Both the position numbers and the translations under genes were made by a program. A stretch of DNA of 64,000 bases from Marinobacter qingdaonensis (GTDB lineage Bacteria > Pseudomonadota > Gammaproteobacteria > Pseudomonadales > Oleiphilaceae). Below, piece after piece: positions 1 through 64,000 of the stretch (positions within the stretch are counted from its first letter, which is position 1; every line of letters starts with the position of its first letter). The DNA lies in NCBI RefSeq assembly GCF_034555935.1, contig NZ_JAYDCJ010000003.1, positions 2,046,001 through 2,110,000 on the forward strand, read 5' to 3'. The notes beneath the pieces were generated by a model that saw only the letters and a program-made list of their open reading frames with translations, did no database searches and was not told the origin of the DNA.

Positions 1-1
1 G

Positions 2-226
2 GTCAGTAAATGGCAGAAAATGCATGGCATTGTTGCCGGCGAATTGCTGGTGCTGCGTTCGACGCCGGATCACTCCGCCCAGGAGTTGGCCGAGCGCGCC
101 TTGAGTGCCGGCACCTGTCACGCGGTGGTGATGTGGACCCGTAAGCTGGGTCGGCCCGCTTTCGACGCGTTGCAGCGGGCATCAGCGGCGGGCAACAGTC
201 ACGGTGTGATTCTGCGCCAGCGCTGA
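2..226 (+). CDS. sulA: SulA-like cell division inhibitor, C-terminal part (5' end outside window)
   Basis: Open frame enters from the left edge and stops at 226; an ATG at 20 lies in frame but is probably internal. The visible ~74 residues resemble the C-terminal half of SulA: a short strand (GIVAGELLVLRST), a helix, the strand AVVMWTRKL, a helix rich in Ala/Leu, and a final GVILRQR that parallels the E. coli GFIMRP ending. SulA binds FtsZ and blocks septation during the SOS response. In Pseudomonas, sulA lies next to lexA and before two small conserved genes; the two minus-strand genes that follow here fit that arrangement. The lexA gene and any SOS box would lie outside the window. Identity rests on a short C-terminal match, so it is likely but not certain. 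Confidence 0.7.
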   Translation, partial: VSKWQKMHGIVAGELLVLRSTPDHSAQELAERALSAGTCHAVVMWTRKLGRPAFDALQRASAAGNSHGVILRQR

Positions 227-234
227 GCTGTTGG

Positions 235-267
235 GGCGCCGCCGTCTGCCCACCCGGGCGCGGCGCC
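235..267. terminator. GC-rich stem-loop between convergent genes
   Basis: An 8-bp perfect stem (235-242 with 260-267) closes a 17-nt loop between the stop of sulA and the stop of the minus-strand small gene. Only two T residues follow on the plus strand, so intrinsic termination would be weak; its position between convergent genes is the main support. Confidence 0.4.
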
Positions 268-272
268 TTGCA

Positions 273-533
273 TCAGTGCAGGGTGTAGGAGGGGTGAGCG
301 TCGGTCGCCTCGGGTTCCTCGTCTTCCAGTTCAATATCGTGAGCTACGTTACCCACGGCTTCGATACCGGCCGCGATCATCGCCTTGGCGACATTCATGT
401 CGCGGTCTTCCATCATCTCCCGCGCTTCGTCGGAAAAGGAAATCTTCACAAGCGGCGCACTGTCGTCGTCGATGCGGCGCAGCGCGTAATCTCCGTTACT
501 CAGTTGTACGATTTCAAAAAAAGATGGTGACAT
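273..533 (-). CDS. Small conserved acidic protein of unknown function
   Basis: An 86-residue protein with no signal peptide or membrane segment. It begins MSPSFFEIVQLSNGDYALRR, which looks like a beta-strand hairpin, continues with an acidic helix, and ends in a disordered Glu/Asp-rich tail. Its place beside sulA, downstream of a DUF6586-type gene, resembles the small hypothetical gene next to sulA in Pseudomonas. Function is unknown. It probably shares a transcript with the 584-1072 gene (50-nt gap). A plausible alternative is that it is only position-conserved and unrelated to the SOS response. Confidence 0.65.
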   Translation of the reverse strand: MSPSFFEIVQLSNGDYALRRIDDDSAPLVKISFSDEAREMMEDRDMNVAKAMIAAGIEAVGNVAHDIELEDEEPEATDAHPSYTLH

Positions 534-583
534 TCGTTAAACCTTTTCTGTGATTCGACCCGGGCTACCTGCGGCTTGCGCGG

Positions 584-1072
584 TTACCACTCGCTGTGCC
601 GCTCTTCCAGGTCGTCGGCAAATTTCTTCATGGCGTCCAGCGTGGCTCGTAGGCCCGCGCTGGAGCGATCTGGCCCGGCGGCGGCTGACACCGCGATGAT
701 GTTGTCGGCGCTGACCGTCTTTTTGGTCGCTGGCGGGCGGCTCTGTACCGCCTCGAGTTGTTCCAGGTGGTTCCACCAGCTGCTGCCTTGCCTGGCCAGC
801 TCCTGCAACAGCCCCAGCTCGCTGGCCTCGGTGCCGACCAGGTCCGCCAGCGCCTCCAGGTTGTCCGGCTCGCCGCTGCGATGCTGGTACAGGCGGGCGA
901 CCATCACGAGCAACAGGCGCCGGGCCCGCAGCAACAGCTCGGTGGCCCCCTGCAGTGCCGCCTCCTGCCTCAGGGCGCTGTGGGGGGCGTCAGCGGGCGT
1001 GCCAGAGTCGTCCAGCAGCGTCCGGGCCAGGAACAGTTTCTGTGAAACCAGTGAATGCCATTGTGAGGCCAT
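584..1072 (-). CDS. DUF6586-like protein
   Basis: About 162 residues, mostly alpha-helical, without membrane segments. The start at MASQWHSLVSQ (1072) is preferred over an in-frame codon at 1117 because conservation-like sequence begins there. The helical pattern, with LLLRARRLLLVMVARLY and SSWWNHLEQLE, and the position between sulA and topA-type neighbours in pseudomonads suggest the family annotated DUF6586 in Pseudomonas. Function is unknown. It reads leftward into the 86-residue gene. The Shine-Dalgarno is weak (AGG about 8 nt upstream), so the exact start is uncertain. Confidence 0.6.
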   Translation of the reverse strand: MASQWHSLVSQKLFLARTLLDDSGTPADAPHSALRQEAALQGATELLLRARRLLLVMVARLYQHRSGEPDNLEALADLVGTEASELGLLQELARQGSSWWNHLEQLEAVQSRPPATKKTVSADNIIAVSAAAGPDRSSAGLRATLDAMKKFADDLEERHSEW

Positions 1073-1290
1073 AAGATACCTGTAAACAGCCGGTGGTCCG
1101 ACCCACCGCAAAGTCAATCCGCCATCCTACCATTTCGACGGCGCAATTTCCTCCCCTCGCTCTGTCACCGTCTGTGTCACAAGAAAATACACATCATCAC
1201 TTGAAACGGTCGTTTGAATTTGGCAAAAAGGCCGCCGGTTGCGCCAGGGCCAGCCAGACACACTGCATGATATTCGGGAGGAGAAAGGGA

Positions 1291-2649
1291 ATGCGGAACC
1301 AGGTTATCGCAGGCGTTGCAGCAATCCTGTTCGGGGCTTCAGGGACGGCCGTATCGAAGGTCTCGCCAAAGCAGGCGGATCGGCTCGATGGGGAATTAAC
1401 CCCGGTAGGCGCAGAGCGGGCCGGTAATCCGTCCGGTACCATTCCCGACTGGACCGGTGGGCTGAAGACACCACCCGAGGGTTGGCGCAAAGGCCAGGTG
1501 GAAATCAATCCCTTCCCGGAGGATGAGCCCCTGTTCGTGATTACCGGGGACAACTACACGCTGTATCGGGATCGGCTGTCTGACGGCCACCTAAGGATGT
1601 TGGAGCAGTACGGCGCGGATTTCTTCATGCCGGTGTATCAGACCCGCCGCACCGCGGCCTTCCCGGACCATGTTTACGACAAATCCCGTGACAACGCGGT
1701 GCAGTCCGAATTGCTGGATAACGGCAACGGCGTTCGCAACACGATCATGACCAGCCCGTTTCCGATTCCAAAGAACGGTCTGGAAGTCATCTGGAATCAC
1801 ATCCTGCGCTACCGCGGCAACGAGGTGGCGTTCCGCAGTGCCTCCGCCACGCCCCAGACCGATGGCGCCTTCAATCCGGTGGTCAATGACTACGAGTATT
1901 TCTTCGCCTACAGCAAGAAGGGGGCGGAACTGGAGGAGATCGACAACAAGATCTTCTACCTGAAAACCGACACCATCGCTCCGTCGTCGCTGGCCGGTAC
2001 CATCACCCTGGTGCATGAAACCCTGGATCAGATTCGGTCGCCCCGGCTGGCCTGGCGCTACGACGCCGGCTCCCGTCGCCTGCGTCGATCGCCCAATCTG
2101 GCCTACGAAACCGATCTGCCGAACTCCTCCTCCCTGCGTTCGGTCGACCAGAAGGACATGTATAACGGCGCGCCCAACCAGTACGATTGGACTCTGAAGG
2201 GCAAGCGCGAGCTGTATGTGCCGTACAACGCCTACGCGTTGCACGCTGGCGACGTCACCGCCGACGACGTGATCCGCCCCCGTCACATCAATCAGGCCCT
2301 GGCACGCTACGAGCTGCACCGGGTCTGGGTGGTCGAGGCCAAGCGCCGCACGGGCATCGGCCACATCTACGATCGTCGGGTGTTCTACGTTGACGAGGAC
2401 AGCTGGCAGATCCTGGCGTCCGAGGAGTACGACGAGGATGGCCAGCTTTGGCGGGTGTCCGAAGCCCACAACATCAGCTATTACAGTGTGCCGGTGTTCT
2501 GGACTACCATGGAAATGACGTACGATCTCAAGGCCGAACGCTATTATATCGATGGCCTGGATGACGGTTTCCCGGCGTATGATTTCAGCCCGGGGTTCCG
2601 TGGGTCCGACTTCACCGCGTCCGCGGCGCGGCGGGCCGCCCGTCGGTAA
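1291..2649 (+). CDS. DUF1329 family envelope protein
   Basis: A 452-residue protein with an N-terminal signal peptide (MRNQVIAG followed by a hydrophobic run and a likely Ala/Val cleavage region near residue 20). The mature part carries DUF1329 hallmarks: GNPSGTIPDWTGGL near the start, a central DYEYFFAYSKKGAELEE, and RRVFYVDEDSWQI before the C-terminus. This family has a LolB/LppX-like lipid-binding fold and is often encoded near RND exporters, but its biochemical role is not established. The start at 1291 was chosen over the longer frame from 1093 because GGAGGAG lies at 1277-1283 with 7-nt spacing and the signal peptide starts there. It appears monocistronic. The 218 bases upstream hold no other gene that I can see. 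Confidence 0.8.
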   Translation: MRNQVIAGVAAILFGASGTAVSKVSPKQADRLDGELTPVGAERAGNPSGTIPDWTGGLKTPPEGWRKGQVEINPFPEDEPLFVITGDNYTLYRDRLSDGHLRMLEQYGADFFMPVYQTRRTAAFPDHVYDKSRDNAVQSELLDNGNGVRNTIMTSPFPIPKNGLEVIWNHILRYRGNEVAFRSASATPQTDGAFNPVVNDYEYFFAYSKKGAELEEIDNKIFYLKTDTIAPSSLAGTITLVHETLDQIRSPRLAWRYDAGSRRLRRSPNLAYETDLPNSSSLRSVDQKDMYNGAPNQYDWTLKGKRELYVPYNAYALHAGDVTADDVIRPRHINQALARYELHRVWVVEAKRRTGIGHIYDRRVFYVDEDSWQILASEEYDEDGQLWRVSEAHNISYYSVPVFWTTMEMTYDLKAERYYIDGLDDGFPAYDFSPGFRGSDFTASAARRAARR

Positions 2650-2702
2650 TTGATGGGGCCGGTGGCCACAATTAATCACAGGAATCTGACAGGAGACCGG
2701 GC

Positions 2703-3032
2703 ATGGCGGACAACCAGGCGCATCTGACTCACCTGGATCAACTGATGGCCCGCTTCGGGCGCGCACTGGCCGATCAGGACTGGGACGCACTGGCGAGTCG
2801 CAATGGCGAGGTCAGGCCGGCGGTCGAGCCGCTGATGCGCGCCATGGAGTCGGGTGAGCTGGACGCGAGCGAGGTGCGGACCCGCCTCGAGGAGCTGCAG
2901 CAACTGGTGGATGCGGCCAGTCAGGGCGCCAATCGGGCGCGCCAGGAAGCCCAGTCGGCGCTCAAGGGCGTGAACCAGAATCGTAATGCTGCCAAGGCCT
3001 ATCAGAACATTTCCTCAAATCGTCCCAAATAG
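2703..3032 (+). CDS. FliT-like flagellar protein
   Basis: A 109-residue helical protein with heptad-like Leu/Ala spacing. It opens with HLTHLDQLMARFGRALADQDW and ends in NRNAAKAYQNIS, which resembles the short FliT/FleP-type proteins found just upstream of fleQ in pseudomonads. FliT proteins are chaperones for the filament cap FliD and can act on flagellar regulators. The fliD and fliS genes that normally precede it are absent, so the assignment rests on length, helix pattern and position before fleQ. A Shine-Dalgarno (AGGAGA) precedes the ATG. It could also be an unrelated small helical protein. Confidence 0.5.
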   Translation: MADNQAHLTHLDQLMARFGRALADQDWDALASRNGEVRPAVEPLMRAMESGELDASEVRTRLEELQQLVDAASQGANRARQEAQSALKGVNQNRNAAKAYQNISSNRPK

Positions 3033-3042
3033 CGTCATAAAA

Positions 3043-3071
3043 TTGACTCGAGCTTCCCGACAGTCTTAAAT
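3043..3071 (+). promoter_or_regulatory. Probable sigma-70 promoter of fleQ
   Basis: TTGACT (3043-3048), a 17-nt spacer and TTAAAT (3066-3071) match the sigma-70 consensus at 5/6 and 4/6 positions. It lies about 30 nt before fleQ. A sigma-70 promoter fits a master regulator that sits above the sigma-54 flagellar genes. Confidence 0.55.
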
Positions 3072-3102
3072 ACCGCTCAAATCCACCGAGAGATTTTTGT
3101 GA

Positions 3103-4554
<1,452 letters not shown>

Positions 4555-4702
4555 CCGGTCCCAGGCCTCGGCCTATTCCCTCCAGACGCGGCGTCAAAGG
4601 TTTGTAACCTGCGGCGCCGCGGCTCGTTCAGCCCGACGTAAAACCGTCGTTCGCCCCGATCTTAAATTTCCTTCCTATTGATATAAAAGCAAAAATTCAA
4701 GT

Positions 4703-4718
4703 TGGCACGGTGCTGGCT
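4703..4718 (+). promoter_or_regulatory. Sigma-54 promoter of fleSR
   Basis: TGGCACGGTGCTGGCT matches TGGCACG-N4-TTGCW at all but one base, with the GG and GC dinucleotides at the required 12-nt spacing. It is 66 nt before the fleS start, downstream of fleQ. Confidence 0.85.
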
Positions 4719-4784
4719 TAACAGACCCCAAACGAATAATCCGAATGGTACGGCCCGTCGATGGGTCGGTCAGGGGGCGAAGTT

Positions 4785-6023
4785 ATGAGTCAGGCACAGT
4801 TTGTGGTCCGGTCCGAGGCTGAACAGGCCCAGGCCAACGCGGCGGCGGACGTCAACGACAAGGTTACGGCGCTGTTTCCACAGCAGGAAGACGAAGCGGT
4901 GGACTCGGCGCTGGAGTTGTTCAACCGCATGTCCCGTCAGATCACTGACTCCTACCGCACCCTGGAGTCCCGGGTGAACCAGTTGTCCGGGGAGCTGAGC
5001 CAGGAATCCATGCAGCGTCAGCAGGAGCTGGAGGAAAAGGAGCAGCTGGCGGATCGACTGTCGACCCTGCTCACGGCTCTGCCCGCCGGTGTGGTGGTGC
5101 TGGACAGCCAGGGTGTGGTCACCCAGACCAACCCGGCGGCGATTGCGCTGCTGGGCGAGCCGCTCGATGGCGAACGCTGGATCGATGTCATCCAACGCTG
5201 TTTCGCGCCTCGCCGGGACGACGGCCACGAAGTGTCCCTGAAAGACGGACGCCGGGTCAGCATCGAGATTCGGACCATGGAAAACCAGCCCGGCCAGCTG
5301 ATCCTGCTCACCGACCTGACCGAAACCCGGCAACTGCAGTCTCAGCTCGCTCACGCTCAACGCCTGTCCGCCATGGGCAAGATGGTGGCGTCGCTGGCGC
5401 ACCAGATCCGCACGCCGCTGTCGGCCGCCATTCTCTACGGCGGGCATCTCAGTCAGGACGAGCTGGACGAAGAAATGCGTCAGCGTTGCGCCTCTCGACT
5501 AATGTCCCGTCTGACCCATCTGGAGCAGCAGGTCCGCGACATGCTGATCTTCGCCCGCGGCGAAACCCGCCTGGCGGAAGAGCTGTCGGCGGGGACCCTG
5601 GTCTCGGCCCTGCGCTCGGCGGTCGAGGGCATCACCCTGAATCCGGGGGCCGAGGTCACGGTGGTGGACGAGGTTCCGGCCGAGTGCCGGCTGATGTGCA
5701 ACCGGGACGCCCTGGTCGGCGCCTGCACCAACCTGGTCAACAATGGCCTGGAGGCCGGTGCCTCGCGGGTGGCGGTGCAGATTGTGCCCGCCGGCCACGA
5801 GCTGGTGATCCGCGTGATCGACAACGGCCCGGGCTTCGACCGGTCCGAGACCGGCCGTCTGATGGAGGCCTTCTACACCACCAAGTCCCACGGCACCGGC
5901 CTCGGTCTGGCGGTGGTGCAGGCGGTGGTCAAGGCCCATCAGGGCCAGTTCACCATTGAATCGCCGGAGCAGGGCGGGGCGGTTGCCACCCTGCGTCTGC
6001 CGCAATTGAAGAATTCCCAGTAA
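4785..6023 (+). CDS. fleS: FleS, flagellar two-component sensor kinase
   Basis: A 412-residue soluble histidine kinase with no membrane segments. After a helical N-terminus comes a PAS domain (LPAGVVVLDSQGVVTQTNPA), then a HisKA dimerisation helix with the phosphoacceptor His in SLAHQIRTPLSAA (about residue 207). The HATPase_c domain carries the N box (TNLVNNGLEAGA), G1 box (DNGPGF) and G2 box (SHGTGLGLAVVQ). FleS phosphorylates FleR to switch on later flagellar genes. The start at 4785 is preferred over 4761 because AGGGGGCGA lies just upstream of it. It is followed after 12 nt by fleR and driven by the sigma-54 element at 4703-4718. Confidence 0.95.
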   Translation: MSQAQFVVRSEAEQAQANAAADVNDKVTALFPQQEDEAVDSALELFNRMSRQITDSYRTLESRVNQLSGELSQESMQRQQELEEKEQLADRLSTLLTALPAGVVVLDSQGVVTQTNPAAIALLGEPLDGERWIDVIQRCFAPRRDDGHEVSLKDGRRVSIEIRTMENQPGQLILLTDLTETRQLQSQLAHAQRLSAMGKMVASLAHQIRTPLSAAILYGGHLSQDELDEEMRQRCASRLMSRLTHLEQQVRDMLIFARGETRLAEELSAGTLVSALRSAVEGITLNPGAEVTVVDEVPAECRLMCNRDALVGACTNLVNNGLEAGASRVAVQIVPAGHELVIRVIDNGPGFDRSETGRLMEAFYTTKSHGTGLGLAVVQAVVKAHQGQFTIESPEQGGAVATLRLPQLKNSQ

Positions 6024-6035
6024 ACGGAGGCAATC

Positions 6036-7493
6036 ATGGCCAAGGCCCAGATTCTGATTGTTGAGGACGACCACGACCTGCGCGAAGCCCTGGTCACCAC
6101 CCTGGAGCTCGCCAAATTCCGGGTGCGGGAAGCCGCCAATGCCCGGGAAGCCCTGGCGCGCCTGGCGGAAGCGCCGGTGGACATGGTGGTCAGCGACGTC
6201 AACATGCCGGGCCAGTCCGGGCACGAGCTGCTGGCCGAGGTTCAGCGCCTGTACCCGGGGCTGCCGATGATGCTGATCACCGCCTACGGCCAGATCAGTC
6301 ACGCGGTGTCGGCGATGCAGGCGGGCGCCATCGATTACCTGGTCAAGCCCTTCGAGCCCCAGGTGCTGGTGGAGGCCGTCAGCAAGGTGGTCGGTGGTGT
6401 CCGTCAAAAATCCACCGACGCGCCGGTGGCCGAAGATCCGGTCAGCAAGCGCATGTTCCAGCTGGCGACCAAGGTGGCCGGCAGTGACTCCACGGTGATG
6501 ATCTCGGGCGAAAGCGGTACTGGCAAGGAGGTGCTGGCCCGGTTCATTCACCAGCAGTCCCCCCGCGCCGACCAGCCCTTTGTCGCCATCAACTGTGCCG
6601 CGATTCCGGAAAACATGCTGGAAGCCATCCTGTTCGGCCACGAAAAGGGCGCCTTCACCGGGGCGGTGGCCTCGTCCCCCGGCAAGTTCGAGCAGGCCAA
6701 CGGCGGCACCATCCTGCTGGATGAAATCTCGGAAATGGACCTGGGCCTGCAGTCAAAACTGCTGCGGGTGCTGCAGGAGCGGGAAGTGGAGCGGGTCGGT
6801 GGCCGCAAGACCATTGCCCTGGATGTCCGTGTGGTCGCCACCACCAACCGCGACCTCGGCGACTATGTCCGCGAGGGCAAGTTCCGGGAAGATCTCTATT
6901 ACCGGCTGACGGTGTTCCCCATGCACTGGCAGCCCCTGCGCGAGCGCCCGCTGGACATCATGCCGCTGGCCGCCTCGCTGCTGAAAAAGCATTGCCACAA
7001 GATGAAGCTGACCGGCATCACCTTTGCTGCCGATGCCCGGGACGCGCTGATGGGTCATCGCTGGCCCGGCAACGTCCGGGAACTGGATAACGCCGTGCAG
7101 CGGGCTCTGGTGCTGCAGCAGGGCAATGTCATTCACGCCGGTGACCTGTGCCTGGAACTGGGCATTACCGGCAGTTCGGCCGCCGCCGATCCGGTCAGCT
7201 CGCTGGGGGCAATGTCGGCAGAGCCCCAGGCGCCGGCCACCAGCGAGCCCGATTCGGTCGGCTATGACCGGCCGACCCCATCCGGCGCCGATGATCTGGC
7301 CGGGGCCGGGTCCCTCGGCAATGATCTCCGGCAGCAGGAGTTCCGTATCATCATTCAGACGCTCAAGCAGGAGCGTGGGCGTCGAAATCGTGCCGCCGAG
7401 CAGCTGGGCATCAGCCCGAGAACCCTGCGGTACAAACTGGCCCAGATGCGCGATGCGGGTATCGATCTCGATTCCGAATTGGCCATGGCCTGA
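6036..7493 (+). CDS. fleR: FleR, sigma-54-dependent response regulator
   Basis: A 485-residue NtrC-type regulator. The receiver domain has the acidic pocket (EDD at 10-12), phosphoacceptor D54 in VVSDVNMPG, and the conserved Lys in YLVKPF. The AAA+ domain has Walker A GESGTGKE, the GAFTGA loop and Walker B ILLDEISEM. A Fis-type DNA-binding domain closes the protein (RRNRAAEQLGISPRTLRYKL). Phosphorylated by FleS, it activates sigma-54 genes for basal body, hook and FliA-linked functions. It is co-transcribed with fleS. A strong intrinsic terminator (7517-7543) ends this transcript. Confidence 0.96.
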   Translation: MAKAQILIVEDDHDLREALVTTLELAKFRVREAANAREALARLAEAPVDMVVSDVNMPGQSGHELLAEVQRLYPGLPMMLITAYGQISHAVSAMQAGAIDYLVKPFEPQVLVEAVSKVVGGVRQKSTDAPVAEDPVSKRMFQLATKVAGSDSTVMISGESGTGKEVLARFIHQQSPRADQPFVAINCAAIPENMLEAILFGHEKGAFTGAVASSPGKFEQANGGTILLDEISEMDLGLQSKLLRVLQEREVERVGGRKTIALDVRVVATTNRDLGDYVREGKFREDLYYRLTVFPMHWQPLRERPLDIMPLAASLLKKHCHKMKLTGITFAADARDALMGHRWPGNVRELDNAVQRALVLQQGNVIHAGDLCLELGITGSSAAADPVSSLGAMSAEPQAPATSEPDSVGYDRPTPSGADDLAGAGSLGNDLRQQEFRIIIQTLKQERGRRNRAAEQLGISPRTLRYKLAQMRDAGIDLDSELAMA

Positions 7494-7516
7494 CCTCTGG
7501 TTAAGACTCCTTCACT

Positions 7517-7543
7517 GGGCACTCATTTGAGTGCCCTTTTTTT
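7517..7543 (+). terminator. Rho-independent terminator after fleSR
   Basis: A perfect 8-bp stem (GGGCACTC/GAGTGCCC) with a 4-nt loop is followed by seven T residues, 23 nt after the fleR stop. Confidence 0.92.
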
Positions 7544-7647
7544 CGCCCTCCCGAAACCGGTGTGCTCCTGTCAAAACTCCGTCGCGGCGGTGACTTAGCT
7601 CTGAGTTTGTAGTAATAAGCTGCTGATAAATAAAGGTTAAGGTTAGT

Positions 7648-7663
7648 TGGCCTGGTCATTGCT
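7648..7663 (+). promoter_or_regulatory. Sigma-54 promoter of fliEFGHIJ
   Basis: TGGCCTGGTCATTGCT fits the sigma-54 consensus with intact -24 GG and -12 GC and a perfect TTGCT half. It lies 66 nt before fliE in an AT-rich stretch that follows the fleR terminator. Confidence 0.82.
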
Positions 7664-7729
7664 AACACGTTGGTAACAGAGTTCCATGAGTAGGTCCGCC
7701 GTTGCCCGCGGTGGAATCGGGAGAGAGTT

Positions 7730-8107
7730 ATGGTCCAACGTGCCGACATCAACAGCGTGCTGTCCGACATTCGCTCGCTGCGTGCCCAGATGATGCAGAA
7801 CCAGCGGATTGACCAGGATCAGTCGGTGCGAGGCCGTGTGGATGGCCCGCGCCAGGTGCAGCAAACCCAGGAGACCCAGGAAGCGCCGAGCTTCAGTGAT
7901 ATGCTCGGCAAGGCGGTCAACAACGTGAACGAGCTCCAGCAGAGCACCAGCGAGCTGCGGACCGCCTACGAAATGGGCGACCCGAACGTCGACATCACCC
8001 AGGTCATGATCGCGTCCCAGAAGTCCTCTGTTTCCTTCGAAGCCCTGACCCAGGTTCGCAACCGGGTCGTCCGGGCTTACGAAGACATCATGAACATGCC
8101 GATCTGA
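7730..8107 (+). CDS. fliE: FliE, hook-basal body junction protein
   Basis: A 125-residue protein. The C-terminal ~75 residues contain the family core: [16 protein letters not shown], then [19 protein letters not shown] and [17 protein letters not shown], which is the classic FliE ending. FliE links the MS ring (FliF) to the proximal rod and is an early export substrate. The N-terminal ~55 residues are Gln/Arg-rich and less conserved. A GAGAGAG-type Shine-Dalgarno precedes the ATG. First gene of the fliEFGHIJ transcript. Confidence 0.95.
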
Positions 8108-8122
8108 TAACGGAGCAGAGAC

Positions 8123-9835
8123 ATGGCCAGCGTTCCTGCAGAATCCTCATCCGCCAACATGCCGGCGTCCCGCTCCTCCGATGCGCCTGAGAGCGGCAAC
8201 GACATGTTTCTCGGTTTCAATCGGCTGAACCTGTTGCGCCAGGTCGGGCTGATGGTCGGCCTGGCCGCCAGCGTGGCGCTGGGGGTGGCCGTGGTGCTTT
8301 GGGCCCAGGAGCCGAACTACCAGCCGGTGGTGGGTGATCTGTCCTCGTACAACCCCCAGGACGTCACCACCATCCTCGACAGCAACGGCATAGACTACAA
8401 GATGGACCCCCGCAGCGGCGCGCTCCTGGTGCCTTCCGACCAGGTCTACAACGCCCGGCTGAAACTCGCGGCCGAGGGCGTGACCGACCAGAAAACCATG
8501 GGCTACGAACTGCTCGACCAGGACCGGGGCCTGGGCACGTCCCAATTCATGGAAACCATCAGTTATCGACGGGGCCTGGAGGGCGAGCTGGCCCGCACCA
8601 TCGGCGCCATGCGCGGCGTGCGCAGCGCCCGGGTGCACCTGGCGATTCCCGAGCGCTCGGTGTTTGTTCGGGACGCCCGCGAGCCATCGGCCTCGGTCTT
8701 CCTCGAAGTCTTCGCCGGCCGTCGCCCGGAGCAGGAACAGATCAACGCGGTGGTGAACCTGGTGGCCGGCAGCATCCCGATGATGAAAAAGGCCAACGTG
8801 ACCGTGGTCGACCAGAACGGCAATTTGCTCACCGGGAAGGAAGGGCGCGGCGACACCGACCGCATGCAGGACCAGTACGAATACACCTCCAAGGTCGAGG
8901 AGCGACTGACCCGTAGGGTGGCCTCGCTGATTGCCCCGATCGTGGGCGAGGGCCGCTACCGGGCCGAGGTCTCGGCGGACCTGGATTTCTCCTCGGTGGA
9001 GCAGGCGGAAGAGCTGTTCAATCCCGAGCAGCAGGCGGTTCGCAGCGAGCGGGAAATGTCTGAACAGCGGGTACCGGGTGGCGGCCCCCTGGGCATCCCG
9101 GGCGCCCTGTCGAACCAGCCGCCGGCCGGTGCCGCGGTGCCCGAGCAGGCCAACGCCCAGGCCGGGGAAGACGACGAAGAGGGGCAGGCCGCCCAGCCGG
9201 TGGACGTGCGCCGGGAATCGACCCGCAATTACGAGATGGATCGCACCGTCAGCTACGTGCGCCAGGAACTTGGCCGGGTCAAGCGGGTGACCGTGGCGCT
9301 GGCGGTGGACGACATGAAAGTGGTGGACCCGCAGACCGGTGAGGTCAGCTACCAGCCGTGGCCGGAGCAGGAACTGCAGCGTCTGAGCATGCTGGTGCGC
9401 GATGCGGTGGGCTATTCGGCGGCCCGGGGTGACAGCGTGACGGTGATGAACACCGCGTTTGCCCCCGAGGAAGCCATTGAATTCGAAGCGCCGGCGTTCT
9501 GGGAGCAGCCCTGGTTCTGGGATCTGATGAAGCAGGTGCTGGCCGGACTGGTGATTCTGGTGCTGGTGCTGGGCCTGCTGCGGCCGACGCTGAAAAGCCT
9601 GTCCGGCAGTGGCCAGCGCGAGCGCGAAGGCGGTGGCGATCACGGCTATCGCGATCTGGATGCCATCGAGGGCGGCGACGAGCTGCGACAGGCCATGACC
9701 GCCCAGGACGACCTGCTTTTGCCCGGCGCAACAGACGGCTATGATAGGCAGCTCAATGCATTGAAAGGCCTGATCGCCGAAGACCCCGCCCGGGTGGCCC
9801 AGGTCATGCGCCAGTGGGTGAATGTCGATGACTGA
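8123..9835 (+). CDS. fliF: FliF, flagellar MS-ring protein
   Basis: A 570-residue membrane protein. The first transmembrane helix lies at about residues 35-55 (VGLMVGLAASVALGVAVV) and the second near 470-490 (VLAGLVILVLVLGLL). Between them are the periplasmic ring-building domains, with SQFMETISYRRGLEGELART and a proline/glutamine-rich linker around 310-355. The C-terminal cytoplasmic tail ends in the FliG-binding region (VAQVMRQWV). FliF forms the ring on which the export gate and C ring assemble. Its stop codon overlaps the fliG start, indicating translational coupling. Confidence 0.96.
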   Translation: MASVPAESSSANMPASRSSDAPESGNDMFLGFNRLNLLRQVGLMVGLAASVALGVAVVLWAQEPNYQPVVGDLSSYNPQDVTTILDSNGIDYKMDPRSGALLVPSDQVYNARLKLAAEGVTDQKTMGYELLDQDRGLGTSQFMETISYRRGLEGELARTIGAMRGVRSARVHLAIPERSVFVRDAREPSASVFLEVFAGRRPEQEQINAVVNLVAGSIPMMKKANVTVVDQNGNLLTGKEGRGDTDRMQDQYEYTSKVEERLTRRVASLIAPIVGEGRYRAEVSADLDFSSVEQAEELFNPEQQAVRSEREMSEQRVPGGGPLGIPGALSNQPPAGAAVPEQANAQAGEDDEEGQAAQPVDVRRESTRNYEMDRTVSYVRQELGRVKRVTVALAVDDMKVVDPQTGEVSYQPWPEQELQRLSMLVRDAVGYSAARGDSVTVMNTAFAPEEAIEFEAPAFWEQPWFWDLMKQVLAGLVILVLVLGLLRPTLKSLSGSGQREREGGGDHGYRDLDAIEGGDELRQAMTAQDDLLLPGATDGYDRQLNALKGLIAEDPARVAQVMRQWVNVDD

Positions 9836-10871
9836 TCAAGACAACCAGCAGAGCGGTGCTGCGCCCCAGAAGCCGCAGCGCAAGATTCCCCGGGTTGAAC
9901 AGGCCGCGATCCTGCTGATGTCGCTGGGGGAGGCCGACGCGGCCCAGATCCTCAAGCACATGGGGCCCAAGGAAGTGCAGCGCGTGGGCGTGGCCATGGC
10001 CCAGATGAAAGACGTCAGCAAGGACGACGTCAACTTCGTGCTGAACCAGTTTGTGGACGCCGTCGGCGGCCAGACCGGTCTCGGGGTCGGCAATGACGAT
10101 TACATCCGTGCCATGCTGACCCAGGCCCTGGGTGACGACAAGGCCGCGAGCCTGATCGACCGGATCCTGATCGGCGGCAACACCACCGGCCTGGATACCC
10201 TGAAATGGATGGAACCCCGGGCCGTGGGTGACATCATCCGTTACGAGCACCCGCAGATCCAGGCCATCGTCATCTCCTATCTGGACCCGGACCAGGCCGC
10301 GGAAATCCTTGCGACCCTGGACGACAAGGTCCGTCTAGACGTCATGATGCGGGTGGCCTCCCTGGAAAGCATCCAGCCCCAGGCCCTGCAGGAGCTGAAC
10401 GACATCCTGGAGAAGCAGTTCTCCGGCGGCTCCGCGGCACAGACCAGCCGGATTGGCGGCATCAAGCGCGCGGCCGACATCATGAACTTCATGGACCGGA
10501 GCATCGAGGGCAACCTGATGGACTCGATCAAGGACATGGATCCGGATCTGGCGTCCACCATCGAAGACCTGATGTTCGTGTTCGACAACCTCAAGGACAT
10601 CGACGACCGAGGCATCCAGGCGCTGCTGCGGGAAGTGTCGTCGGAAGTGCTGGTGGTGGCGCTCAAGGGTGCCGACGATGCGGTCAAGGACAAGGTCTTC
10701 AGCAACATGTCCAAGCGTGCTGCCGAGTTGCTGCAGGATGACCTGGAGGCCAAGGGGCCGGTCAAGGTCAGCGAAGTTGAAGCCGCCCAGAAGGACATCA
10801 TTACCGTGGCCCGGCGCATGGCCGAAGCCGGTGAGATTTCCCTCGGCGGTGCCGGCGAAGAAATGATGTGA
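9828..10871 (+). CDS. fliG: FliG, flagellar motor switch protein
   Basis: A 347-residue C-ring protein binding FliF at its N-terminus and the stator at its C-terminus. Typical FliG features are visible: VEQAAILLMSLGEADAAQIL, a middle domain with YEHPQIQAIVISYLDPDQAA, and a C-terminal torque helix with DLMFVFDNLKDIDDRGIQAL, which supplies charged residues facing the stator. The ATG at 9828 is preferred over 9822 because GGGTGA lies 6 nt ahead of it; both overlap the fliF stop. The stop overlaps the fliH start. Confidence 0.96.
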   Translation: MTDQDNQQSGAAPQKPQRKIPRVEQAAILLMSLGEADAAQILKHMGPKEVQRVGVAMAQMKDVSKDDVNFVLNQFVDAVGGQTGLGVGNDDYIRAMLTQALGDDKAASLIDRILIGGNTTGLDTLKWMEPRAVGDIIRYEHPQIQAIVISYLDPDQAAEILATLDDKVRLDVMMRVASLESIQPQALQELNDILEKQFSGGSAAQTSRIGGIKRAADIMNFMDRSIEGNLMDSIKDMDPDLASTIEDLMFVFDNLKDIDDRGIQALLREVSSEVLVVALKGADDAVKDKVFSNMSKRAAELLQDDLEAKGPVKVSEVEAAQKDIITVARRMAEAGEISLGGAGEEMM

Positions 10872-11761
10872 TGAAAGACGCCCCGAAGGATCTCAACCGC
10901 ATACCCAAGGAGCAGCTGACCGCCTACGAGCGGTGGGAGCTGCCCCTGCTGGACGCCAGCGGCAACGAGGTGGCCCGGGAGGAAGAGCGGGACGTCAAAC
11001 CGCTGACGGCGGGAGATCTCAGCGAGATCCGCAAGGCCGCCCGGGAAGACGGTTACCGCGAGGGCCGGGACGAAGGCTACCAGGCCGGCCTGGAAGAAGG
11101 CCGGGCCCAGGGCCGCGAGGAAGGCTTGCAGGCCGGTCTGGCCGAGGGCCGGGAACAGGGCCAGCAGCAGGGGCATGAGGAAACCCGCCAGGACATGGAC
11201 GCCAAACTCGAGCGCCTGGAACAGCTGATGGGAGCGCTGGTACAGCCGATCCGCCGCCATGAGGACGAGGTCGAGAGCGCCTTGCTGAACCTCACCACCG
11301 CGCTGGCCCGGGCCGTGCTCTATCGCGAACTGACCATCGACTCGTCCCAGATCCAGCGGGTGGTCCGCGCCGCGCTGGCCGCCTTGCCCTCGACCGCCGA
11401 CAACCTCCGTATCCACGTACACCCCAACGACTGCGACTCCGTGCGCGAGGTGGCGGCACGCCTGGAGGCCCAGGCCTCGGTCATCGAGGACGACAAGGTA
11501 TTGCCGGGTGGGTGCAAGGTCGAAAGCCGGCACAGCCTGGTGGATTTCACCGTTGAGAAACGGTTCCAGCGCACCGTGCAGAACATGCTGGAGCAGCAGG
11601 CCGGCGAGGTGGACGCCAACGAGGCCGACGAGCTGGACGCGGTGATGGGGGATCTGACCGATTTCCAGCGCGATGTGCTGGACACCCCCGAACCCGGCGA
11701 CCAGAAAGGCGAAGAGAAAGGCAAGGAGGACGGCGAGAACGATGACCGCGCCCCTGGCTGA
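10871..11761 (+). CDS. fliH: FliH, flagellar export ATPase regulator
   Basis: A 296-residue soluble protein. After an N-terminal export-gate/C-ring binding stretch, residues ~55-100 show the glycine-repeat pattern of FliH ([17 protein letters not shown] and continuing GxxxG steps), forming a long helical stalk. The C-terminal half is the FliI-binding domain. A charged, low-complexity tail ([16 protein letters not shown]) follows. FliH dimers bind FliI and keep it in check, similar to the peripheral stalk of F-type ATPases. The ATG at 10871 overlaps the fliG stop (TGATG) and the 3' end overlaps the start of fliI. Confidence 0.9.
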
Positions 11762-13139
11762 CCGTCTCAATCGGTTCCGGGATGCCCTGGACACCGAGCC
11801 GGAACCGGAGCTGTCCGGGCGCCTGACCCGGATGGTGGGCCTCACCCTTGAATGCGTCGGCTGCCCGATGGTGGTCGGCGACCGCTGTGTCATCCAGAGC
11901 CAGGGCGCCGGTACCGTCGAGGCCGAGGTGGTCGGTTTCGAGGACGACCGGGTCTACCTGATGCCGCTGACCGCCATCGAAGGCCTGAAACCGGGCGCCC
12001 GGGTGGTGCCGGTGTCGGCCGCCAGTCGGGTGCCGGTCGGGCCCCAGATGCTGGGCCGGGTGCTGGATGGCAGCGGCGAACCCCTGGATGGCAAAGGCCC
12101 GCTGCAGGCCGAATCCCGGGTCGCCCTGACCGGGGACATCATCAACCCGCTGCATCGGGCGCCGGTGCGCCAGTCCATGGACGTGGGCATCCGCGCCATC
12201 AATTCCCTGCTGACCGTGGGGCAGGGCCAACGGCTCGGCCTGTTCGCCGGCAGTGGTGTGGGTAAGAGTATGTTGCTGGGCATGATGACCCGGTTCACCG
12301 ACGCCGACATCACCATCGTCGGACTGATCGGCGAGCGGGGCCGCGAGGTCAAGGAGTTCATCGAGGACATCCTTGGCGACGAAGGCCTGGCCCGGTCCGT
12401 GGTGGTGGCCTCGCCCGCGGACGATTCCCCCCTGATGCGCCTGCGCGCCGCCATGCTCACCACCCGCATTGCCGAATACTACCGGGACCAGGGCAAGCGG
12501 GTGCTGCTGCTGATGGATTCCCTGACCCGGTACGCCCAGGCCCAGCGGGAAATCGCCCTGGCCGTGGGCGAGCCGCCGGCCACCAAGGGCTACCCGCCCT
12601 CGGTGTTTGCCAAGCTGCCGCAGCTGGTGGAACGCACCGGCAACGGCCGGCCCGGCGGCGGCTCCATTACCGCCTTCTACACGGTACTGACCGAGGGTGA
12701 CGATCAGCAGGATCCCATCGCCGATGCCGCCCGGGCCATCCTTGACGGCCACATCGTCCTGTCCCGGCGCTTGGCCGAGGAAGGTCATTACCCCGCCATT
12801 GATGTCGAGGCCTCAATCAGCCGGGTCATGCCCCAGGTGACCAAGACCGAACACTTTGCCCGGGCCCAGCGTTTCAAGCAGGTCTACTCCCGTTACCAGC
12901 AGGCCCGGGATCTGATCAGCGTCGGTGCCTACGTCAAGGGCTCCGACCCGGAAACCGATTTTGCCATCACCCACATTGCCAACATGCGTCAGTTCCTGCA
13001 GCAGGGCCTGAACGAGAGTGCGCCGCTGCAAGAGAGCATCGAGCAGCTGCTGGCGGTGGTGCCCGAGCGCCGGTCGCCGGAACGGGTCAAGTCCGCCGCG
13101 CTGAATGCCCAGTCGGGTGCCGGCGGAGGTAACGGTTGA
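11742..13139 (+). CDS. fliI: FliI, flagellum-specific ATP synthase
   Basis: A 465-residue type III export ATPase, related to F1 beta. Walker A is [11 protein letters not shown] (about 165-175), Walker B is [14 protein letters not shown], and the signature [16 protein letters not shown] follows. It energises unfolding and entry of rod, hook and filament subunits with FliH and FliJ. The start at MTAPLADRL (11742) was chosen because AAGGAGGA lies at 11723-11730 and the longer frame would add an unrelated N-terminus that overlaps fliH by more. Its stop overlaps the fliJ start. Confidence 0.97.
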
Positions 13140-13582
13140 TGCTTCGGTCGCAACGACTGGCGGTGGTGCTGTCCCTGGAGGAGCGCAAGGAGCAGGAAGC
13201 CCTGGAACGCATGGGCGAGGCCCGTACGGCGGTGGAGCAGCAGCGGGCGCAGGTCGACAACCTCAACCGCTACCAGCAGGAGTACCGCGACCAGATCCGC
13301 GGCAGCCATCAGGGCGTGGTGCCGGTCAGCCGGTTACAGGCCTGGCAGGCGTTCATTGCCCAACTGGACCAGGTCATCCTGCAGCAGCAGAAGCAGCTGG
13401 AACAGGCCGAGAAGGTGTTCGAGGCGCGCCGCAGCGAATGGCAGCAGGCCTGGGAACGCAAGCGCGGCATGGAGAAGTACATCGAGACCTGTCGCCAGCA
13501 GGAGCAGCGCGTGCGCGACCTGAAAGAGCAGAAACTCGCCGACGAAGCAGCCGGCCGGGCCTTTGCCCGGCGCCAGCGCTGA
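13139..13582 (+). CDS. fliJ: FliJ, flagellar export chaperone
   Basis: A 147-residue all-helical coiled-coil protein rich in Gln, Glu and Arg, with heptad repeats over almost its full length (QQQKQLEQAEKVFEARRSEW). FliJ acts as the central stalk of the FliI ring and helps recycle export chaperones. The ATG at 13139 overlaps the fliI stop. Family sequence conservation is low, so position and coiled-coil character are the main evidence. It ends the fliEFGHIJ transcript. Confidence 0.88.
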   Translation: MLRSQRLAVVLSLEERKEQEALERMGEARTAVEQQRAQVDNLNRYQQEYRDQIRGSHQGVVPVSRLQAWQAFIAQLDQVILQQQKQLEQAEKVFEARRSEWQQAWERKRGMEKYIETCRQQEQRVRDLKEQKLADEAAGRAFARRQR

Positions 13583-13708
13583 CCCTTCCCCGACAGGCCT
13601 GCGTTAACAGATGCATTTTATGGCCGGTGGGCTATCCTTACCCGAAGAAGAACCGCGTACAATAGGGCGGTTTATGCGGCACAGAACAGAAGCTTCGGAG
13701 GTTGTGGA

Positions 13709-14014
13709 ATGCCGATTCAGACCCGTCGTGGCGAGGACAGCCAGACCCTGATCATCAGTATCGAGGGTCGTTTTGACTTCAGCTCTCACCAGGCTTTCCG
13801 GGATGCGTATGAGCACGGCGACGACAAGGTTCGCTACTACATCGTCGACCTGTCCGAAACCACCTACCTCGACAGCTCCGCCCTGGGCATGTTGCTCCTG
13901 CTCCGGGACTACGCCGGCGGTGACGGCGCCCGCATCTCGATAGAGAACTGCAACAACGACGTCCGCCGTATCCTGTCGATTTCCAATTTCGAGCAGCTTT
14001 TCGCCATCCGCTGA
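13709..14014 (+). CDS. hsbA: STAS-domain anti-sigma factor antagonist, HsbA-like
   Basis: A 101-residue single STAS domain. The phosphorylatable serine is in YLDSSALGMLLLL; S56 falls exactly where Ser56 of Pseudomonas aeruginosa HsbA is phosphorylated. HsbA is a partner-switching protein: it binds the anti-sigma factor FlgM to favour motility, or switches partner to favour biofilm. GGAGG precedes the ATG at good spacing. It leads a three-gene module with the hsbR-like and hptB-like genes, here embedded between fliJ and fliK. TACAAT at 13658-13663 could be a -10 element, but no good -35 was found. Confidence 0.82.
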   Translation: MPIQTRRGEDSQTLIISIEGRFDFSSHQAFRDAYEHGDDKVRYYIVDLSETTYLDSSALGMLLLLRDYAGGDGARISIENCNNDVRRILSISNFEQLFAIR

Positions 14015-14039
14015 TTCACGCGCACTGCCCGAGGCTCCC

Positions 14040-15800
14040 GTGGACGACACCGTTGCTGACAACCGGCCGCTGAAGATTCTGATCGCCGACGACAGCGACA
14101 CCGATCGCCTGATCCTCCGGGCACTGGTCAAACGGCTGGGGCACGAGGTCTACGACGTCGGCAATGGCCAGGAAGCGGTGGCAATGTTCCAGCAGGCGGC
14201 ACCGGACATCGTACTGCTGGATGCGCTCATGCCGGTGCTGGATGGCATGGAGGCAGCGCGCCAGATCAAGGACCTGGCCGGCGAGCGCATGGTTCCGGTT
14301 ATCTTCCTGACCTCCCTGTCCGAAGCCGGCGAACTGGCCCAGTGCCTGGAAGCCGGCGGCGACGACTTCCTCAGCAAACCCTACAACCGGGTCATCATCG
14401 AGGCCAAGATCAAGGCCTTCAACCGGATGCGGTTGATGCACCAGACCCTGTCGGACCAGCGTGACCTGATACATGGCCGCAACCAGTTGCTGATGCGGGA
14501 GCAGGAAACCGCCAAGCGGGTGTTCGACAACGTCGCGCACACCGGCTGCCTCGACGCCTTCAACCTCCGACACCATGCCTCCCCCCTGGCCATTTTCAAC
14601 GGTGACGTGCTGTTTGCCGCGCCGCGCCCGGCCGGCGGCATGCTGGTGTTCATCGGCGACTTCACCGGTCACGGTCTGCCAGCCGCCATTGGTGCCATGC
14701 CGGTGGCGGAAATTTTCTACGGCATGACCCGCAAGGGCTTCAAGGGCACCGACGTGCTGCAGGAGATCAACCAGAAGCTGAAGCAGATCCTGCCTGCCGG
14801 CATGTTCTGTTGCGGCGGCATGATCGAGGCCGACTTCAAGCAGAACCAGGTGCGGGTGTGGAACGGCGGCCTGCCGGATGGCTGGCTGGTGCCGACCAAC
14901 GGCGACTGCCAGGCGCTGCCGTCCCGGCATCTGCCCCTGGGCATTCTGCGGCCGGAGCAGTTTCAGCCCGAGATGGACCTGTTGACCACCGCCCCCGGCG
15001 ATCAGGTGCTGATGATGACCGACGGCGTGCTTGAGGCCCGCAATGCCCGGGGTGAGATGTTCGGCGAGGTTGGCGTGCTCCGGGCGCTGCAGCAGAGCCA
15101 GGGCAATGGCAGCCAGCCGGTGGATGCGGTCATGACCGCGGTGCGCGCGTTCACCGGTGATCAGGAGGATGATTCGACCCTGCTGGGGCTGGAAATGGTC
15201 GACGAGGCCGGTATCTCCGAACTTCAGGACCGGTCCATCCCGTCGGTGCTGTCCGGGCCCACGGAATGGCGGTGCGTGTACGAGGTTCGCGAGCGCACCC
15301 TGGGTGATTTCAGTCCGCTGCCCTTGCTGCTGCACATCTGCATGGAGGTGCCCGGCCTGCGGCGCCGGAGCGGTGAGATCTACACGCTGCTGGCGGAACT
15401 GTACAATAACGCCCTCGAGCACGGCGTGTTGGAGTTGCCGTCGGACTGGAAGCATTCGTCCGAGGGCTTTGGCCGCTACTATGAGGAACGCCGGCGCCGG
15501 CTTGGCCGGGTCGAGGGGCACTTCATCCGCTTCAGTCTCAACCACACCATGACCGACACCGGCGGTCGCCTGCGGGTGGTCTGTGAGGACAGCGGTCCGG
15601 GGTTTGATTTTCACAACCACCCGGCGCTGGTCTCGGGCGACCCGCCCGCGGCGACCTCCGGCTACGCCGGTCGAGGCTTGATGTTATTGAAACGGCTGGC
15701 AGAATCGGTCACCTTCCACCAGCAAGGTAACCAGGTTGAAATTGTTTACGACTGGGACGCCGTCTCCGGCTCGCTGGAGCCGGAGACGGCGTCCCAGTGA
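14040..15800 (+). CDS. hsbR: HsbR-like response regulator with PP2C phosphatase and ATPase/kinase domains
   Basis: A 586-residue three-domain regulator. Residues ~10-130 are a receiver with D61 as phosphoacceptor (IVLLDALMPV) and Lys in FLSKPYN. The middle ~200 residues are a SpoIIE/PP2C-type serine phosphatase with metal-ligand segments VFIGDFTGHGLPAA and MMTDGVLEARN. The C-terminal ~130 residues form an HATPase_c anti-sigma-type kinase domain (AELYNNALEHG, CEDSGPGFDF, GYAGRGLMLLKRL). In Pseudomonas, HsbR phosphorylates or dephosphorylates HsbA depending on its receiver state, set by HptB. The start is a GTG at 14040 with GAGG 5 nt upstream. A perfect 21-bp inverted repeat covers its last codons and stop. 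Confidence 0.83.
   Translation: MDDTVADNRPLKILIADDSDTDRLILRALVKRLGHEVYDVGNGQEAVAMFQQAAPDIVLLDALMPVLDGMEAARQIKDLAGERMVPVIFLTSLSEAGELAQCLEAGGDDFLSKPYNRVIIEAKIKAFNRMRLMHQTLSDQRDLIHGRNQLLMREQETAKRVFDNVAHTGCLDAFNLRHHASPLAIFNGDVLFAAPRPAGGMLVFIGDFTGHGLPAAIGAMPVAEIFYGMTRKGFKGTDVLQEINQKLKQILPAGMFCCGGMIEADFKQNQVRVWNGGLPDGWLVPTNGDCQALPSRHLPLGILRPEQFQPEMDLLTTAPGDQVLMMTDGVLEARNARGEMFGEVGVLRALQQSQGNGSQPVDAVMTAVRAFTGDQEDDSTLLGLEMVDEAGISELQDRSIPSVLSGPTEWRCVYEVRERTLGDFSPLPLLLHICMEVPGLRRRSGEIYTLLAELYNNALEHGVLELPSDWKHSSEGFGRYYEERRRRLGRVEGHFIRFSLNHTMTDTGGRLRVVCEDSGPGFDFHNHPALVSGDPPAATSGYAGRGLMLLKRLAESVTFHQQGNQVEIVYDWDAVSGSLEPETASQ
15751..15798 (+). repeat. Perfect 21-bp inverted repeat over the hsbR stop codon
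   Basis: Left arm 15751-15771 and right arm 15778-15798 are exact reverse complements with a 6-nt loop (CGCTGG). The right arm ends on the first base of the TGA stop. No T-run follows, so it is not a standard intrinsic terminator. The RNA hairpin would be very stable and lies 32 nt before the hptB-like start. Confidence 0.9.
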
Positions 15801-15830
15801 CCACAAAGAGAGATACACAATGGGGTTGGT

Positions 15831-16178
15831 ATGAACACGAAGCCACACCTGGACGAAGAGGCTCTGGCTGAGCTTCAGGACGTCATGGAAGATGAATTTG
15901 AAATCCTGATCCACACCTTTATCAACGACTCCCGGGAGCGCGTGGCCGGCCTGCGGCACGCCATTGAAAGCCGGGACACCACCGCGGTCGCGCACACGGC
16001 CCACAGCTTCAAGGGCAGTTGCATCAACATCGGCGCGCCCCAGCTGGGTGAGCTGTGTCGTCAGGTCGAGGCCGCTGGCAAGGCCGAGGACCTGACCGAA
16101 ACACCGGCGTTGCTCCAGGCCATCGAATCCGAATTCCACACCGTTTGCGGCTTGCTGGAAGGTTTGCTGGTCCGCTGA
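15831..16178 (+). CDS. hptB: HptB-like histidine phosphotransfer protein
   Basis: A 115-residue single Hpt domain. The phosphoacceptor is H58 in TAHSFKGSC, within a four-helix bundle pattern. HptB in Pseudomonas receives phosphate from hybrid kinases and passes it to HsbR, linking surface and stress sensing to motility versus biofilm choice. The order here is hsbA-hsbR-hptB, the reverse of the P. aeruginosa order. GGGG about 8 nt upstream serves as Shine-Dalgarno. The strong hairpin over the hsbR stop may lower its level relative to hsbR. Confidence 0.8.
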   Translation: MNTKPHLDEEALAELQDVMEDEFEILIHTFINDSRERVAGLRHAIESRDTTAVAHTAHSFKGSCINIGAPQLGELCRQVEAAGKAEDLTETPALLQAIESEFHTVCGLLEGLLVR

Positions 16179-16195
16179 TCCTGTTTTCACCCCGC

Positions 16196-16211
16196 TGGCA
16201 TCGCTTTTGCA
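16196..16211 (+). promoter_or_regulatory. Sigma-54 promoter of fliK
   Basis: TGGCATCGCTTTTGCA matches the sigma-54 consensus at all but two positions, with perfect -24 GG, -12 GC and TTGCA. It is 82 nt before the fliK start. Confidence 0.85.
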
Positions 16212-16293
16212 AAAGCTCTGAAAACCGCCCGTCATGCCAATGAAAACCGGCAACTGAGGGGTGTTCACGAGATCAAAGCGGCAAGAGGTTGCC

Positions 16294-17475
16294 ATGTCCC
16301 AGATGGTTCTTCCCCAGACTCCCGCCCCCGGGATGCAGAACGACGCCAACCCCGTAAAGTCCGGCTCCACCCGCGAGTCGGACGGCGAAAGCCGGTACGA
16401 GGCCGTGTCCCGCGCCGAGCAAAAGCGCCTGGACCGGCAGCAATCGGAGCGACCGGATGAGCGTCGGGCCAAGGAGCCGGCCCGGGCGGAAGACCAGCCC
16501 CGGAACAGCGACAAGGCGGATCAGCCCAACGGGCAATCCCGGGTCGATGCCGAGTCGCGTGCGGCCAAGGCCGAGAAGGCCGGTGCCGGTGAGGACGGTG
16601 AAGTCATTGCCGCCGAGACCGCCGGCGAGCTGGAGGAGGTGTCTGCACCGCTGACCTTCGCCGAATTGCAGGCCTTGTTGGTGCCGGCAAATCCGGCCGG
16701 CAACCCGGCGGCGACGTCGGTCGCTGCCGGCACCAACGGAGCGTCCTCCGCTCTGGCCGCGATGATGCCGGGGCAGGGCGGCAGCGCCGGAGCCGTGGCG
16801 GGCAAACCCGGCCAGGGCCAGACGGCCGCGCCGGGCATGACCGCCGGCCTGCAGCTGACCGAAGCCCTGGCCTCGACTCTCGGTTCGGAAACCGCGCGCC
16901 CGGCCGATCCGACCAATCTGATCGCCTCCGGTCGATTCCAGTCGGCCCTGGAGGTGGCGGGACAGCAGGCGGCCAGCGCCAACGCCGCCAAAGTTCCGAC
17001 GGAGGCGGCGGTACCGCTGCGCAGTTACGCCACCTCCATCGATATCCCTGTGGGCCAGGCCGAGTGGGGCGACAAGGTGGTGGGCAAGCTCAGCTGGCTG
17101 ACCGCCAGAAATATGTCGGTGGCCGAGATCCACCTGACGCCGCCGGACATGGGGCCCATGGAGGTCAAGGTGCGGGTCCAGAACGAGCAGGCCAACATCA
17201 CCGTGCACGCCGCCAATCCAGTGGTCCGGGATCAGCTGGAACAGAACGCCCATCGACTGCGGGACATGCTCGGAGAGCAGGGCCTGAACCTGTCGCGGTT
17301 CGACGTCTCGGATTCGCCCCAGCAGCGCAGTGGCGAGCAGGGCCCGGGTGAGGGCCAGGATGGCGGCGCCGGCGGCCGGTCCGAGTCTGCCGGTCTGGCG
17401 GAGGTTGACGACGCCGAGGCGCAGGCGGCCCAACTGGATCTCAGCTGGAAGGGCGAAGTCGACGTGTTTGCCTGA
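16294..17475 (+). CDS. fliK: FliK, flagellar hook-length control protein
   Basis: A 393-residue protein. The N-terminal ~260 residues are Ala/Gly/Pro/Glu-rich and probably disordered, serving as the molecular ruler. The C-terminal Flg_hook domain carries IHLTPPDMGPMEVKVRVQ and VRDQLEQNAHRLRDMLGEQG, the FliK_C signature that contacts FlhB to switch export specificity from hook to filament. The start at MSQMVLPQTP (16294) has AAGAGG upstream and is preferred over 16261. Driven by its own sigma-54 element. A second FliK-like gene exists at 41189-42550 on the minus strand. Confidence 0.93.
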   Translation: MSQMVLPQTPAPGMQNDANPVKSGSTRESDGESRYEAVSRAEQKRLDRQQSERPDERRAKEPARAEDQPRNSDKADQPNGQSRVDAESRAAKAEKAGAGEDGEVIAAETAGELEEVSAPLTFAELQALLVPANPAGNPAATSVAAGTNGASSALAAMMPGQGGSAGAVAGKPGQGQTAAPGMTAGLQLTEALASTLGSETARPADPTNLIASGRFQSALEVAGQQAASANAAKVPTEAAVPLRSYATSIDIPVGQAEWGDKVVGKLSWLTARNMSVAEIHLTPPDMGPMEVKVRVQNEQANITVHAANPVVRDQLEQNAHRLRDMLGEQGLNLSRFDVSDSPQQRSGEQGPGEGQDGGAGGRSESAGLAEVDDAEAQAAQLDLSWKGEVDVFA

Positions 17476-17590
17476 GTGTCCGGGCAGACGTCGCAAGCCA
17501 TTATCTCCTCGGGAATTTCTCCTCAAACTGCTTTGCCCATCCCTCCGCGCAGCGCTAAACTGCGGTTTTGAATTGGCGGGATGGGCGTTC

Positions 17591-17606
17591 TGGCCCACCC
17601 TTTGCT
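17591..17606 (+). promoter_or_regulatory. Sigma-54 promoter of the fliL-flhB operon
   Basis: TGGCCCACCCTTTGCT keeps both invariant dinucleotides and a perfect TTGCT half. It lies 63 nt before fliL, in the 193-base gap after fliK. Confidence 0.84.
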
Positions 17607-17668
17607 TACATACACATAAAGTCGCGGATTTACCCTCCGTCTGACGGTTTTCTGGCGAAGCGGACACT

Positions 17669-18181
17669 ATGGCTGAAAACAGCGCGGCCGAAGAGGCCCC
17701 GGCAAAGAAAGGCAAGCTCAAACTGATCATCATGCTGGTGCTGGTGGTCGTTCTGGCCATCGTGCTGTCGGTGGTCGGTACCCTCTGGTTCCTGGGTGGC
17801 AGCCTGCCGGGCATGGCCGGTGACGACGACCCGTCTGCCGAAGAGACTGCAGAGGAAGTCTTCGTGCCCAGTACCTATGTGGAACTGGATAAGGCACTGG
17901 TCACCACGGTCCAGGCTGGTGGCCGCCAGCGCTACGCCCAGGTTCACCTGTCACTGGAAGCCAAGGATCCGCAGGCGCTGGCCGCCGCCGAGCTGCACAT
18001 GCCCCTGATCCGCAGCCAGCTGGTGACCGTGCTTGGTAGCAGCCAGTTCAACGAGCTGCAGACGCCGGAGGGTCGACGCGCCCTGGCCGAGCAAATGTCC
18101 AGTACCGTCAACCAGGTGCTGGAGCAGGAGGGCGAGCCCGCCATCGAGCGGGTGTTGTTCAGAAATTTTGTGGTGCAATAG
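17669..18181 (+). CDS. fliL: FliL, flagellar basal body-associated protein
   Basis: A 170-residue single-pass inner-membrane protein. The transmembrane helix is at about 15-40 (LKLIIMLVLVVVLAIVLSVVG), followed by an acidic linker (DDDPSAEETAEE) and a periplasmic stomatin-like domain with YVELDKALVT and an ending IERVLFRNFVVQ typical of FliL. It stabilises stators around the rotor. First gene of the fliLMNOPQR-flhB operon, under the sigma-54 element at 17591-17606. Confidence 0.95.
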   Translation: MAENSAAEEAPAKKGKLKLIIMLVLVVVLAIVLSVVGTLWFLGGSLPGMAGDDDPSAEETAEEVFVPSTYVELDKALVTTVQAGGRQRYAQVHLSLEAKDPQALAAAELHMPLIRSQLVTVLGSSQFNELQTPEGRRALAEQMSSTVNQVLEQEGEPAIERVLFRNFVVQ

Positions 18182-18221
18182 GCCCCGACGTGGGTAAGGC
18201 AATTCAGCGGCAGGACTAGTT

Positions 18222-19220
18222 ATGCAGGACTTGTTGTCACAGGACGAAATCGATGCCCTCCTCCACGGGGTGGACGATGGCGACATCGATACCTACGAGG
18301 AGACCGACGATACCGGTGTAAAGTCCTACGACCTCGCCAGTCAGGACCGCATCGTTCGCGGTCGCATGCCGACCCTGGAGATGATCAACGAGCGTTTTGC
18401 CCGTTACACCCGGATCAGCCTGTTTAACCTGATGCGCCGCAACGCCGACGTCTCCACCGGGGGCGTGCAGATCATGAAGTTCGGCGAGTATATCCACACC
18501 CTGTACGTCCCCACCAGTCTCAACCTGTGCAAGGTCCGCCCCCTGCGCGGCACCTCCCTGTTCGTGCTCGACGCCAAGCTGGTGTTCAAGCTGGTGGACA
18601 ACTTCTTCGGTGGCGAAGGGCGTCACGCCAAGATCGAGGGCCGGGAATTCACCCCGACTGAAACCCGGATCGTGCAGATGGTGCTGGATCAGGTGTTCAA
18701 GGACATGAAGGAAGCCTGGCACGCGGTCCTGAAGGTGGATTTCGAGTACCTGAGTTCGGAAGTGAATCCGGCCATGGCGAACATCGTCAGCCCGAGCGAG
18801 GTGGTGGTGGTCAGCACCTTCCACATCGAACTCGATGGCGGCGGCGGTGAGCTGCATTTCGCGCTGCCGTACTCGATGATCGAACCGATCCGGGACGTGC
18901 TCGATGCCGGAGTCCAGAGCGACATCGACGACGTCGACGAGCGCTGGGTCAACGCCCTGCAGGAAGACATCAAGGACGTGGACGTGCCGGTGAACACCAC
19001 CGTGTGTCGCCGCCGCATCTCGCTCCGGGACATCGCCAAGATGAAGGCCGGGGACATTATCCCGGTGGAAATCCCCGAGCACCTGACGGTCACCGCCAAT
19101 GGCATTCCGATCTACAAGGCCACCATGGGCACTCGGGACGGAAAGCTGGCACTGAGAATTCAAGAACGGGCATCCCTGCCCAAGGTCAAGAAACAATTGA
19201 AGGTGGGACGCAATGGCTGA
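18222..19220 (+). CDS. fliM: FliM, flagellar motor switch protein
   Basis: A 332-residue C-ring protein. The N-terminal CheY-P binding peptide is clear: LLSQDEIDALLHGV at residues 4-17. The middle CheC-like domain and the C-terminal SpoA domain (VCRRRISLRDIAKMKAGDII) follow. Binding of CheY-P to the N-terminus alters rotation direction. Its 3' end overlaps fliN by 8 nt, indicating coupled translation. Confidence 0.97.
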   Translation: MQDLLSQDEIDALLHGVDDGDIDTYEETDDTGVKSYDLASQDRIVRGRMPTLEMINERFARYTRISLFNLMRRNADVSTGGVQIMKFGEYIHTLYVPTSLNLCKVRPLRGTSLFVLDAKLVFKLVDNFFGGEGRHAKIEGREFTPTETRIVQMVLDQVFKDMKEAWHAVLKVDFEYLSSEVNPAMANIVSPSEVVVVSTFHIELDGGGGELHFALPYSMIEPIRDVLDAGVQSDIDDVDERWVNALQEDIKDVDVPVNTTVCRRRISLRDIAKMKAGDIIPVEIPEHLTVTANGIPIYKATMGTRDGKLALRIQERASLPKVKKQLKVGRNG

Positions 19221-19695
19221 CGACAAGAACGAGCAGCAGCTCAGCGAAGACGAGAAGCTGGCGGCCGAGTGGGAAGCGGCCATGGAAGAATCCGGGGACG
19301 ACGCCGGTTCCACCGAGGACGAGTGGGCTGCGGCCATGGAGGAGGCGGGTGAGACCGGCAAGGGCGACGACGTCCAGACCGCGCCCATGGAAGAATTCGA
19401 CCACGCCCAGCCGAGCCAGGGCTCGGGCACGGCGCCGGACATGGACGTGATCCTGGACATTCCGGTGACCATCTCCATGGAGGTGGGCAACACCCAGATC
19501 CCGATTCGCAACCTGCTGCAGCTGAACCAGGGGTCGGTGATCGAACTCGATCGTCTGGCCGGTGAGCCGCTGGATGTGCTGGTCAATGGCACCCTGATTG
19601 CCCACGGCGAGGTGGTCATGGTGAACGAGAAGTTCGGCATTCGCCTGACCGACGTGATCAGCCCGGGCGAGCGCATCAAGCGCCTGCAGAAATAA
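19213..19695 (+). CDS. fliN: FliN, flagellar motor switch protein
   Basis: A 160-residue protein. The C-terminal ~75 residues form the SpoA domain (DIPVTISMEVGNTQIPIRNL to ISPGERIKRL) that builds the base of the C ring with FliM and docks FliH. The N-terminal ~75 residues are acidic and contain two similar units, LAAEWEAAMEESGDDAG and EDEWAAAMEEAGETG. These resemble duplicated amphipathic binding motifs; their partner is not known from the sequence. Starts within the end of fliM and ends 1 nt before fliO. Confidence 0.95.
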   Translation: MADDKNEQQLSEDEKLAAEWEAAMEESGDDAGSTEDEWAAAMEEAGETGKGDDVQTAPMEEFDHAQPSQGSGTAPDMDVILDIPVTISMEVGNTQIPIRNLLQLNQGSVIELDRLAGEPLDVLVNGTLIAHGEVVMVNEKFGIRLTDVISPGERIKRLQK

Positions 19696-19696
19696 C

Positions 19697-20179
19697 ATGC
19701 GGGCCAAGCTACTGACCCTGGTCGCCCTGGCCATCCTGGTTCTGTCCCATCCGGCCCTGGCCCAGGACGGTGAAGCGCCGGCCCAGGCCGCGCAGGCGGC
19801 CAAGGCGGCAACCGAAAGCCAGGTGCGGGCGCCGGATACCATGGGCACCCTGGTCAGCCTGGGTATCGGGCTGCTGGCGGTGATCGCCATCATCTACGGC
19901 TGCGCCTGGATCATCCGCCGCATGAACGGGATGACCGGCATGAACAACCAGGCCATCAAGGTGGTGTCGGTGATGGCCCTGGGTGCCCGCGAACGCATTG
20001 CCCTGATCGAGGTGGGTGGCCAGCAGATCCTGGTGGGCATCACCCCCTCCGCCATTCGCACCCTGCACGTCTTCGACGAACCCGTGGTGGACGCCAGCAA
20101 TCCGCCGTCCGGGGATTTTGCCCGGCGCCTGCAGGGCATGATCGGTCGATCCTGGAACGCGCCAACGAGGAACGATTGA
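19697..20179 (+). CDS. fliO: FliO, flagellar export gate assembly protein
   Basis: A 160-residue protein with an N-terminal signal-like segment (residues 1-22, ending ALAQ), a transmembrane helix around 50-73 ([23 protein letters not shown]), and a cytoplasmic FliO domain ([26 protein letters not shown]). FliO helps FliP form its pore complex. A cleaved signal peptide before the helix fits the pseudomonad form. Immediately follows fliN. Confidence 0.92.
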
Positions 20180-20183
20180 TCTC

Positions 20184-20960
20184 ATGCCTGCCCTGATGAC
20201 ACAGCGACTGCTGCCGCTCCTGGTTTTGCTGCTCGGGCTTGTCTTTGCGCCCGTGTCGCTGGCCCAGGAGTCCGGTGGCATTCCCGGCATCCCCGCATTC
20301 ACGGTGGAGCCCGGCGAAGGCGAGGGGGTCCAGGAGTACTCGGTAACCCTGCAGATCCTGGCGCTGATGACCGCGCTGACCTTCCTGCCGGCGATGCTGA
20401 TGATGATGACCTCGTTCACCCGCATCATCGTGGTGTTCGCCATCCTGCGCCAGGCCCTGGGGCTGCAGGCCACGCCTTCGAACCAGATCCTGCTTGGGCT
20501 GGCGCTGTTCCTGAGCATCTTCATCATGAAACCGGTGATCGAGGAAGCCAACCGGGTCGGGCTCCAGCCCTACCTGCAGGAAGAGGTCACCTCCCTGGAG
20601 GCGGTCGAGCGCGCCAGCGTGCCGTTCAAGAAATTCATGCTCGAACAGACCCGAGAAAGCGACCTGGCGCTGTTCATGCGCATGGCCGACGAGCAATACG
20701 AGACGCCGGACGACGTATCCTTCTGGGTGCTGATGCCGGCGTTTGTCACCAGTGAGCTGAAAACGGCGTTCCAGATCGGCTTCATCCTGTTCATACCCTT
20801 CCTGATCATCGACATGGTGGTGGCCAGCGTGCTCATGGCCATGGGTATGATGATGCTGTCGCCGATCATCATCTCGCTGCCGTTCAAGATCATGTTGTTC
20901 GTGCTGGTGGATGGCTGGGCCCTGATCATGGGCACCCTGGCCGCCAGTTACGGGATATAG
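20184..20960 (+). CDS. fliP: FliP, flagellar export gate protein
   Basis: A 258-residue polytopic protein with signal peptide (to about residue 28, SLAQE) and four transmembrane helices. Family motifs visible: [38 protein letters not shown], and [20 protein letters not shown]. With FliQ and FliR it forms the helical pore of the export gate. The gene starts 4 nt after fliO. Confidence 0.97.
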
Positions 20961-20968
20961 GGGGCGTT

Positions 20969-21238
20969 ATGACTCCGGAAACCGTCATCGACATTCTGCG
21001 GGAAGCGCTCTGGATGATCGTGCTGCTGTCGGCGGTCATCATCGGCCCGGGCCTGGTGATCGGCCTGGTGGTCAGTACCTTCCAGGCCGCCACCCAGATC
21101 AACGAGCAGACCCTCAGCTTCCTGCCGCGACTGCTGGTCACCCTGATCGTGATCATCGTCGCCGGTCCCTGGATGCTGACCCAGCTGCTGGATCACGCCA
21201 ACCGCCTGATCTCTAGCATTCCCTACCTGATCGGCTGA
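20969..21238 (+). CDS. fliQ: FliQ, flagellar export gate protein
   Basis: An 89-residue protein with two transmembrane helices (LWMIVLLSAVIIGPGLVIGL and a second near 55-75). The stretch STFQAATQINEQTLSFLPRL is the family signature. FliQ packs four copies around FliP/FliR in the gate. Spaced 8 nt after fliP and 3 nt before fliR. Confidence 0.96.
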   Translation: MTPETVIDILREALWMIVLLSAVIIGPGLVIGLVVSTFQAATQINEQTLSFLPRLLVTLIVIIVAGPWMLTQLLDHANRLISSIPYLIG

Positions 21239-21241
21239 CGG

Positions 21242-22027
21242 ATGCTACCGGCGGAATTCAGTGCGGATCTGATTGGCCAGTGGGTGGGCCAGCATCTCTG
21301 GCCCCTGTTCCGGTTGGCCAGCTTCCTGATGGTCATCCCCATCTTCGGCACCCAGCTGGTGCCGGCAAGAATCCGTCTGGGCCTGGCCCTGCTCATGACC
21401 ATTCTGATTGTCCCGATGCTGCCGCCGGTGCCCCAGGTCGAAGCCCTGAGCGCCGACGCGGTGGTGATCACCCTGCAGCAGATCCTGATCGGCGTCGGCA
21501 TGGGCTTTGCGCTCACTGCCCTGTGGCAGTTGTTCGTGGTGGCAGGCCAGATGATCGCCATGCAGATGGGCCTGGGCTTCGCTTCCATGGTGGATCCGGC
21601 CAACGGCGTCAACGTGCCGGTGCTGTCGCAGATCTACACCATCACCATCACCCTGCTGTTCCTGGCCATGAACGGGCATCTGGCGGCGTTCGAGGTCTTC
21701 ATCGAGAGCTTCCGGACCATGCCTATCGGTCTGGACGGCCTGGGGCAGGGCGGTGTCTGGGAGTTGGCGCACCGGATCAGCTGGATGTTCGCCTCGGCCA
21801 TGCTGCTGGCGCTGCCGGCGGTGACCGCGGTGCTGATCGTGACCCTGTCCTTCGGCGTGATGACCCGGGCGGCGCCGCAGATGAACATCTTCGCCCTGGG
21901 CTTCCCGATTGGCCTGATTTTTGGATTGTTTGCTATCTGGGTGCTGCACGCCAACTTTCTGCCGCACTTTGACCAGTACACCCGGGCAAGCTTTGAATTC
22001 ATGCGCCAGTTGCAGGGGCAACCCTGA
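21242..22027 (+). CDS. fliR: FliR, flagellar export gate protein
   Basis: A 261-residue membrane protein with about six hydrophobic segments. Typical features: FRLASFLMVIPIFGTQLVPARIRLGLAL split over the first two helices, GMGFALTALWQLFVVAGQ, QMGLGFASMVDPANG, and LTLSFGVMTRAAPQMNIF-like sequence near the C-terminus (LSFGVMTRAAPQMNIFALGF). FliR caps the FliPQR pore and contacts FlhB. In some bacteria FliR and FlhB are fused; here they are separate, 28 nt apart. Confidence 0.96.
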   Translation: MLPAEFSADLIGQWVGQHLWPLFRLASFLMVIPIFGTQLVPARIRLGLALLMTILIVPMLPPVPQVEALSADAVVITLQQILIGVGMGFALTALWQLFVVAGQMIAMQMGLGFASMVDPANGVNVPVLSQIYTITITLLFLAMNGHLAAFEVFIESFRTMPIGLDGLGQGGVWELAHRISWMFASAMLLALPAVTAVLIVTLSFGVMTRAAPQMNIFALGFPIGLIFGLFAIWVLHANFLPHFDQYTRASFEFMRQLQGQP

Positions 22028-22055
22028 GCGCCCACTGACCTCCAGACGTTGAGCC

Positions 22056-23192
22056 ATGGCCGAAGAGAACGACAACAGTCAGGAAAAAACGGAAGAGGCC
22101 ACGCCCCGACGACTTGAAAAGGCGCGGGAGGAGGGCCAGACGGCGCGGTCCAAAGAGTTGGCGACCATGGCCGTGCTCATGGCCGGCGCCGGCAGCCTGA
22201 TGATCTTCGGGGCCAGCCTGGGCGGTACCCTGGAAGCCATCATGCGCGACAGCTTCGTGCTCGAGCGAACCGCGATCTTCGACACCCGGCACATGAGCGT
22301 CCAGCTCATTGCCTCCGCCAAGGAGGCGGCCTGGGCCCTGGCCCCCATCCTGGTGGTCTTGCTGGTGGCGGCCATCGCCGGCTCCATCGGCATCGGCGGC
22401 TTGCTGTTCAGCGGCAAGGCCATCGCGCCAAAATTCAGTCGCATGAACCCGATCAAAGGCCTGGGGCGCATGTTCTCGGCCCGGTCCCTGGTCGAACTGG
22501 TCAAGGCCATCGCCAAGGTCGGATTGGTGATGGCGGTGGCGATCCTGATCCTGAACCTGCGCACCGAAGACCTGCTCAGCATCGCCGAGGAACCGGTGGT
22601 ACCGGCCATGGAACACGTGCTCTGGACCCTGGGCTGGAGCTTCTTCCTGTTGTCCTGCGCCACCATCGTCATCGCCCTGATCGATGTGCCTTTCCAGATC
22701 TACGACCACCAGAAAAAGCTGCGCATGACCAAGCAGGAGGTCAAGGACGAGTTCAAGGACACCGAGGGCAAGCCCGAGGTCAAAGGCAAGATCCGCCAGC
22801 TCCAGCGGGAAATGGCCCAGCGCCGCATGATGCAGGACGTGCCCTCGGCCGACGTGGTCATCACCAACCCGACCCATTACGCGGTGGCGCTGAAGTACGA
22901 CCAGAACGCCATGGGCGCGCCGGTGGTGGTGGCCAAGGGCGCCGACGAGGTGGCCTTCAAGATCATGGAGATTGCCCGCGAGCACAAGGTGGAAGTGCTG
23001 CGCACGCCGCCGCTGACCCGGGCGGTTTACCACAACACCGACCTCGGGGAGGAGATCCCCGACGGCCTCTACATGGCCATCGCCCAGGTGTTGGCCTATG
23101 TCTTCCAGCTACGCCAGTTCCGCAAAGGGCGCGGTCCCAAGCCCGGTATGCCTGAGTTCCCGATACCGTCGGATTTGCGTCGGGACGTATGA
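22056..23192 (+). CDS. flhB: FlhB, flagellar export switch protein
   Basis: A 378-residue protein. The N-terminal start EDSQEKTEE-type motif (NSQEKTEEATPRRLEKAREE) precedes four transmembrane helices. The cytoplasmic domain has the autocleavage site NPTH at about residues 271-274 in VVITNPTHYAVALKY. Cleavage and FliK contact switch export from rod/hook to filament substrates. It ends the fliL operon, and 37 nt later begins palindromic element 1. Confidence 0.97.
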   Translation: MAEENDNSQEKTEEATPRRLEKAREEGQTARSKELATMAVLMAGAGSLMIFGASLGGTLEAIMRDSFVLERTAIFDTRHMSVQLIASAKEAAWALAPILVVLLVAAIAGSIGIGGLLFSGKAIAPKFSRMNPIKGLGRMFSARSLVELVKAIAKVGLVMAVAILILNLRTEDLLSIAEEPVVPAMEHVLWTLGWSFFLLSCATIVIALIDVPFQIYDHQKKLRMTKQEVKDEFKDTEGKPEVKGKIRQLQREMAQRRMMQDVPSADVVITNPTHYAVALKYDQNAMGAPVVVAKGADEVAFKIMEIAREHKVEVLRTPPLTRAVYHNTDLGEEIPDGLYMAIAQVLAYVFQLRQFRKGRGPKPGMPEFPIPSDLRRDV

Positions 23193-23229
23193 TTTCATGG
23201 ATCCCAGCCTGCTCGATTTCGGGAAGGGC

Positions 23230-23331
23230 GTTTGTGGGTGGCCCTCCCAAAAACCGCTACGAGCACGTCCATGTGCGCTTGTGTCCGGCCATCCATGGCC
23301 TCCCACATTTTTGGGAGGGCCACCCACAAAC
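23230..23331 (-). repeat. Palindromic repeat element 1 (core on minus strand)
   Basis: A perfect 24-bp inverted repeat: arm 23230-23253 is the exact reverse complement of 23308-23331, and pairing continues imperfectly outward (TTCGGG...CCCGAA). The enclosed 54 bases, read on the minus strand, contain CCATGGATGGC, CAAGCGCACATGGACGTGCT and AGCGG in the same order as element 2. No open frame, no target-site duplication that I could identify and no T-run after the right arm. Confidence 0.88.
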
Positions 23332-23420
23332 ACCCCCGAATCGTGAGAAAGGCTGAGCCTGAAAGGACTGCCACGAGTATTCGACGGGTTGATGCAATCG
23401 CAGATCTATTGCCGCAAGTT

Positions 23421-23534
23421 GCGGTGGCTGTGGGGAATGGCTTTCCAAAACTGTGCGGAGCCATGGATGGCGGAGCTCAAGCGCCACATGGACGTGCTTG
23501 AGCGGGTTTTGGAAAGCCATTCCTCGCAGCCACC
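23421..23534 (+). repeat. Palindromic repeat element 2 (core on plus strand)
   Basis: Arm 23434-23451 (GGAATGGCTTTCCAAAAC) is the exact reverse complement of 23506-23523; pairing continues outward for about 11 more bases with two mismatches. The core (23452-23505) shares CCATGGATGGC, a CAAGCGC-ACATGGACGTGCT segment and AGCGG with element 1 but in opposite orientation. Inside, GCTCAAGC and GCTTGAGC form an 8-bp hairpin and GCCATGGATGGC a smaller one, so the whole could fold as a three-way junction. Confidence 0.88.
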
Positions 23535-23560
23535 TGCGCCAATCCCATCAGGCTGGGAAA

Positions 23561-24433
23561 CTAGGTCGCCCCCTTATCACTAAGGCCCGATTCAATCACC
23601 CGAACCATCGGCTCACCGCGACTCTCGGGAATGGCCAGGCGGTCGTACCAGTTACGTGGGTCGTGGACCACAGCGGAGTGGAAGCCGCAGTCGAGGAAAT
23701 GGCGACGGGCCTCGTCGTCGGTCTGGAAGTGGAACGAGACCTGGCTGCGGGTGGCGGCGCCCAGGAGTTTGCCCAGGGCGTTGAGGGAGCCGTTCAGCAG
23801 TGGCGGTCGGGGGCGGTAATAGCTTTCGGTCAGGTAGACCGAGCCGGGGCGCTGGGCCAGGGCGGCGGCGAGTCGTTGCCAGAAGGTGGTGATCACGTCC
23901 AGCGAGAAATAGCTGGTCAGGCCTTCGGTAACCACGATCACCGGTTTGCGGTTATCGAATACCCGGTCGAGGACCTGTTCCAGCTGGTGTTCGCCGTGGT
24001 CGGCCAGGATGTCGATGGGGGTCACCTGGTGGTTGCTTCCCAGGCGGTCGGCGGCCAGCAGTCGCAACGCCTTGCGGCCGGCCATGTCTGGCAGGTCGGC
24101 CTCGACCATGTGGATGTCGGGGTGGCGTTGGCGCAGTCGGATGCCCCGGGGCGACATGCCGCAGGCGATTTCCAGCACCTGGGTGATGCCCTGGCTGGTG
24201 ATGGCCTGGTCGATCAGTTCATCGATGATCAGGTGGCGTTGCAGCAGGAAGGTTCTGATGTTGCCGCCGATGGCCAGCTGGCTGGCGGACTCGAACGGGG
24301 TCATCAGGTGGTAGAGCCAGCGCCCCTGGCGGGTGGCGAGGCAATCGTCGGAGAGTCCATACCGGTGCCAGACGGCACCGGTATAGAGGGCGGTAAAGCT
24401 GATGCCCGAGCTGTCAGTTGGTTTGCTGCTCAT
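23561..24433 (-). CDS. Class I SAM-dependent methyltransferase, leucine carboxyl methyltransferase-like
   Basis: A 290-residue protein. The SAM-binding motif I is VLEIACGMSPRGI at about residue 90, followed by an acidic residue in VEADLPDM. VIVVTEGLTSYFS matches the post-II motif (TEGLxxYF) typical of the PPM1/TcmP (LCM) methyltransferase family. The substrate cannot be told from sequence. The ATG at 24433 overlaps the uraA stop by 20 nt, so it is probably translated from the upp-uraA transcript. The longer frame to 24457 lacks support. It converges on flhB across the palindromic elements. Confidence 0.75.
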   Translation of the reverse strand: MSSKPTDSSGISFTALYTGAVWHRYGLSDDCLATRQGRWLYHLMTPFESASQLAIGGNIRTFLLQRHLIIDELIDQAITSQGITQVLEIACGMSPRGIRLRQRHPDIHMVEADLPDMAGRKALRLLAADRLGSNHQVTPIDILADHGEHQLEQVLDRVFDNRKPVIVVTEGLTSYFSLDVITTFWQRLAAALAQRPGSVYLTESYYRPRPPLLNGSLNALGKLLGAATRSQVSFHFQTDDEARRHFLDCGFHSAVVHDPRNWYDRLAIPESRGEPMVRVIESGLSDKGAT

Positions 24434-25670
24434 AGACCGCTTTACCCCAGGCCTCACGGCGGCCAGGCAGGATCAGGTTCAGGATGATGGCGGCCACGGC
24501 ACACAGGGCAATGCCTTCCAGGTGCCCCAGCACCATGCCACCGATACCGAACACCAGAGTGACGCCCACAATCACCAGGTTGCGGGACTCAGCCAGATCC
24601 ACCTGGTGGCGAATCAGGGTGTTCAGGCCAACCACGGCGATGGAGCCGAACAGCAGGCACAGGATGCCGCCCATGACCGGAACCGGGATGGTCTGCAGCG
24701 CCGCACCGAACTTGCCGACGAAGGCCAGCACGATGGCGGTCACGGCGGCCCACCACATCACTTTCGGGTTGAAGTTCTTGGTCAGCATGACCGCGCCGGT
24801 TACCTCCGAGTAGGTGGTGTTGGGCGGTCCGCCCAGGGCCGCGGCGGCGCTGGTGGCCAGGCCGTCGCCGAGCAGGGTGCGGTGCAGGCCGGGCTTTTCC
24901 AGGTAGTTCTTGCGGGTCACGTTGCCGATGGCCAGCACGTCACCGATGTGCTCGATGGCCGGGGCGATGGCGACCGGGATCATGAACAGGATGGCGCCCC
25001 AGCTGAATTCCGGGGCCACGAAGTTCGGCACCGCCAGCCAGGGGGCTTCCTGGATCGGGGTGGTGTCGACGATGCCGGCAAAGGCCGAGAGGACGTAGCC
25101 GGTCACTACGCCAAACATGATCGGAATCAGTCGGAAGATGCCTTTGGCAAACACCGACATGACGATAGTCACGGCCAGGGAGATCATGGCGATCCAGATG
25201 GCGGTGTCATAAGGAATCAGTTGGGTGGCGCCATCACCGGTGCGACCGGACGCCATGTGCACCGCCACCGGTGCCAGCCCCAGGCCAATGGTCATGATCA
25301 CCGGGCCAATCACCACCGGTGGCAGCAGGGCGCGCACGAAGCCGGTGCCGCGCAGGCGCACCAGGCCGGACAGGAAGATATAGAGGATGCCGGCGGCCAT
25401 CAGGCCACCCAGGGTCTCCTCCATGCCGAATCGGCCCTTGGAGGCGATCACCGGTGCGATGAAGGCAAAGGATGACGCCAGGAAAATCGGGATCTGGCCG
25501 CCGGTCACCACGTGAAAGATCAGGGTGCCGATACCGGCGGTGAACAGGGCTACGTTCGGGTCAAGGCCGGTAATCAGGGGCATCAGCACCAGCGCGCCGA
25601 AGGCCACCAGCAGCATCTGCGACCCCGCGATGGCCTGTTTCCAGACCGGATCTTTGGTGTGGTCCTGCAT
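24414..25670 (-). CDS. uraA: Uracil/xanthine permease (NCS2 family)
   Basis: A 418-residue integral membrane protein with about 12-14 hydrophobic segments (for example SQMLLVAFGALVLMPLITGL). It has the NCS2-family core, including FLASSFAFIAPV near helix 3 and the substrate-site loop GGPPNTTYSEVTGAV. With upp two bases upstream, it very likely imports uracil for salvage. The family also includes xanthine and uric acid carriers, but context favours uracil. Co-transcribed with upp and the methyltransferase gene. Confidence 0.88.
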   Translation of the reverse strand: MQDHTKDPVWKQAIAGSQMLLVAFGALVLMPLITGLDPNVALFTAGIGTLIFHVVTGGQIPIFLASSFAFIAPVIASKGRFGMEETLGGLMAAGILYIFLSGLVRLRGTGFVRALLPPVVIGPVIMTIGLGLAPVAVHMASGRTGDGATQLIPYDTAIWIAMISLAVTIVMSVFAKGIFRLIPIMFGVVTGYVLSAFAGIVDTTPIQEAPWLAVPNFVAPEFSWGAILFMIPVAIAPAIEHIGDVLAIGNVTRKNYLEKPGLHRTLLGDGLATSAAAALGGPPNTTYSEVTGAVMLTKNFNPKVMWWAAVTAIVLAFVGKFGAALQTIPVPVMGGILCLLFGSIAVVGLNTLIRHQVDLAESRNLVIVGVTLVFGIGGMVLGHLEGIALCAVAAIILNLILPGRREAWGKAVYEQQTN

Positions 25671-25672
25671 GA

Positions 25673-26311
25673 TCAGACGTCCTTCTGCTTGGTACCGAAG
25701 ATCTTGTCACCGGCGTCACCCAGGCCGGGCAGGATGTAGCCTTTCTCGTTCAGGCGCTCGTCCACCGACGCGGTGTAGATGGACACGTCCGGGTGTGCCT
25801 CCAGAACCTTCTCCACCCCTTCCGGCGCGGCCACCAGGACCAGGGCACGGATCTCGGTGCTGCCGGCTTTCTTGAGCAGGTCGATGGTGGAAATCATGGA
25901 GCCACCGGTGGCCAGCATCGGGTCGACGATCAGCGCCATGCGCTGGTCCAGTTCGCCCACCAGCTTTTCCAGGTAGGTGCTGGCTTCCAGGGTTTCCTCG
26001 TTGCGGATCTGGCCGACGACGCTCACCCGGGCGACCGGAATCAGGCTCAGCACGCCGTCCAGCATGCCCAGGCCGGCGCGCAGGATCGGTACGATGGTGA
26101 TCTTCTTGCCGTGAATCTGCTCCACGTTGACCGGGCCGGCCCAGCCGTCGATGGTCTGCTCCTGCAGGGAAAAGTCCTTGGTGGCTTCGTAGGTCAGCAG
26201 GGCGCCGACTTCCTGTGCCAGTTCACGAAAATTCTTGGTGCTGATGTCCGCCCGGCGCATCAGGCCAAGTTTGTGTCGGATCAGGGGGTGTTTAACCTCG
26301 TGGATTGGCAT
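25673..26311 (-). CDS. upp: Uracil phosphoribosyltransferase
   Basis: A 212-residue enzyme converting uracil and PRPP to UMP. The start [19 protein letters not shown] is typical of Upp. The PRPP-binding loop is [12 protein letters not shown], and the C-terminal uracil-binding segment [16 protein letters not shown] is well conserved. It leads the minus-strand upp-uraA-methyltransferase transcript; AGGTGA precedes the start. These genes sit between flhB and flhA and interrupt the otherwise flagellar series. The promoter must share the 219-base gap with the flhA sigma-54 element, on the opposite strand. Confidence 0.97.
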
Positions 26312-26430
26312 AGGTCACCTGTGTCGTTATCTGTAGGGTTTTGCAGCGCGTTAAATGGCGCAAGGATACCGTATCTGGTCGGGTACGTCAGGCGGCGCTG
26401 GGAGAAAGGTGGGGGAAATTGAGTAAGGAG

Positions 26431-26446
26431 TGGTACGGATCTTGCC
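26431..26446 (+). promoter_or_regulatory. Sigma-54 promoter of flhA
   Basis: TGGTACGGATCTTGCC matches the sigma-54 consensus with two mismatches outside the invariant GG and GC. It lies 84 nt before the chosen flhA start, in the divergent gap with upp. Confidence 0.83.
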
Positions 26447-26530
26447 ACACTGCCATCAGATGACGCCGTTGCGTCAGGTTTTCGACCCCGAGAGCCCAGT
26501 AACGAACCGCCAATCGGAGAAATGCCCGGC

Positions 26531-28705
26531 ATGGACAGAGCTTTGGTCCTCAACAACGTCAAATCCCTGACGCGGGGAAATCTTGGCATTCCCATCATGC
26601 TGATGGGCCTGCTCGGCATGATGATCCTGCCGATGCCGGCGTTCCTGCTGGATGTGTTCTTCACCTTCAACATCACCCTGTCCATCGTCATCCTGCTGGT
26701 GTGCGTGTACGCCATGCGGCCGATGGAGTTCGCTTCCTTCCCCACGGTCCTGCTGGTGGCCACCCTGCTGCGGCTGGCCCTGAACGTGGCGTCGACCCGG
26801 ATTGTACTGCTCGAAGGTCATGAAGGCGGTGACGCCGCCGGTAAGGTCATCGAGTCCTTTGGTGAGGTGCTGATCGGCGGTAACTACGCCGTTGGCCTGG
26901 TGGTGTTTGCGATTCTCATGATCATCAACTTCCTGGTGGTTACCAAGGGTGCCGGCCGGGTCTCGGAAGTCAGCGCCCGCTTCACCCTTGACGCCATGCC
27001 GGGTAAGCAGATGGCGATCGATGCCGATCTCAACGCCGGCCTGATCAATCAGGACGAGGCCAAGCATCGCCGCTCGGAGATTGCTCAGGAGGCCGACTTC
27101 TACGGCTCCATGGACGGTGCCTCGAAATTCGTCAAGGGCGATGCGGTCGCGGGTCTGCTGATTCTGGCCATCAACATCATCGGCGGCGTGGCCATCGGCA
27201 TGCTCCAGCACGACCTGACCTTTGGTCTGGCCATGCAGCGCTACGCCCTGCTCACCATCGGTGACGGCCTGGTGGCACAGATCCCGTCGCTGCTGCTGTC
27301 CACCTCCGCCGCCATCATGGTGACCCGGGTGACCTCCAGCCAGGACATGGGCGGCCAGATTCTCAGCCAGATGTTCAGCGCGCCCAAGGCGCTGGCCATC
27401 GCCGCCGCCATCCTGATCATCCTCGGCCTGATCCCGGGTATGCCGCACGTGGCGTTCCTGGGTCTGGGCACCCTGGCCGGCGCCGCCGCCTGGTACATCT
27501 GGAAGCACGACCGCCAGACCGTGGAAGAGGAGGGCGTCTTTGCCGGGCGCGGAGGCTCGGCTGGCATGCCCTGGACCACCGGTCAGGATCTGCCGGCCGG
27601 TGCCGACAGCGAGACCGGTCGGCAATTGCCGGCGCCGTCGGAAACCAAGGAACTGGGCTGGGACGACGTGGCCACCGTCGATATTGTCGGGCTGGAAGTG
27701 GGCTACCGGCTGATCCCGCTGGTGGACAAGTCCCAGGGTGGACAGCTGCTGAGCCGGATCAAGGGCGTGCGCAAGAAGCTGTCCCAGGATCTGGGCTTCC
27801 TGATGCCGTCGGTGCACATCCGCGACAACCTCGACCTGATGCCCAACGTCTACCGCATTACCCTGATGGGGGTCACCATCGCCGAGGCCGAGATCCACCC
27901 GGAGCGCGAGCTCGCCATCGATCCCGGGCAGGTGTTCGGCAAGGTGGAGGGGATCGAAGGCAAGGACCCGGCCTTCGGTCTGGAGGCCATCTGGATCGAG
28001 CCGGACAAGAAAGACCAGGCCCAGACCCTGGGCTACACCGTGGTCGATGCCAGCACCGTGGTCGCCACCCACCTGAATCAGGTGCTGCAGAAGCACGCCC
28101 ACGAACTGCTCGGCCATGAGGAGGTGCAGAAGTGGCTGGACCAGCTCGAGAAGGTGTCGCCCAAGCTGGCCGAGGAGCTGGTGCCCACTACCGTGTCCAT
28201 CAGTTTGCTGCTCAAGGTGCTGCAGAATCTGTTGAAGGAAGAAGTGCCGATCCGGGACATGCGTTCCATCGCCGAGGCCATCGTCAACGTCCACCCCAAG
28301 AGCCAGGACCCGAAACTGCTGACCACCGTGGCCCGTCAGGCCCTGCGGCGGATGATCGTGCAAAGCATCTGTGGCAATGAGGCCGAGATCCCGGTCATCA
28401 CCCTGGATCCAGACTTGGAACAGTTATTGCTGAAGTCTGTTCAGCAGAGTCAACAATCCGGCGGTCAGGACGACATCGGACTGGTTCTGGAGCCGAACAT
28501 GGTGGAGAAGCTGCAGCGTTCCCTGCAGGAAAGTGTTCAGCGCCAGGAGATGCTCGGCAAACCGGCGATTCTGCTGGTATCCGGCCCGCTGCGGCCGGTG
28601 CTGGCAAGGTTTGCCAGCTACGGGGTCGAGCGCCTGCACGTGCTCTCCTACCAGGAAATCCCGGATAACAAACAGATCACGATCGTGGCGTCCGTTGGCC
28701 AGTAA
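26531..28705 (+). CDS. flhA: FlhA, flagellar export gate protein
   Basis: A 724-residue protein. The N-terminal ~330 residues hold about eight transmembrane helices and the FHIPEP-type loop (RVSEVSARFTLDAMPGKQMA, then DADLNAGLI). The C-terminal cytoplasmic domain forms the nonameric ring that binds chaperone-substrate complexes. The start MDRALVLNN at 26531 was chosen over 26522 because GGAGA (26516-26520) is 10 nt ahead of it rather than 1, and pseudomonad FlhA also begins MDR. First gene of flhA-flhF-fleN-fliA. Confidence 0.96.
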   Translation: MDRALVLNNVKSLTRGNLGIPIMLMGLLGMMILPMPAFLLDVFFTFNITLSIVILLVCVYAMRPMEFASFPTVLLVATLLRLALNVASTRIVLLEGHEGGDAAGKVIESFGEVLIGGNYAVGLVVFAILMIINFLVVTKGAGRVSEVSARFTLDAMPGKQMAIDADLNAGLINQDEAKHRRSEIAQEADFYGSMDGASKFVKGDAVAGLLILAINIIGGVAIGMLQHDLTFGLAMQRYALLTIGDGLVAQIPSLLLSTSAAIMVTRVTSSQDMGGQILSQMFSAPKALAIAAAILIILGLIPGMPHVAFLGLGTLAGAAAWYIWKHDRQTVEEEGVFAGRGGSAGMPWTTGQDLPAGADSETGRQLPAPSETKELGWDDVATVDIVGLEVGYRLIPLVDKSQGGQLLSRIKGVRKKLSQDLGFLMPSVHIRDNLDLMPNVYRITLMGVTIAEAEIHPERELAIDPGQVFGKVEGIEGKDPAFGLEAIWIEPDKKDQAQTLGYTVVDASTVVATHLNQVLQKHAHELLGHEEVQKWLDQLEKVSPKLAEELVPTTVSISLLLKVLQNLLKEEVPIRDMRSIAEAIVNVHPKSQDPKLLTTVARQALRRMIVQSICGNEAEIPVITLDPDLEQLLLKSVQQSQQSGGQDDIGLVLEPNMVEKLQRSLQESVQRQEMLGKPAILLVSGPLRPVLARFASYGVERLHVLSYQEIPDNKQITIVASVGQ

Positions 28706-28765
28706 CGGAACCGAACATAACGCGACCGGCGCCCGAGCGGCACCGCCGGTGGAGGAAGAGGCAAG

Positions 28766-30052
28766 ATGAAAGTAAAACGGTTTTTTGCTCAGAGCATGGC
28801 GGAGGCCCTGAAGCAGGTCAGTGAGCAGATGGGACCCGATGCCGTGATTCTTTCCAATCGTCGGGTGGACGGCGGCGTCGAAATCGTGACGGCCCTGGAC
28901 TACGACGAGAACATGGCGCGCCAGCGTCTGGGTGAGCAGGCCGAAACCGCCACCAATGGCTCCCGCCTGGCTGAGATGCAGGCCGACCAGCATCGCCGGC
29001 TCGAGGACGAGCTTAGCCGGTCCCGGGATCGTATCCGCGAAGTGCGGGAGAAGCGGGCAAGCCAGGGCGCGAGCTACGCCGAGGCCTCGTTTGCCGAGCT
29101 CCATGAGGCCGCCGTGACCGAGGCCGTTGAGCCGGCGCCCGCGCCCGTAACCAAGGGCTATTCCGATGAACTGGCCCAGATGCGGGCGGAGATCAGTTCG
29201 CTGCGTGACTTGATGAGCGCCCAGGGTGCCGAGGCCGCCAAGCCCGCCGGCTCCGCCGTACAGCAACGCCTGGCCGAACGGCTGCAGGAGTTTGGTCTGA
29301 GCAGCGACCTGGCCGGCTCACTGTCCCGTCGGCATCAGGGCGGGCGGCTGGAGGACGGCTGGAAACAGGCTTTGAAGATGCTCGCCACCGGGGTTCGCAC
29401 CTCGCGCCAGGAATGGCTGGATGAGGGCGGCGTCTACGCCCTGGTGGGCCCGACCGGCTCCGGCAAGACCACCACCATCGGCAAGCTGGCGGCCCGGTAC
29501 GTGCTCAAGCACGGCGCCGACTCCCTGGCCCTGGTGACCACCGACCGCTACCGGGTCGCCGCCCACGAGCAGTTGTTCGTGTTCGGTCGCATCCTGAATG
29601 TGCCGGTGCGGGTGGTGGACGAGAGCCACACCCTGGACGACATCCTGGACGAGCTGTCCGACCGGCACCTGGTACTGATCGACACCGCCGGCCTGACCAG
29701 CTCCGACCGTGGCTACCAGGAGCAATTGTCCGAGCTGGCGCGCAGTCACCACCAGATCCGGACCCACCTGGTGGTGTCCGCCACCAGCCAGCCGCGCATC
29801 ATGAAATCCGTGTGGCATTGCTATAAGATGGCTAATCTTTCGGGCTGCGTGATGACAAAGATTGACGAAGCCCTGACACTTGGCGAATCCTTGGGGTTTG
29901 TGATGGAAACCGCGTTGCCGGTGGCCTACTACACGGACGGTCAGAAAATCCCCGAGGACCTGCATCACGCAGACGCAGTTCCCCTGGTACGGTTGGCGGT
30001 TGAGCGCCTGAAGAGCCTGCAGCAACAGCAATCGGTTGCCGAGGGGGCCTGA
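28766..30052 (+). CDS. flhF: FlhF, SRP-type GTPase for polar flagellum placement
   Basis: A 428-residue protein. The N-terminal B domain starts MKVKRFFAQSMAEALKQV, and the N and G domains follow. The G1 loop GPTGSGKTTTIGKL is at about 227; other GTPase motifs include TTDRYRVAAHEQL, LIDTAGL and a late TKIDEA. FlhF recruits the first basal-body components to the cell pole. It follows flhA by 60 nt and is followed by fleN, which controls flagellum number. Confidence 0.96.
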   Translation: MKVKRFFAQSMAEALKQVSEQMGPDAVILSNRRVDGGVEIVTALDYDENMARQRLGEQAETATNGSRLAEMQADQHRRLEDELSRSRDRIREVREKRASQGASYAEASFAELHEAAVTEAVEPAPAPVTKGYSDELAQMRAEISSLRDLMSAQGAEAAKPAGSAVQQRLAERLQEFGLSSDLAGSLSRRHQGGRLEDGWKQALKMLATGVRTSRQEWLDEGGVYALVGPTGSGKTTTIGKLAARYVLKHGADSLALVTTDRYRVAAHEQLFVFGRILNVPVRVVDESHTLDDILDELSDRHLVLIDTAGLTSSDRGYQEQLSELARSHHQIRTHLVVSATSQPRIMKSVWHCYKMANLSGCVMTKIDEALTLGESLGFVMETALPVAYYTDGQKIPEDLHHADAVPLVRLAVERLKSLQQQQSVAEGA

Positions 30053-30156
30053 GCTGGACACACCCGTACCGGATGATGGAGTATCCGGCGTGCACAACCG
30101 GCGCCGTTAATAATAAGACGAGCCCTCGGAACAATTGGCGAGAGACACGAATTAAC

Positions 30157-30969
30157 ATGAGCAGAGCAAATCCGGTACAGGTGATTGCGGTTTCCGGCGG
30201 TAAAGGTGGGGTCGGCAAAAGTAACGTGTCGGTCAACCTGGGCATCGCCCTGGCGCAGAAAGGTCGGCGCGTGGTGATCCTGGACGCCGACCTTGGGCTG
30301 GCCAACATCGATGTTCTGCTCGGCATAACCGCCAACCGCAACATTTCCGATGTGCTCTCGGGCGAGTGCGACCTGAAAGACGTTCTGGTCGACGGCCCGG
30401 GTGGCATCAAGATTGTGCCGGCGTCGTCCGGTACCCAGCGCATGACCCATCTGAGCGCCATGGAACACGCCGGCCTGATCAACGCCTTCAGTGAGCTGGG
30501 CGACCAGATTGACGTGCTCATCGTCGATACCGCCGCCGGCATCTCGGAATCGGTGGTCAGCTTCCTGCGCGCCTCCCAGGAGTTGCTGTTCGTGGTCTGT
30601 GACGAGCCGACTTCGATCACCGACGCCTACGCCCTGATCAAGCTGATGAACCGCGAGTACGGCACCAACCGTTTTCGCATCCTGGCCAACCAGGTGCGCA
30701 ACGAGCAGGAGGGGCGGCACCTGTTCGAGAAGCTGGCCCGGGTCACCGAGCGCTTTTTGGACGTGGCCCTGCAGTACGTGGGCATGGTGCCCTACGACGA
30801 AGCCGTCAAGAAATCCGTGCAGCGCCAGCGCGCCGTGCTCGATGCCTACCCCCGGGCCAAGGCATCGCTGGCAATCAAGGCGCTGGCGGACAAAGTGGAC
30901 AACTGGCCGCTGCCTTCCTCGCCTCGCGGGCATCTCGAATTCTTCGTGGAGCGGCTCGTCGAAGTCTGA
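30157..30969 (+). CDS. fleN: FleN (FlhG), MinD-like ATPase for flagellum number
   Basis: A 270-residue ParA/MinD-type ATPase. The deviant Walker A is SGGKGGVGKS (13-22), followed by VILDADLGLANIDVLLG and LIVDTAAGIS. FleN binds FleQ, lowering its activity, and with FlhF restricts cells to one polar flagellum. The ATG at 30157 gives a start aligned to pseudomonad FleN; the frame from 30073 adds an unconserved stretch. The Shine-Dalgarno is weak. Lies between flhF and fliA, the normal order. Confidence 0.95.
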   Translation: MSRANPVQVIAVSGGKGGVGKSNVSVNLGIALAQKGRRVVILDADLGLANIDVLLGITANRNISDVLSGECDLKDVLVDGPGGIKIVPASSGTQRMTHLSAMEHAGLINAFSELGDQIDVLIVDTAAGISESVVSFLRASQELLFVVCDEPTSITDAYALIKLMNREYGTNRFRILANQVRNEQEGRHLFEKLARVTERFLDVALQYVGMVPYDEAVKKSVQRQRAVLDAYPRAKASLAIKALADKVDNWPLPSSPRGHLEFFVERLVEV

Positions 30970-30999
30970 ATCTGATCCAGTCAAAACAACACCGGATAC

Positions 31000-31743
31000 A
31001 TGACATTGGCGAAAAATCTGGGAATCTACCAGCAATCTGGCACGACCGGCGCTGCTCAGCTGATTGAGGAGCACGCCCCGCTGGTCAAGAAAATAGCCCT
31101 CCATCTGATGGCCCGGCTGCCGGCCTCCGTGCAGCTGGAAGACCTGATGCAGGCCGGCATGATCGGTCTGCTCGAGGCGGCCCAACGCTACAGCTCCACC
31201 AAGGGTGCCACCTTCGAAACCTACGCCGGTATCCGCATCCGCGGCGCCATGGTCGATGAAATCCGCAAGGGCGACTGGGTGCCCAGGTCGGTTCACCGCA
31301 ACGCCCGCCGCATCTCCCAGGCCATCAAGGCGGTCGAGGATCGTCTCGGCCGTGAAGCCCAGGACCACGAGGTGGCCGAGGAGCTGGGCATAGAGCTGTC
31401 CGAGTACCACGCCTCCCTGTCCGATGCCAACAGCGGACGACTTTTTAGCCTCGATGAGCTTAATGAATCCGGAGAGCTGCCGATAGAAGAGGCAGAGGCC
31501 AGTGATAATCCGCTCGATGGCCTGGCGTCTGACGCCTTCCGGCGCAATCTGGCCGAGGCGATCGAAGACCTGCCGGAGCGGGAAAAACTGGTGCTGAGCC
31601 TGTACTACCAGGAAGAACTGAACCTGAAAGAAATCGGGGCGGTGCTTGGGGTGAGTGAAAGCAGGGTCAGCCAGATTCACAGTCAGGCGGCATTACGGTT
31701 GCGGGGGCGACTGGCCGGCTGGCGCCAGGACACCGACGACTAG
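31000..31743 (+). CDS. fliA: FliA, flagellar sigma-28 factor
   Basis: A 247-residue sigma factor. Region 2 includes DLMQAGMIGLLEAAQRY and TFETYAGIRIRGAMVDEIRK; the DWVPRSVHRNAR segment is typical of FliA. Region 4 has the helix-turn-helix NLKEIGAVLGVSESRVSQIH. It directs late flagellar and chemotaxis genes. A strong match to its promoter consensus lies in this window at 38109-38135. Its anti-sigma factor FlgM is not encoded here. Confidence 0.97.
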   Translation: MTLAKNLGIYQQSGTTGAAQLIEEHAPLVKKIALHLMARLPASVQLEDLMQAGMIGLLEAAQRYSSTKGATFETYAGIRIRGAMVDEIRKGDWVPRSVHRNARRISQAIKAVEDRLGREAQDHEVAEELGIELSEYHASLSDANSGRLFSLDELNESGELPIEEAEASDNPLDGLASDAFRRNLAEAIEDLPEREKLVLSLYYQEELNLKEIGAVLGVSESRVSQIHSQAALRLRGRLAGWRQDTDD

Positions 31744-31905
31744 GTTTGCCGCCCGTGTGTCCCGTTCATGGAGCTCTGTAGTTTTTGGTAACCGATGCTT
31801 TACATGGACAGCAAAGAACAGACAATAAGTGGTCAAAACCGCGGCCTGCTAGATGTTGTGCTTAAAGGTCAAACGAATTCCGGGTGTTACTAACTGGAGG
31901 TCCCA

Positions 31906-32289
31906 TTGGACAAGAACATGAAAATCCTCATCGTGGACGACTTTTCCACGATGCGACGGATCATCAAGAACCTGCTGCGTGATCTGGGTTTCAGCAACAC
32001 CGATGAGGCGGATGACGGCAACACCGCACTGCCGATGCTGAAGAGCGGCAAGTACGATTTTCTGGTCACCGACTGGAACATGCCGGGGATGTCCGGGTTC
32101 GACCTGCTCAAGGCCGTGCGTGCCGACGAGAGCCTGAAGACCCTGCCGGTTCTGATGGTGACCGCGGAAGCCAAGCGTGACCAGATCGTGGCGGCCGCCC
32201 AGGCCGGCGTCAACGGCTACGTGGTCAAGCCGTTCACCGCCGCCGTGCTCAAGGAAAAGATCGAGAAAATCTTCGAACGCATCCAGTAA
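31906..32289 (+). CDS. cheY: CheY, chemotaxis response regulator (TTG start)
   Basis: A 127-residue single receiver domain with the acidic pair D11-D12, phosphoacceptor D56 ([10 protein letters not shown]), the conserved Thr in MVTAEAK and Lys in YVVKPFTA. Phosphorylated CheY binds the FliM N-terminus. The TTG at 31906 is the likely start: GGAGG lies 5 nt upstream, whereas the in-frame ATG at 31918 would be 17 nt away. The resulting MDKNMKIL start resembles that of Vibrio and Shewanella CheY. Begins the cheYZAB-motCD series after a 162-base gap in which no convincing promoter was found. Confidence 0.95.
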
Positions 32290-32300
32290 CCAGAGGTCGG

Positions 32301-33095
32301 ATGGCTCTCATGAGCGATACCAGCAAGAACCATCGAAGCCTCGATCCGGAGGTGACGGAAAAGCTCCAGCGTCAGAGTGCGGAGCTGGCCGATAGTGTCC
32401 AGGCCGGGGACTTTGCCCAGGCCATGACCGTGATCAACGAACTGAGTGAGGTCAGGGACCAGAGTCTCTACCGCGAAGTGGGGCGTCTGACCCGGAGCCT
32501 CCACGAAGCCATTCGCAACTTCCAGATTGACCCGCGCAGCGCCGAACAGCAGGAAGCCCTGTCGAAAATGAGCGACGCCTCGGATCGTCTGGAGTACGTG
32601 GTGCAGATGACCAGCCAGGCCGCCAACCGCACCATGGATCTGGTGGAAGAGACCATGCCGGTGGCGCACGAGGTCCGGGACGAGGCAACCGCCCTGCGGG
32701 ACGAGTGGCACCGGCTGCGCCGACGCGAAATGCAGCCGGCCGAGTTCCGCGAACTGTACGGTCGCATCGATCGCTTCTTCGAGTCCCTGTCGACCGATGC
32801 GGGCACCATGTACAACAACCTGTCCGAGATCTTGTTGGCCCAGGATTTCCAGGACCTCACCGGCCAGGTGATCCAGAAGGTCACGGCCCTGGTGAAAGAG
32901 GTGGAGGAGCAGATGCTCAGCCTCGTGGTGATGGCCAGTCATGTCGACCAGCTCACCGGCACGGTGCACCAGATCGAAGAGTCCGAGGTATCGGCCGAGC
33001 AGGGCGTCGGGCCACAGATCAAGGCCAACGAACGTGAAGATGTAGTCTCGGGACAGGACGATGTCGACGACCTGTTGTCCAGTCTCGGTTTCTGA
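32301..33095 (+). CDS. cheZ: CheZ, CheY-P phosphatase
   Basis: A 264-residue helical protein. The catalytic segment is LAQDFQDLTGQVIQKV, where Asp and Gln of the DxxxQ motif act on CheY-P. The C-terminus ends in QDDVDDLLSSLGF, the CheY-binding peptide typical of CheZ. ATG 32301 has AGAGG 4 nt upstream; an alternative ATG is at 32310. Next to cheY, 11 nt downstream. Confidence 0.95.
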   Translation: MALMSDTSKNHRSLDPEVTEKLQRQSAELADSVQAGDFAQAMTVINELSEVRDQSLYREVGRLTRSLHEAIRNFQIDPRSAEQQEALSKMSDASDRLEYVVQMTSQAANRTMDLVEETMPVAHEVRDEATALRDEWHRLRRREMQPAEFRELYGRIDRFFESLSTDAGTMYNNLSEILLAQDFQDLTGQVIQKVTALVKEVEEQMLSLVVMASHVDQLTGTVHQIEESEVSAEQGVGPQIKANEREDVVSGQDDVDDLLSSLGF

Positions 33096-33112
33096 ATAAA
33101 TGAGGATGACGC

Positions 33113-35263
33113 ATGGCGTTTGATGCTGATGAAGAGATTCTGCAGGACTTCGTGGTCGAAGCAGGCGAGATTCTCGAAAAGCTGTCCGAACAGCTGGTAG
33201 ATCTTGAGCAAAATCCGGACGACAGCGATCTGCTCAACGCCATCTTCCGGGGTTTCCATACGGTCAAGGGGGGCGCCGGCTTCCTGCAGCTGGAAGCCCT
33301 GGTGAACTGCTGCCATTCCGCGGAAAACGTGTTCGACACCCTGCGCAACCACAAGCGCAAGGTGGACTCGGAACTGATGGACGTGGTGCTTGAGGCCCTG
33401 GACCACGTCAACGCCATGTTTGATCAGGTCCGCAACCGGGAGGAACTGACTCCCGCCCCGGACTCCCTGATTGTCTCTCTGGATGCCCTGGCGGAACCGG
33501 CCAGCGAGTCCCCGGTGGCCCAGCCCGCGGCACCCGTCAGTGCCGAGCCGGTGGCCGACGGCGACGACGGGGGTTACATCACCGACGACGAATTTGAACA
33601 GTTGCTGGACGCCCTGCACGACGGCGCACCCGGCGCCGGCCCTGCCCAGACCGAATCATCCTCCGAGCCGGCCCCGACCGGTGCCGACCAGGGCGCGGAC
33701 GCCGGGGCGGGCGACGACATCACCGACGACGAATTCGAAGCGCTGCTTGACCAGCTGCACGGCAAAGGCCAGTTTGCTGGCGCGCCTGCGTCCGAGGACG
33801 CGGCCGGATCCAGCGCCAGTGCGCCCGAGTCGGTCCCGGCCAGCGCCGGCCAGCCGGCCCAGGCCGGCGGCGATGACCTGATCACCGACGACGAATTTGA
33901 GAAGCTGCTGGACGAGCTGCACGGCAAGGGCGGTGGCCCCACGGGCGCCGACACGGCCAAGGCCGAGCCCGAGCCCGCCGCCAGCGCACCGGCACCGGAA
34001 CCCAAGCAGCCCGAGCCGAAAAAAGCCGAGCCGGCGACACCGGCGCCCGAGCCCAAGCCCGCTGCCAAGTCGGCGGCACCGGCCCGGGACGCGGCGCCGG
34101 CCGCCGAAACCACCGTGCGGGTCGACACCAAGCGCCTGGACGACATCATGAACATGGTCGGCGAGCTGGTGCTGGTGCGGAACCGGCTGCAGCGTCTGGG
34201 TGCGGACAGCGAAGACGAACACATGCACAAGGCGGTGTCCAACCTGGACGTGGTTACCACCGACCTGCAGGCCGCGGTCATGCAGACCCGGATGCAGCCG
34301 ATCAAGAAGGTCTTTGGTCGCTTCCCCCGGGTGGTCCGGGATCTGGCCCGCAGCCTGAAAAAAGAAGTGAACCTGGTGATGCACGGGGAGGAGACCGACC
34401 TCGACAAGAACCTGGTTGAGGCGCTGTCCGATCCGCTGGTGCACCTGGTGCGCAACTCGGTGGACCACGGCATTGAAGCGCCCGAGGTCCGGGAGAAAGC
34501 CGGCAAACCGCGTCAGGGCACCGTGACCCTGTCGGCGGAACAGGAAGGCGATCACATCCTGCTGGCCATCGAGGACGACGGCGCCGGTATGGATCCGGAG
34601 GTGCTGCGGCGCAAGGCGGTCGAGAAGGGCATCTACGAGCAGGACGCCGCCGATCGGCTGACTGACAACGAATGCTTCAACCTGATCTTCGCGGCCGGTT
34701 TCTCCACCAAGGAGCAGATCTCCGACGTGTCCGGCCGGGGCGTCGGCATGGACGTGGTCAAGACCAAGATTGGCCAGCTCAACGGCCAGATCAGCATCGT
34801 CTCGGAGCTGGGCAAGGGCTCGCGGATCATCATCAAGGTGCCGCTCACCCTGGCCATCATGCCGACCCTGATGATCATGCTGGGCGAGCAGTCGTTTGCG
34901 CTGCCGCTGGTGAACGTGGTGGAGATCTTCCACCTGGACCTGACCAAGACCAACATCGTCGATGGCCGCGAATGCATCGTGGTCCGGGACAAGGTTTTCC
35001 CCCTGTTCCACATCAAGCGCTGGCTGGTGAAAGGCGCCGCCGGCAACGCCGAGCCGGAGAACGCCCACGTGGTGATCGTTGCCATGGGTACCAAGCAGGT
35101 GGGCTTCGTGGTGGACCAACTGGTCGGCCAGGAAGAAGTGGTCATCAAGCCCCTGGGCCGGGCCCTGCAGGGCACGCCGGGCATGGCCGGAGCGACCATC
35201 ACCGGCGACGGTCGGATCGCCCTCATCATTGATGTTCCCAGCCTGCTGCAGCACTACAGCTGA
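33113..35263 (+). CDS. cheA: CheA, chemotaxis histidine kinase with three linker motifs
   Basis: A 716-residue kinase. P1 (1-105) has the phosphoacceptor H49 in FHTVKGGAGF. No ordinary CheY-binding P2 domain is recognisable; instead a long Ala/Pro/Glu linker (about 115-335) carries three copies of a motif: ITDDEFEQLLDALH (156-169), ITDDEFEALLDQLH (203-216) and ITDDEFEKLLDELH (257-270). P3 dimerisation begins near VRVDTKRLDDIMNMVGEL, P4 has the N box (LVRNSVDHGIE) and G boxes, and P5 is the CheW-like regulatory domain. Lies between cheZ and cheB. Confidence 0.97.
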   Translation: MAFDADEEILQDFVVEAGEILEKLSEQLVDLEQNPDDSDLLNAIFRGFHTVKGGAGFLQLEALVNCCHSAENVFDTLRNHKRKVDSELMDVVLEALDHVNAMFDQVRNREELTPAPDSLIVSLDALAEPASESPVAQPAAPVSAEPVADGDDGGYITDDEFEQLLDALHDGAPGAGPAQTESSSEPAPTGADQGADAGAGDDITDDEFEALLDQLHGKGQFAGAPASEDAAGSSASAPESVPASAGQPAQAGGDDLITDDEFEKLLDELHGKGGGPTGADTAKAEPEPAASAPAPEPKQPEPKKAEPATPAPEPKPAAKSAAPARDAAPAAETTVRVDTKRLDDIMNMVGELVLVRNRLQRLGADSEDEHMHKAVSNLDVVTTDLQAAVMQTRMQPIKKVFGRFPRVVRDLARSLKKEVNLVMHGEETDLDKNLVEALSDPLVHLVRNSVDHGIEAPEVREKAGKPRQGTVTLSAEQEGDHILLAIEDDGAGMDPEVLRRKAVEKGIYEQDAADRLTDNECFNLIFAAGFSTKEQISDVSGRGVGMDVVKTKIGQLNGQISIVSELGKGSRIIIKVPLTLAIMPTLMIMLGEQSFALPLVNVVEIFHLDLTKTNIVDGRECIVVRDKVFPLFHIKRWLVKGAAGNAEPENAHVVIVAMGTKQVGFVVDQLVGQEEVVIKPLGRALQGTPGMAGATITGDGRIALIIDVPSLLQHYS

Positions 35264-35298
35264 CGTCGTTCGGGACCGGAATTGGGTAGGAGAAAGGG

Positions 35299-36447
35299 AT
35301 GACAGTTTCTGTCCTGGTCGTCGATGACTCGGGCTTCTTTCGCAAGCGGCTGACGGAAATCCTGACCGGGTCTGGCCAGATCAAGGTGGTCGGTGCCGCC
35401 ACCAACGGCCGCGAAGGGGTCGAGCTGGCCCAACGGCTGCGCCCGGACGTGATCACCATGGATTACGAGATGCCGGTGATGGACGGCATTTCCGCGGTCC
35501 GGGAGATCATGCAGAAACACCCGGTGCCAGTGCTGATGTTCTCCTCGCTGACCTACGAAGGCGCCCGGGTGACCCTGGACGCCCTGGAAGCCGGTGCGGT
35601 GGATTTTCTGCCCAAGAATTTCGAGGAGATCGCCCGGGACACCAGTCAGCTGCAGAAGATCCTGATCGATCGCATCCTGGACGTCGCCGGCAGCCGGCCG
35701 GGTGCCCGACCCAGCCCCGCGCCGACCAGCGCGCCGGTGGCCCGTCCGGCAGAACCGACCCGGCCCCGGCCGCATTCCCCGAGTCCTCGTACAACCCCGC
35801 CCGCGCGCCCGGCCGCCTCGGCCCCGGCGCCCGAGCCGGAAGCGCCCCGCCGGTCGGCCCGGCGAGGGGCCGCCAAACACTACAGCGTGGTTGGCATTGG
35901 TACCTCCACCGGCGGCCCGGTCGCGCTGCAGCGGGTCCTGACCGCTCTGCCGGCATCGTTCCCGGCACCCATTGTCCTGGTCCAGCACATGCCGGCCAGT
36001 TTCACGCCGGCCTTTGCTGAGCGCCTGAACAAGCTGTGCCAGATCCAGGTTCGCCAGGCCGAAGACGGCGACATCCTGAAACCCGGCCTGGCCCTGCTGG
36101 CCCCGGGTGGCAAGCAGATGATGATCGAGAACCGCGGCGGTCAGGGCCGGGTGCGCATCCTGCCCGGCGACGAGCGCCTGAACTACAAGCCCTGTGTCGA
36201 CGTCACCTTCGGTTCCCTGGCCCGCAGCTTTCCGGGCAAGACCCTGGGGGTGATCCTGACCGGCATGGGCGCGGACGGGCGCGACGGCTGCCGGATGATG
36301 AAGCAGAGTGGCTCGGACGTCTGGTCCCAGGACGAGAAGACCTCGGTCATCTACGGCATGCCGATGGCGGTGGCCAAGGCAGGGCTGAGCGACGAGGTGC
36401 TGCCCTTGGGTGACATTGGCCCGCGCCTGGTGGAAGGGGTCGGCTGA
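35299..36447 (+). CDS. cheB: CheB, chemoreceptor methylesterase
   Basis: A 382-residue protein. The receiver domain has phosphoacceptor D55 in VITMDYEMPVMDG. A ~65-residue Pro/Ala/Arg-rich linker follows (about 133-193). The methylesterase domain has catalytic Ser in GIGTSTGGPVAL, His in LVQHMPASFT and Asp in GMGADGRDG. It removes methyl groups or deamidates Gln in receptors. The stop overlaps the motC start (TGATG). No cheR methyltransferase gene is present in the window. Confidence 0.96.
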   Translation: MTVSVLVVDDSGFFRKRLTEILTGSGQIKVVGAATNGREGVELAQRLRPDVITMDYEMPVMDGISAVREIMQKHPVPVLMFSSLTYEGARVTLDALEAGAVDFLPKNFEEIARDTSQLQKILIDRILDVAGSRPGARPSPAPTSAPVARPAEPTRPRPHSPSPRTTPPARPAASAPAPEPEAPRRSARRGAAKHYSVVGIGTSTGGPVALQRVLTALPASFPAPIVLVQHMPASFTPAFAERLNKLCQIQVRQAEDGDILKPGLALLAPGGKQMMIENRGGQGRVRILPGDERLNYKPCVDVTFGSLARSFPGKTLGVILTGMGADGRDGCRMMKQSGSDVWSQDEKTSVIYGMPMAVAKAGLSDEVLPLGDIGPRLVEGVG

Positions 36448-37187
36448 TGGATATCCTGAGCCTGCTGGGAATCATCCTCGCGTTCGCCGCCATTCTCGGT
36501 GGCAACCTGCTCGAAGGCGGTGCCCTGAGCTCATTGTTCAATGGGCCGGCGGCGCTGATCGTCATCGGCGGGACCCTGGCGGCCACCATCCTGCAGACCT
36601 CTTGGCCGATCCTGAAGCGCGCCTTCCTGCAGGTGCGCTGGGTGTTCGTGCCGCCGTTCATCAGCATGGAAGACGGCATTGGCAAGGTCATCGACTGGAG
36701 CGTCAAGGCCCGCAAACAGGGTTTGCTGGGTCTCGAAGGCCTGGCCGATCGTGAGCCGGAAGTCTTCGCCCGCAAGGGCCTGCAGTTGCTGGTCGATGGC
36801 GCCGAGACCGAAAGCATTCGCAGCATTCTGGAGGTCGACCTGGAGTCCCGGGAGCAGCGCGACCTGGAATCGGCCAAGGTGTTCGAAGCCATGGGCGGTT
36901 ACTCGCCCACCATCGGCATCATTGGCGCGGTCATGGGGCTGATCCAGGTCATGACCAATCTGGAAGACCCCCAGTCCCTGGGCGGTGGCATTGCCACCGC
37001 GTTCGTCGCCACCATTTACGGGGTCGCCCTGGCCAACCTGCTGTTCTTCCCCATTGCCAACAAACTGCGGGGCATCGTCCGGGTTCGCACCCGGTACCAG
37101 GACATGATGATTGACGGCATCATTGCCATCGCCGAGGGTGAAAATCCGAAATCCATCGAAATGCGACTGCGGGGTTTCCTGCACTAG
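36447..37187 (+). CDS. motC: MotC, MotA-family stator protein
   Basis: A 246-residue protein with four membrane segments and a large cytoplasmic loop. It starts MDILSLLGIILAFAAILGG, contains PPFISMEDGIGKVIDWS and the conserved MGGYSPTIGIIGAVMGLIQV, where the TM3 proline lies. MotC pairs with MotD to form the second stator set of pseudomonads, used notably in swarming. Start overlaps the cheB stop. Followed 18 nt later by motD. Confidence 0.93.
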   Translation: MDILSLLGIILAFAAILGGNLLEGGALSSLFNGPAALIVIGGTLAATILQTSWPILKRAFLQVRWVFVPPFISMEDGIGKVIDWSVKARKQGLLGLEGLADREPEVFARKGLQLLVDGAETESIRSILEVDLESREQRDLESAKVFEAMGGYSPTIGIIGAVMGLIQVMTNLEDPQSLGGGIATAFVATIYGVALANLLFFPIANKLRGIVRVRTRYQDMMIDGIIAIAEGENPKSIEMRLRGFLH

Positions 37188-37205
37188 CCATGGTCGGGGC
37201 ATCGT

Positions 37206-37988
37206 ATGCGGCGCCGTAGACAATCCCAAGAGGACCTCCACAACAAGGAGCGCTGGCTGATCTCCTACGCGGACTTCATTACCCTGCTGTTCGCGTTTTT
37301 TGTGGTCATGTACTCGGTGTCCTCGGTCAACCAGGGCAAATACAAGGTCCTGTCCGAAACCCTGACCGGGGTGTTCAATGCGCCCCAGCGTTCGATCAAT
37401 CCCATCGAGGTCGGGGAGCAGCCGGAGCCGGCGGTGGCGGCCCCCTCGGACGACGTCATCCCGCCGCCGGTGGCGGAAGCCCCCAGCGGCCCCCAGCAGG
37501 ATGCCGAGTCGCGCTCAGAGGCGCTGCGGGCCATGGCCGACCAGCTGGCCCTGGAGTTTGACGACCTGATCAACCGGGGCGTGGTCACCCTGGAAACCAA
37601 CGATCGCTGGCTCGCCCTCAATCTGCCCAACAGCCTGCTGTTCAGCAGCGGCGACGCCGAGCCTCACTACGACGCGTTCGACGTCATCCGGAAAATCGCC
37701 AGCGTGCTGCGTGACCGGGACAACGCGGTCAAGGTCGAGGGCTTTACCGACAACCAGCCCATCAGCACCAGCCGGTTCCCGTCCAACTGGGAACTGTCGT
37801 CGGCCCGGGCGGCGGCCGTGGTGCGCATGCTGACCATGGAAGGCGTGGAACCGGAACGCTTGGCCGCGGTCGGTTACGGCCGGTTCCAGCCGGTGGCCCG
37901 CAACGACACCGACGAGGGCCGCCGTCGTAACCGTAGGGTGGTGCTGCTGATTTCCCGTGACGCCAGCGTGCGTGGCGCCATGCGCTGA
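37206..37988 (+). CDS. motD: MotD, MotB-family stator protein
   Basis: A 260-residue protein with a short N-terminal cytoplasmic tail and one transmembrane helix (SYADFITLLFAFFVVMYSVS), where D23 is the ion-binding Asp. A Pro/Ala-rich plug/linker is followed by the OmpA-like peptidoglycan-binding domain (VEGFTDNQPISTSRFPSNWE and NRRVVLLI). Together with MotC it powers rotation. An intrinsic terminator at 38064-38083 ends this transcript. Confidence 0.93.
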   Translation: MRRRRQSQEDLHNKERWLISYADFITLLFAFFVVMYSVSSVNQGKYKVLSETLTGVFNAPQRSINPIEVGEQPEPAVAAPSDDVIPPPVAEAPSGPQQDAESRSEALRAMADQLALEFDDLINRGVVTLETNDRWLALNLPNSLLFSSGDAEPHYDAFDVIRKIASVLRDRDNAVKVEGFTDNQPISTSRFPSNWELSSARAAAVVRMLTMEGVEPERLAAVGYGRFQPVARNDTDEGRRRNRRVVLLISRDASVRGAMR

Positions 37989-38063
37989 GGCGAGGGCAGG
38001 TGGCAGGTGCGTATGGCTGGGCTGGCACGGTTCCTGTATTACTCCCTGGTAATCAAACAACCC

Positions 38064-38083
38064 CGGCAAGCGGTTGCCGTTTT
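38064..38083 (+). terminator. Rho-independent terminator after motD
   Basis: A 6-bp stem (CGGCAA/TTGCCG) with a GCGG loop is followed by four T residues. It separates the chemotaxis-motor operon from parC. Confidence 0.62.
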
Positions 38084-38108
38084 CCTGCCGATTGGGCCCC
38101 GGGCGGGT

Positions 38109-38135
38109 TCAAGTTACGGTACGGGTGGCCGATAA
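38109..38135 (+). promoter_or_regulatory. Sigma-28 (FliA) promoter of parC-parP
   Basis: TCAAGTTA, exactly 11 nt, then GCCGATAA. The -10 element is a perfect match and the -35 differs at two positions from TAAAGTTT. It lies 58 nt before the parC GTG, just after the motD terminator. Confidence 0.85.
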
Positions 38136-38193
38136 ACCGGAAAGCAGCGGGCCCGGGCCCCGCGGCCAAGATCTGTTCTCTGGAGAAACAAGC

Positions 38194-38982
38194 GTGCGAA
38201 TCTGGGCGGTAGCCAATCAAAAAGGTGGTGTGGGCAAAACCACGTCCGTGGTGACCCTGGCCGGTCTGCTGGCTGGGCGCGGTAAACGTGTGCTGGTGGT
38301 GGATCTGGATCCCCACGGCTCGCTCACCAGCTGGTTCGGGTACGACCCGGACACCATCGCCCACAGCGTGTTCGATCTGTTCCAGCACCAGGGCAAGGTG
38401 CCGGAGGGCTTGCCCGCACAACTGATCACCGAAACCAGTTGCCGGGGCGTGTCCCTGCTGCCGGCCAGTGCCGCCCTGGCCACGCTGGAGCGTCGGATGG
38501 TGGGTGTCGAGGGCATGGGGCTGATCATTTCCCGGGCCCTGGCCCAGTTGTGGGACGACTTCGACTACGTGATTCTGGACAACACCCCGTCGCTGGGGGT
38601 GTTGATGGTCAACGCCCTGGCGGCGGCCCAGCACCTGGTGATTCCGGTGCAGACCGAGTTTCTCGCGATCAAGGGGCTCGAGCGCATGCTACACACCCTG
38701 CAAATGATCATGCGCTCCCAGCGCAACGAGCTGCCGTACACCATTGTGCCCACCCTCTACGACCGCCGTACCCAGGCCTCGGTCAAGAGTCTCAACCTGC
38801 TGCGCAAAACCTATCCCGACACCCTGTGGCGCTACGCGGTTCCGGTCGACACCAAATTCCGCGACGCCAGTCAGGCCGGTGTGGTGCCTTCGGCCGTGGA
38901 TACCGACACCCACGGCGTGCGCGCCTACACGCACCTGCTGGACGATCTGCTGGCCCGCACCGGGTCGGTGAAGGAGCGCTAG
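38194..38982 (+). CDS. parC: ParC-like (Soj-type) polar chemotaxis ATPase
   Basis: A 262-residue ParA-family ATPase. Walker A is QKGGVGKTT (9-17), followed by VLVVDLDPHGSLTSWFG and VILDNTPSLGVLMVNALAA. In Vibrio and Pseudomonas the ParA-like protein encoded between mot and cheW genes (ParC) places chemoreceptor arrays at the pole. The start is a GTG at 38194 with GGAGA 7 nt upstream; the longer frame from 38074 runs through the promoter region. Followed 1 nt later by the parP-like gene. Confidence 0.85.
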   Translation: MRIWAVANQKGGVGKTTSVVTLAGLLAGRGKRVLVVDLDPHGSLTSWFGYDPDTIAHSVFDLFQHQGKVPEGLPAQLITETSCRGVSLLPASAALATLERRMVGVEGMGLIISRALAQLWDDFDYVILDNTPSLGVLMVNALAAAQHLVIPVQTEFLAIKGLERMLHTLQMIMRSQRNELPYTIVPTLYDRRTQASVKSLNLLRKTYPDTLWRYAVPVDTKFRDASQAGVVPSAVDTDTHGVRAYTHLLDDLLARTGSVKER

Positions 38983-38983
38983 C

Positions 38984-39772
38984 ATGGCCGACGAAAAATT
39001 GACAAGGCTGGCGGACCCGGCCAGCGCCATTGCCAGCTACCTGGACGACCTGCTGCACACGGCGACCGACACCGCGCTCCAGGAGGAGCGGTCGGAACCC
39101 GAGCCGGCCCCGACCCGGACGGAGGTCAAGGTCGAGCCCGCGCCGGTGGAGGCGCCAGTGGAAACCAAACCGGTGGTGGCCGAGGCCCCGGTCGCAGAGG
39201 CGCCCGTAGCTGAAGCCCCGGTTGCCAGGACCGAGGTGCCGGAGCCCCAGGTTGTGGCACAGCCGGAGCCGGAATCCGAACCGGTCCAGCCCGATGGCCG
39301 GCCGGACTGGTCCGGCGCCCCGTTCGAATGCCTGATCTTCACCGTGGCCGGACTGCAACTGGCGGTGCCGCTGATCCTGTTGGGCGCCATCCACCGGGTC
39401 GAAGACGACAGCGAAATCCGGCCGATTCCCGGCAGCCCACGCTGGTACATGGGCATTCGCCCGGATCGGGACCAGAATCTGCGGGTGGTGGACACCGCCG
39501 AGTGGATCATGGCCGGCCGGGTGCCGGACAACGCCCGCGACAACTACCGGTTTGTGATCCGGCTGGACAACAGCGAGTGGGGCCTGGCCTGCGACGACGT
39601 CGCCCAGTCCTTTACCCTGCGGCCCGACGAAGTGCGCTGGCGCACCGCGCGCAGCAAGCGGCCCTGGCTGGCGGGTACCGTAATCGATCACATGTGCGCC
39701 CTCATTGACGTACGCACCATGGCTGACCTGCTGGTGCGGGCGGAACGGGAGCACCATCTGGACCTCAGCTGA
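38984..39772 (+). CDS. parP: ParP-like CheW-domain protein
   Basis: A 262-residue protein. The N-terminal ~30 residues are helical (ASAIASYLDDLLHTATD), then a Glu/Pro/Ala/Val linker with tandem VAEAP units (about 65-80), then a CheW-like domain (CLIFTVAGLQLAVPLILLGA to IDVRTMADLLV). ParP in Vibrio binds ParC with its N-terminus and CheA with the C-terminal domain, tethering arrays to the pole. Co-transcribed with parC. It differs from cheW by the long N-terminal extension. Confidence 0.82.
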   Translation: MADEKLTRLADPASAIASYLDDLLHTATDTALQEERSEPEPAPTRTEVKVEPAPVEAPVETKPVVAEAPVAEAPVAEAPVARTEVPEPQVVAQPEPESEPVQPDGRPDWSGAPFECLIFTVAGLQLAVPLILLGAIHRVEDDSEIRPIPGSPRWYMGIRPDRDQNLRVVDTAEWIMAGRVPDNARDNYRFVIRLDNSEWGLACDDVAQSFTLRPDEVRWRTARSKRPWLAGTVIDHMCALIDVRTMADLLVRAEREHHLDLS

Positions 39773-39808
39773 GGCCAAAACCAGTTACGGATTGAAACCG
39801 AGCCACAC

Positions 39809-39824
39809 TGGCACGGTTTATGCC
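39809..39824 (+). promoter_or_regulatory. Sigma-54 promoter of cheW
   Basis: TGGCACGGTTTATGCC has a perfect -24 half and the required GC at -12, with two mismatches in the -12 half. It lies 83 nt before the cheW start. Confidence 0.78.
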
Positions 39825-39906
39825 CTTACTACTAGTATTGGGCACTGATGATGATTTTTTGACGATCAGGTTGCCCGCCGGGCAGCCGCAGAGGAGAAAC
39901 AGCGCT

Positions 39907-40395
39907 ATGGCATCCCCGAGCGGACAGCACAATCAGGTCCAGGACGATCAGGTACTGCAGTATGTGACTTTCCGGCTGGATGACGAGACCTACGGTCTGG
40001 ACGTCATGCAGATCCAGGAAGTGTTGAGATACACCGAGATTGCGCCGGTGCCCGGAGCGCCGGATTACGTGCTCGGCATCATCAACCTGCGGGGCAACGT
40101 GGTCACGGTCATCGACACCCGTCGCCGCTTTGGTCTGGCGGATGCGGAAGTCACCGACGCCACCCGCATCGTGGTGATGGAATCCGAAAACCAGGTCATG
40201 GGCATTCTGGTGGATTCGGTGGCCGAGGTGGTGTACCTGAAGTCCAGTGAAATCGAAACCGCGCCGAACGTGGGTAACGAGGAAAGTGCCAAGTTTATCC
40301 AGGGCGTGTGCAACAAGGATGGCGAGCTGATCATCCTGGTTGAGTTCGACAAGATGCTGTCAGAAAGCGAATGGGCGGAAATCGCCGCGCTGTAA
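39907..40395 (+). CDS. cheW: CheW, chemotaxis adaptor
   Basis: A 162-residue CheW domain protein. Core motifs: YVTFRLDDETYGLDVMQIQEV, VLGIINLRGNVVTVIDTRRR and GILVDSVAEVV. It couples receptors to CheA. The ATG at 39907 has GAGGAG at 39891-39896; the frame from 39820 is not conserved. Separately promoted by a sigma-54 element and followed by the DUF2802 gene. Confidence 0.96.
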   Translation: MASPSGQHNQVQDDQVLQYVTFRLDDETYGLDVMQIQEVLRYTEIAPVPGAPDYVLGIINLRGNVVTVIDTRRRFGLADAEVTDATRIVVMESENQVMGILVDSVAEVVYLKSSEIETAPNVGNEESAKFIQGVCNKDGELIILVEFDKMLSESEWAEIAAL

Positions 40396-40462
40396 CCCGA
40401 AACTCCGGGCCGCAGCGCCAGAGATGGACGCCTTTCGGGTTAACCAACGGGAGACGTCCGTC

Positions 40463-40855
40463 ATGTTTGCAGAAATTCCTTCCTACCTTCCCTGGGCCCT
40501 GACCGCCGGTGCCCTGGCGCTGCTGGTGATTCAGGGCGTTGCCCAAGGCCGCCAAATTCGCCAGTTGAAAGCCTCGCTCAAGGACCGGTGCGACACCCTG
40601 GGGCGCGAGCTGCACGCCACCACCAGTGGCAGTGTCGGTGTCGGCCAGCGTCTGGTCGCCTGCGAGCGTCAGCTGCACGAACTGCGGACCACCCTGGATG
40701 AGATGCGCCAGAACGACCCGCTGCGAATCTCCTACGACGAGGCCTCCCGTCTGGTCGATCTGGGCGCCGACATCGACGATTTGATGAACACCTGCGGCAT
40801 TTCCCGTCCCGAGGCCGAACTGGTTTCCGCGCTCAAGCGTCGTCAGGCGGCCTGA
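40463..40855 (+). CDS. DUF2802 membrane protein
   Basis: A 130-residue protein with one N-terminal transmembrane helix (YLPWALTAGALALLVIQGVA), a coiled-coil region and a C-terminal helix-turn-helix-like part ending ISRPEAELVSALKRRQAA, which is the DUF2802 signature. It is found after cheW in pseudomonads. Function unknown; a link to chemotaxis or motility is inferred from position. ATG 40463 has GGGAGA 8 nt upstream. Its stop is 13 nt from the converging fhlB stop, with no terminator between them. Confidence 0.78.
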   Translation: MFAEIPSYLPWALTAGALALLVIQGVAQGRQIRQLKASLKDRCDTLGRELHATTSGSVGVGQRLVACERQLHELRTTLDEMRQNDPLRISYDEASRLVDLGADIDDLMNTCGISRPEAELVSALKRRQAA

Positions 40856-40868
40856 GGCGCCAGGTCGT

Positions 40869-41192
40869 TCAATCCGCGGCGGAGGGCCTGGACTCGCCGC
40901 CACCCGGGCGCGCGTCTTCGGGCGTGCGTCCGCGGATGTGGAACGCAAACGCCAGAATCTCTGCAATCACCCGATACAGACTCTCGGGAATCTCCTCGTT
41001 CAGTGACAGCCGCGCCAATAGGCTGGCCAGCTCGGCGTTCTCGTACAGCGGTACCTCATGCTCCCGGGCAATCCGGACGATCTCTTCCGCCAGTTCATGG
41101 GTGCCGGTCGCAGTGATGGTCGGTGCCTTGTCACCATCGTATTTCAGGGCCACCGCCGCGTTGGTCGTTGGCTGGGACGTCTGTTCGGTCAT
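40869..41192 (-). CDS. fhlB: FlhB C-terminal-like protein (FhlB family)
   Basis: A 107-residue soluble protein matching only the C-terminal cytoplasmic part of FlhB: AVALKYDGDKAPTI, then GTHELAEEIVRIAREHEVPL and ESLYRVIAEILAFAFHI. The N-terminal membrane part and the NPTH cleavage site are missing, so it resembles the free FlhB-C product after cleavage. Stand-alone copies (FhlB, also named EscU/YscU/HrcU-type) can partly replace the FlhB C-terminus in some bacteria. The ATG overlaps the fliK-like stop (ATGA), so the two are coupled. Confidence 0.82.
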   Translation of the reverse strand: MTEQTSQPTTNAAVALKYDGDKAPTITATGTHELAEEIVRIAREHEVPLYENAELASLLARLSLNEEIPESLYRVIAEILAFAFHIRGRTPEDARPGGGESRPSAAD

Positions 41193-42550
41193 GCGCGCGT
41201 ATCCACCAGTCGGTGCTCCAGTCGGGTGACCGTACCCTGGGGACTGCCACGCCGGCAATCCAGGTCCGTCACTTCCAGTCCCAGGTCAGCCAGGCTTTGT
41301 CGCAGCAACGGCAGTTCCTGATGCACCTGGCGCAGGGTGCTTTGTTTTTCCGCCCACACCAGGGCGCTGACGGTTTGCTGACGCAGGGCCACGTCGAAGT
41401 GCAGGGGACCGGCGTCATCCAGATCCATGGCCAGGCTTAGCCGCCATTCACTGGCCGCGGCCTTGGGTTGGTCGGACCCGCTCTGACCCCGTTCGGGGTA
41501 TTGTTCCAGTCTCAGTTGGGCCACCCGGGGTTCGTTTTGCGGAGTCACCCAGGGCAGCTCCAGCAGCAGCGACGAGGTGGGTGCCGGGCCTTCGCCGCCG
41601 GGCCGGGCGGCCAGCACCTGGCTGTGCAACTGGTTCACCGTAATGCGATTGAGCATGCCCGCCAGCAGTCGCAGCATCTGGCCCACGGTGGGCGGCTCGC
41701 CGGTAGACGCCGCGGGCGTTGGACTGGGCGGTTGCGGAAACTGCAGGGGGGCCTGCACCAGGTCCGGGCTGGCCAGGGGCGTGATCCGGTTGAATTGCTC
41801 CGGCCCCTGGCCTTGTTGCGCCAGCAGCGCCGTGACCACCCGGCCCAGGGCCAGTTTCAGGTCCGGCAGGGTATTGGACGGTGTCTGGGCCAGGCGGGCT
41901 TCGGCAAACAGCCCGCTTTCTGCGATCCATTGTTTGACCTGCTGCACAGGCTGGTCCTGGCCGCCGCTGCCCGGGGTCAGCGCGGTGCTGGCGGGCATCC
42001 TGGTGAGCACCTGCTGGAGCGCCTGGCGGGCGGCGTCCGGCAGTGGTTGGCTGGTTCGGGACGAGGGCAGCTGGCCCGGGGTCAGGTCCGGTGCCAGGCC
42101 CTGGCTCAGGCTGGCGAGCAGTTTGGTCAGGCCCGCGCCCAGGTTCTGTTGCCACGGCAGGTGCTGCGCCAGGGCCTTGGCAATCCCGGCCTCCGCCGCC
42201 GGCGCCAGTTTGCCCAGCAGCTGCAGTTCGTTATTGGCCCGCATGATCTTGACCCAGTCGCCGGGCTCGAGCCGGGTGTTGCCGATGGCGGCCTCCACCT
42301 TCAGGCTATTGCCCCGAACGTCCAACAGGAGTTCAGTGGTTGCCTGACCTTGCCGGGTGATCACTTCGGCCACCCGGGCCAGGGTGGTCTGGCGGTTGGC
42401 CAGCTGCAGGGCGTCCAGCTGCAGGCGTGCGGACGGCGGCATCTTGTCCGTCGGCCCGGTCGGTGCCGGCCCGGCCCCGGTCGCACGCGGGCCCGACTGG
42501 GGCACTGGCCCAGAGGCTGGTGGCGGCTGTTGGCCGCTAGGTACTTTCAT
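41189..42550 (-). CDS. FliK-like hook-length control protein (second copy)
   Basis: A 453-residue protein. The N-terminal part is Pro/Gln/Ala-rich; the C-terminal ~90 residues resemble Flg_hook (PLHFDVALRQQTVSALVWAE, then LPLLRQSLADLGLEVTDLDC). It differs from fliK at 16294 and is coupled to fhlB, so it may form a paired export-switch module. The start could be ATG 42550 or GTG 42559; both lie inside a 20-bp tandem repeat that supplies AGGTGA motifs. Substrate role is unproven. Confidence 0.78.
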   Translation of the reverse strand: MKVPSGQQPPPASGPVPQSGPRATGAGPAPTGPTDKMPPSARLQLDALQLANRQTTLARVAEVITRQGQATTELLLDVRGNSLKVEAAIGNTRLEPGDWVKIMRANNELQLLGKLAPAAEAGIAKALAQHLPWQQNLGAGLTKLLASLSQGLAPDLTPGQLPSSRTSQPLPDAARQALQQVLTRMPASTALTPGSGGQDQPVQQVKQWIAESGLFAEARLAQTPSNTLPDLKLALGRVVTALLAQQGQGPEQFNRITPLASPDLVQAPLQFPQPPSPTPAASTGEPPTVGQMLRLLAGMLNRITVNQLHSQVLAARPGGEGPAPTSSLLLELPWVTPQNEPRVAQLRLEQYPERGQSGSDQPKAAASEWRLSLAMDLDDAGPLHFDVALRQQTVSALVWAEKQSTLRQVHQELPLLRQSLADLGLEVTDLDCRRGSPQGTVTRLEHRLVDTRA

Positions 42551-42615
42551 ATCACCCACGTCACCTGCATATCACCCACGTCACCTGCATATCACCCATT
42601 ACACCCACCTATCAC
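42548..42615 (-). repeat. 20-bp tandem repeat over the start of the second fliK-like gene
   Basis: Two identical 20-bp units (42548-42567, 42568-42587), a third diverged in its right half (42588-42607) and a partial fourth. On the coding (minus) strand each identical unit contains ATG and AGGTGA, so alternative starts and Shine-Dalgarno-like sites are stacked at 20-nt steps. 20 is not a multiple of 3, so gain or loss of a unit would shift frame between upstream ATGs and the gene. Confidence 0.88.
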
Positions 42616-42701
42616 CCGCCGGTTGGCGGCGGGTCAGTGGCACGATCCGCGGCCGGCCATCGAATTGGGGGCCGACCAGAGTAATCCGTAAACGCTTTCG
42701 T

Positions 42702-42707
42702 TATAAT
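42702..42707 (+). promoter_or_regulatory. Consensus -10 element upstream of ccmA
   Basis: A perfect TATAAT lies 107 nt before ccmA. No good TTGACA is found 16-18 nt upstream, so promoter strength is uncertain. Confidence 0.5.
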
Positions 42708-42814
42708 ACGCCGCGCCGGCGGGTGGTGCCGTGAATAACGCCCAAGTCCGCCGACTCTGTCTTGAATACACCCGATGCTGCAACCGCGCGCATCGTCCTG
42801 GCTACGGGGCCCCG

Positions 42815-43447
42815 ATGTCTGAGCCGTTACTACAGGCCGTCAATCTCCAGTGTGAACGCGATGAGCGGATGCTGTTCCGCGATCTCTCGTTTTCCATACT
42901 GCCGGGTACGGTCACCCGTGTCGAGGGCGCCAACGGTACCGGAAAAACCACGCTGCTGCGGATACTTGCCGGCCTCAACGACGCCTGGGCCGGGGACGTG
43001 CGGTGGCGGGGCCAGCTGCGCCGGCATCAGCGTGAGGAATTCCTGCGCAACACCCTGTACCTGGGGCACCGCCCGGGTATCAAAGGCTTGTTGACCCCGG
43101 TGGAGAATCTGCGCGCCCTCGAGGCGGCCCGGCGCCCGGTGTCGGACCGGGTGCTGCGCCAGGCCCTGGCCGGGACCGGCCTCGACGGCTTCCAGGACGT
43201 GCCCTGTCGCAAGCTGTCGGCCGGGCAGCAGCGCCGGGTGGCCCTGGCGCGCCTGCTGATCGCCGACGAGCCCCTGTGGCTGCTGGATGAAGTCTTCACC
43301 GCCATCGACGCCGACGGAGTCCAGGCCATGGAAGCCTTGCTGCAACAACGTGCCGACGAGGGCGGGGCAGTGGTCGTCACCACCCACCACGACTTGCAAC
43401 TGCCGGGTATGCACCGCATCTGCCTGGGTGAGGGAGCCGGCCCGTGA
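42815..43447 (+). CDS. ccmA: CcmA, heme exporter ATP-binding protein
   Basis: A 210-residue ABC ATPase. Walker A GANGTGKTT (38-46), the signature LSAGQQRRVALARL and Walker B LWLLDEVFTAID are all visible. With CcmB and CcmC it releases holo-CcmE during cytochrome c maturation. The ATG at 42815 gives a normal CcmA N-terminus (SEPLLQAVNLQCERDER); the frame from 42731 is too long. First gene of the ccmABCDEFGHI operon. Its stop overlaps the ccmB start. Confidence 0.95.
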   Translation: MSEPLLQAVNLQCERDERMLFRDLSFSILPGTVTRVEGANGTGKTTLLRILAGLNDAWAGDVRWRGQLRRHQREEFLRNTLYLGHRPGIKGLLTPVENLRALEAARRPVSDRVLRQALAGTGLDGFQDVPCRKLSAGQQRRVALARLLIADEPLWLLDEVFTAIDADGVQAMEALLQQRADEGGAVVVTTHHDLQLPGMHRICLGEGAGP

Positions 43448-44169
43448 ACGCTGACACCCGTCCATTGATCAAGTCCCAGGACGCCGCCGTCGGTACCGGT
43501 GTTGCCATGCGGGCGGTGTTCGCCCGGGACATGAAGGTGGCGTTCCGCCAGCGCCAGGATCTGCTCAATCCGCTGCTGTTTTTCATCATGGTGGTGACGC
43601 TGTTCCCCCTCGGAGTCAGCCCGGAAGTAGCATTTCTGCGTGAAGCCGGGGCCGGTATTCTCTGGGTAGCGGCGTTGCTGTCGGTCTTGCTGTCCCTGGA
43701 TCATCTGTTCCGGCACGACTTTGACGACGGCACCCTTGAGCAGTTGGTGATGCAGCCTCATCCGCTGTTCCTGCTGGTGCTCGCCAAGACCCTGGCGCAC
43801 TGGGTCCTGACTGGATTGCCGCTGGTGCTGCTGGCGCCGGTGCTGGGGGTCATGGTGCACCTGGACGGGAACTCTATTGCGGTTTTGTGTCTAACGCTGC
43901 TGATTGGCACGCCGGTGTTGAGTCTGATCGGCTCCATCGGGGCGGCGTTGACCCTGGGATTGCGGTCGGCAGGGGTGCTCTTGTCTCTGCTGATCATCCC
44001 GCTGTACATTCCGGTCCTGATCTTTGGCACCGGCACCGTGGCGGCCGCCGCCGAAGGCGCACCGGTCGCCGGTTACCTGGCGCTGCTGGGAGCCTTCCTG
44101 GTCCTGGCCACAACCCTGGCGCCCTTTGCGGCCGCGGCAGCGCTCCGAATCAGCCTGTCGAACAGTTAG
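43444..44169 (+). CDS. ccmB: CcmB, heme exporter membrane protein
   Basis: A 241-residue protein with six hydrophobic segments. FARDMKVAFRQRQDLLNPLL and DDGTLEQLVMQPHPLFLLVL are typical of CcmB. It partners with CcmA. The GTG at 43444 overlaps the ccmA stop (GTGA) and has GAGGGAG upstream; an in-frame ATG at 43507 would give a 220-residue form closer to the E. coli length. Followed by ccmC after 33 nt. Confidence 0.94.
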   Translation: MNADTRPLIKSQDAAVGTGVAMRAVFARDMKVAFRQRQDLLNPLLFFIMVVTLFPLGVSPEVAFLREAGAGILWVAALLSVLLSLDHLFRHDFDDGTLEQLVMQPHPLFLLVLAKTLAHWVLTGLPLVLLAPVLGVMVHLDGNSIAVLCLTLLIGTPVLSLIGSIGAALTLGLRSAGVLLSLLIIPLYIPVLIFGTGTVAAAAEGAPVAGYLALLGAFLVLATTLAPFAAAAALRISLSNS

Positions 44170-44202
44170 GACTTAGTCGATGATGTGTAGGGTATCCTTC
44201 TG

Positions 44203-44949
44203 ATGTGGCAGATTTTTCATAAACTGGGGTCACCCAAATGGTTCTTCGGGATTGCGACCCGATTGATGCCCTGGCTGCTGGCCGCCGGCGCAATCCTGCT
44301 GCTGTCGGGGCTGGTCTGGGGCCTGGCGTTCGCGCCCAAGGATTACCTGCAGGGCAACAGTTACCGCATCATCTTCATCCACGTGCCCTCCGCGTTCCTG
44401 GCCCAGTCGGTCTACATCATGATGGCGGTGGCCGCCGTGGTGACCCTGGTCTGGCGCATGAAACTGGCGGATGTGTTCGTTCGGTCGGTGGCACCGGTCG
44501 GTCTGGTGCTGACCTTCCTGGCCCTGTTCACCGGTGCGGTCTGGGGCAAACCCACCTGGGGCACCTGGTGGATCTGGGACGCCCGGCTGACCTCCATGCT
44601 GATCCTGCTGTTCCTGTATGGCGGTGTGATCGCGCTGGATCGGGCCATCAATGATGAAAAGTCCGCCGCCCGCGCTGTGGCGGTCTTGGTGCTGGTTGGG
44701 GTCGTAAATATCCCTATCATCAAATACTCGGTGGAATGGTGGAATACCTTGCATCAGCCGGCGACCTTCAAACTCACGGAAAAGCCGTCCATGCCGGCGG
44801 AAATGTGGGTGCCCCTGCTGCTGTCGGTATTGGGGCTGTACCTGTTGTTCGGCTGGCTCGCCTGCCTACGCATGCAGACCGAAATCCTGGTCCGTGAACA
44901 GCGCACCCGCTGGGTCCGTGACCATGTCACCGCGAAGGGGAGACACTGA
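44203..44949 (+). CDS. ccmC: CcmC, heme delivery protein
   Basis: A 248-residue protein with six membrane helices. The WWD heme-handling motif is [13 protein letters not shown], flanked by conserved His residues (IFIHVPSAF and a later [11 protein letters not shown]). It attaches heme to CcmE. Its stop overlaps the ccmD start. Confidence 0.96.
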
Positions 44950-45185
44950 TGGCGTTCGATTCCTTGGCCGCGTTTATCCAGATGGAAGGGCACGGTCCCT
45001 ATGTCTGGACCTGTTATGGCGCCTTTTTCCTGCTGCTTGGCGGGTTGATGGTCGGCTCGCTGCGCAAGCGCCGGGCGGTGATCCAATCCTGCCAGCGGCT
45101 GTATGATTCCCTCGACGACAGCGCCCGGGCACCGGCCAAGCAGGCCCCGGCGACGTTCGCGCGCGTAAACGTTTCCCAAGATTGA
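44949..45185 (+). CDS. ccmD: CcmD, small heme exporter component
   Basis: A 78-residue protein with one membrane helix (YVWTCYGAFFLLLGGLMVG) and a basic cytoplasmic stretch (SLRKRRAV). The tail is longer than usual for CcmD. It helps release holo-CcmE. Starts in the ccmC stop and is followed 14 nt later by ccmE. Confidence 0.88.
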   Translation: MAFDSLAAFIQMEGHGPYVWTCYGAFFLLLGGLMVGSLRKRRAVIQSCQRLYDSLDDSARAPAKQAPATFARVNVSQD

Positions 45186-45199
45186 CCAGCAGGTAACCC

Positions 45200-45670
45200 A
45201 TGCACCCGATCCGAAAAAAACGGCTGACCATCGTCCTCTTTCTGCTTGTTGGCCTGGCCATTGCCGTGGGCCTGACCACTTACGCGCTGCGCCAGAACAT
45301 CAACCTGTTCTACGACCCCAGCCAGATCTCCGCCGGTGAGGCGCCGGTGGACGTGCGCATCCGTGCCGGTGGCATGGTGGAGGAAGGCTCGGTCCTGCGC
45401 GACCCGGACAGCCTGAAGGTCGAATTCCGGGTCACCGATTTCAGCGCCTCGGTGCCGGTGGTGTACGAGGGCATCCTGCCGGACCTGTTTGCCGAAGGGC
45501 AGGGCGTGGTGGCCATGGGCCGGCTGAACGGTGAGGGCCGCTTTGTCGCCGACCAGGTGCTGGCCAAGCACGACGAGAACTACATGCCTCCGGAGGTGGC
45601 CGACGCGCTGGCCAAAGCCGAGCAGCGCCAGCGCGCCGCCGACCAGGCCGATGAAACCACCGCTTACTGA
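45200..45670 (+). CDS. ccmE: CcmE, periplasmic heme chaperone
   Basis: A 156-residue protein with an N-terminal membrane anchor ([20 protein letters not shown]) and an OB-fold domain. The heme-binding histidine is H124 in [13 protein letters not shown], with Y128 as the usual axial partner. It binds heme covalently for transfer to CcmF. Note the six A residues near the start, which are a run of Lys codons. Confidence 0.97.
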
Positions 45671-45710
45671 TTTAACTTGATGAACAGCCGATAATGGCTG
45701 GAGGGCTTAG

Positions 45711-47711
45711 ATGTATCCGGAACTCGGACAGCTCGCACTGATTCTCTCGCTCCTGCTGGCAGTGCTCCTTTCCGTTGTGCCCCTGGTGGGTTCCATCGCC
45801 GGGCGTGACAACCTGCAGGCGTTTGCCAGACCCCTGGCTTCCGGTCTGTTTGTCTTCGTAGCGCTGGCCTTTGCGCTGCTGACCCAGGCCTTCCTGACCG
45901 ACGACTTCTCCGTGGCCTACGTCGCCAACAACAGCAACAGCATGCTGCCCTGGTACTACAAGTTCAGCGCCGTCTGGGGCGGGCACGAGGGCTCGCTGCT
46001 GCTCTGGATCCTGATGCTGGCGGGCTGGACCCTGGCCGTTGCGATTTTCAGCCGGCGCCTGCCGGCGGTGATGATTTCCCAGGTCCTGTCGGTGCTGGGC
46101 ATGGTGACCGTGGGCTTCCTGCTGTTCATCATCATTACCTCCAATCCGTTCGACCGCCTGCTGCCGAACGTGCCGGCCGACGGTGCCGACCTGAACCCGC
46201 TGCTGCAGGATTTCGGTCTGATCGTGCACCCACCGATGCTGTACATGGGCTATGTCGGCTTCTCGGTGGCGTTTGCCTTTGCCATCGCGGCCCTGATGAA
46301 CGGGCGCCTGGATGCGGCCTGGGCCCGCTGGTCCCGGCCCTGGACCACCGTCGCCTGGGCCTTCCTGTCCCTGGGTATCGCCCTGGGTAGCTGGTGGGCC
46401 TATTACGAACTGGGCTGGGGCGGCTGGTGGTTCTGGGACCCGGTCGAGAACGCCTCGCTCCTGCCCTGGCTGTCCGGCACCGCGCTGATGCACTCGCTGG
46501 CGGTCACCGAGAAGCGCGGCGTGTTCAAGAGCTGGACCGTACTGCTGGCCATCGTCACTTTCTCCCTGAGCCTGCTGGGTACCTTCCTGGTGCGCTCCGG
46601 GGTGCTGACCTCGGTCCACGCCTTCGCCTCGGATCCTGAGCGGGGTGTGTTCCTGCTCGGCCTGCTGGCCATCACCGTGATTGCGAGCCTGACCCTGTAC
46701 GCGGTGCGGGCACCGGTGGTGCACGTACGGGCCCGCTACGGCACCCTGTCCCGGGAAATATTCCTGTTGCTCAACAACGTGCTGCTGGTGTCGGCCACCG
46801 TGCTGGTCGCGGTCGGTACCCTGTACCCGCTGGTGCTCGATTACCTGGAGATGGGCAAGCTGTCCATCGGCGAGCCGTTCTTCAACCTGACCTTCAGTCC
46901 CCTGGCCGTCGCCACCGGCCTGTTGCTGGGCGCGGGCATCTTCTCCCGCTGGAAGAAAACCGACGGTGGCTGGCTCGGCCGCAAGCTGCTCTGGCCCCTG
47001 GCCGTGAGCCTGGTGGGCACGGCGGCCATCCTGGTCGGGTACGGCGGTTTCAGCCTCTGGGCCTTCGTCGGGGTCTTTGCCGCCCTCTGGGTGACCGTGG
47101 CCACCCTGTGGGACCTGTGGGACAAGTCCTCCTCCCGCAAGGGCCGGCTGCACGGACTCAAGCGCCAGTCCCGCAGCTACTACGGCATGGTGCTGGGGCA
47201 CCTGGGCCTGGCCATCACCATGGCGGGCGCCACCATCGTGTCCAACTACGGCATCGAGCGGGACGTGCGCATGGAACCGGGCGACGTCGCCAGCGTGGGT
47301 AACTACCAGTTCGCGTTCCGGGAAATCGGCGAGCGCCAGGGCGCCAACTTTACCGCCCAGTACGGCCGTTTCGACGTCATCCGGGACGGCGAGATCATCG
47401 CCGAACTCTACCCGGAAAAACGCCAGTACCCGGTGGGCATGAGCGTGATGACCGAGGCGGACATCGATGCCGGGCTGTTCCGGGATATCTTCGTGGCGAT
47501 CGGTGAGCGCATCACCGACAACGCCTGGGCCATCCGGCTGCAGTACAAGCCCCTGGTGCGCTGGTTGTGGCTGGGTTCGGTGTTCATGGCCGCCGGTGGT
47601 TTCCTGGCCATTGCCGACCGCCGCTATCGAATTCGTGAACGCAGTCGGGCCACGGCCAAGACTGCCAGTCCCGTCACTGGCTCGGGAGAGTCTGCAGGAG
47701 TGGTCTCGTGA
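45711..47711 (+). CDS. ccmF: CcmF, cytochrome c heme lyase subunit
   Basis: A 666-residue polytopic protein with about 15 hydrophobic segments. The WWD-type motif is WGGWWFWDPVENASLLPW, near the heme-contact His residues. It inserts heme into apocytochrome together with CcmH. Starts MYPELGQLALILSLLLA, the family's usual N-terminus. The stop overlaps the ccmG start by 4 nt. Confidence 0.97.
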   Translation: MYPELGQLALILSLLLAVLLSVVPLVGSIAGRDNLQAFARPLASGLFVFVALAFALLTQAFLTDDFSVAYVANNSNSMLPWYYKFSAVWGGHEGSLLLWILMLAGWTLAVAIFSRRLPAVMISQVLSVLGMVTVGFLLFIIITSNPFDRLLPNVPADGADLNPLLQDFGLIVHPPMLYMGYVGFSVAFAFAIAALMNGRLDAAWARWSRPWTTVAWAFLSLGIALGSWWAYYELGWGGWWFWDPVENASLLPWLSGTALMHSLAVTEKRGVFKSWTVLLAIVTFSLSLLGTFLVRSGVLTSVHAFASDPERGVFLLGLLAITVIASLTLYAVRAPVVHVRARYGTLSREIFLLLNNVLLVSATVLVAVGTLYPLVLDYLEMGKLSIGEPFFNLTFSPLAVATGLLLGAGIFSRWKKTDGGWLGRKLLWPLAVSLVGTAAILVGYGGFSLWAFVGVFAALWVTVATLWDLWDKSSSRKGRLHGLKRQSRSYYGMVLGHLGLAITMAGATIVSNYGIERDVRMEPGDVASVGNYQFAFREIGERQGANFTAQYGRFDVIRDGEIIAELYPEKRQYPVGMSVMTEADIDAGLFRDIFVAIGERITDNAWAIRLQYKPLVRWLWLGSVFMAAGGFLAIADRRYRIRERSRATAKTASPVTGSGESAGVVS

Positions 47712-48244
47712 AACGGTTTTTTCTGTTCCTCCCTCTGGTTGTCGCCGTGGTCCTGGGCATGGTGCTGTTTGCCGGCATCGGCAAGGACCCCACCAAACTG
47801 GATTCCGCGCTGGTCGGGCAGCCGGTGCCGGCCTTCAGCCTGGAAGACCTGGACAACCCGGGCCAGCAACTGGACGCCTCCCTGTTCCAGGGGCAGGTGC
47901 AGCTGCTGAACGTCTGGGGGACCTGGTGCCCGGCTTGCCGGGACGAACACGACGACCTGATGTGGCTGGCCCGGGAGCAGGGTGTGTCCATCGTTGGCCT
48001 GAACTACAAGGACAACCGGGACGACGCGCTGGTCTGGCTCGACCGCCTGGGCGACCCCTACAGCACCAACATCTACGATCCCCAGGGCCGACTCGGCTTT
48101 GACCTGGGAGTGTACGGGGCGCCCGAGACCTTCGTGATCGACGCCCAGGGCGTGGTCCGTTACCGGCACGTGGGTGTGGTCAACAAGAAGGTCTGGCAGG
48201 ACACCCTGCTGCCGGTGATCAACCAGGTTCGGGAGCAAGGCTGA
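47708..48244 (+). CDS. ccmG: CcmG (DsbE), thiol:disulfide interchange protein
   Basis: A 178-residue periplasmic thioredoxin-fold protein with an N-terminal anchor (residues 4-22). The active site is WCPAC at C74-C77, slightly different from the more common WCPTC. It keeps the CXXCH cysteines of apocytochrome reduced. Overlaps ccmF and shares the TGATG junction with ccmH. Confidence 0.96.
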   Translation: MKRFFLFLPLVVAVVLGMVLFAGIGKDPTKLDSALVGQPVPAFSLEDLDNPGQQLDASLFQGQVQLLNVWGTWCPACRDEHDDLMWLAREQGVSIVGLNYKDNRDDALVWLDRLGDPYSTNIYDPQGRLGFDLGVYGAPETFVIDAQGVVRYRHVGVVNKKVWQDTLLPVINQVREQG

Positions 48245-48726
48245 TGGTTCGCATGCTGTCTGTCCTGTTGCTGGTGCTCCTGAGCCCGTTGGCCCAGGCC
48301 GAGGTTGCCAATGTCTATGAGTTCGACACCGCCGAGCAGGAGCAGCGGTTCCAGGATCTGATCGTGGAGTTGCGCTGCCCCAAGTGCCAGAACCAGAACA
48401 TTGCCGATTCCAACGCGCCCATCTCCAAGGACATGCGCGCCGAGGTGTACCGGCGCATGCGGGCCGGTGCCAGTAACGACGAGATCGTCGATGCCCTGGT
48501 TGCCCGCTTCGGTGAGTTCATCCTGTACAAACCCCAGGTCGAGAAACGCACCATCCTGCTCTGGGCCACCCCGGCCATCGCTGTCCTCGGCGGCTTGCTG
48601 GTGGTCGCCGGCGTGGTCCTGAGGGCCCGGCGTCGCCAGACCGAGCCTGAACCAGCGCTCAACGCCAAGGAGCAGGCCCGGGCCGCGAAAATCCTTGCAG
48701 AGGATGATCGGGATTCCAACGCCTGA
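48244..48726 (+). CDS. ccmH: CcmH (CcmL/CycL), apocytochrome thiol reductase
   Basis: A 160-residue protein with a signal peptide, the LRCPKCQ motif at C45-C48 (NQNIADSNAPISKDMR follows) and one C-terminal transmembrane helix (TPAIAVLGGLLVVAGVVL). In this lineage the ccmH function is split into CcmH and CcmI. It reduces apocytochrome c together with CcmG. Confidence 0.95.
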   Translation: MVRMLSVLLLVLLSPLAQAEVANVYEFDTAEQEQRFQDLIVELRCPKCQNQNIADSNAPISKDMRAEVYRRMRAGASNDEIVDALVARFGEFILYKPQVEKRTILLWATPAIAVLGGLLVVAGVVLRARRRQTEPEPALNAKEQARAAKILAEDDRDSNA

Positions 48727-48774
48727 ACCAGTGTTTCTCTGCTGCACCCATGACTGACTCTGTGACCCTATCCC

Positions 48775-50037
48775 ATGACTGAAACCTTCTGGATTGCCGC
48801 CACGGTCCTCATCGTTCTTGCCCTGGCGTTCGTGCTCTATCCGGTGCTGTTTCACAGTGCCGGCGCCCGGGAACGCGCCGATCTCCGTAACCAGAACCTG
48901 ATGGCCTACCGCAGCCGGATGAAAGAGCTGGATTCGGAGTACCAGGCCGGCTTGCTGGACGACGAGAATTACCGGCAGCTGAAGGAAGAGCTGGCTGGGG
49001 CCATGCTGGACGATGTCCAGGATGAGGCGCTGGTTAAGCCGGTGCCCAGCGGCCGGAAAACCGCGATTGCCGTCGGACTGATTGCCATTCTGCTGTTCCC
49101 GGCGGCCACCTATGTGCTGTACCAGGAGTGGGGCGCCATGGACCAGGTGGAGCAGTTCCTGGCCATGCAGCAGATCGGCGAGACCGACCAGGCCCGCCAG
49201 AGCCAGATGCAGGACCTGACCCGCCAGCTGCGGGAGCGGCTGGAAGCCAGCCCGGACAATCCCGATGGCTGGGCTATGCTTGGCCAGAGCTACATGCGCC
49301 TGGAGCAGTATGGCGACGCCGCCCAAGCGTTCCGGCGCCTGGCCAATTACGCCCCGGACGAAAGGGCCCGGGCCGTGGCTCTGGGCCTGGCTGCCCAGGC
49401 GCTGTTTTTCCAGAGTCAGGGGGCCATGACCGACACCGTGACCCAGGCCATCGAAGACGCCCGAGCGCTCAATCCGGACGAGGTCAACGCCCTGGGGCTG
49501 CTGGGTATTCACGCTTTCAGCCAGCAGGAGTACCGGAACGCCATTGGGTATTGGGAGCGCATTGTGACGGTGGCGCCGGATCACCCGCAGCTGGCGTCGA
49601 TCCAGGATGGTATTCGTGAAGCCTACGTTCGCCTGGGTGAGGAGCCGCCGGCGATGGCGAGTGCCGCGCCCAGTGGTCCGGGCGTGACCGTCCGGGTGTC
49701 CATTGCCGACGCTTTTCAGGATCAGGTCGCGGATGACACCGTGCTGTTCGTGTTCGCCCGGCGCCAGGACGGGGCCGGTGGCCCGCCGCTGGCCATTACC
49801 CGTTTGACCGCCGCTGACTTGCCCGCGGAAGTACGCCTGGACGACAGCCAGGCCATGTCACCTGACGCCAAGATCTCCGCCGTCGACCGGGTCATGGTTA
49901 CCGCCCGGTTGAGCCGCTCCGGCAATGCCATCGCCCAGCCCGGGGATTGGCAGGGCAGTCTGGACGCGCCGGCCGATGTCGGCCCGGCCACCGGCGAGCC
50001 GGTCGAACTGGTGATCGATCAACAGCTCACCGACTGA
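48775..50037 (+). CDS. ccmI: CcmI (CycH), cytochrome c assembly TPR protein
   Basis: A 420-residue protein. Two membrane helices sit at the N-terminus (FWIAATVLIVLALAFVLYPV and IAVGLIAILLFPAATYVLY) with a leucine-zipper-like cytoplasmic loop. Periplasmic tetratricopeptide repeats follow (DNPDGWAMLGQSYMRLEQY), then a C-terminal domain with VTVRVSIADAFQDQV. It chaperones apocytochrome. The last gene of the ccm operon, convergent with batD (36 nt apart). Confidence 0.92.
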   Translation: MTETFWIAATVLIVLALAFVLYPVLFHSAGARERADLRNQNLMAYRSRMKELDSEYQAGLLDDENYRQLKEELAGAMLDDVQDEALVKPVPSGRKTAIAVGLIAILLFPAATYVLYQEWGAMDQVEQFLAMQQIGETDQARQSQMQDLTRQLRERLEASPDNPDGWAMLGQSYMRLEQYGDAAQAFRRLANYAPDERARAVALGLAAQALFFQSQGAMTDTVTQAIEDARALNPDEVNALGLLGIHAFSQQEYRNAIGYWERIVTVAPDHPQLASIQDGIREAYVRLGEEPPAMASAAPSGPGVTVRVSIADAFQDQVADDTVLFVFARRQDGAGGPPLAITRLTAADLPAEVRLDDSQAMSPDAKISAVDRVMVTARLSRSGNAIAQPGDWQGSLDAPADVGPATGEPVELVIDQQLTD

Positions 50038-50073
50038 GCATCGAACCCCAGCCCCGGTCACCTGCCATGACGG

Positions 50074-51795
50074 TTACACCGACAGGCGGTCGGGGTAGAG
50101 CGGCGGCAAGGCCTCATCTCGGGCCGGAGCCGCGGCCTTGTGCCCGCGCCGCAGCCGATCCAGTGCCTTGGCCAGCGGCCGCCCATCCCACGCCTGGCCC
50201 GAGGCCCCCTCGGGCGCAAACAGGTACGCCTGCAAGCGCCGGATTTCCGCACTCAGCGTGTCATCACCCAGCCAGGCCAGGGCGTCGGTGGCGGTGTCAC
50301 AGTGGCAACCGAAGCGCCGGTTCAGCCACCGCACCAGCAACGTCGTGGTGGCCGGAGACCCTTGCCGGGCGGCGCCAATCAGGGCGTCGAACGCCTGTGC
50401 CTCATTGTGGTCCGGCGCCGACGCCTGACTGCCCACTTCCCGTTTTGCTCGTCTCGACCGCCACCACAGGCCCAGGGTGCCCAGCCAGAGTACGGCCAGC
50501 GCCAGGCTGAGCCACGGCCAGAACCCGGCCGGGTCGGTGTCGGCCAGCGCCGGTGTCGGTGCTTCGGGCGCACCGGTATCATCCGCGTCGGTGGTCGGCG
50601 GTTGCGCGGCCTGGCCGGCGCTGGTGCCGACCTGCAGGGTGCGGGCGGGAATGACCGCGACCCGCTCCTGGTCCGCATCAGTGTCCCACCAGGGAATGCG
50701 GATTTCCGGCAGGGTCAGCGCGCCGGCTTGCACCGGCACCAGGGCGCTGGTCTGGCTCAGGGTTGACGTCAGACCCTCCGGGGTTACCTCGGTGTTGCGT
50801 TCCGGGGGCTCGGGGTAGCTGCGCAGCCCCTGCGGCGTGGCGTCCGGCAGCGGGGGCAGGGCTTCCGCCGGCAGGCCGATGGCCTTGAGATGCAGTTTCC
50901 GGGTCAGGTTTTCGCCGGTCTCGACCTGCATGCTGGGGGGCAGGCCTGCTTCTTCCAGGCTCAGGGACGTGGCGGGTAGCCAGGTATCCCCGGTAAAGCT
51001 GGCGGGCACGTCGTTCACCGGCACTGGGTACAGTTGCTCGCTGTCCCGCAGGAAGATCAGCTGGCCACTGGCGTCCCGGGCCTGACCCTCGAATTGGATC
51101 GGGGCCAGGGTCAGTTCACCCGGCTTCTGGGGGAACAGGGCGTAGCGGCGTTCCACCACCCGGAACCGCACCCCGTCCCGATAGCGGCTGAACTCCCGCT
51201 GCTTGCCCAGGGGCTCAATGATGGCGTCCGGGTGGCTCGGCTCCGACAGTTCCCCGCGCACCAGGTTGCCACTGAAAAACAGCCGGATGGTCAGGGTCAG
51301 CTGTTCCTGCACGTACAGCTCGGCCTTGTCGGCGGAAAGTTCGATGAAGCTGTCCCGGGTAGCCGCCACCTCCTCATCCGGCGGCGAGCCGCTGACCACC
51401 TCAATGGTGACCGGCTCCGAGGTGGAGTCCTGGAAGCTCAGCGCCGGGATGGTCAATTGACCATTGCGTTTCGGTGCCAGTTGGTAGGTCCAGGTGATGA
51501 CACCCACCATCTCGGAATTGACGGTGCGAATGCTGTAACGCTGATTCTGGGCCAGCACCTCGAAGTCCGGCTCCACCTTCTCGATGTCCGGGGAGGGCAG
51601 GTTCGACAGATCGAAGTTGAACAGGTTGCTCAGATTGATATCCAGCTTCATGGAGCCGGTGACCGTGACCGTTACGACTTCGCCCTCGTACAGGCGCTTG
51701 CGGTCCGGCTCCACCTTGAGCTCCCCGGCCTGGACCATGGCGCCCAGGCCCAACAGAACAAGCAGGGTGGCGAAGGAAATCAGCCGCTTTACCAT
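50074..51795 (-). CDS. batD: BatD family protein
   Basis: A 573-residue membrane-anchored protein. It has a signal peptide (MVKRLISFATLLVLLG), beta-rich N-terminal domains (PDRKRLYEGEVVTVTVTGSM and YSIRTVNSEMVGVITWTYQL), and one C-terminal membrane helix (WLSLALAVLWLGTLGLWW). BatD belongs to the Bacteroides aerotolerance family, but its molecular role is not settled. It is the last gene of the moxR-bat operon and overlaps the preceding vWA gene by 7 nt. Confidence 0.85.
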   Translation of the reverse strand: MVKRLISFATLLVLLGLGAMVQAGELKVEPDRKRLYEGEVVTVTVTGSMKLDINLSNLFNFDLSNLPSPDIEKVEPDFEVLAQNQRYSIRTVNSEMVGVITWTYQLAPKRNGQLTIPALSFQDSTSEPVTIEVVSGSPPDEEVAATRDSFIELSADKAELYVQEQLTLTIRLFFSGNLVRGELSEPSHPDAIIEPLGKQREFSRYRDGVRFRVVERRYALFPQKPGELTLAPIQFEGQARDASGQLIFLRDSEQLYPVPVNDVPASFTGDTWLPATSLSLEEAGLPPSMQVETGENLTRKLHLKAIGLPAEALPPLPDATPQGLRSYPEPPERNTEVTPEGLTSTLSQTSALVPVQAGALTLPEIRIPWWDTDADQERVAVIPARTLQVGTSAGQAAQPPTTDADDTGAPEAPTPALADTDPAGFWPWLSLALAVLWLGTLGLWWRSRRAKREVGSQASAPDHNEAQAFDALIGAARQGSPATTTLLVRWLNRRFGCHCDTATDALAWLGDDTLSAEIRRLQAYLFAPEGASGQAWDGRPLAKALDRLRRGHKAAAPARDEALPPLYPDRLSV

Positions 51796-53579
51796 GGTGT
51801 ATCGCCCTCATCGGATGGTGTCTGACGCTCCTGGTACTGTTGCAGGAACTTGCGCTTCAACAGGCCGCCGGGGTTATCGGGAACCCGGCGCAGCCACTGT
51901 TCCTGGCCCTGGGACAATGGCTGTTCGGAGATCTGGGCCGGTGCCTCGGCCTGACCGCGGGTTTGCTGGTCCTCGGCTGAGCCGGACTGGGGTTGGGCCT
52001 GCTGCTCTTTACTGTCGGCCGGCTCCGAGTCCGGGTTCTGGTCTGGATTGTTACGGGAATCGGCAGCGTCTGAGGACGGATCCGAGGGCTCGCCGGGCTG
52101 CTGCGAGTTCTGGGATTGCTGATCCCCGTTTTGACGGTCGCTGGACTGGCCGGAGTTCTCGTTCTGGTTGTCGCCGGAGTCTTCGGACTGAGCATCCTGT
52201 TGCTGGTTTTGCTGCTGCTGTTGCTGCAGCAGCTGCTCGACCAGCTTCTGGTTGTGCCGGGCATCTTCCAGGGTGGGGTCCTGGTCCAGCGCCTCATCGT
52301 AGGCGCTCAGGGCCTGTTCCAGCTCGCCGGCGCGCGCCAGGGCATTGGCCCGGTTGTAGTCGGCCCGGGCGCCGGGTACCTCGGCAAAGGCCTTGGCGGC
52401 CTGCTCGAACTGACCGGCGCGGTACTGGGCCGCACCTCGCCATTCCGGATCTTCCAGGCGGCGGGCCGCGGCAGCCGGGTCCTCGGCAATCAGCTCCGGA
52501 GCCCGCTGGTCTTCCCGTTGCCAGAGCGCGCCCCAGTCCAGAGCCTGGGCCGGCTGGGGTACCAGCGGCAGGGTGCTGAGCGCCAGCACGGCAAAACCAC
52601 CCCGGCGCCAGCCCAGGAGCAGCAGCGGCAGTGCCAGCCAGAGCAGCCAGTAGCCGTCGTCCTGCCAGCGGTTGACGGTGGCGCCATCCTCGTTGTCCTG
52701 CCACTGATCCGAGTCGACCGGCTCCAGGCCGAGGGCGCGAATGTCGGTGTCGTCCAGGGTCAGGCGTCGGCTCTCGCCGCCGTTGTCCCGGGCCAGGCGG
52801 GCCAGGGCCTGGGGTTCGGCCCGGGTGATCACGATCTCATCGTTCTCGCGGATAAAGCCCCGTTTGGCCAAGGGAATGGGGCCGCCCTGTTCGGTGCCGA
52901 CCACCAGGGTGCTGAGCGCCAGACCGGTGCTGGCGAGACTGTCACGGATGCTGGCGTGGTAGCGCTCGGGTACCTCGTCGGAAATCAGCAGGATCCGGCC
53001 CTGGCCGGGTGCACCCTGGGTCAGCAGATTGCGGGCCCGGGCAACCGCCAGGTCGGCGCGGTTGCCGGGCGCCGGCATGATCACCGGCTCGAGCACGTCG
53101 AGCATGCCCTCGATGGTCTTGTTGTCGTCGGTCAGGGGCGCCACCACATGGGCATCGGCGGCGTACACGATCAGGCCGTTCAGGCTGCCCTGGCGGGCGT
53201 CGAGGATGTCGCGGATTTTCCGCTTGGCCAGGGTCAGCCGGTCCGGCTGGACATCCGCGGCCAGCATCGACAGGGACAGGTCGAGCACGATCACCAGGCT
53301 GTCCCCGGGCTGTTTCAGGGGCGTGGGCGCTTCCCGCCACGCCGGGCCGGCCAGGGCGATGGTCAGGGCGGTAATGGCCAGGGTCACCGGTAGTACGGGT
53401 GAGCGCTGGCGCTGGGTGGTGGCGCCGTCATGGCGCACCAGGGGCGAAAGCAACCGGGCCGGGATGATCCGGGCCCAACCGCTGTCGCCCAGGCGCAGGT
53501 GCCGGAGCCCGACATAGATCAGCGGCAGGCTGAGCAGCAGCAACAGCCAGAATGGACGCAGGAAATGAAATTCAGCCAT
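51789..53579 (-). CDS. vWA-TPR protein, BatB/BatC-like fusion
   Basis: A 596-residue protein. Two membrane helices at the N-terminus precede a von Willebrand A domain with the MIDAS motif DLSLSM and LLISDEV. A third helix follows near residue 310. A tetratricopeptide region (about 390-455: YRAGQFEQAAKAFAEVPGA and YNRANALARAGELEQALSAY) is followed by a Gln/Asn/Ser/Asp-rich low-complexity tail of about 130 residues. This is the BatB-BatC fusion arrangement. The start at MAEFHFLRPF (53579) overlaps the batA stop. Confidence 0.87.
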   Translation of the reverse strand: MAEFHFLRPFWLLLLLSLPLIYVGLRHLRLGDSGWARIIPARLLSPLVRHDGATTQRQRSPVLPVTLAITALTIALAGPAWREAPTPLKQPGDSLVIVLDLSLSMLAADVQPDRLTLAKRKIRDILDARQGSLNGLIVYAADAHVVAPLTDDNKTIEGMLDVLEPVIMPAPGNRADLAVARARNLLTQGAPGQGRILLISDEVPERYHASIRDSLASTGLALSTLVVGTEQGGPIPLAKRGFIRENDEIVITRAEPQALARLARDNGGESRRLTLDDTDIRALGLEPVDSDQWQDNEDGATVNRWQDDGYWLLWLALPLLLLGWRRGGFAVLALSTLPLVPQPAQALDWGALWQREDQRAPELIAEDPAAAARRLEDPEWRGAAQYRAGQFEQAAKAFAEVPGARADYNRANALARAGELEQALSAYDEALDQDPTLEDARHNQKLVEQLLQQQQQQNQQQDAQSEDSGDNQNENSGQSSDRQNGDQQSQNSQQPGEPSDPSSDAADSRNNPDQNPDSEPADSKEQQAQPQSGSAEDQQTRGQAEAPAQISEQPLSQGQEQWLRRVPDNPGGLLKRKFLQQYQERQTPSDEGDTPW

Positions 53580-54591
53580 GGGCGTCCCCTTCGCTCGGGG
53601 CCGGGCGGAGCCGCGGCACCAGTTCTCGCACCAACAATTGCGCCAGCCAGAGCAGGGCCGCCAGACCCGCGGGCCAGGCAAAGAGTTCGGTCACCGGGCG
53701 ATAGAACTTGCCCTCCAGCTCGATGGCCTCCAGCTGGTTGATGGTCTCGTAGATCAGTTCCAGTTCCGGCAGGCTGCGGGCCCGGAAGTACTGACCGCCG
53801 GTCTGCTCGGCCATGCGGGTCAGCAGGGCCTCGTCCAGGTCCCGGGACGGGTTCACCCGGCGCGAGCCCAGGAAACCGCGCTGCACCATGGATTCGGCAC
53901 CGATGCCGATGGTGTACAGGCGCACCCCGGCGGCCTCAGCGATTTCCGTGGCCTTGTCCGGGGTAATCTCGCCGGCGGTGTTGGCGCCGTCGGTCAGCAG
54001 CACCACCACCCGCTGTTCCTGGGGCCGGTCCCGCAGGCGCTTGATGGCCAGGCCGACGGCGTCGCCGATGGCGGTGGCGCGACCGGCCATGCCCAGCCCG
54101 GACTCGCGCATCAGGGTGCGCACCGTGGCCAGATCGAAGGTCAGTGGCACCTGCACGTAGGGTTCGGTACCGAACAGGATCAGGCCAAGCCGATCGCCCT
54201 GGCGCCGGGTGATGAAATCATCGAGCACCACTTTCACCGCCTGCAGCCGGTTGATGCTGCGGCCCTGAATGACCATGTCCTGCTCGTCCATGCTCGGGGA
54301 AATGTCCACCACCAGCATCAGGTCCCGGCCCGAGACCGGCAACTGGATCTGCTCGCCTACGTGCTGGGGCCGGGCCAGGGCCAACACCAGCAGTAACCAG
54401 GCCAGCAGCAACAGCAGTTTGCGCCAGAGTGGCGTGGCATTACCCCGACGGCTGACGCCGGGCAGATCCGACAGCCAGTGGCCCACGGGCAGCACCGGGG
54501 CGTCCACGGTGTGACCCACCGGCCGGCGCCACTGCAGCAGCAGCGGGGCCAGAACAAGCAGCAAGAGCCAGGGGTAGGCCAGGGTCAGCAT
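53572..54591 (-). CDS. batA: vWA-domain membrane protein, BatA-like
   Basis: A 339-residue protein. Two N-terminal membrane helices (PWLLLLVLAPLLLQW and LLLLLAWLLLVLALA) and one near the C-terminus (ELFAWPAGLAALLWLAQLL) surround a vWA domain with MIDAS DISPSM and TDGANTAGEI. BatA-type proteins act with MoxR AAA+ ATPases, possibly as metal-dependent binding partners. Overlaps the following gene by 8 nt. Confidence 0.88.
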   Translation of the reverse strand: MLTLAYPWLLLLVLAPLLLQWRRPVGHTVDAPVLPVGHWLSDLPGVSRRGNATPLWRKLLLLLAWLLLVLALARPQHVGEQIQLPVSGRDLMLVVDISPSMDEQDMVIQGRSINRLQAVKVVLDDFITRRQGDRLGLILFGTEPYVQVPLTFDLATVRTLMRESGLGMAGRATAIGDAVGLAIKRLRDRPQEQRVVVLLTDGANTAGEITPDKATEIAEAAGVRLYTIGIGAESMVQRGFLGSRRVNPSRDLDEALLTRMAEQTGGQYFRARSLPELELIYETINQLEAIELEGKFYRPVTELFAWPAGLAALLWLAQLLVRELVPRLRPAPSEGDAHG

Positions 54592-55055
54592 GTCGGTCCT
54601 CCCAGCCAGTACTGGGCGAAGCGGGTTGCCTGTTTTGGATCGGCCTCGAGGTTGGGCTGCCAGGCGCTGTGCACCATGGCCTCGACCACCGGCCGTGAGG
54701 CGATGCGCTGGCCAGGTGCAGTCTCCAGCAGGAAATCGATCCAGGCATCACCGGACAGGCTTTCCGGGTGCCGCTCCGGATAGCGCTGCCGGGCCGCCCG
54801 TTTCAGCAAGGTGTTCAACTGGGCGAACCAGGCCGGATCCGGACGGGCCTGACGGTCCAGTTCCGACAACTCGGCCCGGGCCTGCTTCAGCCAGCGGTTG
54901 CTCTTGACGCGCCGGTGGACCAGCCAGACCAGCGCCACAATCAGCAGCAGGGCCAACAGGGTCAGCAGCCACCAGCCGGGTGCCGGCGGCCAGAATCCCC
55001 CGGCGGTGGGCAGATGGATGTCTTTCAGCTGGCTGAGCGGATCCTGGGGATTCAT
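54585..55055 (-). CDS. DUF4381 membrane protein
   Basis: A 156-residue protein with one membrane helix (PGWWLLTLLALLLIVALVWL). PLSQLKDIHLP at the start and DAWIDFLLE later are the DUF4381 hallmarks. Its role in the MoxR/Bat system is unknown. The ATG at 55055 overlaps the DUF58 stop (ATGA), and its end overlaps batA by 7 nt. Confidence 0.85.
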   Translation of the reverse strand: MNPQDPLSQLKDIHLPTAGGFWPPAPGWWLLTLLALLLIVALVWLVHRRVKSNRWLKQARAELSELDRQARPDPAWFAQLNTLLKRAARQRYPERHPESLSGDAWIDFLLETAPGQRIASRPVVEAMVHSAWQPNLEADPKQATRFAQYWLGGPTC

Positions 55056-55996
55056 CCGATCCGCCCTCCCGGGCCCAGCAGTGGTTTCAGCGCGACCGCC
55101 GGGTCGTCGCCGGTGAACAGTCGGGCCGAGGCTACGCCTGAGGTGCGGAAGCAATGCTCTAGGCGTGCCTCGTGGGCGTCGACTTTTTCGCGCCAGGCGG
55201 CCTGGAAACGGGTGTTGCCGGCATCGAACCAGACCGGCCCTTCAGGCCCGGCCACCGCGAACCGGCCATGGTCGGGCAAGGTCAGTTCCAGCGGATCGAC
55301 AATGCGCAGGGCACTCACGGAGTTGTGCCGGGCCAGGGCCCCGAGCAGGGTGCCGGTGTCCTCGGAGATGCCGAAAAAATCGCTGATCACGAAAATCCGG
55401 CTGCCGGTGTGCGCCACCCGGCGCGCTTCCGCCAGGGCCTGGTCCAGCCCGTGGACCGGACTTGCGGCCGTGGCCTGATCGGTGTTCTGGCCGGGCTGGC
55501 GCTGCTGGTCGGCCAGGGTGTCTAGCAGACGCAGCACGGATTTCTTGCGGCGGGCCGGACGCAGCACGCTCAGCTCCCGATCGTTGAACACGATGCCGCC
55601 GACCTGGTCGCCGGCCCAGAGCGCAAGCCAGGCCAGCAGCCCCGCCACCTGGGCGGCGCGGACCTGCTTGTAGGCGCCGGCGCTGGCGAAGAACAGGGTC
55701 TGGCCGAGGTCGCACAGCAGTAGCACCGGGCGCTCCCGTTCTTCCTCGTACAGTTTGGTGTGCGGTGCCTGGCGCCGGGCGGTGACGCGCCAGTCGATGC
55801 TGCGGATGTCGTCGCCGGGCTGGTATTGGCGCACCTCGGCAAAGGCCATGCCGCGGCCCCGCTGGGGTGAGCGTTGGAGTCCGGCCTGGCGGGTACGAAC
55901 CTGGCGAGCCGAGGGCAGTTTCAGGGCCCTGGCATCCGCCTGCAGGCGGATCAGGTCGGGCAGACCGATGTGGGTGAGCGCGTCGATCGTGGCCAT
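55052..55996 (-). CDS. DUF58 family protein
   Basis: A 314-residue protein with a vWA-like fold. The DUF58 signature is visible: GRGMAFAEVRQYQPGDDIRS and IDWRVTARRQAPHTKLYEEE. Partner of MoxR in many bacteria. The ATG at 55996 was chosen; a longer frame reaches a TTG at 56056 inside moxR but is less likely. The moxR gene lies 34 nt upstream. Confidence 0.87.
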   Translation of the reverse strand: MATIDALTHIGLPDLIRLQADARALKLPSARQVRTRQAGLQRSPQRGRGMAFAEVRQYQPGDDIRSIDWRVTARRQAPHTKLYEEERERPVLLLCDLGQTLFFASAGAYKQVRAAQVAGLLAWLALWAGDQVGGIVFNDRELSVLRPARRKKSVLRLLDTLADQQRQPGQNTDQATAASPVHGLDQALAEARRVAHTGSRIFVISDFFGISEDTGTLLGALARHNSVSALRIVDPLELTLPDHGRFAVAGPEGPVWFDAGNTRFQAAWREKVDAHEARLEHCFRTSGVASARLFTGDDPAVALKPLLGPGGRIG

Positions 55997-56030
55997 GGTC
56001 GCGGTCAGTCTGTCCGTTCGCTGGCGGTCA

Positions 56031-57029
56031 TCAGGCGCTGACCGGAACCCGGTCAATCAGGCGCTGGATGACGGTGTCCGCGGTCATGCCCTCGGCCTCG
56101 GCTTCGAAGGTCAGCAGGATCCGGTGTCGGAGCACGTCGAAGGCCATTGCCCGGACGTCGTCCGGGGTGACGTAGTCACGGCCATCGAGCCAGGCCAGGG
56201 CGCGGGCGCAGCGGTCCAGGGCAATGGTGCCCCGTGGGCTGGCGCCGAAGGCGGTCCAGCGCGCCAGTTCCGGGTCCAGGCTGGCGGCATCGCGGCTGGC
56301 CAGCACCAGGGCCAGCAGGTATTGCTCCACCGGCTCGGCCATGTAGATGTCGGCGACTTCGTTCCTGGCCTGGAACACCTGGTCGGCGGTCAGTTTGACG
56401 TCGGCGGCCGGCAGGCCCTGGCGGTAGTCGTTGCGGGCCAGGTGCAGGATGGCTTTCTCCGCGCTGGCGGAGGGGTAATGAATCACCACGTGCATCAGGA
56501 AACGGTCGAGCTGGGCTTCCGGCAATGGGTAGGTGCCTTCCTGCTCAATCGGGTTCTGGGTCGCCATCACCATGAACAGGCGGTCGAGCGGGAAGGTGCG
56601 CAGGCCGACACTGACCTGGCGTTCGCCCATGGCTTCCAGCAGCGCGGACTGGACCTTAGCCGGCGCCCGGTTGATCTCGTCGGCCAGCACCAGGTTGTGA
56701 AAGATCGGCCCGCGCTGAAATTCGAACTGCCCGGTTTCGGCCCGGTAGATCTCACTGCCGGTGACGTCCGAGGGCAGCAGATCCGGGGTGAACTGGATGC
56801 GATGAAAATCGCCGTCGAGGTGATCGGCGAGGGCCTTGATCGCCGTAGTCTTGGCCAGGCCGGGAGCCCCTTCGACCAGCAAATGGCCATCGGCGAGCAG
56901 AGCAATGAGAAGGCGGTCTACCAGTTTTTCCTGCCCGATTATCCTTTTTGCCAACTGCGACCGAAGTTCGCCGAACGTATGCTGTAGCGACATTGGAAGT
57001 GACTGCTCCCACGTATTTTTTTGGTTCAT
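56031..57029 (-). CDS. moxR: MoxR family AAA+ ATPase
   Basis: A 332-residue ATPase. Walker A GAPGLAKTT, Walker B VLADEINRAP and the sensor ATQNPIEQEGTYPLPEAQLD are canonical. MoxR proteins act as chaperones with vWA proteins; here the vWA partners are the batA and batBC products downstream. Start ambiguous: ATG 57029 (MNQKNTWEQS) or ATG 56993 (MSLQHTFGEL), neither with a strong Shine-Dalgarno. First gene of the minus-strand operon, divergent from gdhB. Confidence 0.9.
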   Translation of the reverse strand: MNQKNTWEQSLPMSLQHTFGELRSQLAKRIIGQEKLVDRLLIALLADGHLLVEGAPGLAKTTAIKALADHLDGDFHRIQFTPDLLPSDVTGSEIYRAETGQFEFQRGPIFHNLVLADEINRAPAKVQSALLEAMGERQVSVGLRTFPLDRLFMVMATQNPIEQEGTYPLPEAQLDRFLMHVVIHYPSASAEKAILHLARNDYRQGLPAADVKLTADQVFQARNEVADIYMAEPVEQYLLALVLASRDAASLDPELARWTAFGASPRGTIALDRCARALAWLDGRDYVTPDDVRAMAFDVLRHRILLTFEAEAEGMTADTVIQRLIDRVPVSA

Positions 57030-57157
57030 CAAACGGCGCTTTTTGTCCGTAAGTAGATGCCGCAGTTTTGGCATCTGGCCTGCAAAAATCAAGGGCTTGA
57101 CTATGCTTATGTGACGATACGCCGATTACTTTTATTTCACACTAACCGAGGTCGATC

Positions 57158-60100
57158 ATGAATGCGCTGACAGTGGCCAGCAAGGATCAGTTTTTTGAAC
57201 AACTGGCTGATGCGTTCGCCCAGAAAATTGCCAAGACAGAAGCGAAAAAGATCAGCGAATTTGCCAAGCAGCATTATGCCCACATTCCGCTCGAAGAGCT
57301 GGTGAGTCGACGTTTTTCCGATACCTATGGTGCGGTCCTGGCGGCCTGGAACTTCCTGCAGAAGCGTGACGCCGAGGAAACCCCGGTATCGGTGTTCAAC
57401 CCGGATCTCGAGAGTGACGGCTGGCAATCGACCCACACCGTCATCTTCATCCTGCACCCGAACATCCCGTTTCTGATCGACTCCCTGCGCATCGCCATCA
57501 ATCAGCGCGAGATCGGCACCCATTCCATCCAGCACTCCATCCTGCAGGTGGAGCGCAACCAGGACGGCCGGCTGAACAAGCTGCTGTCGAACAAGAAGGC
57601 CAGCAAAGGCGCTCAGTTCGAAGCCTTCATCGTGCTGGAGATCGACCGGCACAGCGACCCCGAGGACCTGCGCGAGCTGGAGGAAGCCCTGCAGACGGTG
57701 CTGCACGAGGTGCGAATCGCGGTGTCCGACTTCCCGGTGGTCACCGACAAGGTCTGTGAGATCCTGGACGAGCTGGATTCCACCGTCGCCGGCATCAGCG
57801 ACGAGGAAAAAGAAGAGGCCAGGGCATTCCTGAACTGGCTGGTGGAGGATCACTTCACCTTCCTCGGGTACGACGAGTACGACTTCGCCAAGGACAAGAG
57901 CGGCATGGCAGTGCGCCGGGTCGAGAATTCCGAGCTGGGCATACTCCGGGTCAACAACGAGCGCCCGGACCGGGTGCGCCTGAACGAGTTGCCCCAGCGC
58001 ACCCGGCATGAAATGACCCGCACCGACGACATTTTCATCTTTGCCAAATCGGCCCAGCGCTCCCGGGTGCACCGGCCGGCCTACCCGGACTATATCGCGG
58101 TCAAGAAGTTCAACAGCAAGGGCGAAGTGGTGGGTGAGCGCCGTTTCCTCGGCCTGTACACCTCTCGGGTCTATAACGAACGGCCGGATGAAATTCCGCT
58201 GCTGCGCCGGAAATTCCAGAACGTGATCAAGCGCTCCGGCTTCATGCGCGACGATTACGCTGGCAAGGAGCTGGATCAGATTCTCACGGTCTATCCCCGG
58301 GACGAGCTGTTCCAGATCGAAAGCACCGAGTTGCTGAAAATCGCCAAGGCCATTCTCTATGTCCAGGAGCGCCGGCGCATTGAGCTGTTCATGCGCGAGG
58401 ACGTGTACGGCCAGTTCGTCACCTGCCTGGCCTTTTTCCCACGGGACATCTACAACACCGAACTGCGCCAGAAAGTGGAGCAGGTGTTGCTGGAACGGCT
58501 CGAGGCCCAGGACATCGAATTCGTCACCCACTTCTCCGAATCGGTGCTGGCCCGGGTCCAGTTCACCATCCGGGTGCCCCAGGTCGAGAACCGGCAACTG
58601 CCCATCGCCGAGATTCGCGAGCAGGTCATTGAGCTCGCCCAGTCCTGGCGCGACGGTCTGTACGAGGCCCTGAGCGAGGCCTACGGCGAGGAGCAGGGCA
58701 ACGAGCTGTCCCGGCTCTGGTCCGGCGGCTTCCCGGCCAGCTACACCGACATGTTCTCGCCCCGGCGCGCCGCCATCGACCTGGAGCACATCTCCGCCTC
58801 GGCCAAGTTCAAGGACCTGGCCATGAGTTTCTACCGGGCGCTGGAGGAGGATGAGAGCAAGCTGCACTTCAAGCTGTTCTTCCCCGACCAGCCGGTGCCG
58901 CTCTCGGACGTGATGCCGATCTTTGACAACCTGGGCTTCCGGGTCCTGGGTGAGCATCCGTTCGAGGTGACCGACCGGAACGGAAACACGGTCTGGATCC
59001 ACGACTTCACGCTCAAGGCCCATTCCGGCCGGGTGGTCGATCTGCACCGCATCCGGCCGATCTTCGAGGACCTGTTCCGCAAGGTCTGGTACGGCGAGGC
59101 CGAGAACGACGCCTTCAACCGGCTGCTGCTGTCGTCCTACATGAGCTGGCGCGAGATCGCGCTGCTGCGCACCTACGCCCGCTACATGCGCCAGATCCGG
59201 TTCTCCAACAGTCAGACCTTCATCTCCAACACCCTGGTCAACCACGTGGACCTGGCTCGCACCTTGCTCGAGTACTTCGAGGTGCGCTTCAACCCGGACC
59301 GCTACCAGAGCGCCGGCAAGAGCAAGGCGGCGCAGCAAAAGCTGGAGATCGAATTCAACGCCGGTCTCGACGCGGTGGAGAACCTCAGTGAGGACCGGGT
59401 GCTGCGGCTGTACCAGGAGCTGATGCAGGCCACCCTGCGCACCAACTTCTACCAGCACGATGCCCAGGGCAGCAACAAGTCCTACATCAGCGTCAAGTTC
59501 GACCCCTCGCGCATTCCGGACGTGCCGCTGCCGCTGCCGATGTTCGAGATCTTTGTCTACTCGCCGCGGGTGGAAGGGGTGCACCTGCGCGGTGGCAAGG
59601 TTGCCCGGGGCGGGTTGCGCTGGTCCGACCGCTTCGAGGACTACCGCACCGAGATCCTGGGTCTGGTGAAGGCGCAGCAGGTCAAGAATGCGGTCATCGT
59701 GCCGGTTGGCGCCAAGGGCGGGTTCGTGGCCAAGCGCCTGCCGGATCCGTCCGATCGGGAGGCCTTCCAGGCCGAGGGCATTGAAGCCTACAAGACCTTT
59801 ATCCGCGGCCTGCTCGACATCACCGACAACCTGGTCGATGCTGGCATCCAGCCGCCGGAGCGGGTGGTGCGACACGACGAGGACGATCATTACCTGGTGG
59901 TGGCGGCGGACAAGGGCACCGCTACCTTCTCCGACATCGCCAACGGCCTGTCCGCCGATTACGGCTTCTGGATGGGCGACGCCTTCGCCTCCGGGGGCAG
60001 CAACGGCTACGACCACAAAAAGATGGGCATCACTGCCCGGGGCGCCTGGGTGTCGGTGGAGCGGCACTTCCGGGAAATGGGCATCAACCCGGCGCTGGAT

Positions 60101-62044
60101 GAGTTCACCGCCATCGGCATCGGCGACATGGGCGGTGACGTGTTCGGCAACGGCATGCTCTGCTCCGAGAAGACCAAGCTGGTGGCCGCCTTCAACCACA
60201 TCCACATCTTCGTGGACCCGACGCCGGATCCGGAGAAGAGCTTCAAGGAGCGGCAGCGCCTGTTCCAGATGCCCCGTTCGGCCTGGACCGACTACGACAC
60301 CAAGCTGATCTCCAAGGGCGGTGGCGTCTTCAGCCGGAATGCCAAGTCCATCCCGGTGAGCGCGGAGATGAAGAAACTGCTGGGCATCAAGTCCGATCGG
60401 GTGCCGCCGAACATGCTGATCTCCCACATCCTGCGGGCCCAGGTCGACCTGCTCTGGGTGGGTGGCATTGGCACCTACGTCAAGGCCGCCAATGAGTCCC
60501 ACAGCGACGTTGGCGACAAGGCCAACGACGGTCTGCGCATCAATGGCAACGAGTTGCGCTGCAAGGTAGTCGGTGAGGGCGGCAACCTGGGGCTGACCCA
60601 GTTGGGCCGTATCGAGTACGCGCTCAGGGGCGGTCGCCTGAACACCGACTTCATCGACAACTCCGGCGGCGTCGACTGCTCGGACCACGAAGTCAACATG
60701 AAGATCCTGCTCAACCAGGCGGTGGCCATGGGCGACCTCACCGGCAAGCAGCGCAACTTGATGCTGGAGCAGATGACCGACGACGTTGCCGGCCTGGTGC
60801 TGAAGAACAACTACCGGCAGACCCAGGCCATCAGCATCGCCAGCGAGGACGCGGCGATCCGGCTGGAGGAATACCGCCGGTTGATCAACACCTTCGAAAA
60901 CGAAGGCAAGCTCAATCGGGCGCTGGAATTCCTGCCGGACGACGAGACCCTGACCGAGCGCAAACTGGACAAGAAAGGCCTGACCCGGCCGGAGCTGTCG
61001 GTCCTGATTTCCTATGTGAAGGGCGATCTGAAGCAGACCCTGATCGACAGCACGCTTCCGGACGAGCCGATGCTGGCTGGTGAGATGTACAAGGTGTTCC
61101 CGCGCACCATGACCCAGAAATTCACCCGGGAGCTGAGCGAGCACCAACTGCGGCGCGAGATCATCGCCACCCAGATTGCCAATGACATGGTCAATCACAT
61201 GGGCATCACCTTCGTCGAGCGGCTGAACCAGTCCACCGGTGCCGACCCGGCGTCCATTGCCCTGGCCTGGATCATTGCCCGGGACGTGTTCCGCATCGAC
61301 AACTGGTGGGACAAGATCGAGCACCAGGACTTCAATGTGCCGGCGCAGCTGCAGATGGAGCTGATGCAGGACCTGATGCGACTGATGCGTCGGTCGGTGC
61401 GCTGGTTGCTGCGCAACCGTCGGGCCGAGTTGAGCATCCAGAACCACATCGAGCGCTTTGCCGACAGCGTCTGGGCGATCACCGCCAACCTGCCGGAATA
61501 CCTGGGTGAGCACGCCCTGCAGGCCTGGGAGAAGCGGCATCAGGCGCTGACCGAAGCGGGATTGCCGCAGGAGCTGGCGTCGGTGCTGTCCGGCACCGAT
61601 TACCTGTACTCGTCCCTGGGCATCATCGAGGCCCAGGAAGCCACCGGCATGCCGCTCAAGACCGTCGCCAACCTCTATTACGACATTGGCGACAAGCTTG
61701 ACCTGAACTGGTTTGCCCGCGCCATTGCCGGGCTGACCCCGGCGTCCCACTGGCAGGCCCTGGCCCGCGAGAGCTTCCGGGAAGACCTGGAGTGGCAGCA
61801 GCGGGCCTTGACCACAGGCGTGCTTAGACAGATCAGCAAACCGGAAGATGTGGATGCCTGCGTGGAGGCGTGGCTGGAGCGCCATGCGGGCATGATCCAC
61901 CGCTGGAAAACCATGTTGACTGAGCTGAAAGGCGTGCGGGAGCCGGAATACGCCATGTTTTCGGTGGCCCTGAGGGAGCTGCTGGATCTGGCCCAGAGCA
62001 CCATGCATTCCGGGCACGTGGAGGCCGAGGCTGCGACTAACTGA
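57158..62044 (+). CDS. gdhB: NAD-specific glutamate dehydrogenase, large type
   Basis: A 1628-residue enzyme of the ~180-kDa NAD-GDH class, oxidising glutamate to 2-oxoglutarate and ammonia. N-terminal ~650 residues are the regulatory part with ACT-like folds; the catalytic core includes GGKVARGGLRWSDRFEDYRT, VPVGAKGGFVAKRLP and FGNGMLCSEKTKLVAAFNHI. Length and motifs match the arginine-activated Pseudomonas enzyme. In P. aeruginosa gdhB also lies close to moxR. An almost full-length open frame on the opposite strand is a GC-bias shadow. Confidence 0.97.
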   Translation: MNALTVASKDQFFEQLADAFAQKIAKTEAKKISEFAKQHYAHIPLEELVSRRFSDTYGAVLAAWNFLQKRDAEETPVSVFNPDLESDGWQSTHTVIFILHPNIPFLIDSLRIAINQREIGTHSIQHSILQVERNQDGRLNKLLSNKKASKGAQFEAFIVLEIDRHSDPEDLRELEEALQTVLHEVRIAVSDFPVVTDKVCEILDELDSTVAGISDEEKEEARAFLNWLVEDHFTFLGYDEYDFAKDKSGMAVRRVENSELGILRVNNERPDRVRLNELPQRTRHEMTRTDDIFIFAKSAQRSRVHRPAYPDYIAVKKFNSKGEVVGERRFLGLYTSRVYNERPDEIPLLRRKFQNVIKRSGFMRDDYAGKELDQILTVYPRDELFQIESTELLKIAKAILYVQERRRIELFMREDVYGQFVTCLAFFPRDIYNTELRQKVEQVLLERLEAQDIEFVTHFSESVLARVQFTIRVPQVENRQLPIAEIREQVIELAQSWRDGLYEALSEAYGEEQGNELSRLWSGGFPASYTDMFSPRRAAIDLEHISASAKFKDLAMSFYRALEEDESKLHFKLFFPDQPVPLSDVMPIFDNLGFRVLGEHPFEVTDRNGNTVWIHDFTLKAHSGRVVDLHRIRPIFEDLFRKVWYGEAENDAFNRLLLSSYMSWREIALLRTYARYMRQIRFSNSQTFISNTLVNHVDLARTLLEYFEVRFNPDRYQSAGKSKAAQQKLEIEFNAGLDAVENLSEDRVLRLYQELMQATLRTNFYQHDAQGSNKSYISVKFDPSRIPDVPLPLPMFEIFVYSPRVEGVHLRGGKVARGGLRWSDRFEDYRTEILGLVKAQQVKNAVIVPVGAKGGFVAKRLPDPSDREAFQAEGIEAYKTFIRGLLDITDNLVDAGIQPPERVVRHDEDDHYLVVAADKGTATFSDIANGLSADYGFWMGDAFASGGSNGYDHKKMGITARGAWVSVERHFREMGINPALDEFTAIGIGDMGGDVFGNGMLCSEKTKLVAAFNHIHIFVDPTPDPEKSFKERQRLFQMPRSAWTDYDTKLISKGGGVFSRNAKSIPVSAEMKKLLGIKSDRVPPNMLISHILRAQVDLLWVGGIGTYVKAANESHSDVGDKANDGLRINGNELRCKVVGEGGNLGLTQLGRIEYALRGGRLNTDFIDNSGGVDCSDHEVNMKILLNQAVAMGDLTGKQRNLMLEQMTDDVAGLVLKNNYRQTQAISIASEDAAIRLEEYRRLINTFENEGKLNRALEFLPDDETLTERKLDKKGLTRPELSVLISYVKGDLKQTLIDSTLPDEPMLAGEMYKVFPRTMTQKFTRELSEHQLRREIIATQIANDMVNHMGITFVERLNQSTGADPASIALAWIIARDVFRIDNWWDKIEHQDFNVPAQLQMELMQDLMRLMRRSVRWLLRNRRAELSIQNHIERFADSVWAITANLPEYLGEHALQAWEKRHQALTEAGLPQELASVLSGTDYLYSSLGIIEAQEATGMPLKTVANLYYDIGDKLDLNWFARAIAGLTPASHWQALARESFREDLEWQQRALTTGVLRQISKPEDVDACVEAWLERHAGMIHRWKTMLTELKGVREPEYAMFSVALRELLDLAQSTMHSGHVEAEAATN

Positions 62045-62110
62045 CGGTTGCGTTGGCGCGATCAATACCGTTCAATCAGAACCTTACCAAGATCATAGGG
62101 GAGACTGTTG

Positions 62111-62779
62111 ATGGGGCAGCTAGACCATCTTCTTGAAAACAACAAGGCCTGGGCCGAGGGCATCAAGTCCGAGGACCCGACCTTCTTCGAGCGTTTGTCC
62201 GCGCAGCAGGCGCCGGAATACCTGTGGATCGGCTGCGCCGACAGCCGGGTGCCGGCGAACCAGATCGTCGATCTAATGCCGGGCGAACTGTTCGTGCACC
62301 GGAACGTCGCCAACGTGGTGGTGCACACCGACTTCAACTGCCTGTCGGTGCTGCAGTTTGCGGTTGAGGTGCTCAAGGTTAAACACGTGATGGTGGTGGG
62401 CCATTACAGCTGTGGCGGGGTTAAGGCGGCGCTGCTGAACCAGGGGGATGGACTGATCACCAACTGGTTGCGTCACGTTCAGGATGTCCGTGACCGGCAC
62501 CAGCCAATCCTCGACGCCATCGACAGCGAAAAGGACCGGGTCGACCGCCTGTGCGAGCTGAACGTGGTCGAGCAGGTGCGTCACGTGTGCCAGACCAGCA
62601 TCGTGCGCGAGGCCTGGAAACGCGGCCAGAAACTGACGGTCCACGGCTTCGTCTACGACCTGGCCGACGGCAAGCTGCGCGACATGGGTCTGAAGGTCGG
62701 CAACGACGAGGAGCCCGAGCAGGTTCTGGAGCAGAGCATCCAGGAACTGGCGCAGCGTCCGGTGCGCGCAAGCCGGTAA
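62111..62779 (+). CDS. can: Beta-carbonic anhydrase
   Basis: A 222-residue enzyme. With the ATG at 62111, the zinc ligands fall at C42, H98 and C101, with D44 and R46 forming the catalytic dyad (GCADSRVP and GHYSCGG), the same numbering as E. coli Can. It interconverts CO2 and bicarbonate for carboxylations. GGGGAGA lies about 9 nt upstream of the ATG; a TTG three bases earlier is also in frame. Follows gdhB by 66 nt. Confidence 0.96.
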   Translation: MGQLDHLLENNKAWAEGIKSEDPTFFERLSAQQAPEYLWIGCADSRVPANQIVDLMPGELFVHRNVANVVVHTDFNCLSVLQFAVEVLKVKHVMVVGHYSCGGVKAALLNQGDGLITNWLRHVQDVRDRHQPILDAIDSEKDRVDRLCELNVVEQVRHVCQTSIVREAWKRGQKLTVHGFVYDLADGKLRDMGLKVGNDEEPEQVLEQSIQELAQRPVRASR

Positions 62780-62846
62780 TCCGGCAATATAAGTCCCAGG
62801 TCGCCCGGGTCTGGCAAGACTCGGGCGCCGATTCCGGTTAGAGTAG

Positions 62847-62862
62847 CCCGTTTTACGGGTTT
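62847..62862 (+). terminator. Weak terminator-like hairpin between can and rsmC
   Basis: A 5-bp stem CCCGT/ACGGG with a TTT loop and three trailing T residues. Short stem and short T-run make termination doubtful. Confidence 0.25.
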
Positions 62863-62881
62863 CCACGGGGTCGTATTGCCA

Positions 62882-63940
62882 ATGTCTGTTATGCCCAATT
62901 CCCACGAAGCGCTGCTTCGCAATCGTGCCCGGCTGTCCGGCCGGGTCGCCCTGCTGGGCGTCAGCAGTCCGGCCTTGTTGGCGGAACTGCCGTCCGGTGG
63001 CCTGGTGATGACCGAACATGCAGGCTGCGCCAGCCAGCTCGAAGGGCAGGTAAACGGGGAGGCGGCCTGGCAGGTGGCTTTCGGATACGACCATCCGGCC
63101 CTGACCGCCGGTGGTTTCGACACCTTGGTGGTGTTCCTGCCCAAGGCCCGGGCCGAGCTGGACCTGCGGTTGAGTCTCGCCCGCTGGCTGGCGGCGCCGG
63201 GCGCCAGCCTGATTCTGCTGGGCGAAAAGAAAGAAGGCATCGCCGGCGCCGTCAAACAGCTGAAAGCCGTGGCGCCCCAGGCTGGCAAGATCGACAGTGC
63301 CCGGCACTGCCAGGTCTGGCTGGCGGACGGAATTGCGCCGCTGGCCGAGTTCCAGCTGGCCGACTGGATGCAGTGGCACGCTGTGACCCTGGCCGACACG
63401 TCGATTGAGGTCTCCGGGCTGCCCGGCATCTTCAGCCAGGGCGAGCTCGACGGCGGCACCGCCGTCCTGTTGCAAACCCTGGCGGACCTGCCGATGAAAG
63501 CCGATCGGATCCTGGATTTTGCCTGTGGCGCCGGCGTCATCGGCGCCTGGCACCAGGCCTGGCAGAAGGCTCAGGGCCGCGCCGTGAGTCCGGTGGATGG
63601 GGTTGATGTCCAGTCCCAGGCCGTGATCTGCGCCCGTGCGACCTACGACCGCAACGGCGCCGAGGGCACTATCATCGCCTCCGATGGCCTGGCCGAGGTC
63701 GATGGCCGCTGGCCGGCCATTGTCACCAACCCGCCGTTCCACACCGGGGTCAAAACCGACACCTCGATGACCGAGAATTTCCTGCGGGACGTGTCCCGGC
63801 ACCTCCAGTCCCGGGGCGAACTGCGCCTGGTGGCCAACAGTTTCCTGCCCTACGAATCCCTGATCCAACGCTTCATCGGGCCGGTCGAACGGTTGGTCGA
63901 GGACCGCCGCTTTACGGTGTACCGCGCCATTCGGCGCTGA
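62882..63940 (+). CDS. rsmC: 16S rRNA G1207 methyltransferase RsmC
   Basis: A 352-residue protein with the tandem-domain RsmC architecture: an N-terminal catalytically inactive methyltransferase-like domain (HEALLRNRARLSGRVALLG) and a C-terminal active domain with ILDFACGAGVIG and the guanine N2-methylase motif IVTNPPFHTG. It makes m2G1207 in 16S rRNA. The start could be ATG 62882 or 62891. It is the last complete gene of the window. Confidence 0.9.
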   Translation: MSVMPNSHEALLRNRARLSGRVALLGVSSPALLAELPSGGLVMTEHAGCASQLEGQVNGEAAWQVAFGYDHPALTAGGFDTLVVFLPKARAELDLRLSLARWLAAPGASLILLGEKKEGIAGAVKQLKAVAPQAGKIDSARHCQVWLADGIAPLAEFQLADWMQWHAVTLADTSIEVSGLPGIFSQGELDGGTAVLLQTLADLPMKADRILDFACGAGVIGAWHQAWQKAQGRAVSPVDGVDVQSQAVICARATYDRNGAEGTIIASDGLAEVDGRWPAIVTNPPFHTGVKTDTSMTENFLRDVSRHLQSRGELRLVANSFLPYESLIQRFIGPVERLVEDRRFTVYRAIRR

Positions 63941-63966
63941 TCCGGACGTTTCCCCGCGCCAGAACG

Positions 63967-63990
63967 AAAAAAGCCCCTGGGGTGAGGGGC
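63967..63990 (-). terminator. Intrinsic terminator for a minus-strand gene beyond the right edge
   Basis: Stem GCCCCT (63973-63978) with AGGGGC (63985-63990) and a 6-nt loop. On the minus strand the hairpin is followed by six T residues (63972 to 63967); on the plus strand only AAAA follows. It therefore terminates a gene converging on rsmC from outside the window. Confidence 0.8.
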
Positions 63991-64000
63991 AAAAGGTTCG

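Follow-up and report, generated by a model that had tools for sequence, protein, structure and literature searches.

A dispersed family of double-loop hairpins under strand-specific pairing selection, candidate CsrA/RsmA-binding RNAs of Gammaproteobacteria

What maintains two long palindromes that have unlike arms and one shared core, set in opposite orientation between flhB and a methyltransferase gene? The question is raised by one intergenic region of the window, i.e., the whole 64,000-nucleotide stretch of Marinobacter qingdaonensis DNA analysed here, and the original prediction answered it with selection on a folded structure, naming as possible identities a dispersed REP/MITE-like element, a cruciform protein target and an mRNA 3' structure. 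Arm extraction and folding agree on two hairpins of about 110 bp with opposite cores, each with its own self-paired arms, and matches to PF01312 and PF04072 place them between convergent genes, flhB (+) and a methyltransferase-family gene (-), as had been proposed. The features are the following:

22056..23192, + strand: flhB, the upstream neighbour (PF01312)
23226..23335, core-sense strand -: element 1, complete hairpin (arms, fold z -7.65)
23226..23253: element 1, left arm, which is the 3' arm on the core-sense strand (arm extraction)
23263..23276, - strand: element 1, second small hairpin, loop ATGGAC (ensemble folding)
23287..23300, - strand: element 1, first small hairpin, loop ATGGAT (ensemble folding)
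23308..23335: element 1, right arm, which is the 5' arm on the core-sense strand (arm extraction)
23423..23534, core-sense strand +: element 2, complete hairpin (arms, fold z -9.54)
23423..23451: element 2, 5' arm (arm extraction)
23460..23471, + strand: element 2, first small hairpin, loop ATGGAT (ensemble folding)
23475..23503, + strand: element 2, second small hairpin, whose loop exposes ATGGAC (fold and ensemble)
23506..23534: element 2, 3' arm (arm extraction)
23561..24433, - strand: leucine carboxyl methyltransferase-family gene, the convergent neighbour (PF04072)

The arms of element 1 (28 nt, 96% complementary) include 24 perfect pairs between 23230-23253 and 23308-23331, and those of element 2 (29 nt, 93% complementary) include 18 perfect pairs adjoining the core. 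The two cores, 54 nt each (23254-23307 on the minus strand and 23452-23505 on the plus strand), do contain the shared words that had been pointed out, inverted relative to each other, and both also carry two CsrA-type A-N-G-G-A loops, which the original prediction had missed; in the first loop of element 1, TGGA is unpaired in the ensemble and the first A is partly paired. Against 200 dinucleotide shuffles the core strand folds with a z-score of -7.65 (element 1) or -9.54 (element 2) and the complementary strand with -7.29 or -8.83, and none of the 200 shuffles folds as well in any of these four tests. Read on the core strand, the single mismatch of element 1 and the two mismatches of element 2 are all G.U. 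As for the description of the arms as unlike, they do differ and nevertheless pair, but they are not wholly unrelated, sharing a weak profile that runs across the family (inner CTTTCCAAAAC, G-rich 5' arm). At gathering thresholds, no Rfam family matches anywhere in the window.

Both elements belong to a large family. A covariance model built from 70 copies (R1) scores element 1 at 105.6 bits (23230-23331) and element 2 at 102.9 bits (23428-23529), and finds 63 matches in their own genome, 60 of them strong (76-107 bits, 30 on each strand), the next best reaching 41 bits; as 150 of 1946 candidates were scored, this copy count is a floor. A core-pattern search recovered copies in 34 of 58 genomes, namely 33 of the 37 from the same genus and one of the 21 others, and the reversed-pattern control over the 58 genomes gave three matches in total. 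At E <=0.001, R1 matches at least 57 of 145 genomes and at least 38 of 87 genera in a sample of the order, and at least 49 of 276 genomes and at least 45 of 216 genera in a sample of the class, both being floors obtained with a genus-trained model and at most 27 and 14 candidates scored per genome, respectively; outside the genus, sequences were read for 33 R1 matches in 24 loci of the order. When a 27-nt fixed core pattern was run over named genomes, at least 120 stretches matched, and the titles of the 120 listed are Gammaproteobacteria, except for two called only Proteobacteria. Among the matches listed are Microbulbifer, Shewanella, Rheinheimera, Xanthomonas, Stenotrophomonas, Halomonas kin, Methylococcaceae, Yersinia and Marinobacter, all of which we take to be Gammaproteobacteria. 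The 80 of these at least 120 stretches that were analysed contain 84 pattern sites, 51 of them with arms scoring >=12. Element 2 gave one 21-base match at chance level against phages and none against plasmids. On the test on which the original prediction was staked, the existence of further copies with covarying arms, it is borne out: the family is dispersed, with 60 copies in its own genome and 57 of the 145 order genomes matched, and its arms covary (see below). No published description of the dispersed family was found in a literature search conducted mostly outside subscription journals.

On the core-sense strand, all parts follow one order: 5' arm, joint, hairpin A, joint, hairpin B, joint, 3' arm. 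The loop of hairpin A reads A-N-G-G-A-Y and that of hairpin B is alike, the joint between the two hairpins holds (G/A)AGC, and the joint before the 3' arm ends in GCG(T/G); outside the genus the corresponding joints are CGT, GAGC and TTYACRGCGT, a reading to which the search pattern itself contributes. All 60 own copies have A-N-G-G-A as the first loop (N being T in 38, G in 14, A in 5 and C in 3), and 56 of them also as the second loop (N being T in 26, G in 25, C in 3 and A in 2), three of the remaining four keeping GGA. Both loops are A-N-G-G-A in 31 of the 33 R1 matches from other genera, and among the 77 pattern sites of the class that lie away from edges (seven of the 84 sit at edges), 63 have A-N-G-G-A as the first loop and 75 retain GGA there, the second loop being fixed by the pattern. 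The distance from first to last ANGGA is 23-25 nt in 163 of 196 genus copies (those with an arm score of >=10). As the genus loci were mostly retrieved by the core pattern, this invariance of the core is inflated, the R1 sets being less affected. The 5' arm of the same 196 copies has a mean length of 27.3 nt (sd 3.1) and a variable sequence. The outer edges of the elements are weakly conserved: with up to one mismatch, GCACCAA occurs in 80 of 196 copies versus 45.5 in shuffles (50 within the first 10 nt) and CAGGCTA in 74 of 196 versus 21.6 (44 in one 10-nt bin), and AGTTCGG occurs in 33 copies versus 19.1. One copy, at locus L063, is fully palindromic, with ends GTAGCCTG/CAGGCTAC.

The pairing of these variable arms is under selection. 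In the 70-copy alignment, 97.6% of cells are paired versus 67.2% in shuffles, two-sided changes affect 30 of 34 pairs versus 25.1 in shuffles, and 674 cells are changed on both sides, versus 181 in shuffles and 102-145 after sliding. The mismatches reveal on which strand this selection acts, since the palindromic arms are themselves blind to strand and only the core tells the two strands apart, so that a bias towards G.U marks a fold of the core-sense strand. With an arm extraction that weighted every mismatch type equally, the 5352 arm positions of the 196 copies comprise 5175 Watson-Crick pairs, 106 G.U, 16 A.C and 55 others; the G.U to A.C ratio of 106:16 has p ~2e-17 under the assumption of independent copies, which does not strictly apply as orthologs are included. 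Counted per element, G.U is in the majority in 77, A.C in 7, and both are equal in 112. In other taxa, 60 G.U stand against 5 A.C on the core-sense strand (56 of the 84 sites, with arm score >=10, a locus of >=3000 bases and a position away from edges). The excess does not depend on gene setting, and copies whose core is antisense to both flanking genes show it too (28 versus 4). Hence what selection maintains is the core-sense strand in folded form, and the proposal that it acts on the fold and not on the arm sequence stands, whereas a cruciform target in which both strands are equal is not supported, given the asymmetry of 106:16 and 60:5. In our reading the folded strand would be RNA, although a single DNA strand tolerating G.T would give the same bias. 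More generally, comparing G.U with A.C mismatches offers a way to recognize selection on a single-strand fold in palindromes, whose arms alone cannot tell the strands, and to set aside those that are neutral or act at the DNA level.

The elements are mostly old residents of their sites. At the 3' end of flhB, an element is found at 14 of 23 same-genus loci (own included), its core starting 73-102 nt past the stop codon and lying antisense to flhB in all 14; six of these 14 species have a second, opposite element and eight a single one, and the arms differ between species. Among 124 same-orientation ortholog pairs from different genomes with at least 150 nt aligned per flank, mean identities were 0.59-0.67 for arms and 0.73-0.83 for cores where flank identity was 72-82%, and 0.70-0.80 and 0.83-0.90, respectively, where it was 85-92%, the arm values scattering widely. 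In the 19 ortholog pairs whose arms are at least 80% alike, 36 two-sided Watson-Crick changes were counted, together with one-sided changes giving 17 G.U, 3 A.C and 3 others, and one two-sided A.C/G.U change. Over seven genomes, core identity averages 0.827 between orthologs (n=55), 0.761 between paralogs (n=1232) and 0.732 between unrelated copies (n=7458), and arm identity 0.64 between orthologs versus 0.53 between unrelated copies, with pairing retained. Near-identical paralogs are few: of 1232 pairs within one genome, 0.9% have an arm identity of >=0.8. Where orthologous sites each hold a single element, 63 pairs agree in orientation and 15 are reversed, either by inversion in place or by loss of opposite members of a pair. 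From the similarity of orthologs, their kept orientation and the paired changes in their arms, it follows that the elements are mostly inherited in place, the stem turning over by compensatory change. Strong concerted evolution of the cores was considered and set aside, the effect being mild at most (paralogs 0.761 versus unrelated 0.732).

Two irregular sites may be mentioned separately. In locus L052, the first 300 bases past flhB contain an apparent fusion of two elements, in which half of one element, on the flhB side, runs into the outer arm of the other and the arms are mismatched, as if the stretch between the cores had been deleted. In L004, L012, L025, L036 and L124, which represent one orthologous intergenic site, the orientation of a single element varies by species.

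The expected intergenic bias was found: of the 191 copies flanked by >=500 bp on each side, 188 are intergenic according to a gene caller based on the codon usage of the window (calling by ORF length is unreliable, as the elements themselves contain open frames). The nearest predicted gene is a median of 36 nt away, and within 100 nt in 174 of the 188. These intergenic copies lie in convergent (64), divergent (25), tandem sense (47) and tandem antisense (52) settings, single elements in tandem settings being 29 sense and 33 antisense; for comparison, 61 neighbouring gene pairs of the window are 52 tandem, 5 convergent and 4 divergent. Of the 60 own copies, 58 could be placed (a loop filter dropped two): 17 sense, 15 antisense, 13 convergent, 12 divergent and 1 overlapping. 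The 56 sites in other taxa comprise 10 sense, 17 antisense, 12 convergent, 8 divergent, 6 edge and 3 overlapping cases. An mRNA element acting in cis should favour the sense orientation, so the near equality of sense and antisense weakens this reading, and with it the earlier suggestion of an mRNA 3' structure (ratios of 29:33 for singles and, in the own genome, 17:15). The column profile shows no T-run after the 3' arm, the 3' flank being T-poor, and the G+C-rich stem followed directly by a T-run that defines an intrinsic terminator is not what these elements have. Upstream, no conserved promoter was found (TATAAT-like words 41 versus 61 in shuffles).

Where two elements lie close together, their cores point apart in 37 of 37 cases of the seeded set (17 genomes, some pairs being orthologs), with gaps of 11-181 bp and with GATATCGC in 8 of the 37 spacers, partly orthologs. 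Model matches added two exceptions, (+,-) pairs, one at locus L195 and one in the own genome (L330, G000:C3:1731784-1732019), where the cores face each other. Descent from a paired ancestral unit is the only explanation that we can offer for the bias towards cores pointing apart. A different arrangement, in contrast with the inverted pairs, is that of four direct tandem copies about 180 bp apart on an uncultured Saccharophagus contig (L227, 3159-3723).

The closest described relative by anatomy is TwoAYGGAY (RF01731), which likewise carries two AYGGAY-loop hairpins above a long outer stem, and of which the elements are not members by score, as both stay below the cut-off of 43 bits: element 2 reaches 39.7 bits (E 6.8e-5) and element 1 36.1 bits (E 4.6e-4). 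Both window elements have AYGGAY loops, the wider family A-N-G-G-A. In the own genome TwoAYGGAY reports ten places, none above the cut-off; at E 0.01 it gives sub-threshold matches in 3 of 20 genus loci and no match in 20 loci of other genera, and 18 further loci (other taxa or Marinobacter) gave no match to an element at gathering thresholds. Rfam types TwoAYGGAY as cis-regulatory, in contrast with the absence of orientation bias here. In the parts of the literature available to us, it is listed as a probable RNA from human gut, gamma-Proteobacteria and Clostridiales (PMC2864571) and predicted to bind CsrA by Gardner and Eldai (PMC4333381), and the accounts found, as far as they were available, describe neither dozens of copies per genome nor inverted pairs nor strand-specific pairing.

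A second relative is the Yersinia sRNA Ysr224 (RF02770), whose consensus corresponds to a core of this kind read on the complementary strand. In 20 other-genera loci it gave four matches at element positions on the complementary strand (L177, two in L188, L195), at 29.9-40.8 bits and thus far below its cut-off of 70; in the window it has no match at the gathering threshold, and none within 23100-23650 even at E 10. Possibly one of the two annotations is on the wrong strand, or transcription runs across both. According to sources available in part, Ysr224 has several expressed copies in Y. ruckeri (PMC12112432) and is among the commonest annotated sRNAs (PMC9029176). The YPAL and RU-2 repeats of Yersinia, described in the accessible sections of two papers as intergenic, about 130-169 bp long and with stable predicted RNA folds (PMC2229807, PMC2267715), differ in being described as recently mobile, with target duplications. 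REP and BIME sequences are also dispersed intergenic palindromes, often in inverted pairs (PMC2817692, in part), but REPs measure 20-40 bp (PMC3733652, in part), unlike the present elements of about 110-130 bp with variable arms that alone average 27 nt. The Y1/RAYT transposase family (PF01797) has no match in the own genome, and matches in 5 of 14 control genomes. The suggestion of a REP with a companion RAYT is thereby not supported, given the missing Y1_Tnp match, the length and the variable arms.

Computation thus supports a family, a covarying stem, strand-specific selection on pairing, near-constant loops and inheritance in place. The reading that we favour, at roughly even chances, is that CsrA/RsmA is bound by RNAs made from the dispersed elements, which would probably serve as decoys in trans. 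The core-sense strand of each element would specify a structured RNA with a stem of about 27 bp, nearly free in sequence and topped by two short hairpins, whose A-N-G-G-A-Y loops would be bound by CsrA/RsmA, an RNA-binding protein that forms dimers; copies would be old, mostly inherited in place, with folding maintained by selection. Transcripts crossing the elements would expose double CsrA sites, and so bind and buffer CsrA/RsmA. Since the elements occur in either orientation to neighbouring genes, a role in trans would be most likely, like that of CsrB/RsmZ-type RNAs, but spread over dozens of loci. CsrB and RsmXYZ are single genes with many sites each; they share GGA hairpins with the elements, and theirs sequester CsrA/RsmA, at least in the partial accounts available, whereas the elements offer two sites at each of about 60 loci and lack a recognizable promoter.

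The loops fit the CsrA SELEX consensus, RUACARGGAUGU, in which a hairpin loop presents the GGA (review PMC4347634, available in part); in the elements, GGA lies in the loops of short hairpins that come in twos. The own genome has one csrA match (G000:C3:3016977-3017132). In the order sample csrA is found in 57 of 57 element-bearing genomes and is missing from 7 of 88 others (Fisher p 0.042), a weak association that ignores phylogeny and takes two 145-genome samples to be identical. RsmZ (RF00166), the one sponge RNA sought, has no match in the own genome in a search in which no control genome passed the cut-off. Several observations run against the favoured reading: the upstream promoter signal is absent, Ysr224 is annotated on the opposite strand, 4 of 60 second loops are imperfect, and TwoAYGGAY finds no match at E 0.01 in 20 loci of other genera.

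The alternatives differ in how they account for the same observations. It is unlikely, though worth serious thought, that the elements act in cis in the untranslated ends of mRNAs, by stopping transcription or shielding the message from decay, the loops mattering little or bringing CsrA to that very mRNA. Their closeness to genes (188 of 191 intergenic, a median of 36 nt away, 174 of 188 within 100 nt), the excess of convergent over divergent settings in the seeded set (64 versus 25), the very stable stems, and a similar role suggested for YPAL repeats in part of a review (PMC2229807) are all in line with this. However, tandem settings show no sense bias (29:33 for singles, 17:15 in the own genome, 10:17 in other taxa), convergent and divergent settings are about equal in the model-found own set (13 and 12), antisense copies have an equally strong G.U bias, the stems have no T-run behind them, and a plain stem would have no need of two constant loops. 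We consider it improbable that the elements are instead relics of a miniature transposon, recognized in transposition through a hairpin of its single-stranded DNA, the pairs with cores apart being the old unit and the singles halves that remain after loss. Dispersal, the 37 of 37 seeded close pairs with cores apart, weakly kept outer edges (e.g., CAGGCTA, 74 of 196 versus 21.6 in shuffles) and the flhB site, paired in six of 14 species and single in eight, would be explained; but a dead relic would not keep its pairing at orthologous sites despite the turnover of its arms, near-identical paralogs are few (0.9% of 1232 pairs), the search of the genome gave no Y1 transposase, and two opposite (+,-) pairs exist, in the own genome and at L195.

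Pairing could also persist without selection, if template switching copied mutations from arm to arm, as in quasi-palindrome correction, an established bacterial process, and the two-sided Watson-Crick changes in close orthologs (36, versus 23 one-sided) are in keeping with this very unlikely explanation. Because the arms are palindromic, template switching is blind to the orientation of the core, yet G.U exceeds A.C 6.6-fold and 12-fold; such upkeep would conserve neither core nor loops, and long hairpins that lack the core are rare (17 of 231, in loci mostly retrieved via the core: six cross-pairs between elements, five copies of a GTAG repeat, three of a second family, two variants and one in the window). 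Finally, a 54-nt core might have been inserted into the loops of older terminator hairpins, the arms then belonging to the host site; this would make arms site-specific and cores shared, as they are, but we find it scarcely credible. Empty long hairpins are hardly seen in the loci read, which leaves insertion into existing hairpins unsupported; the arms also share a weak position-specific profile, and ortholog arms diverge through paired changes.

Returning to CsrA/RsmA-binding RNAs, a bolder form, which we regard as possible but doubtful, is that of a distributed sponge, many gammaproteobacteria buffering CsrA/RsmA by dozens of scattered double-site hairpins in addition to CsrB/RsmZ-type genes. 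The hairpins would be separately inherited and act in trans regardless of orientation, and the overall level of intergenic transcription would set free CsrA. If true, CsrA, a well-studied global regulator, would have tens of double sites per genome, so far unnoticed, across much of the Gammaproteobacteria, the role of an Rfam family whose function is unknown could be tested in free-living laboratory strains, and the elements may represent a large, little-noticed layer of gene control.

Other hairpins and RNAs were also observed. A second hairpin family with variable paired arms occurs at L080 (2295-2377), L105 (1364-1453) and L118 (2420-2510), the latter two sharing a core like GTCCGAGCAAAGCGAGTTC and L080 being less similar. 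A GTAG-tagged palindrome, GTAGGTCGGATTAGCGAAGCGTAATCCGAC, forms REP-like inverted pairs 23-25 nt apart in spacers between or beside elements (L014, L064, L065, L066, L068); the own genome shows no Y1 transposase. The window itself has a perfect 22-bp hairpin with a 4-nt loop at 15751-15798, unlike the element family. Lastly, two Rfam RNAs lie beside own copies, both on the minus strand: 5_ureB_sRNA at L043, 1752-2038 (113.7 bits, cut-off 40), and 6S RNA at L042, 2519-2700 (87.8 bits, cut-off 46.4).
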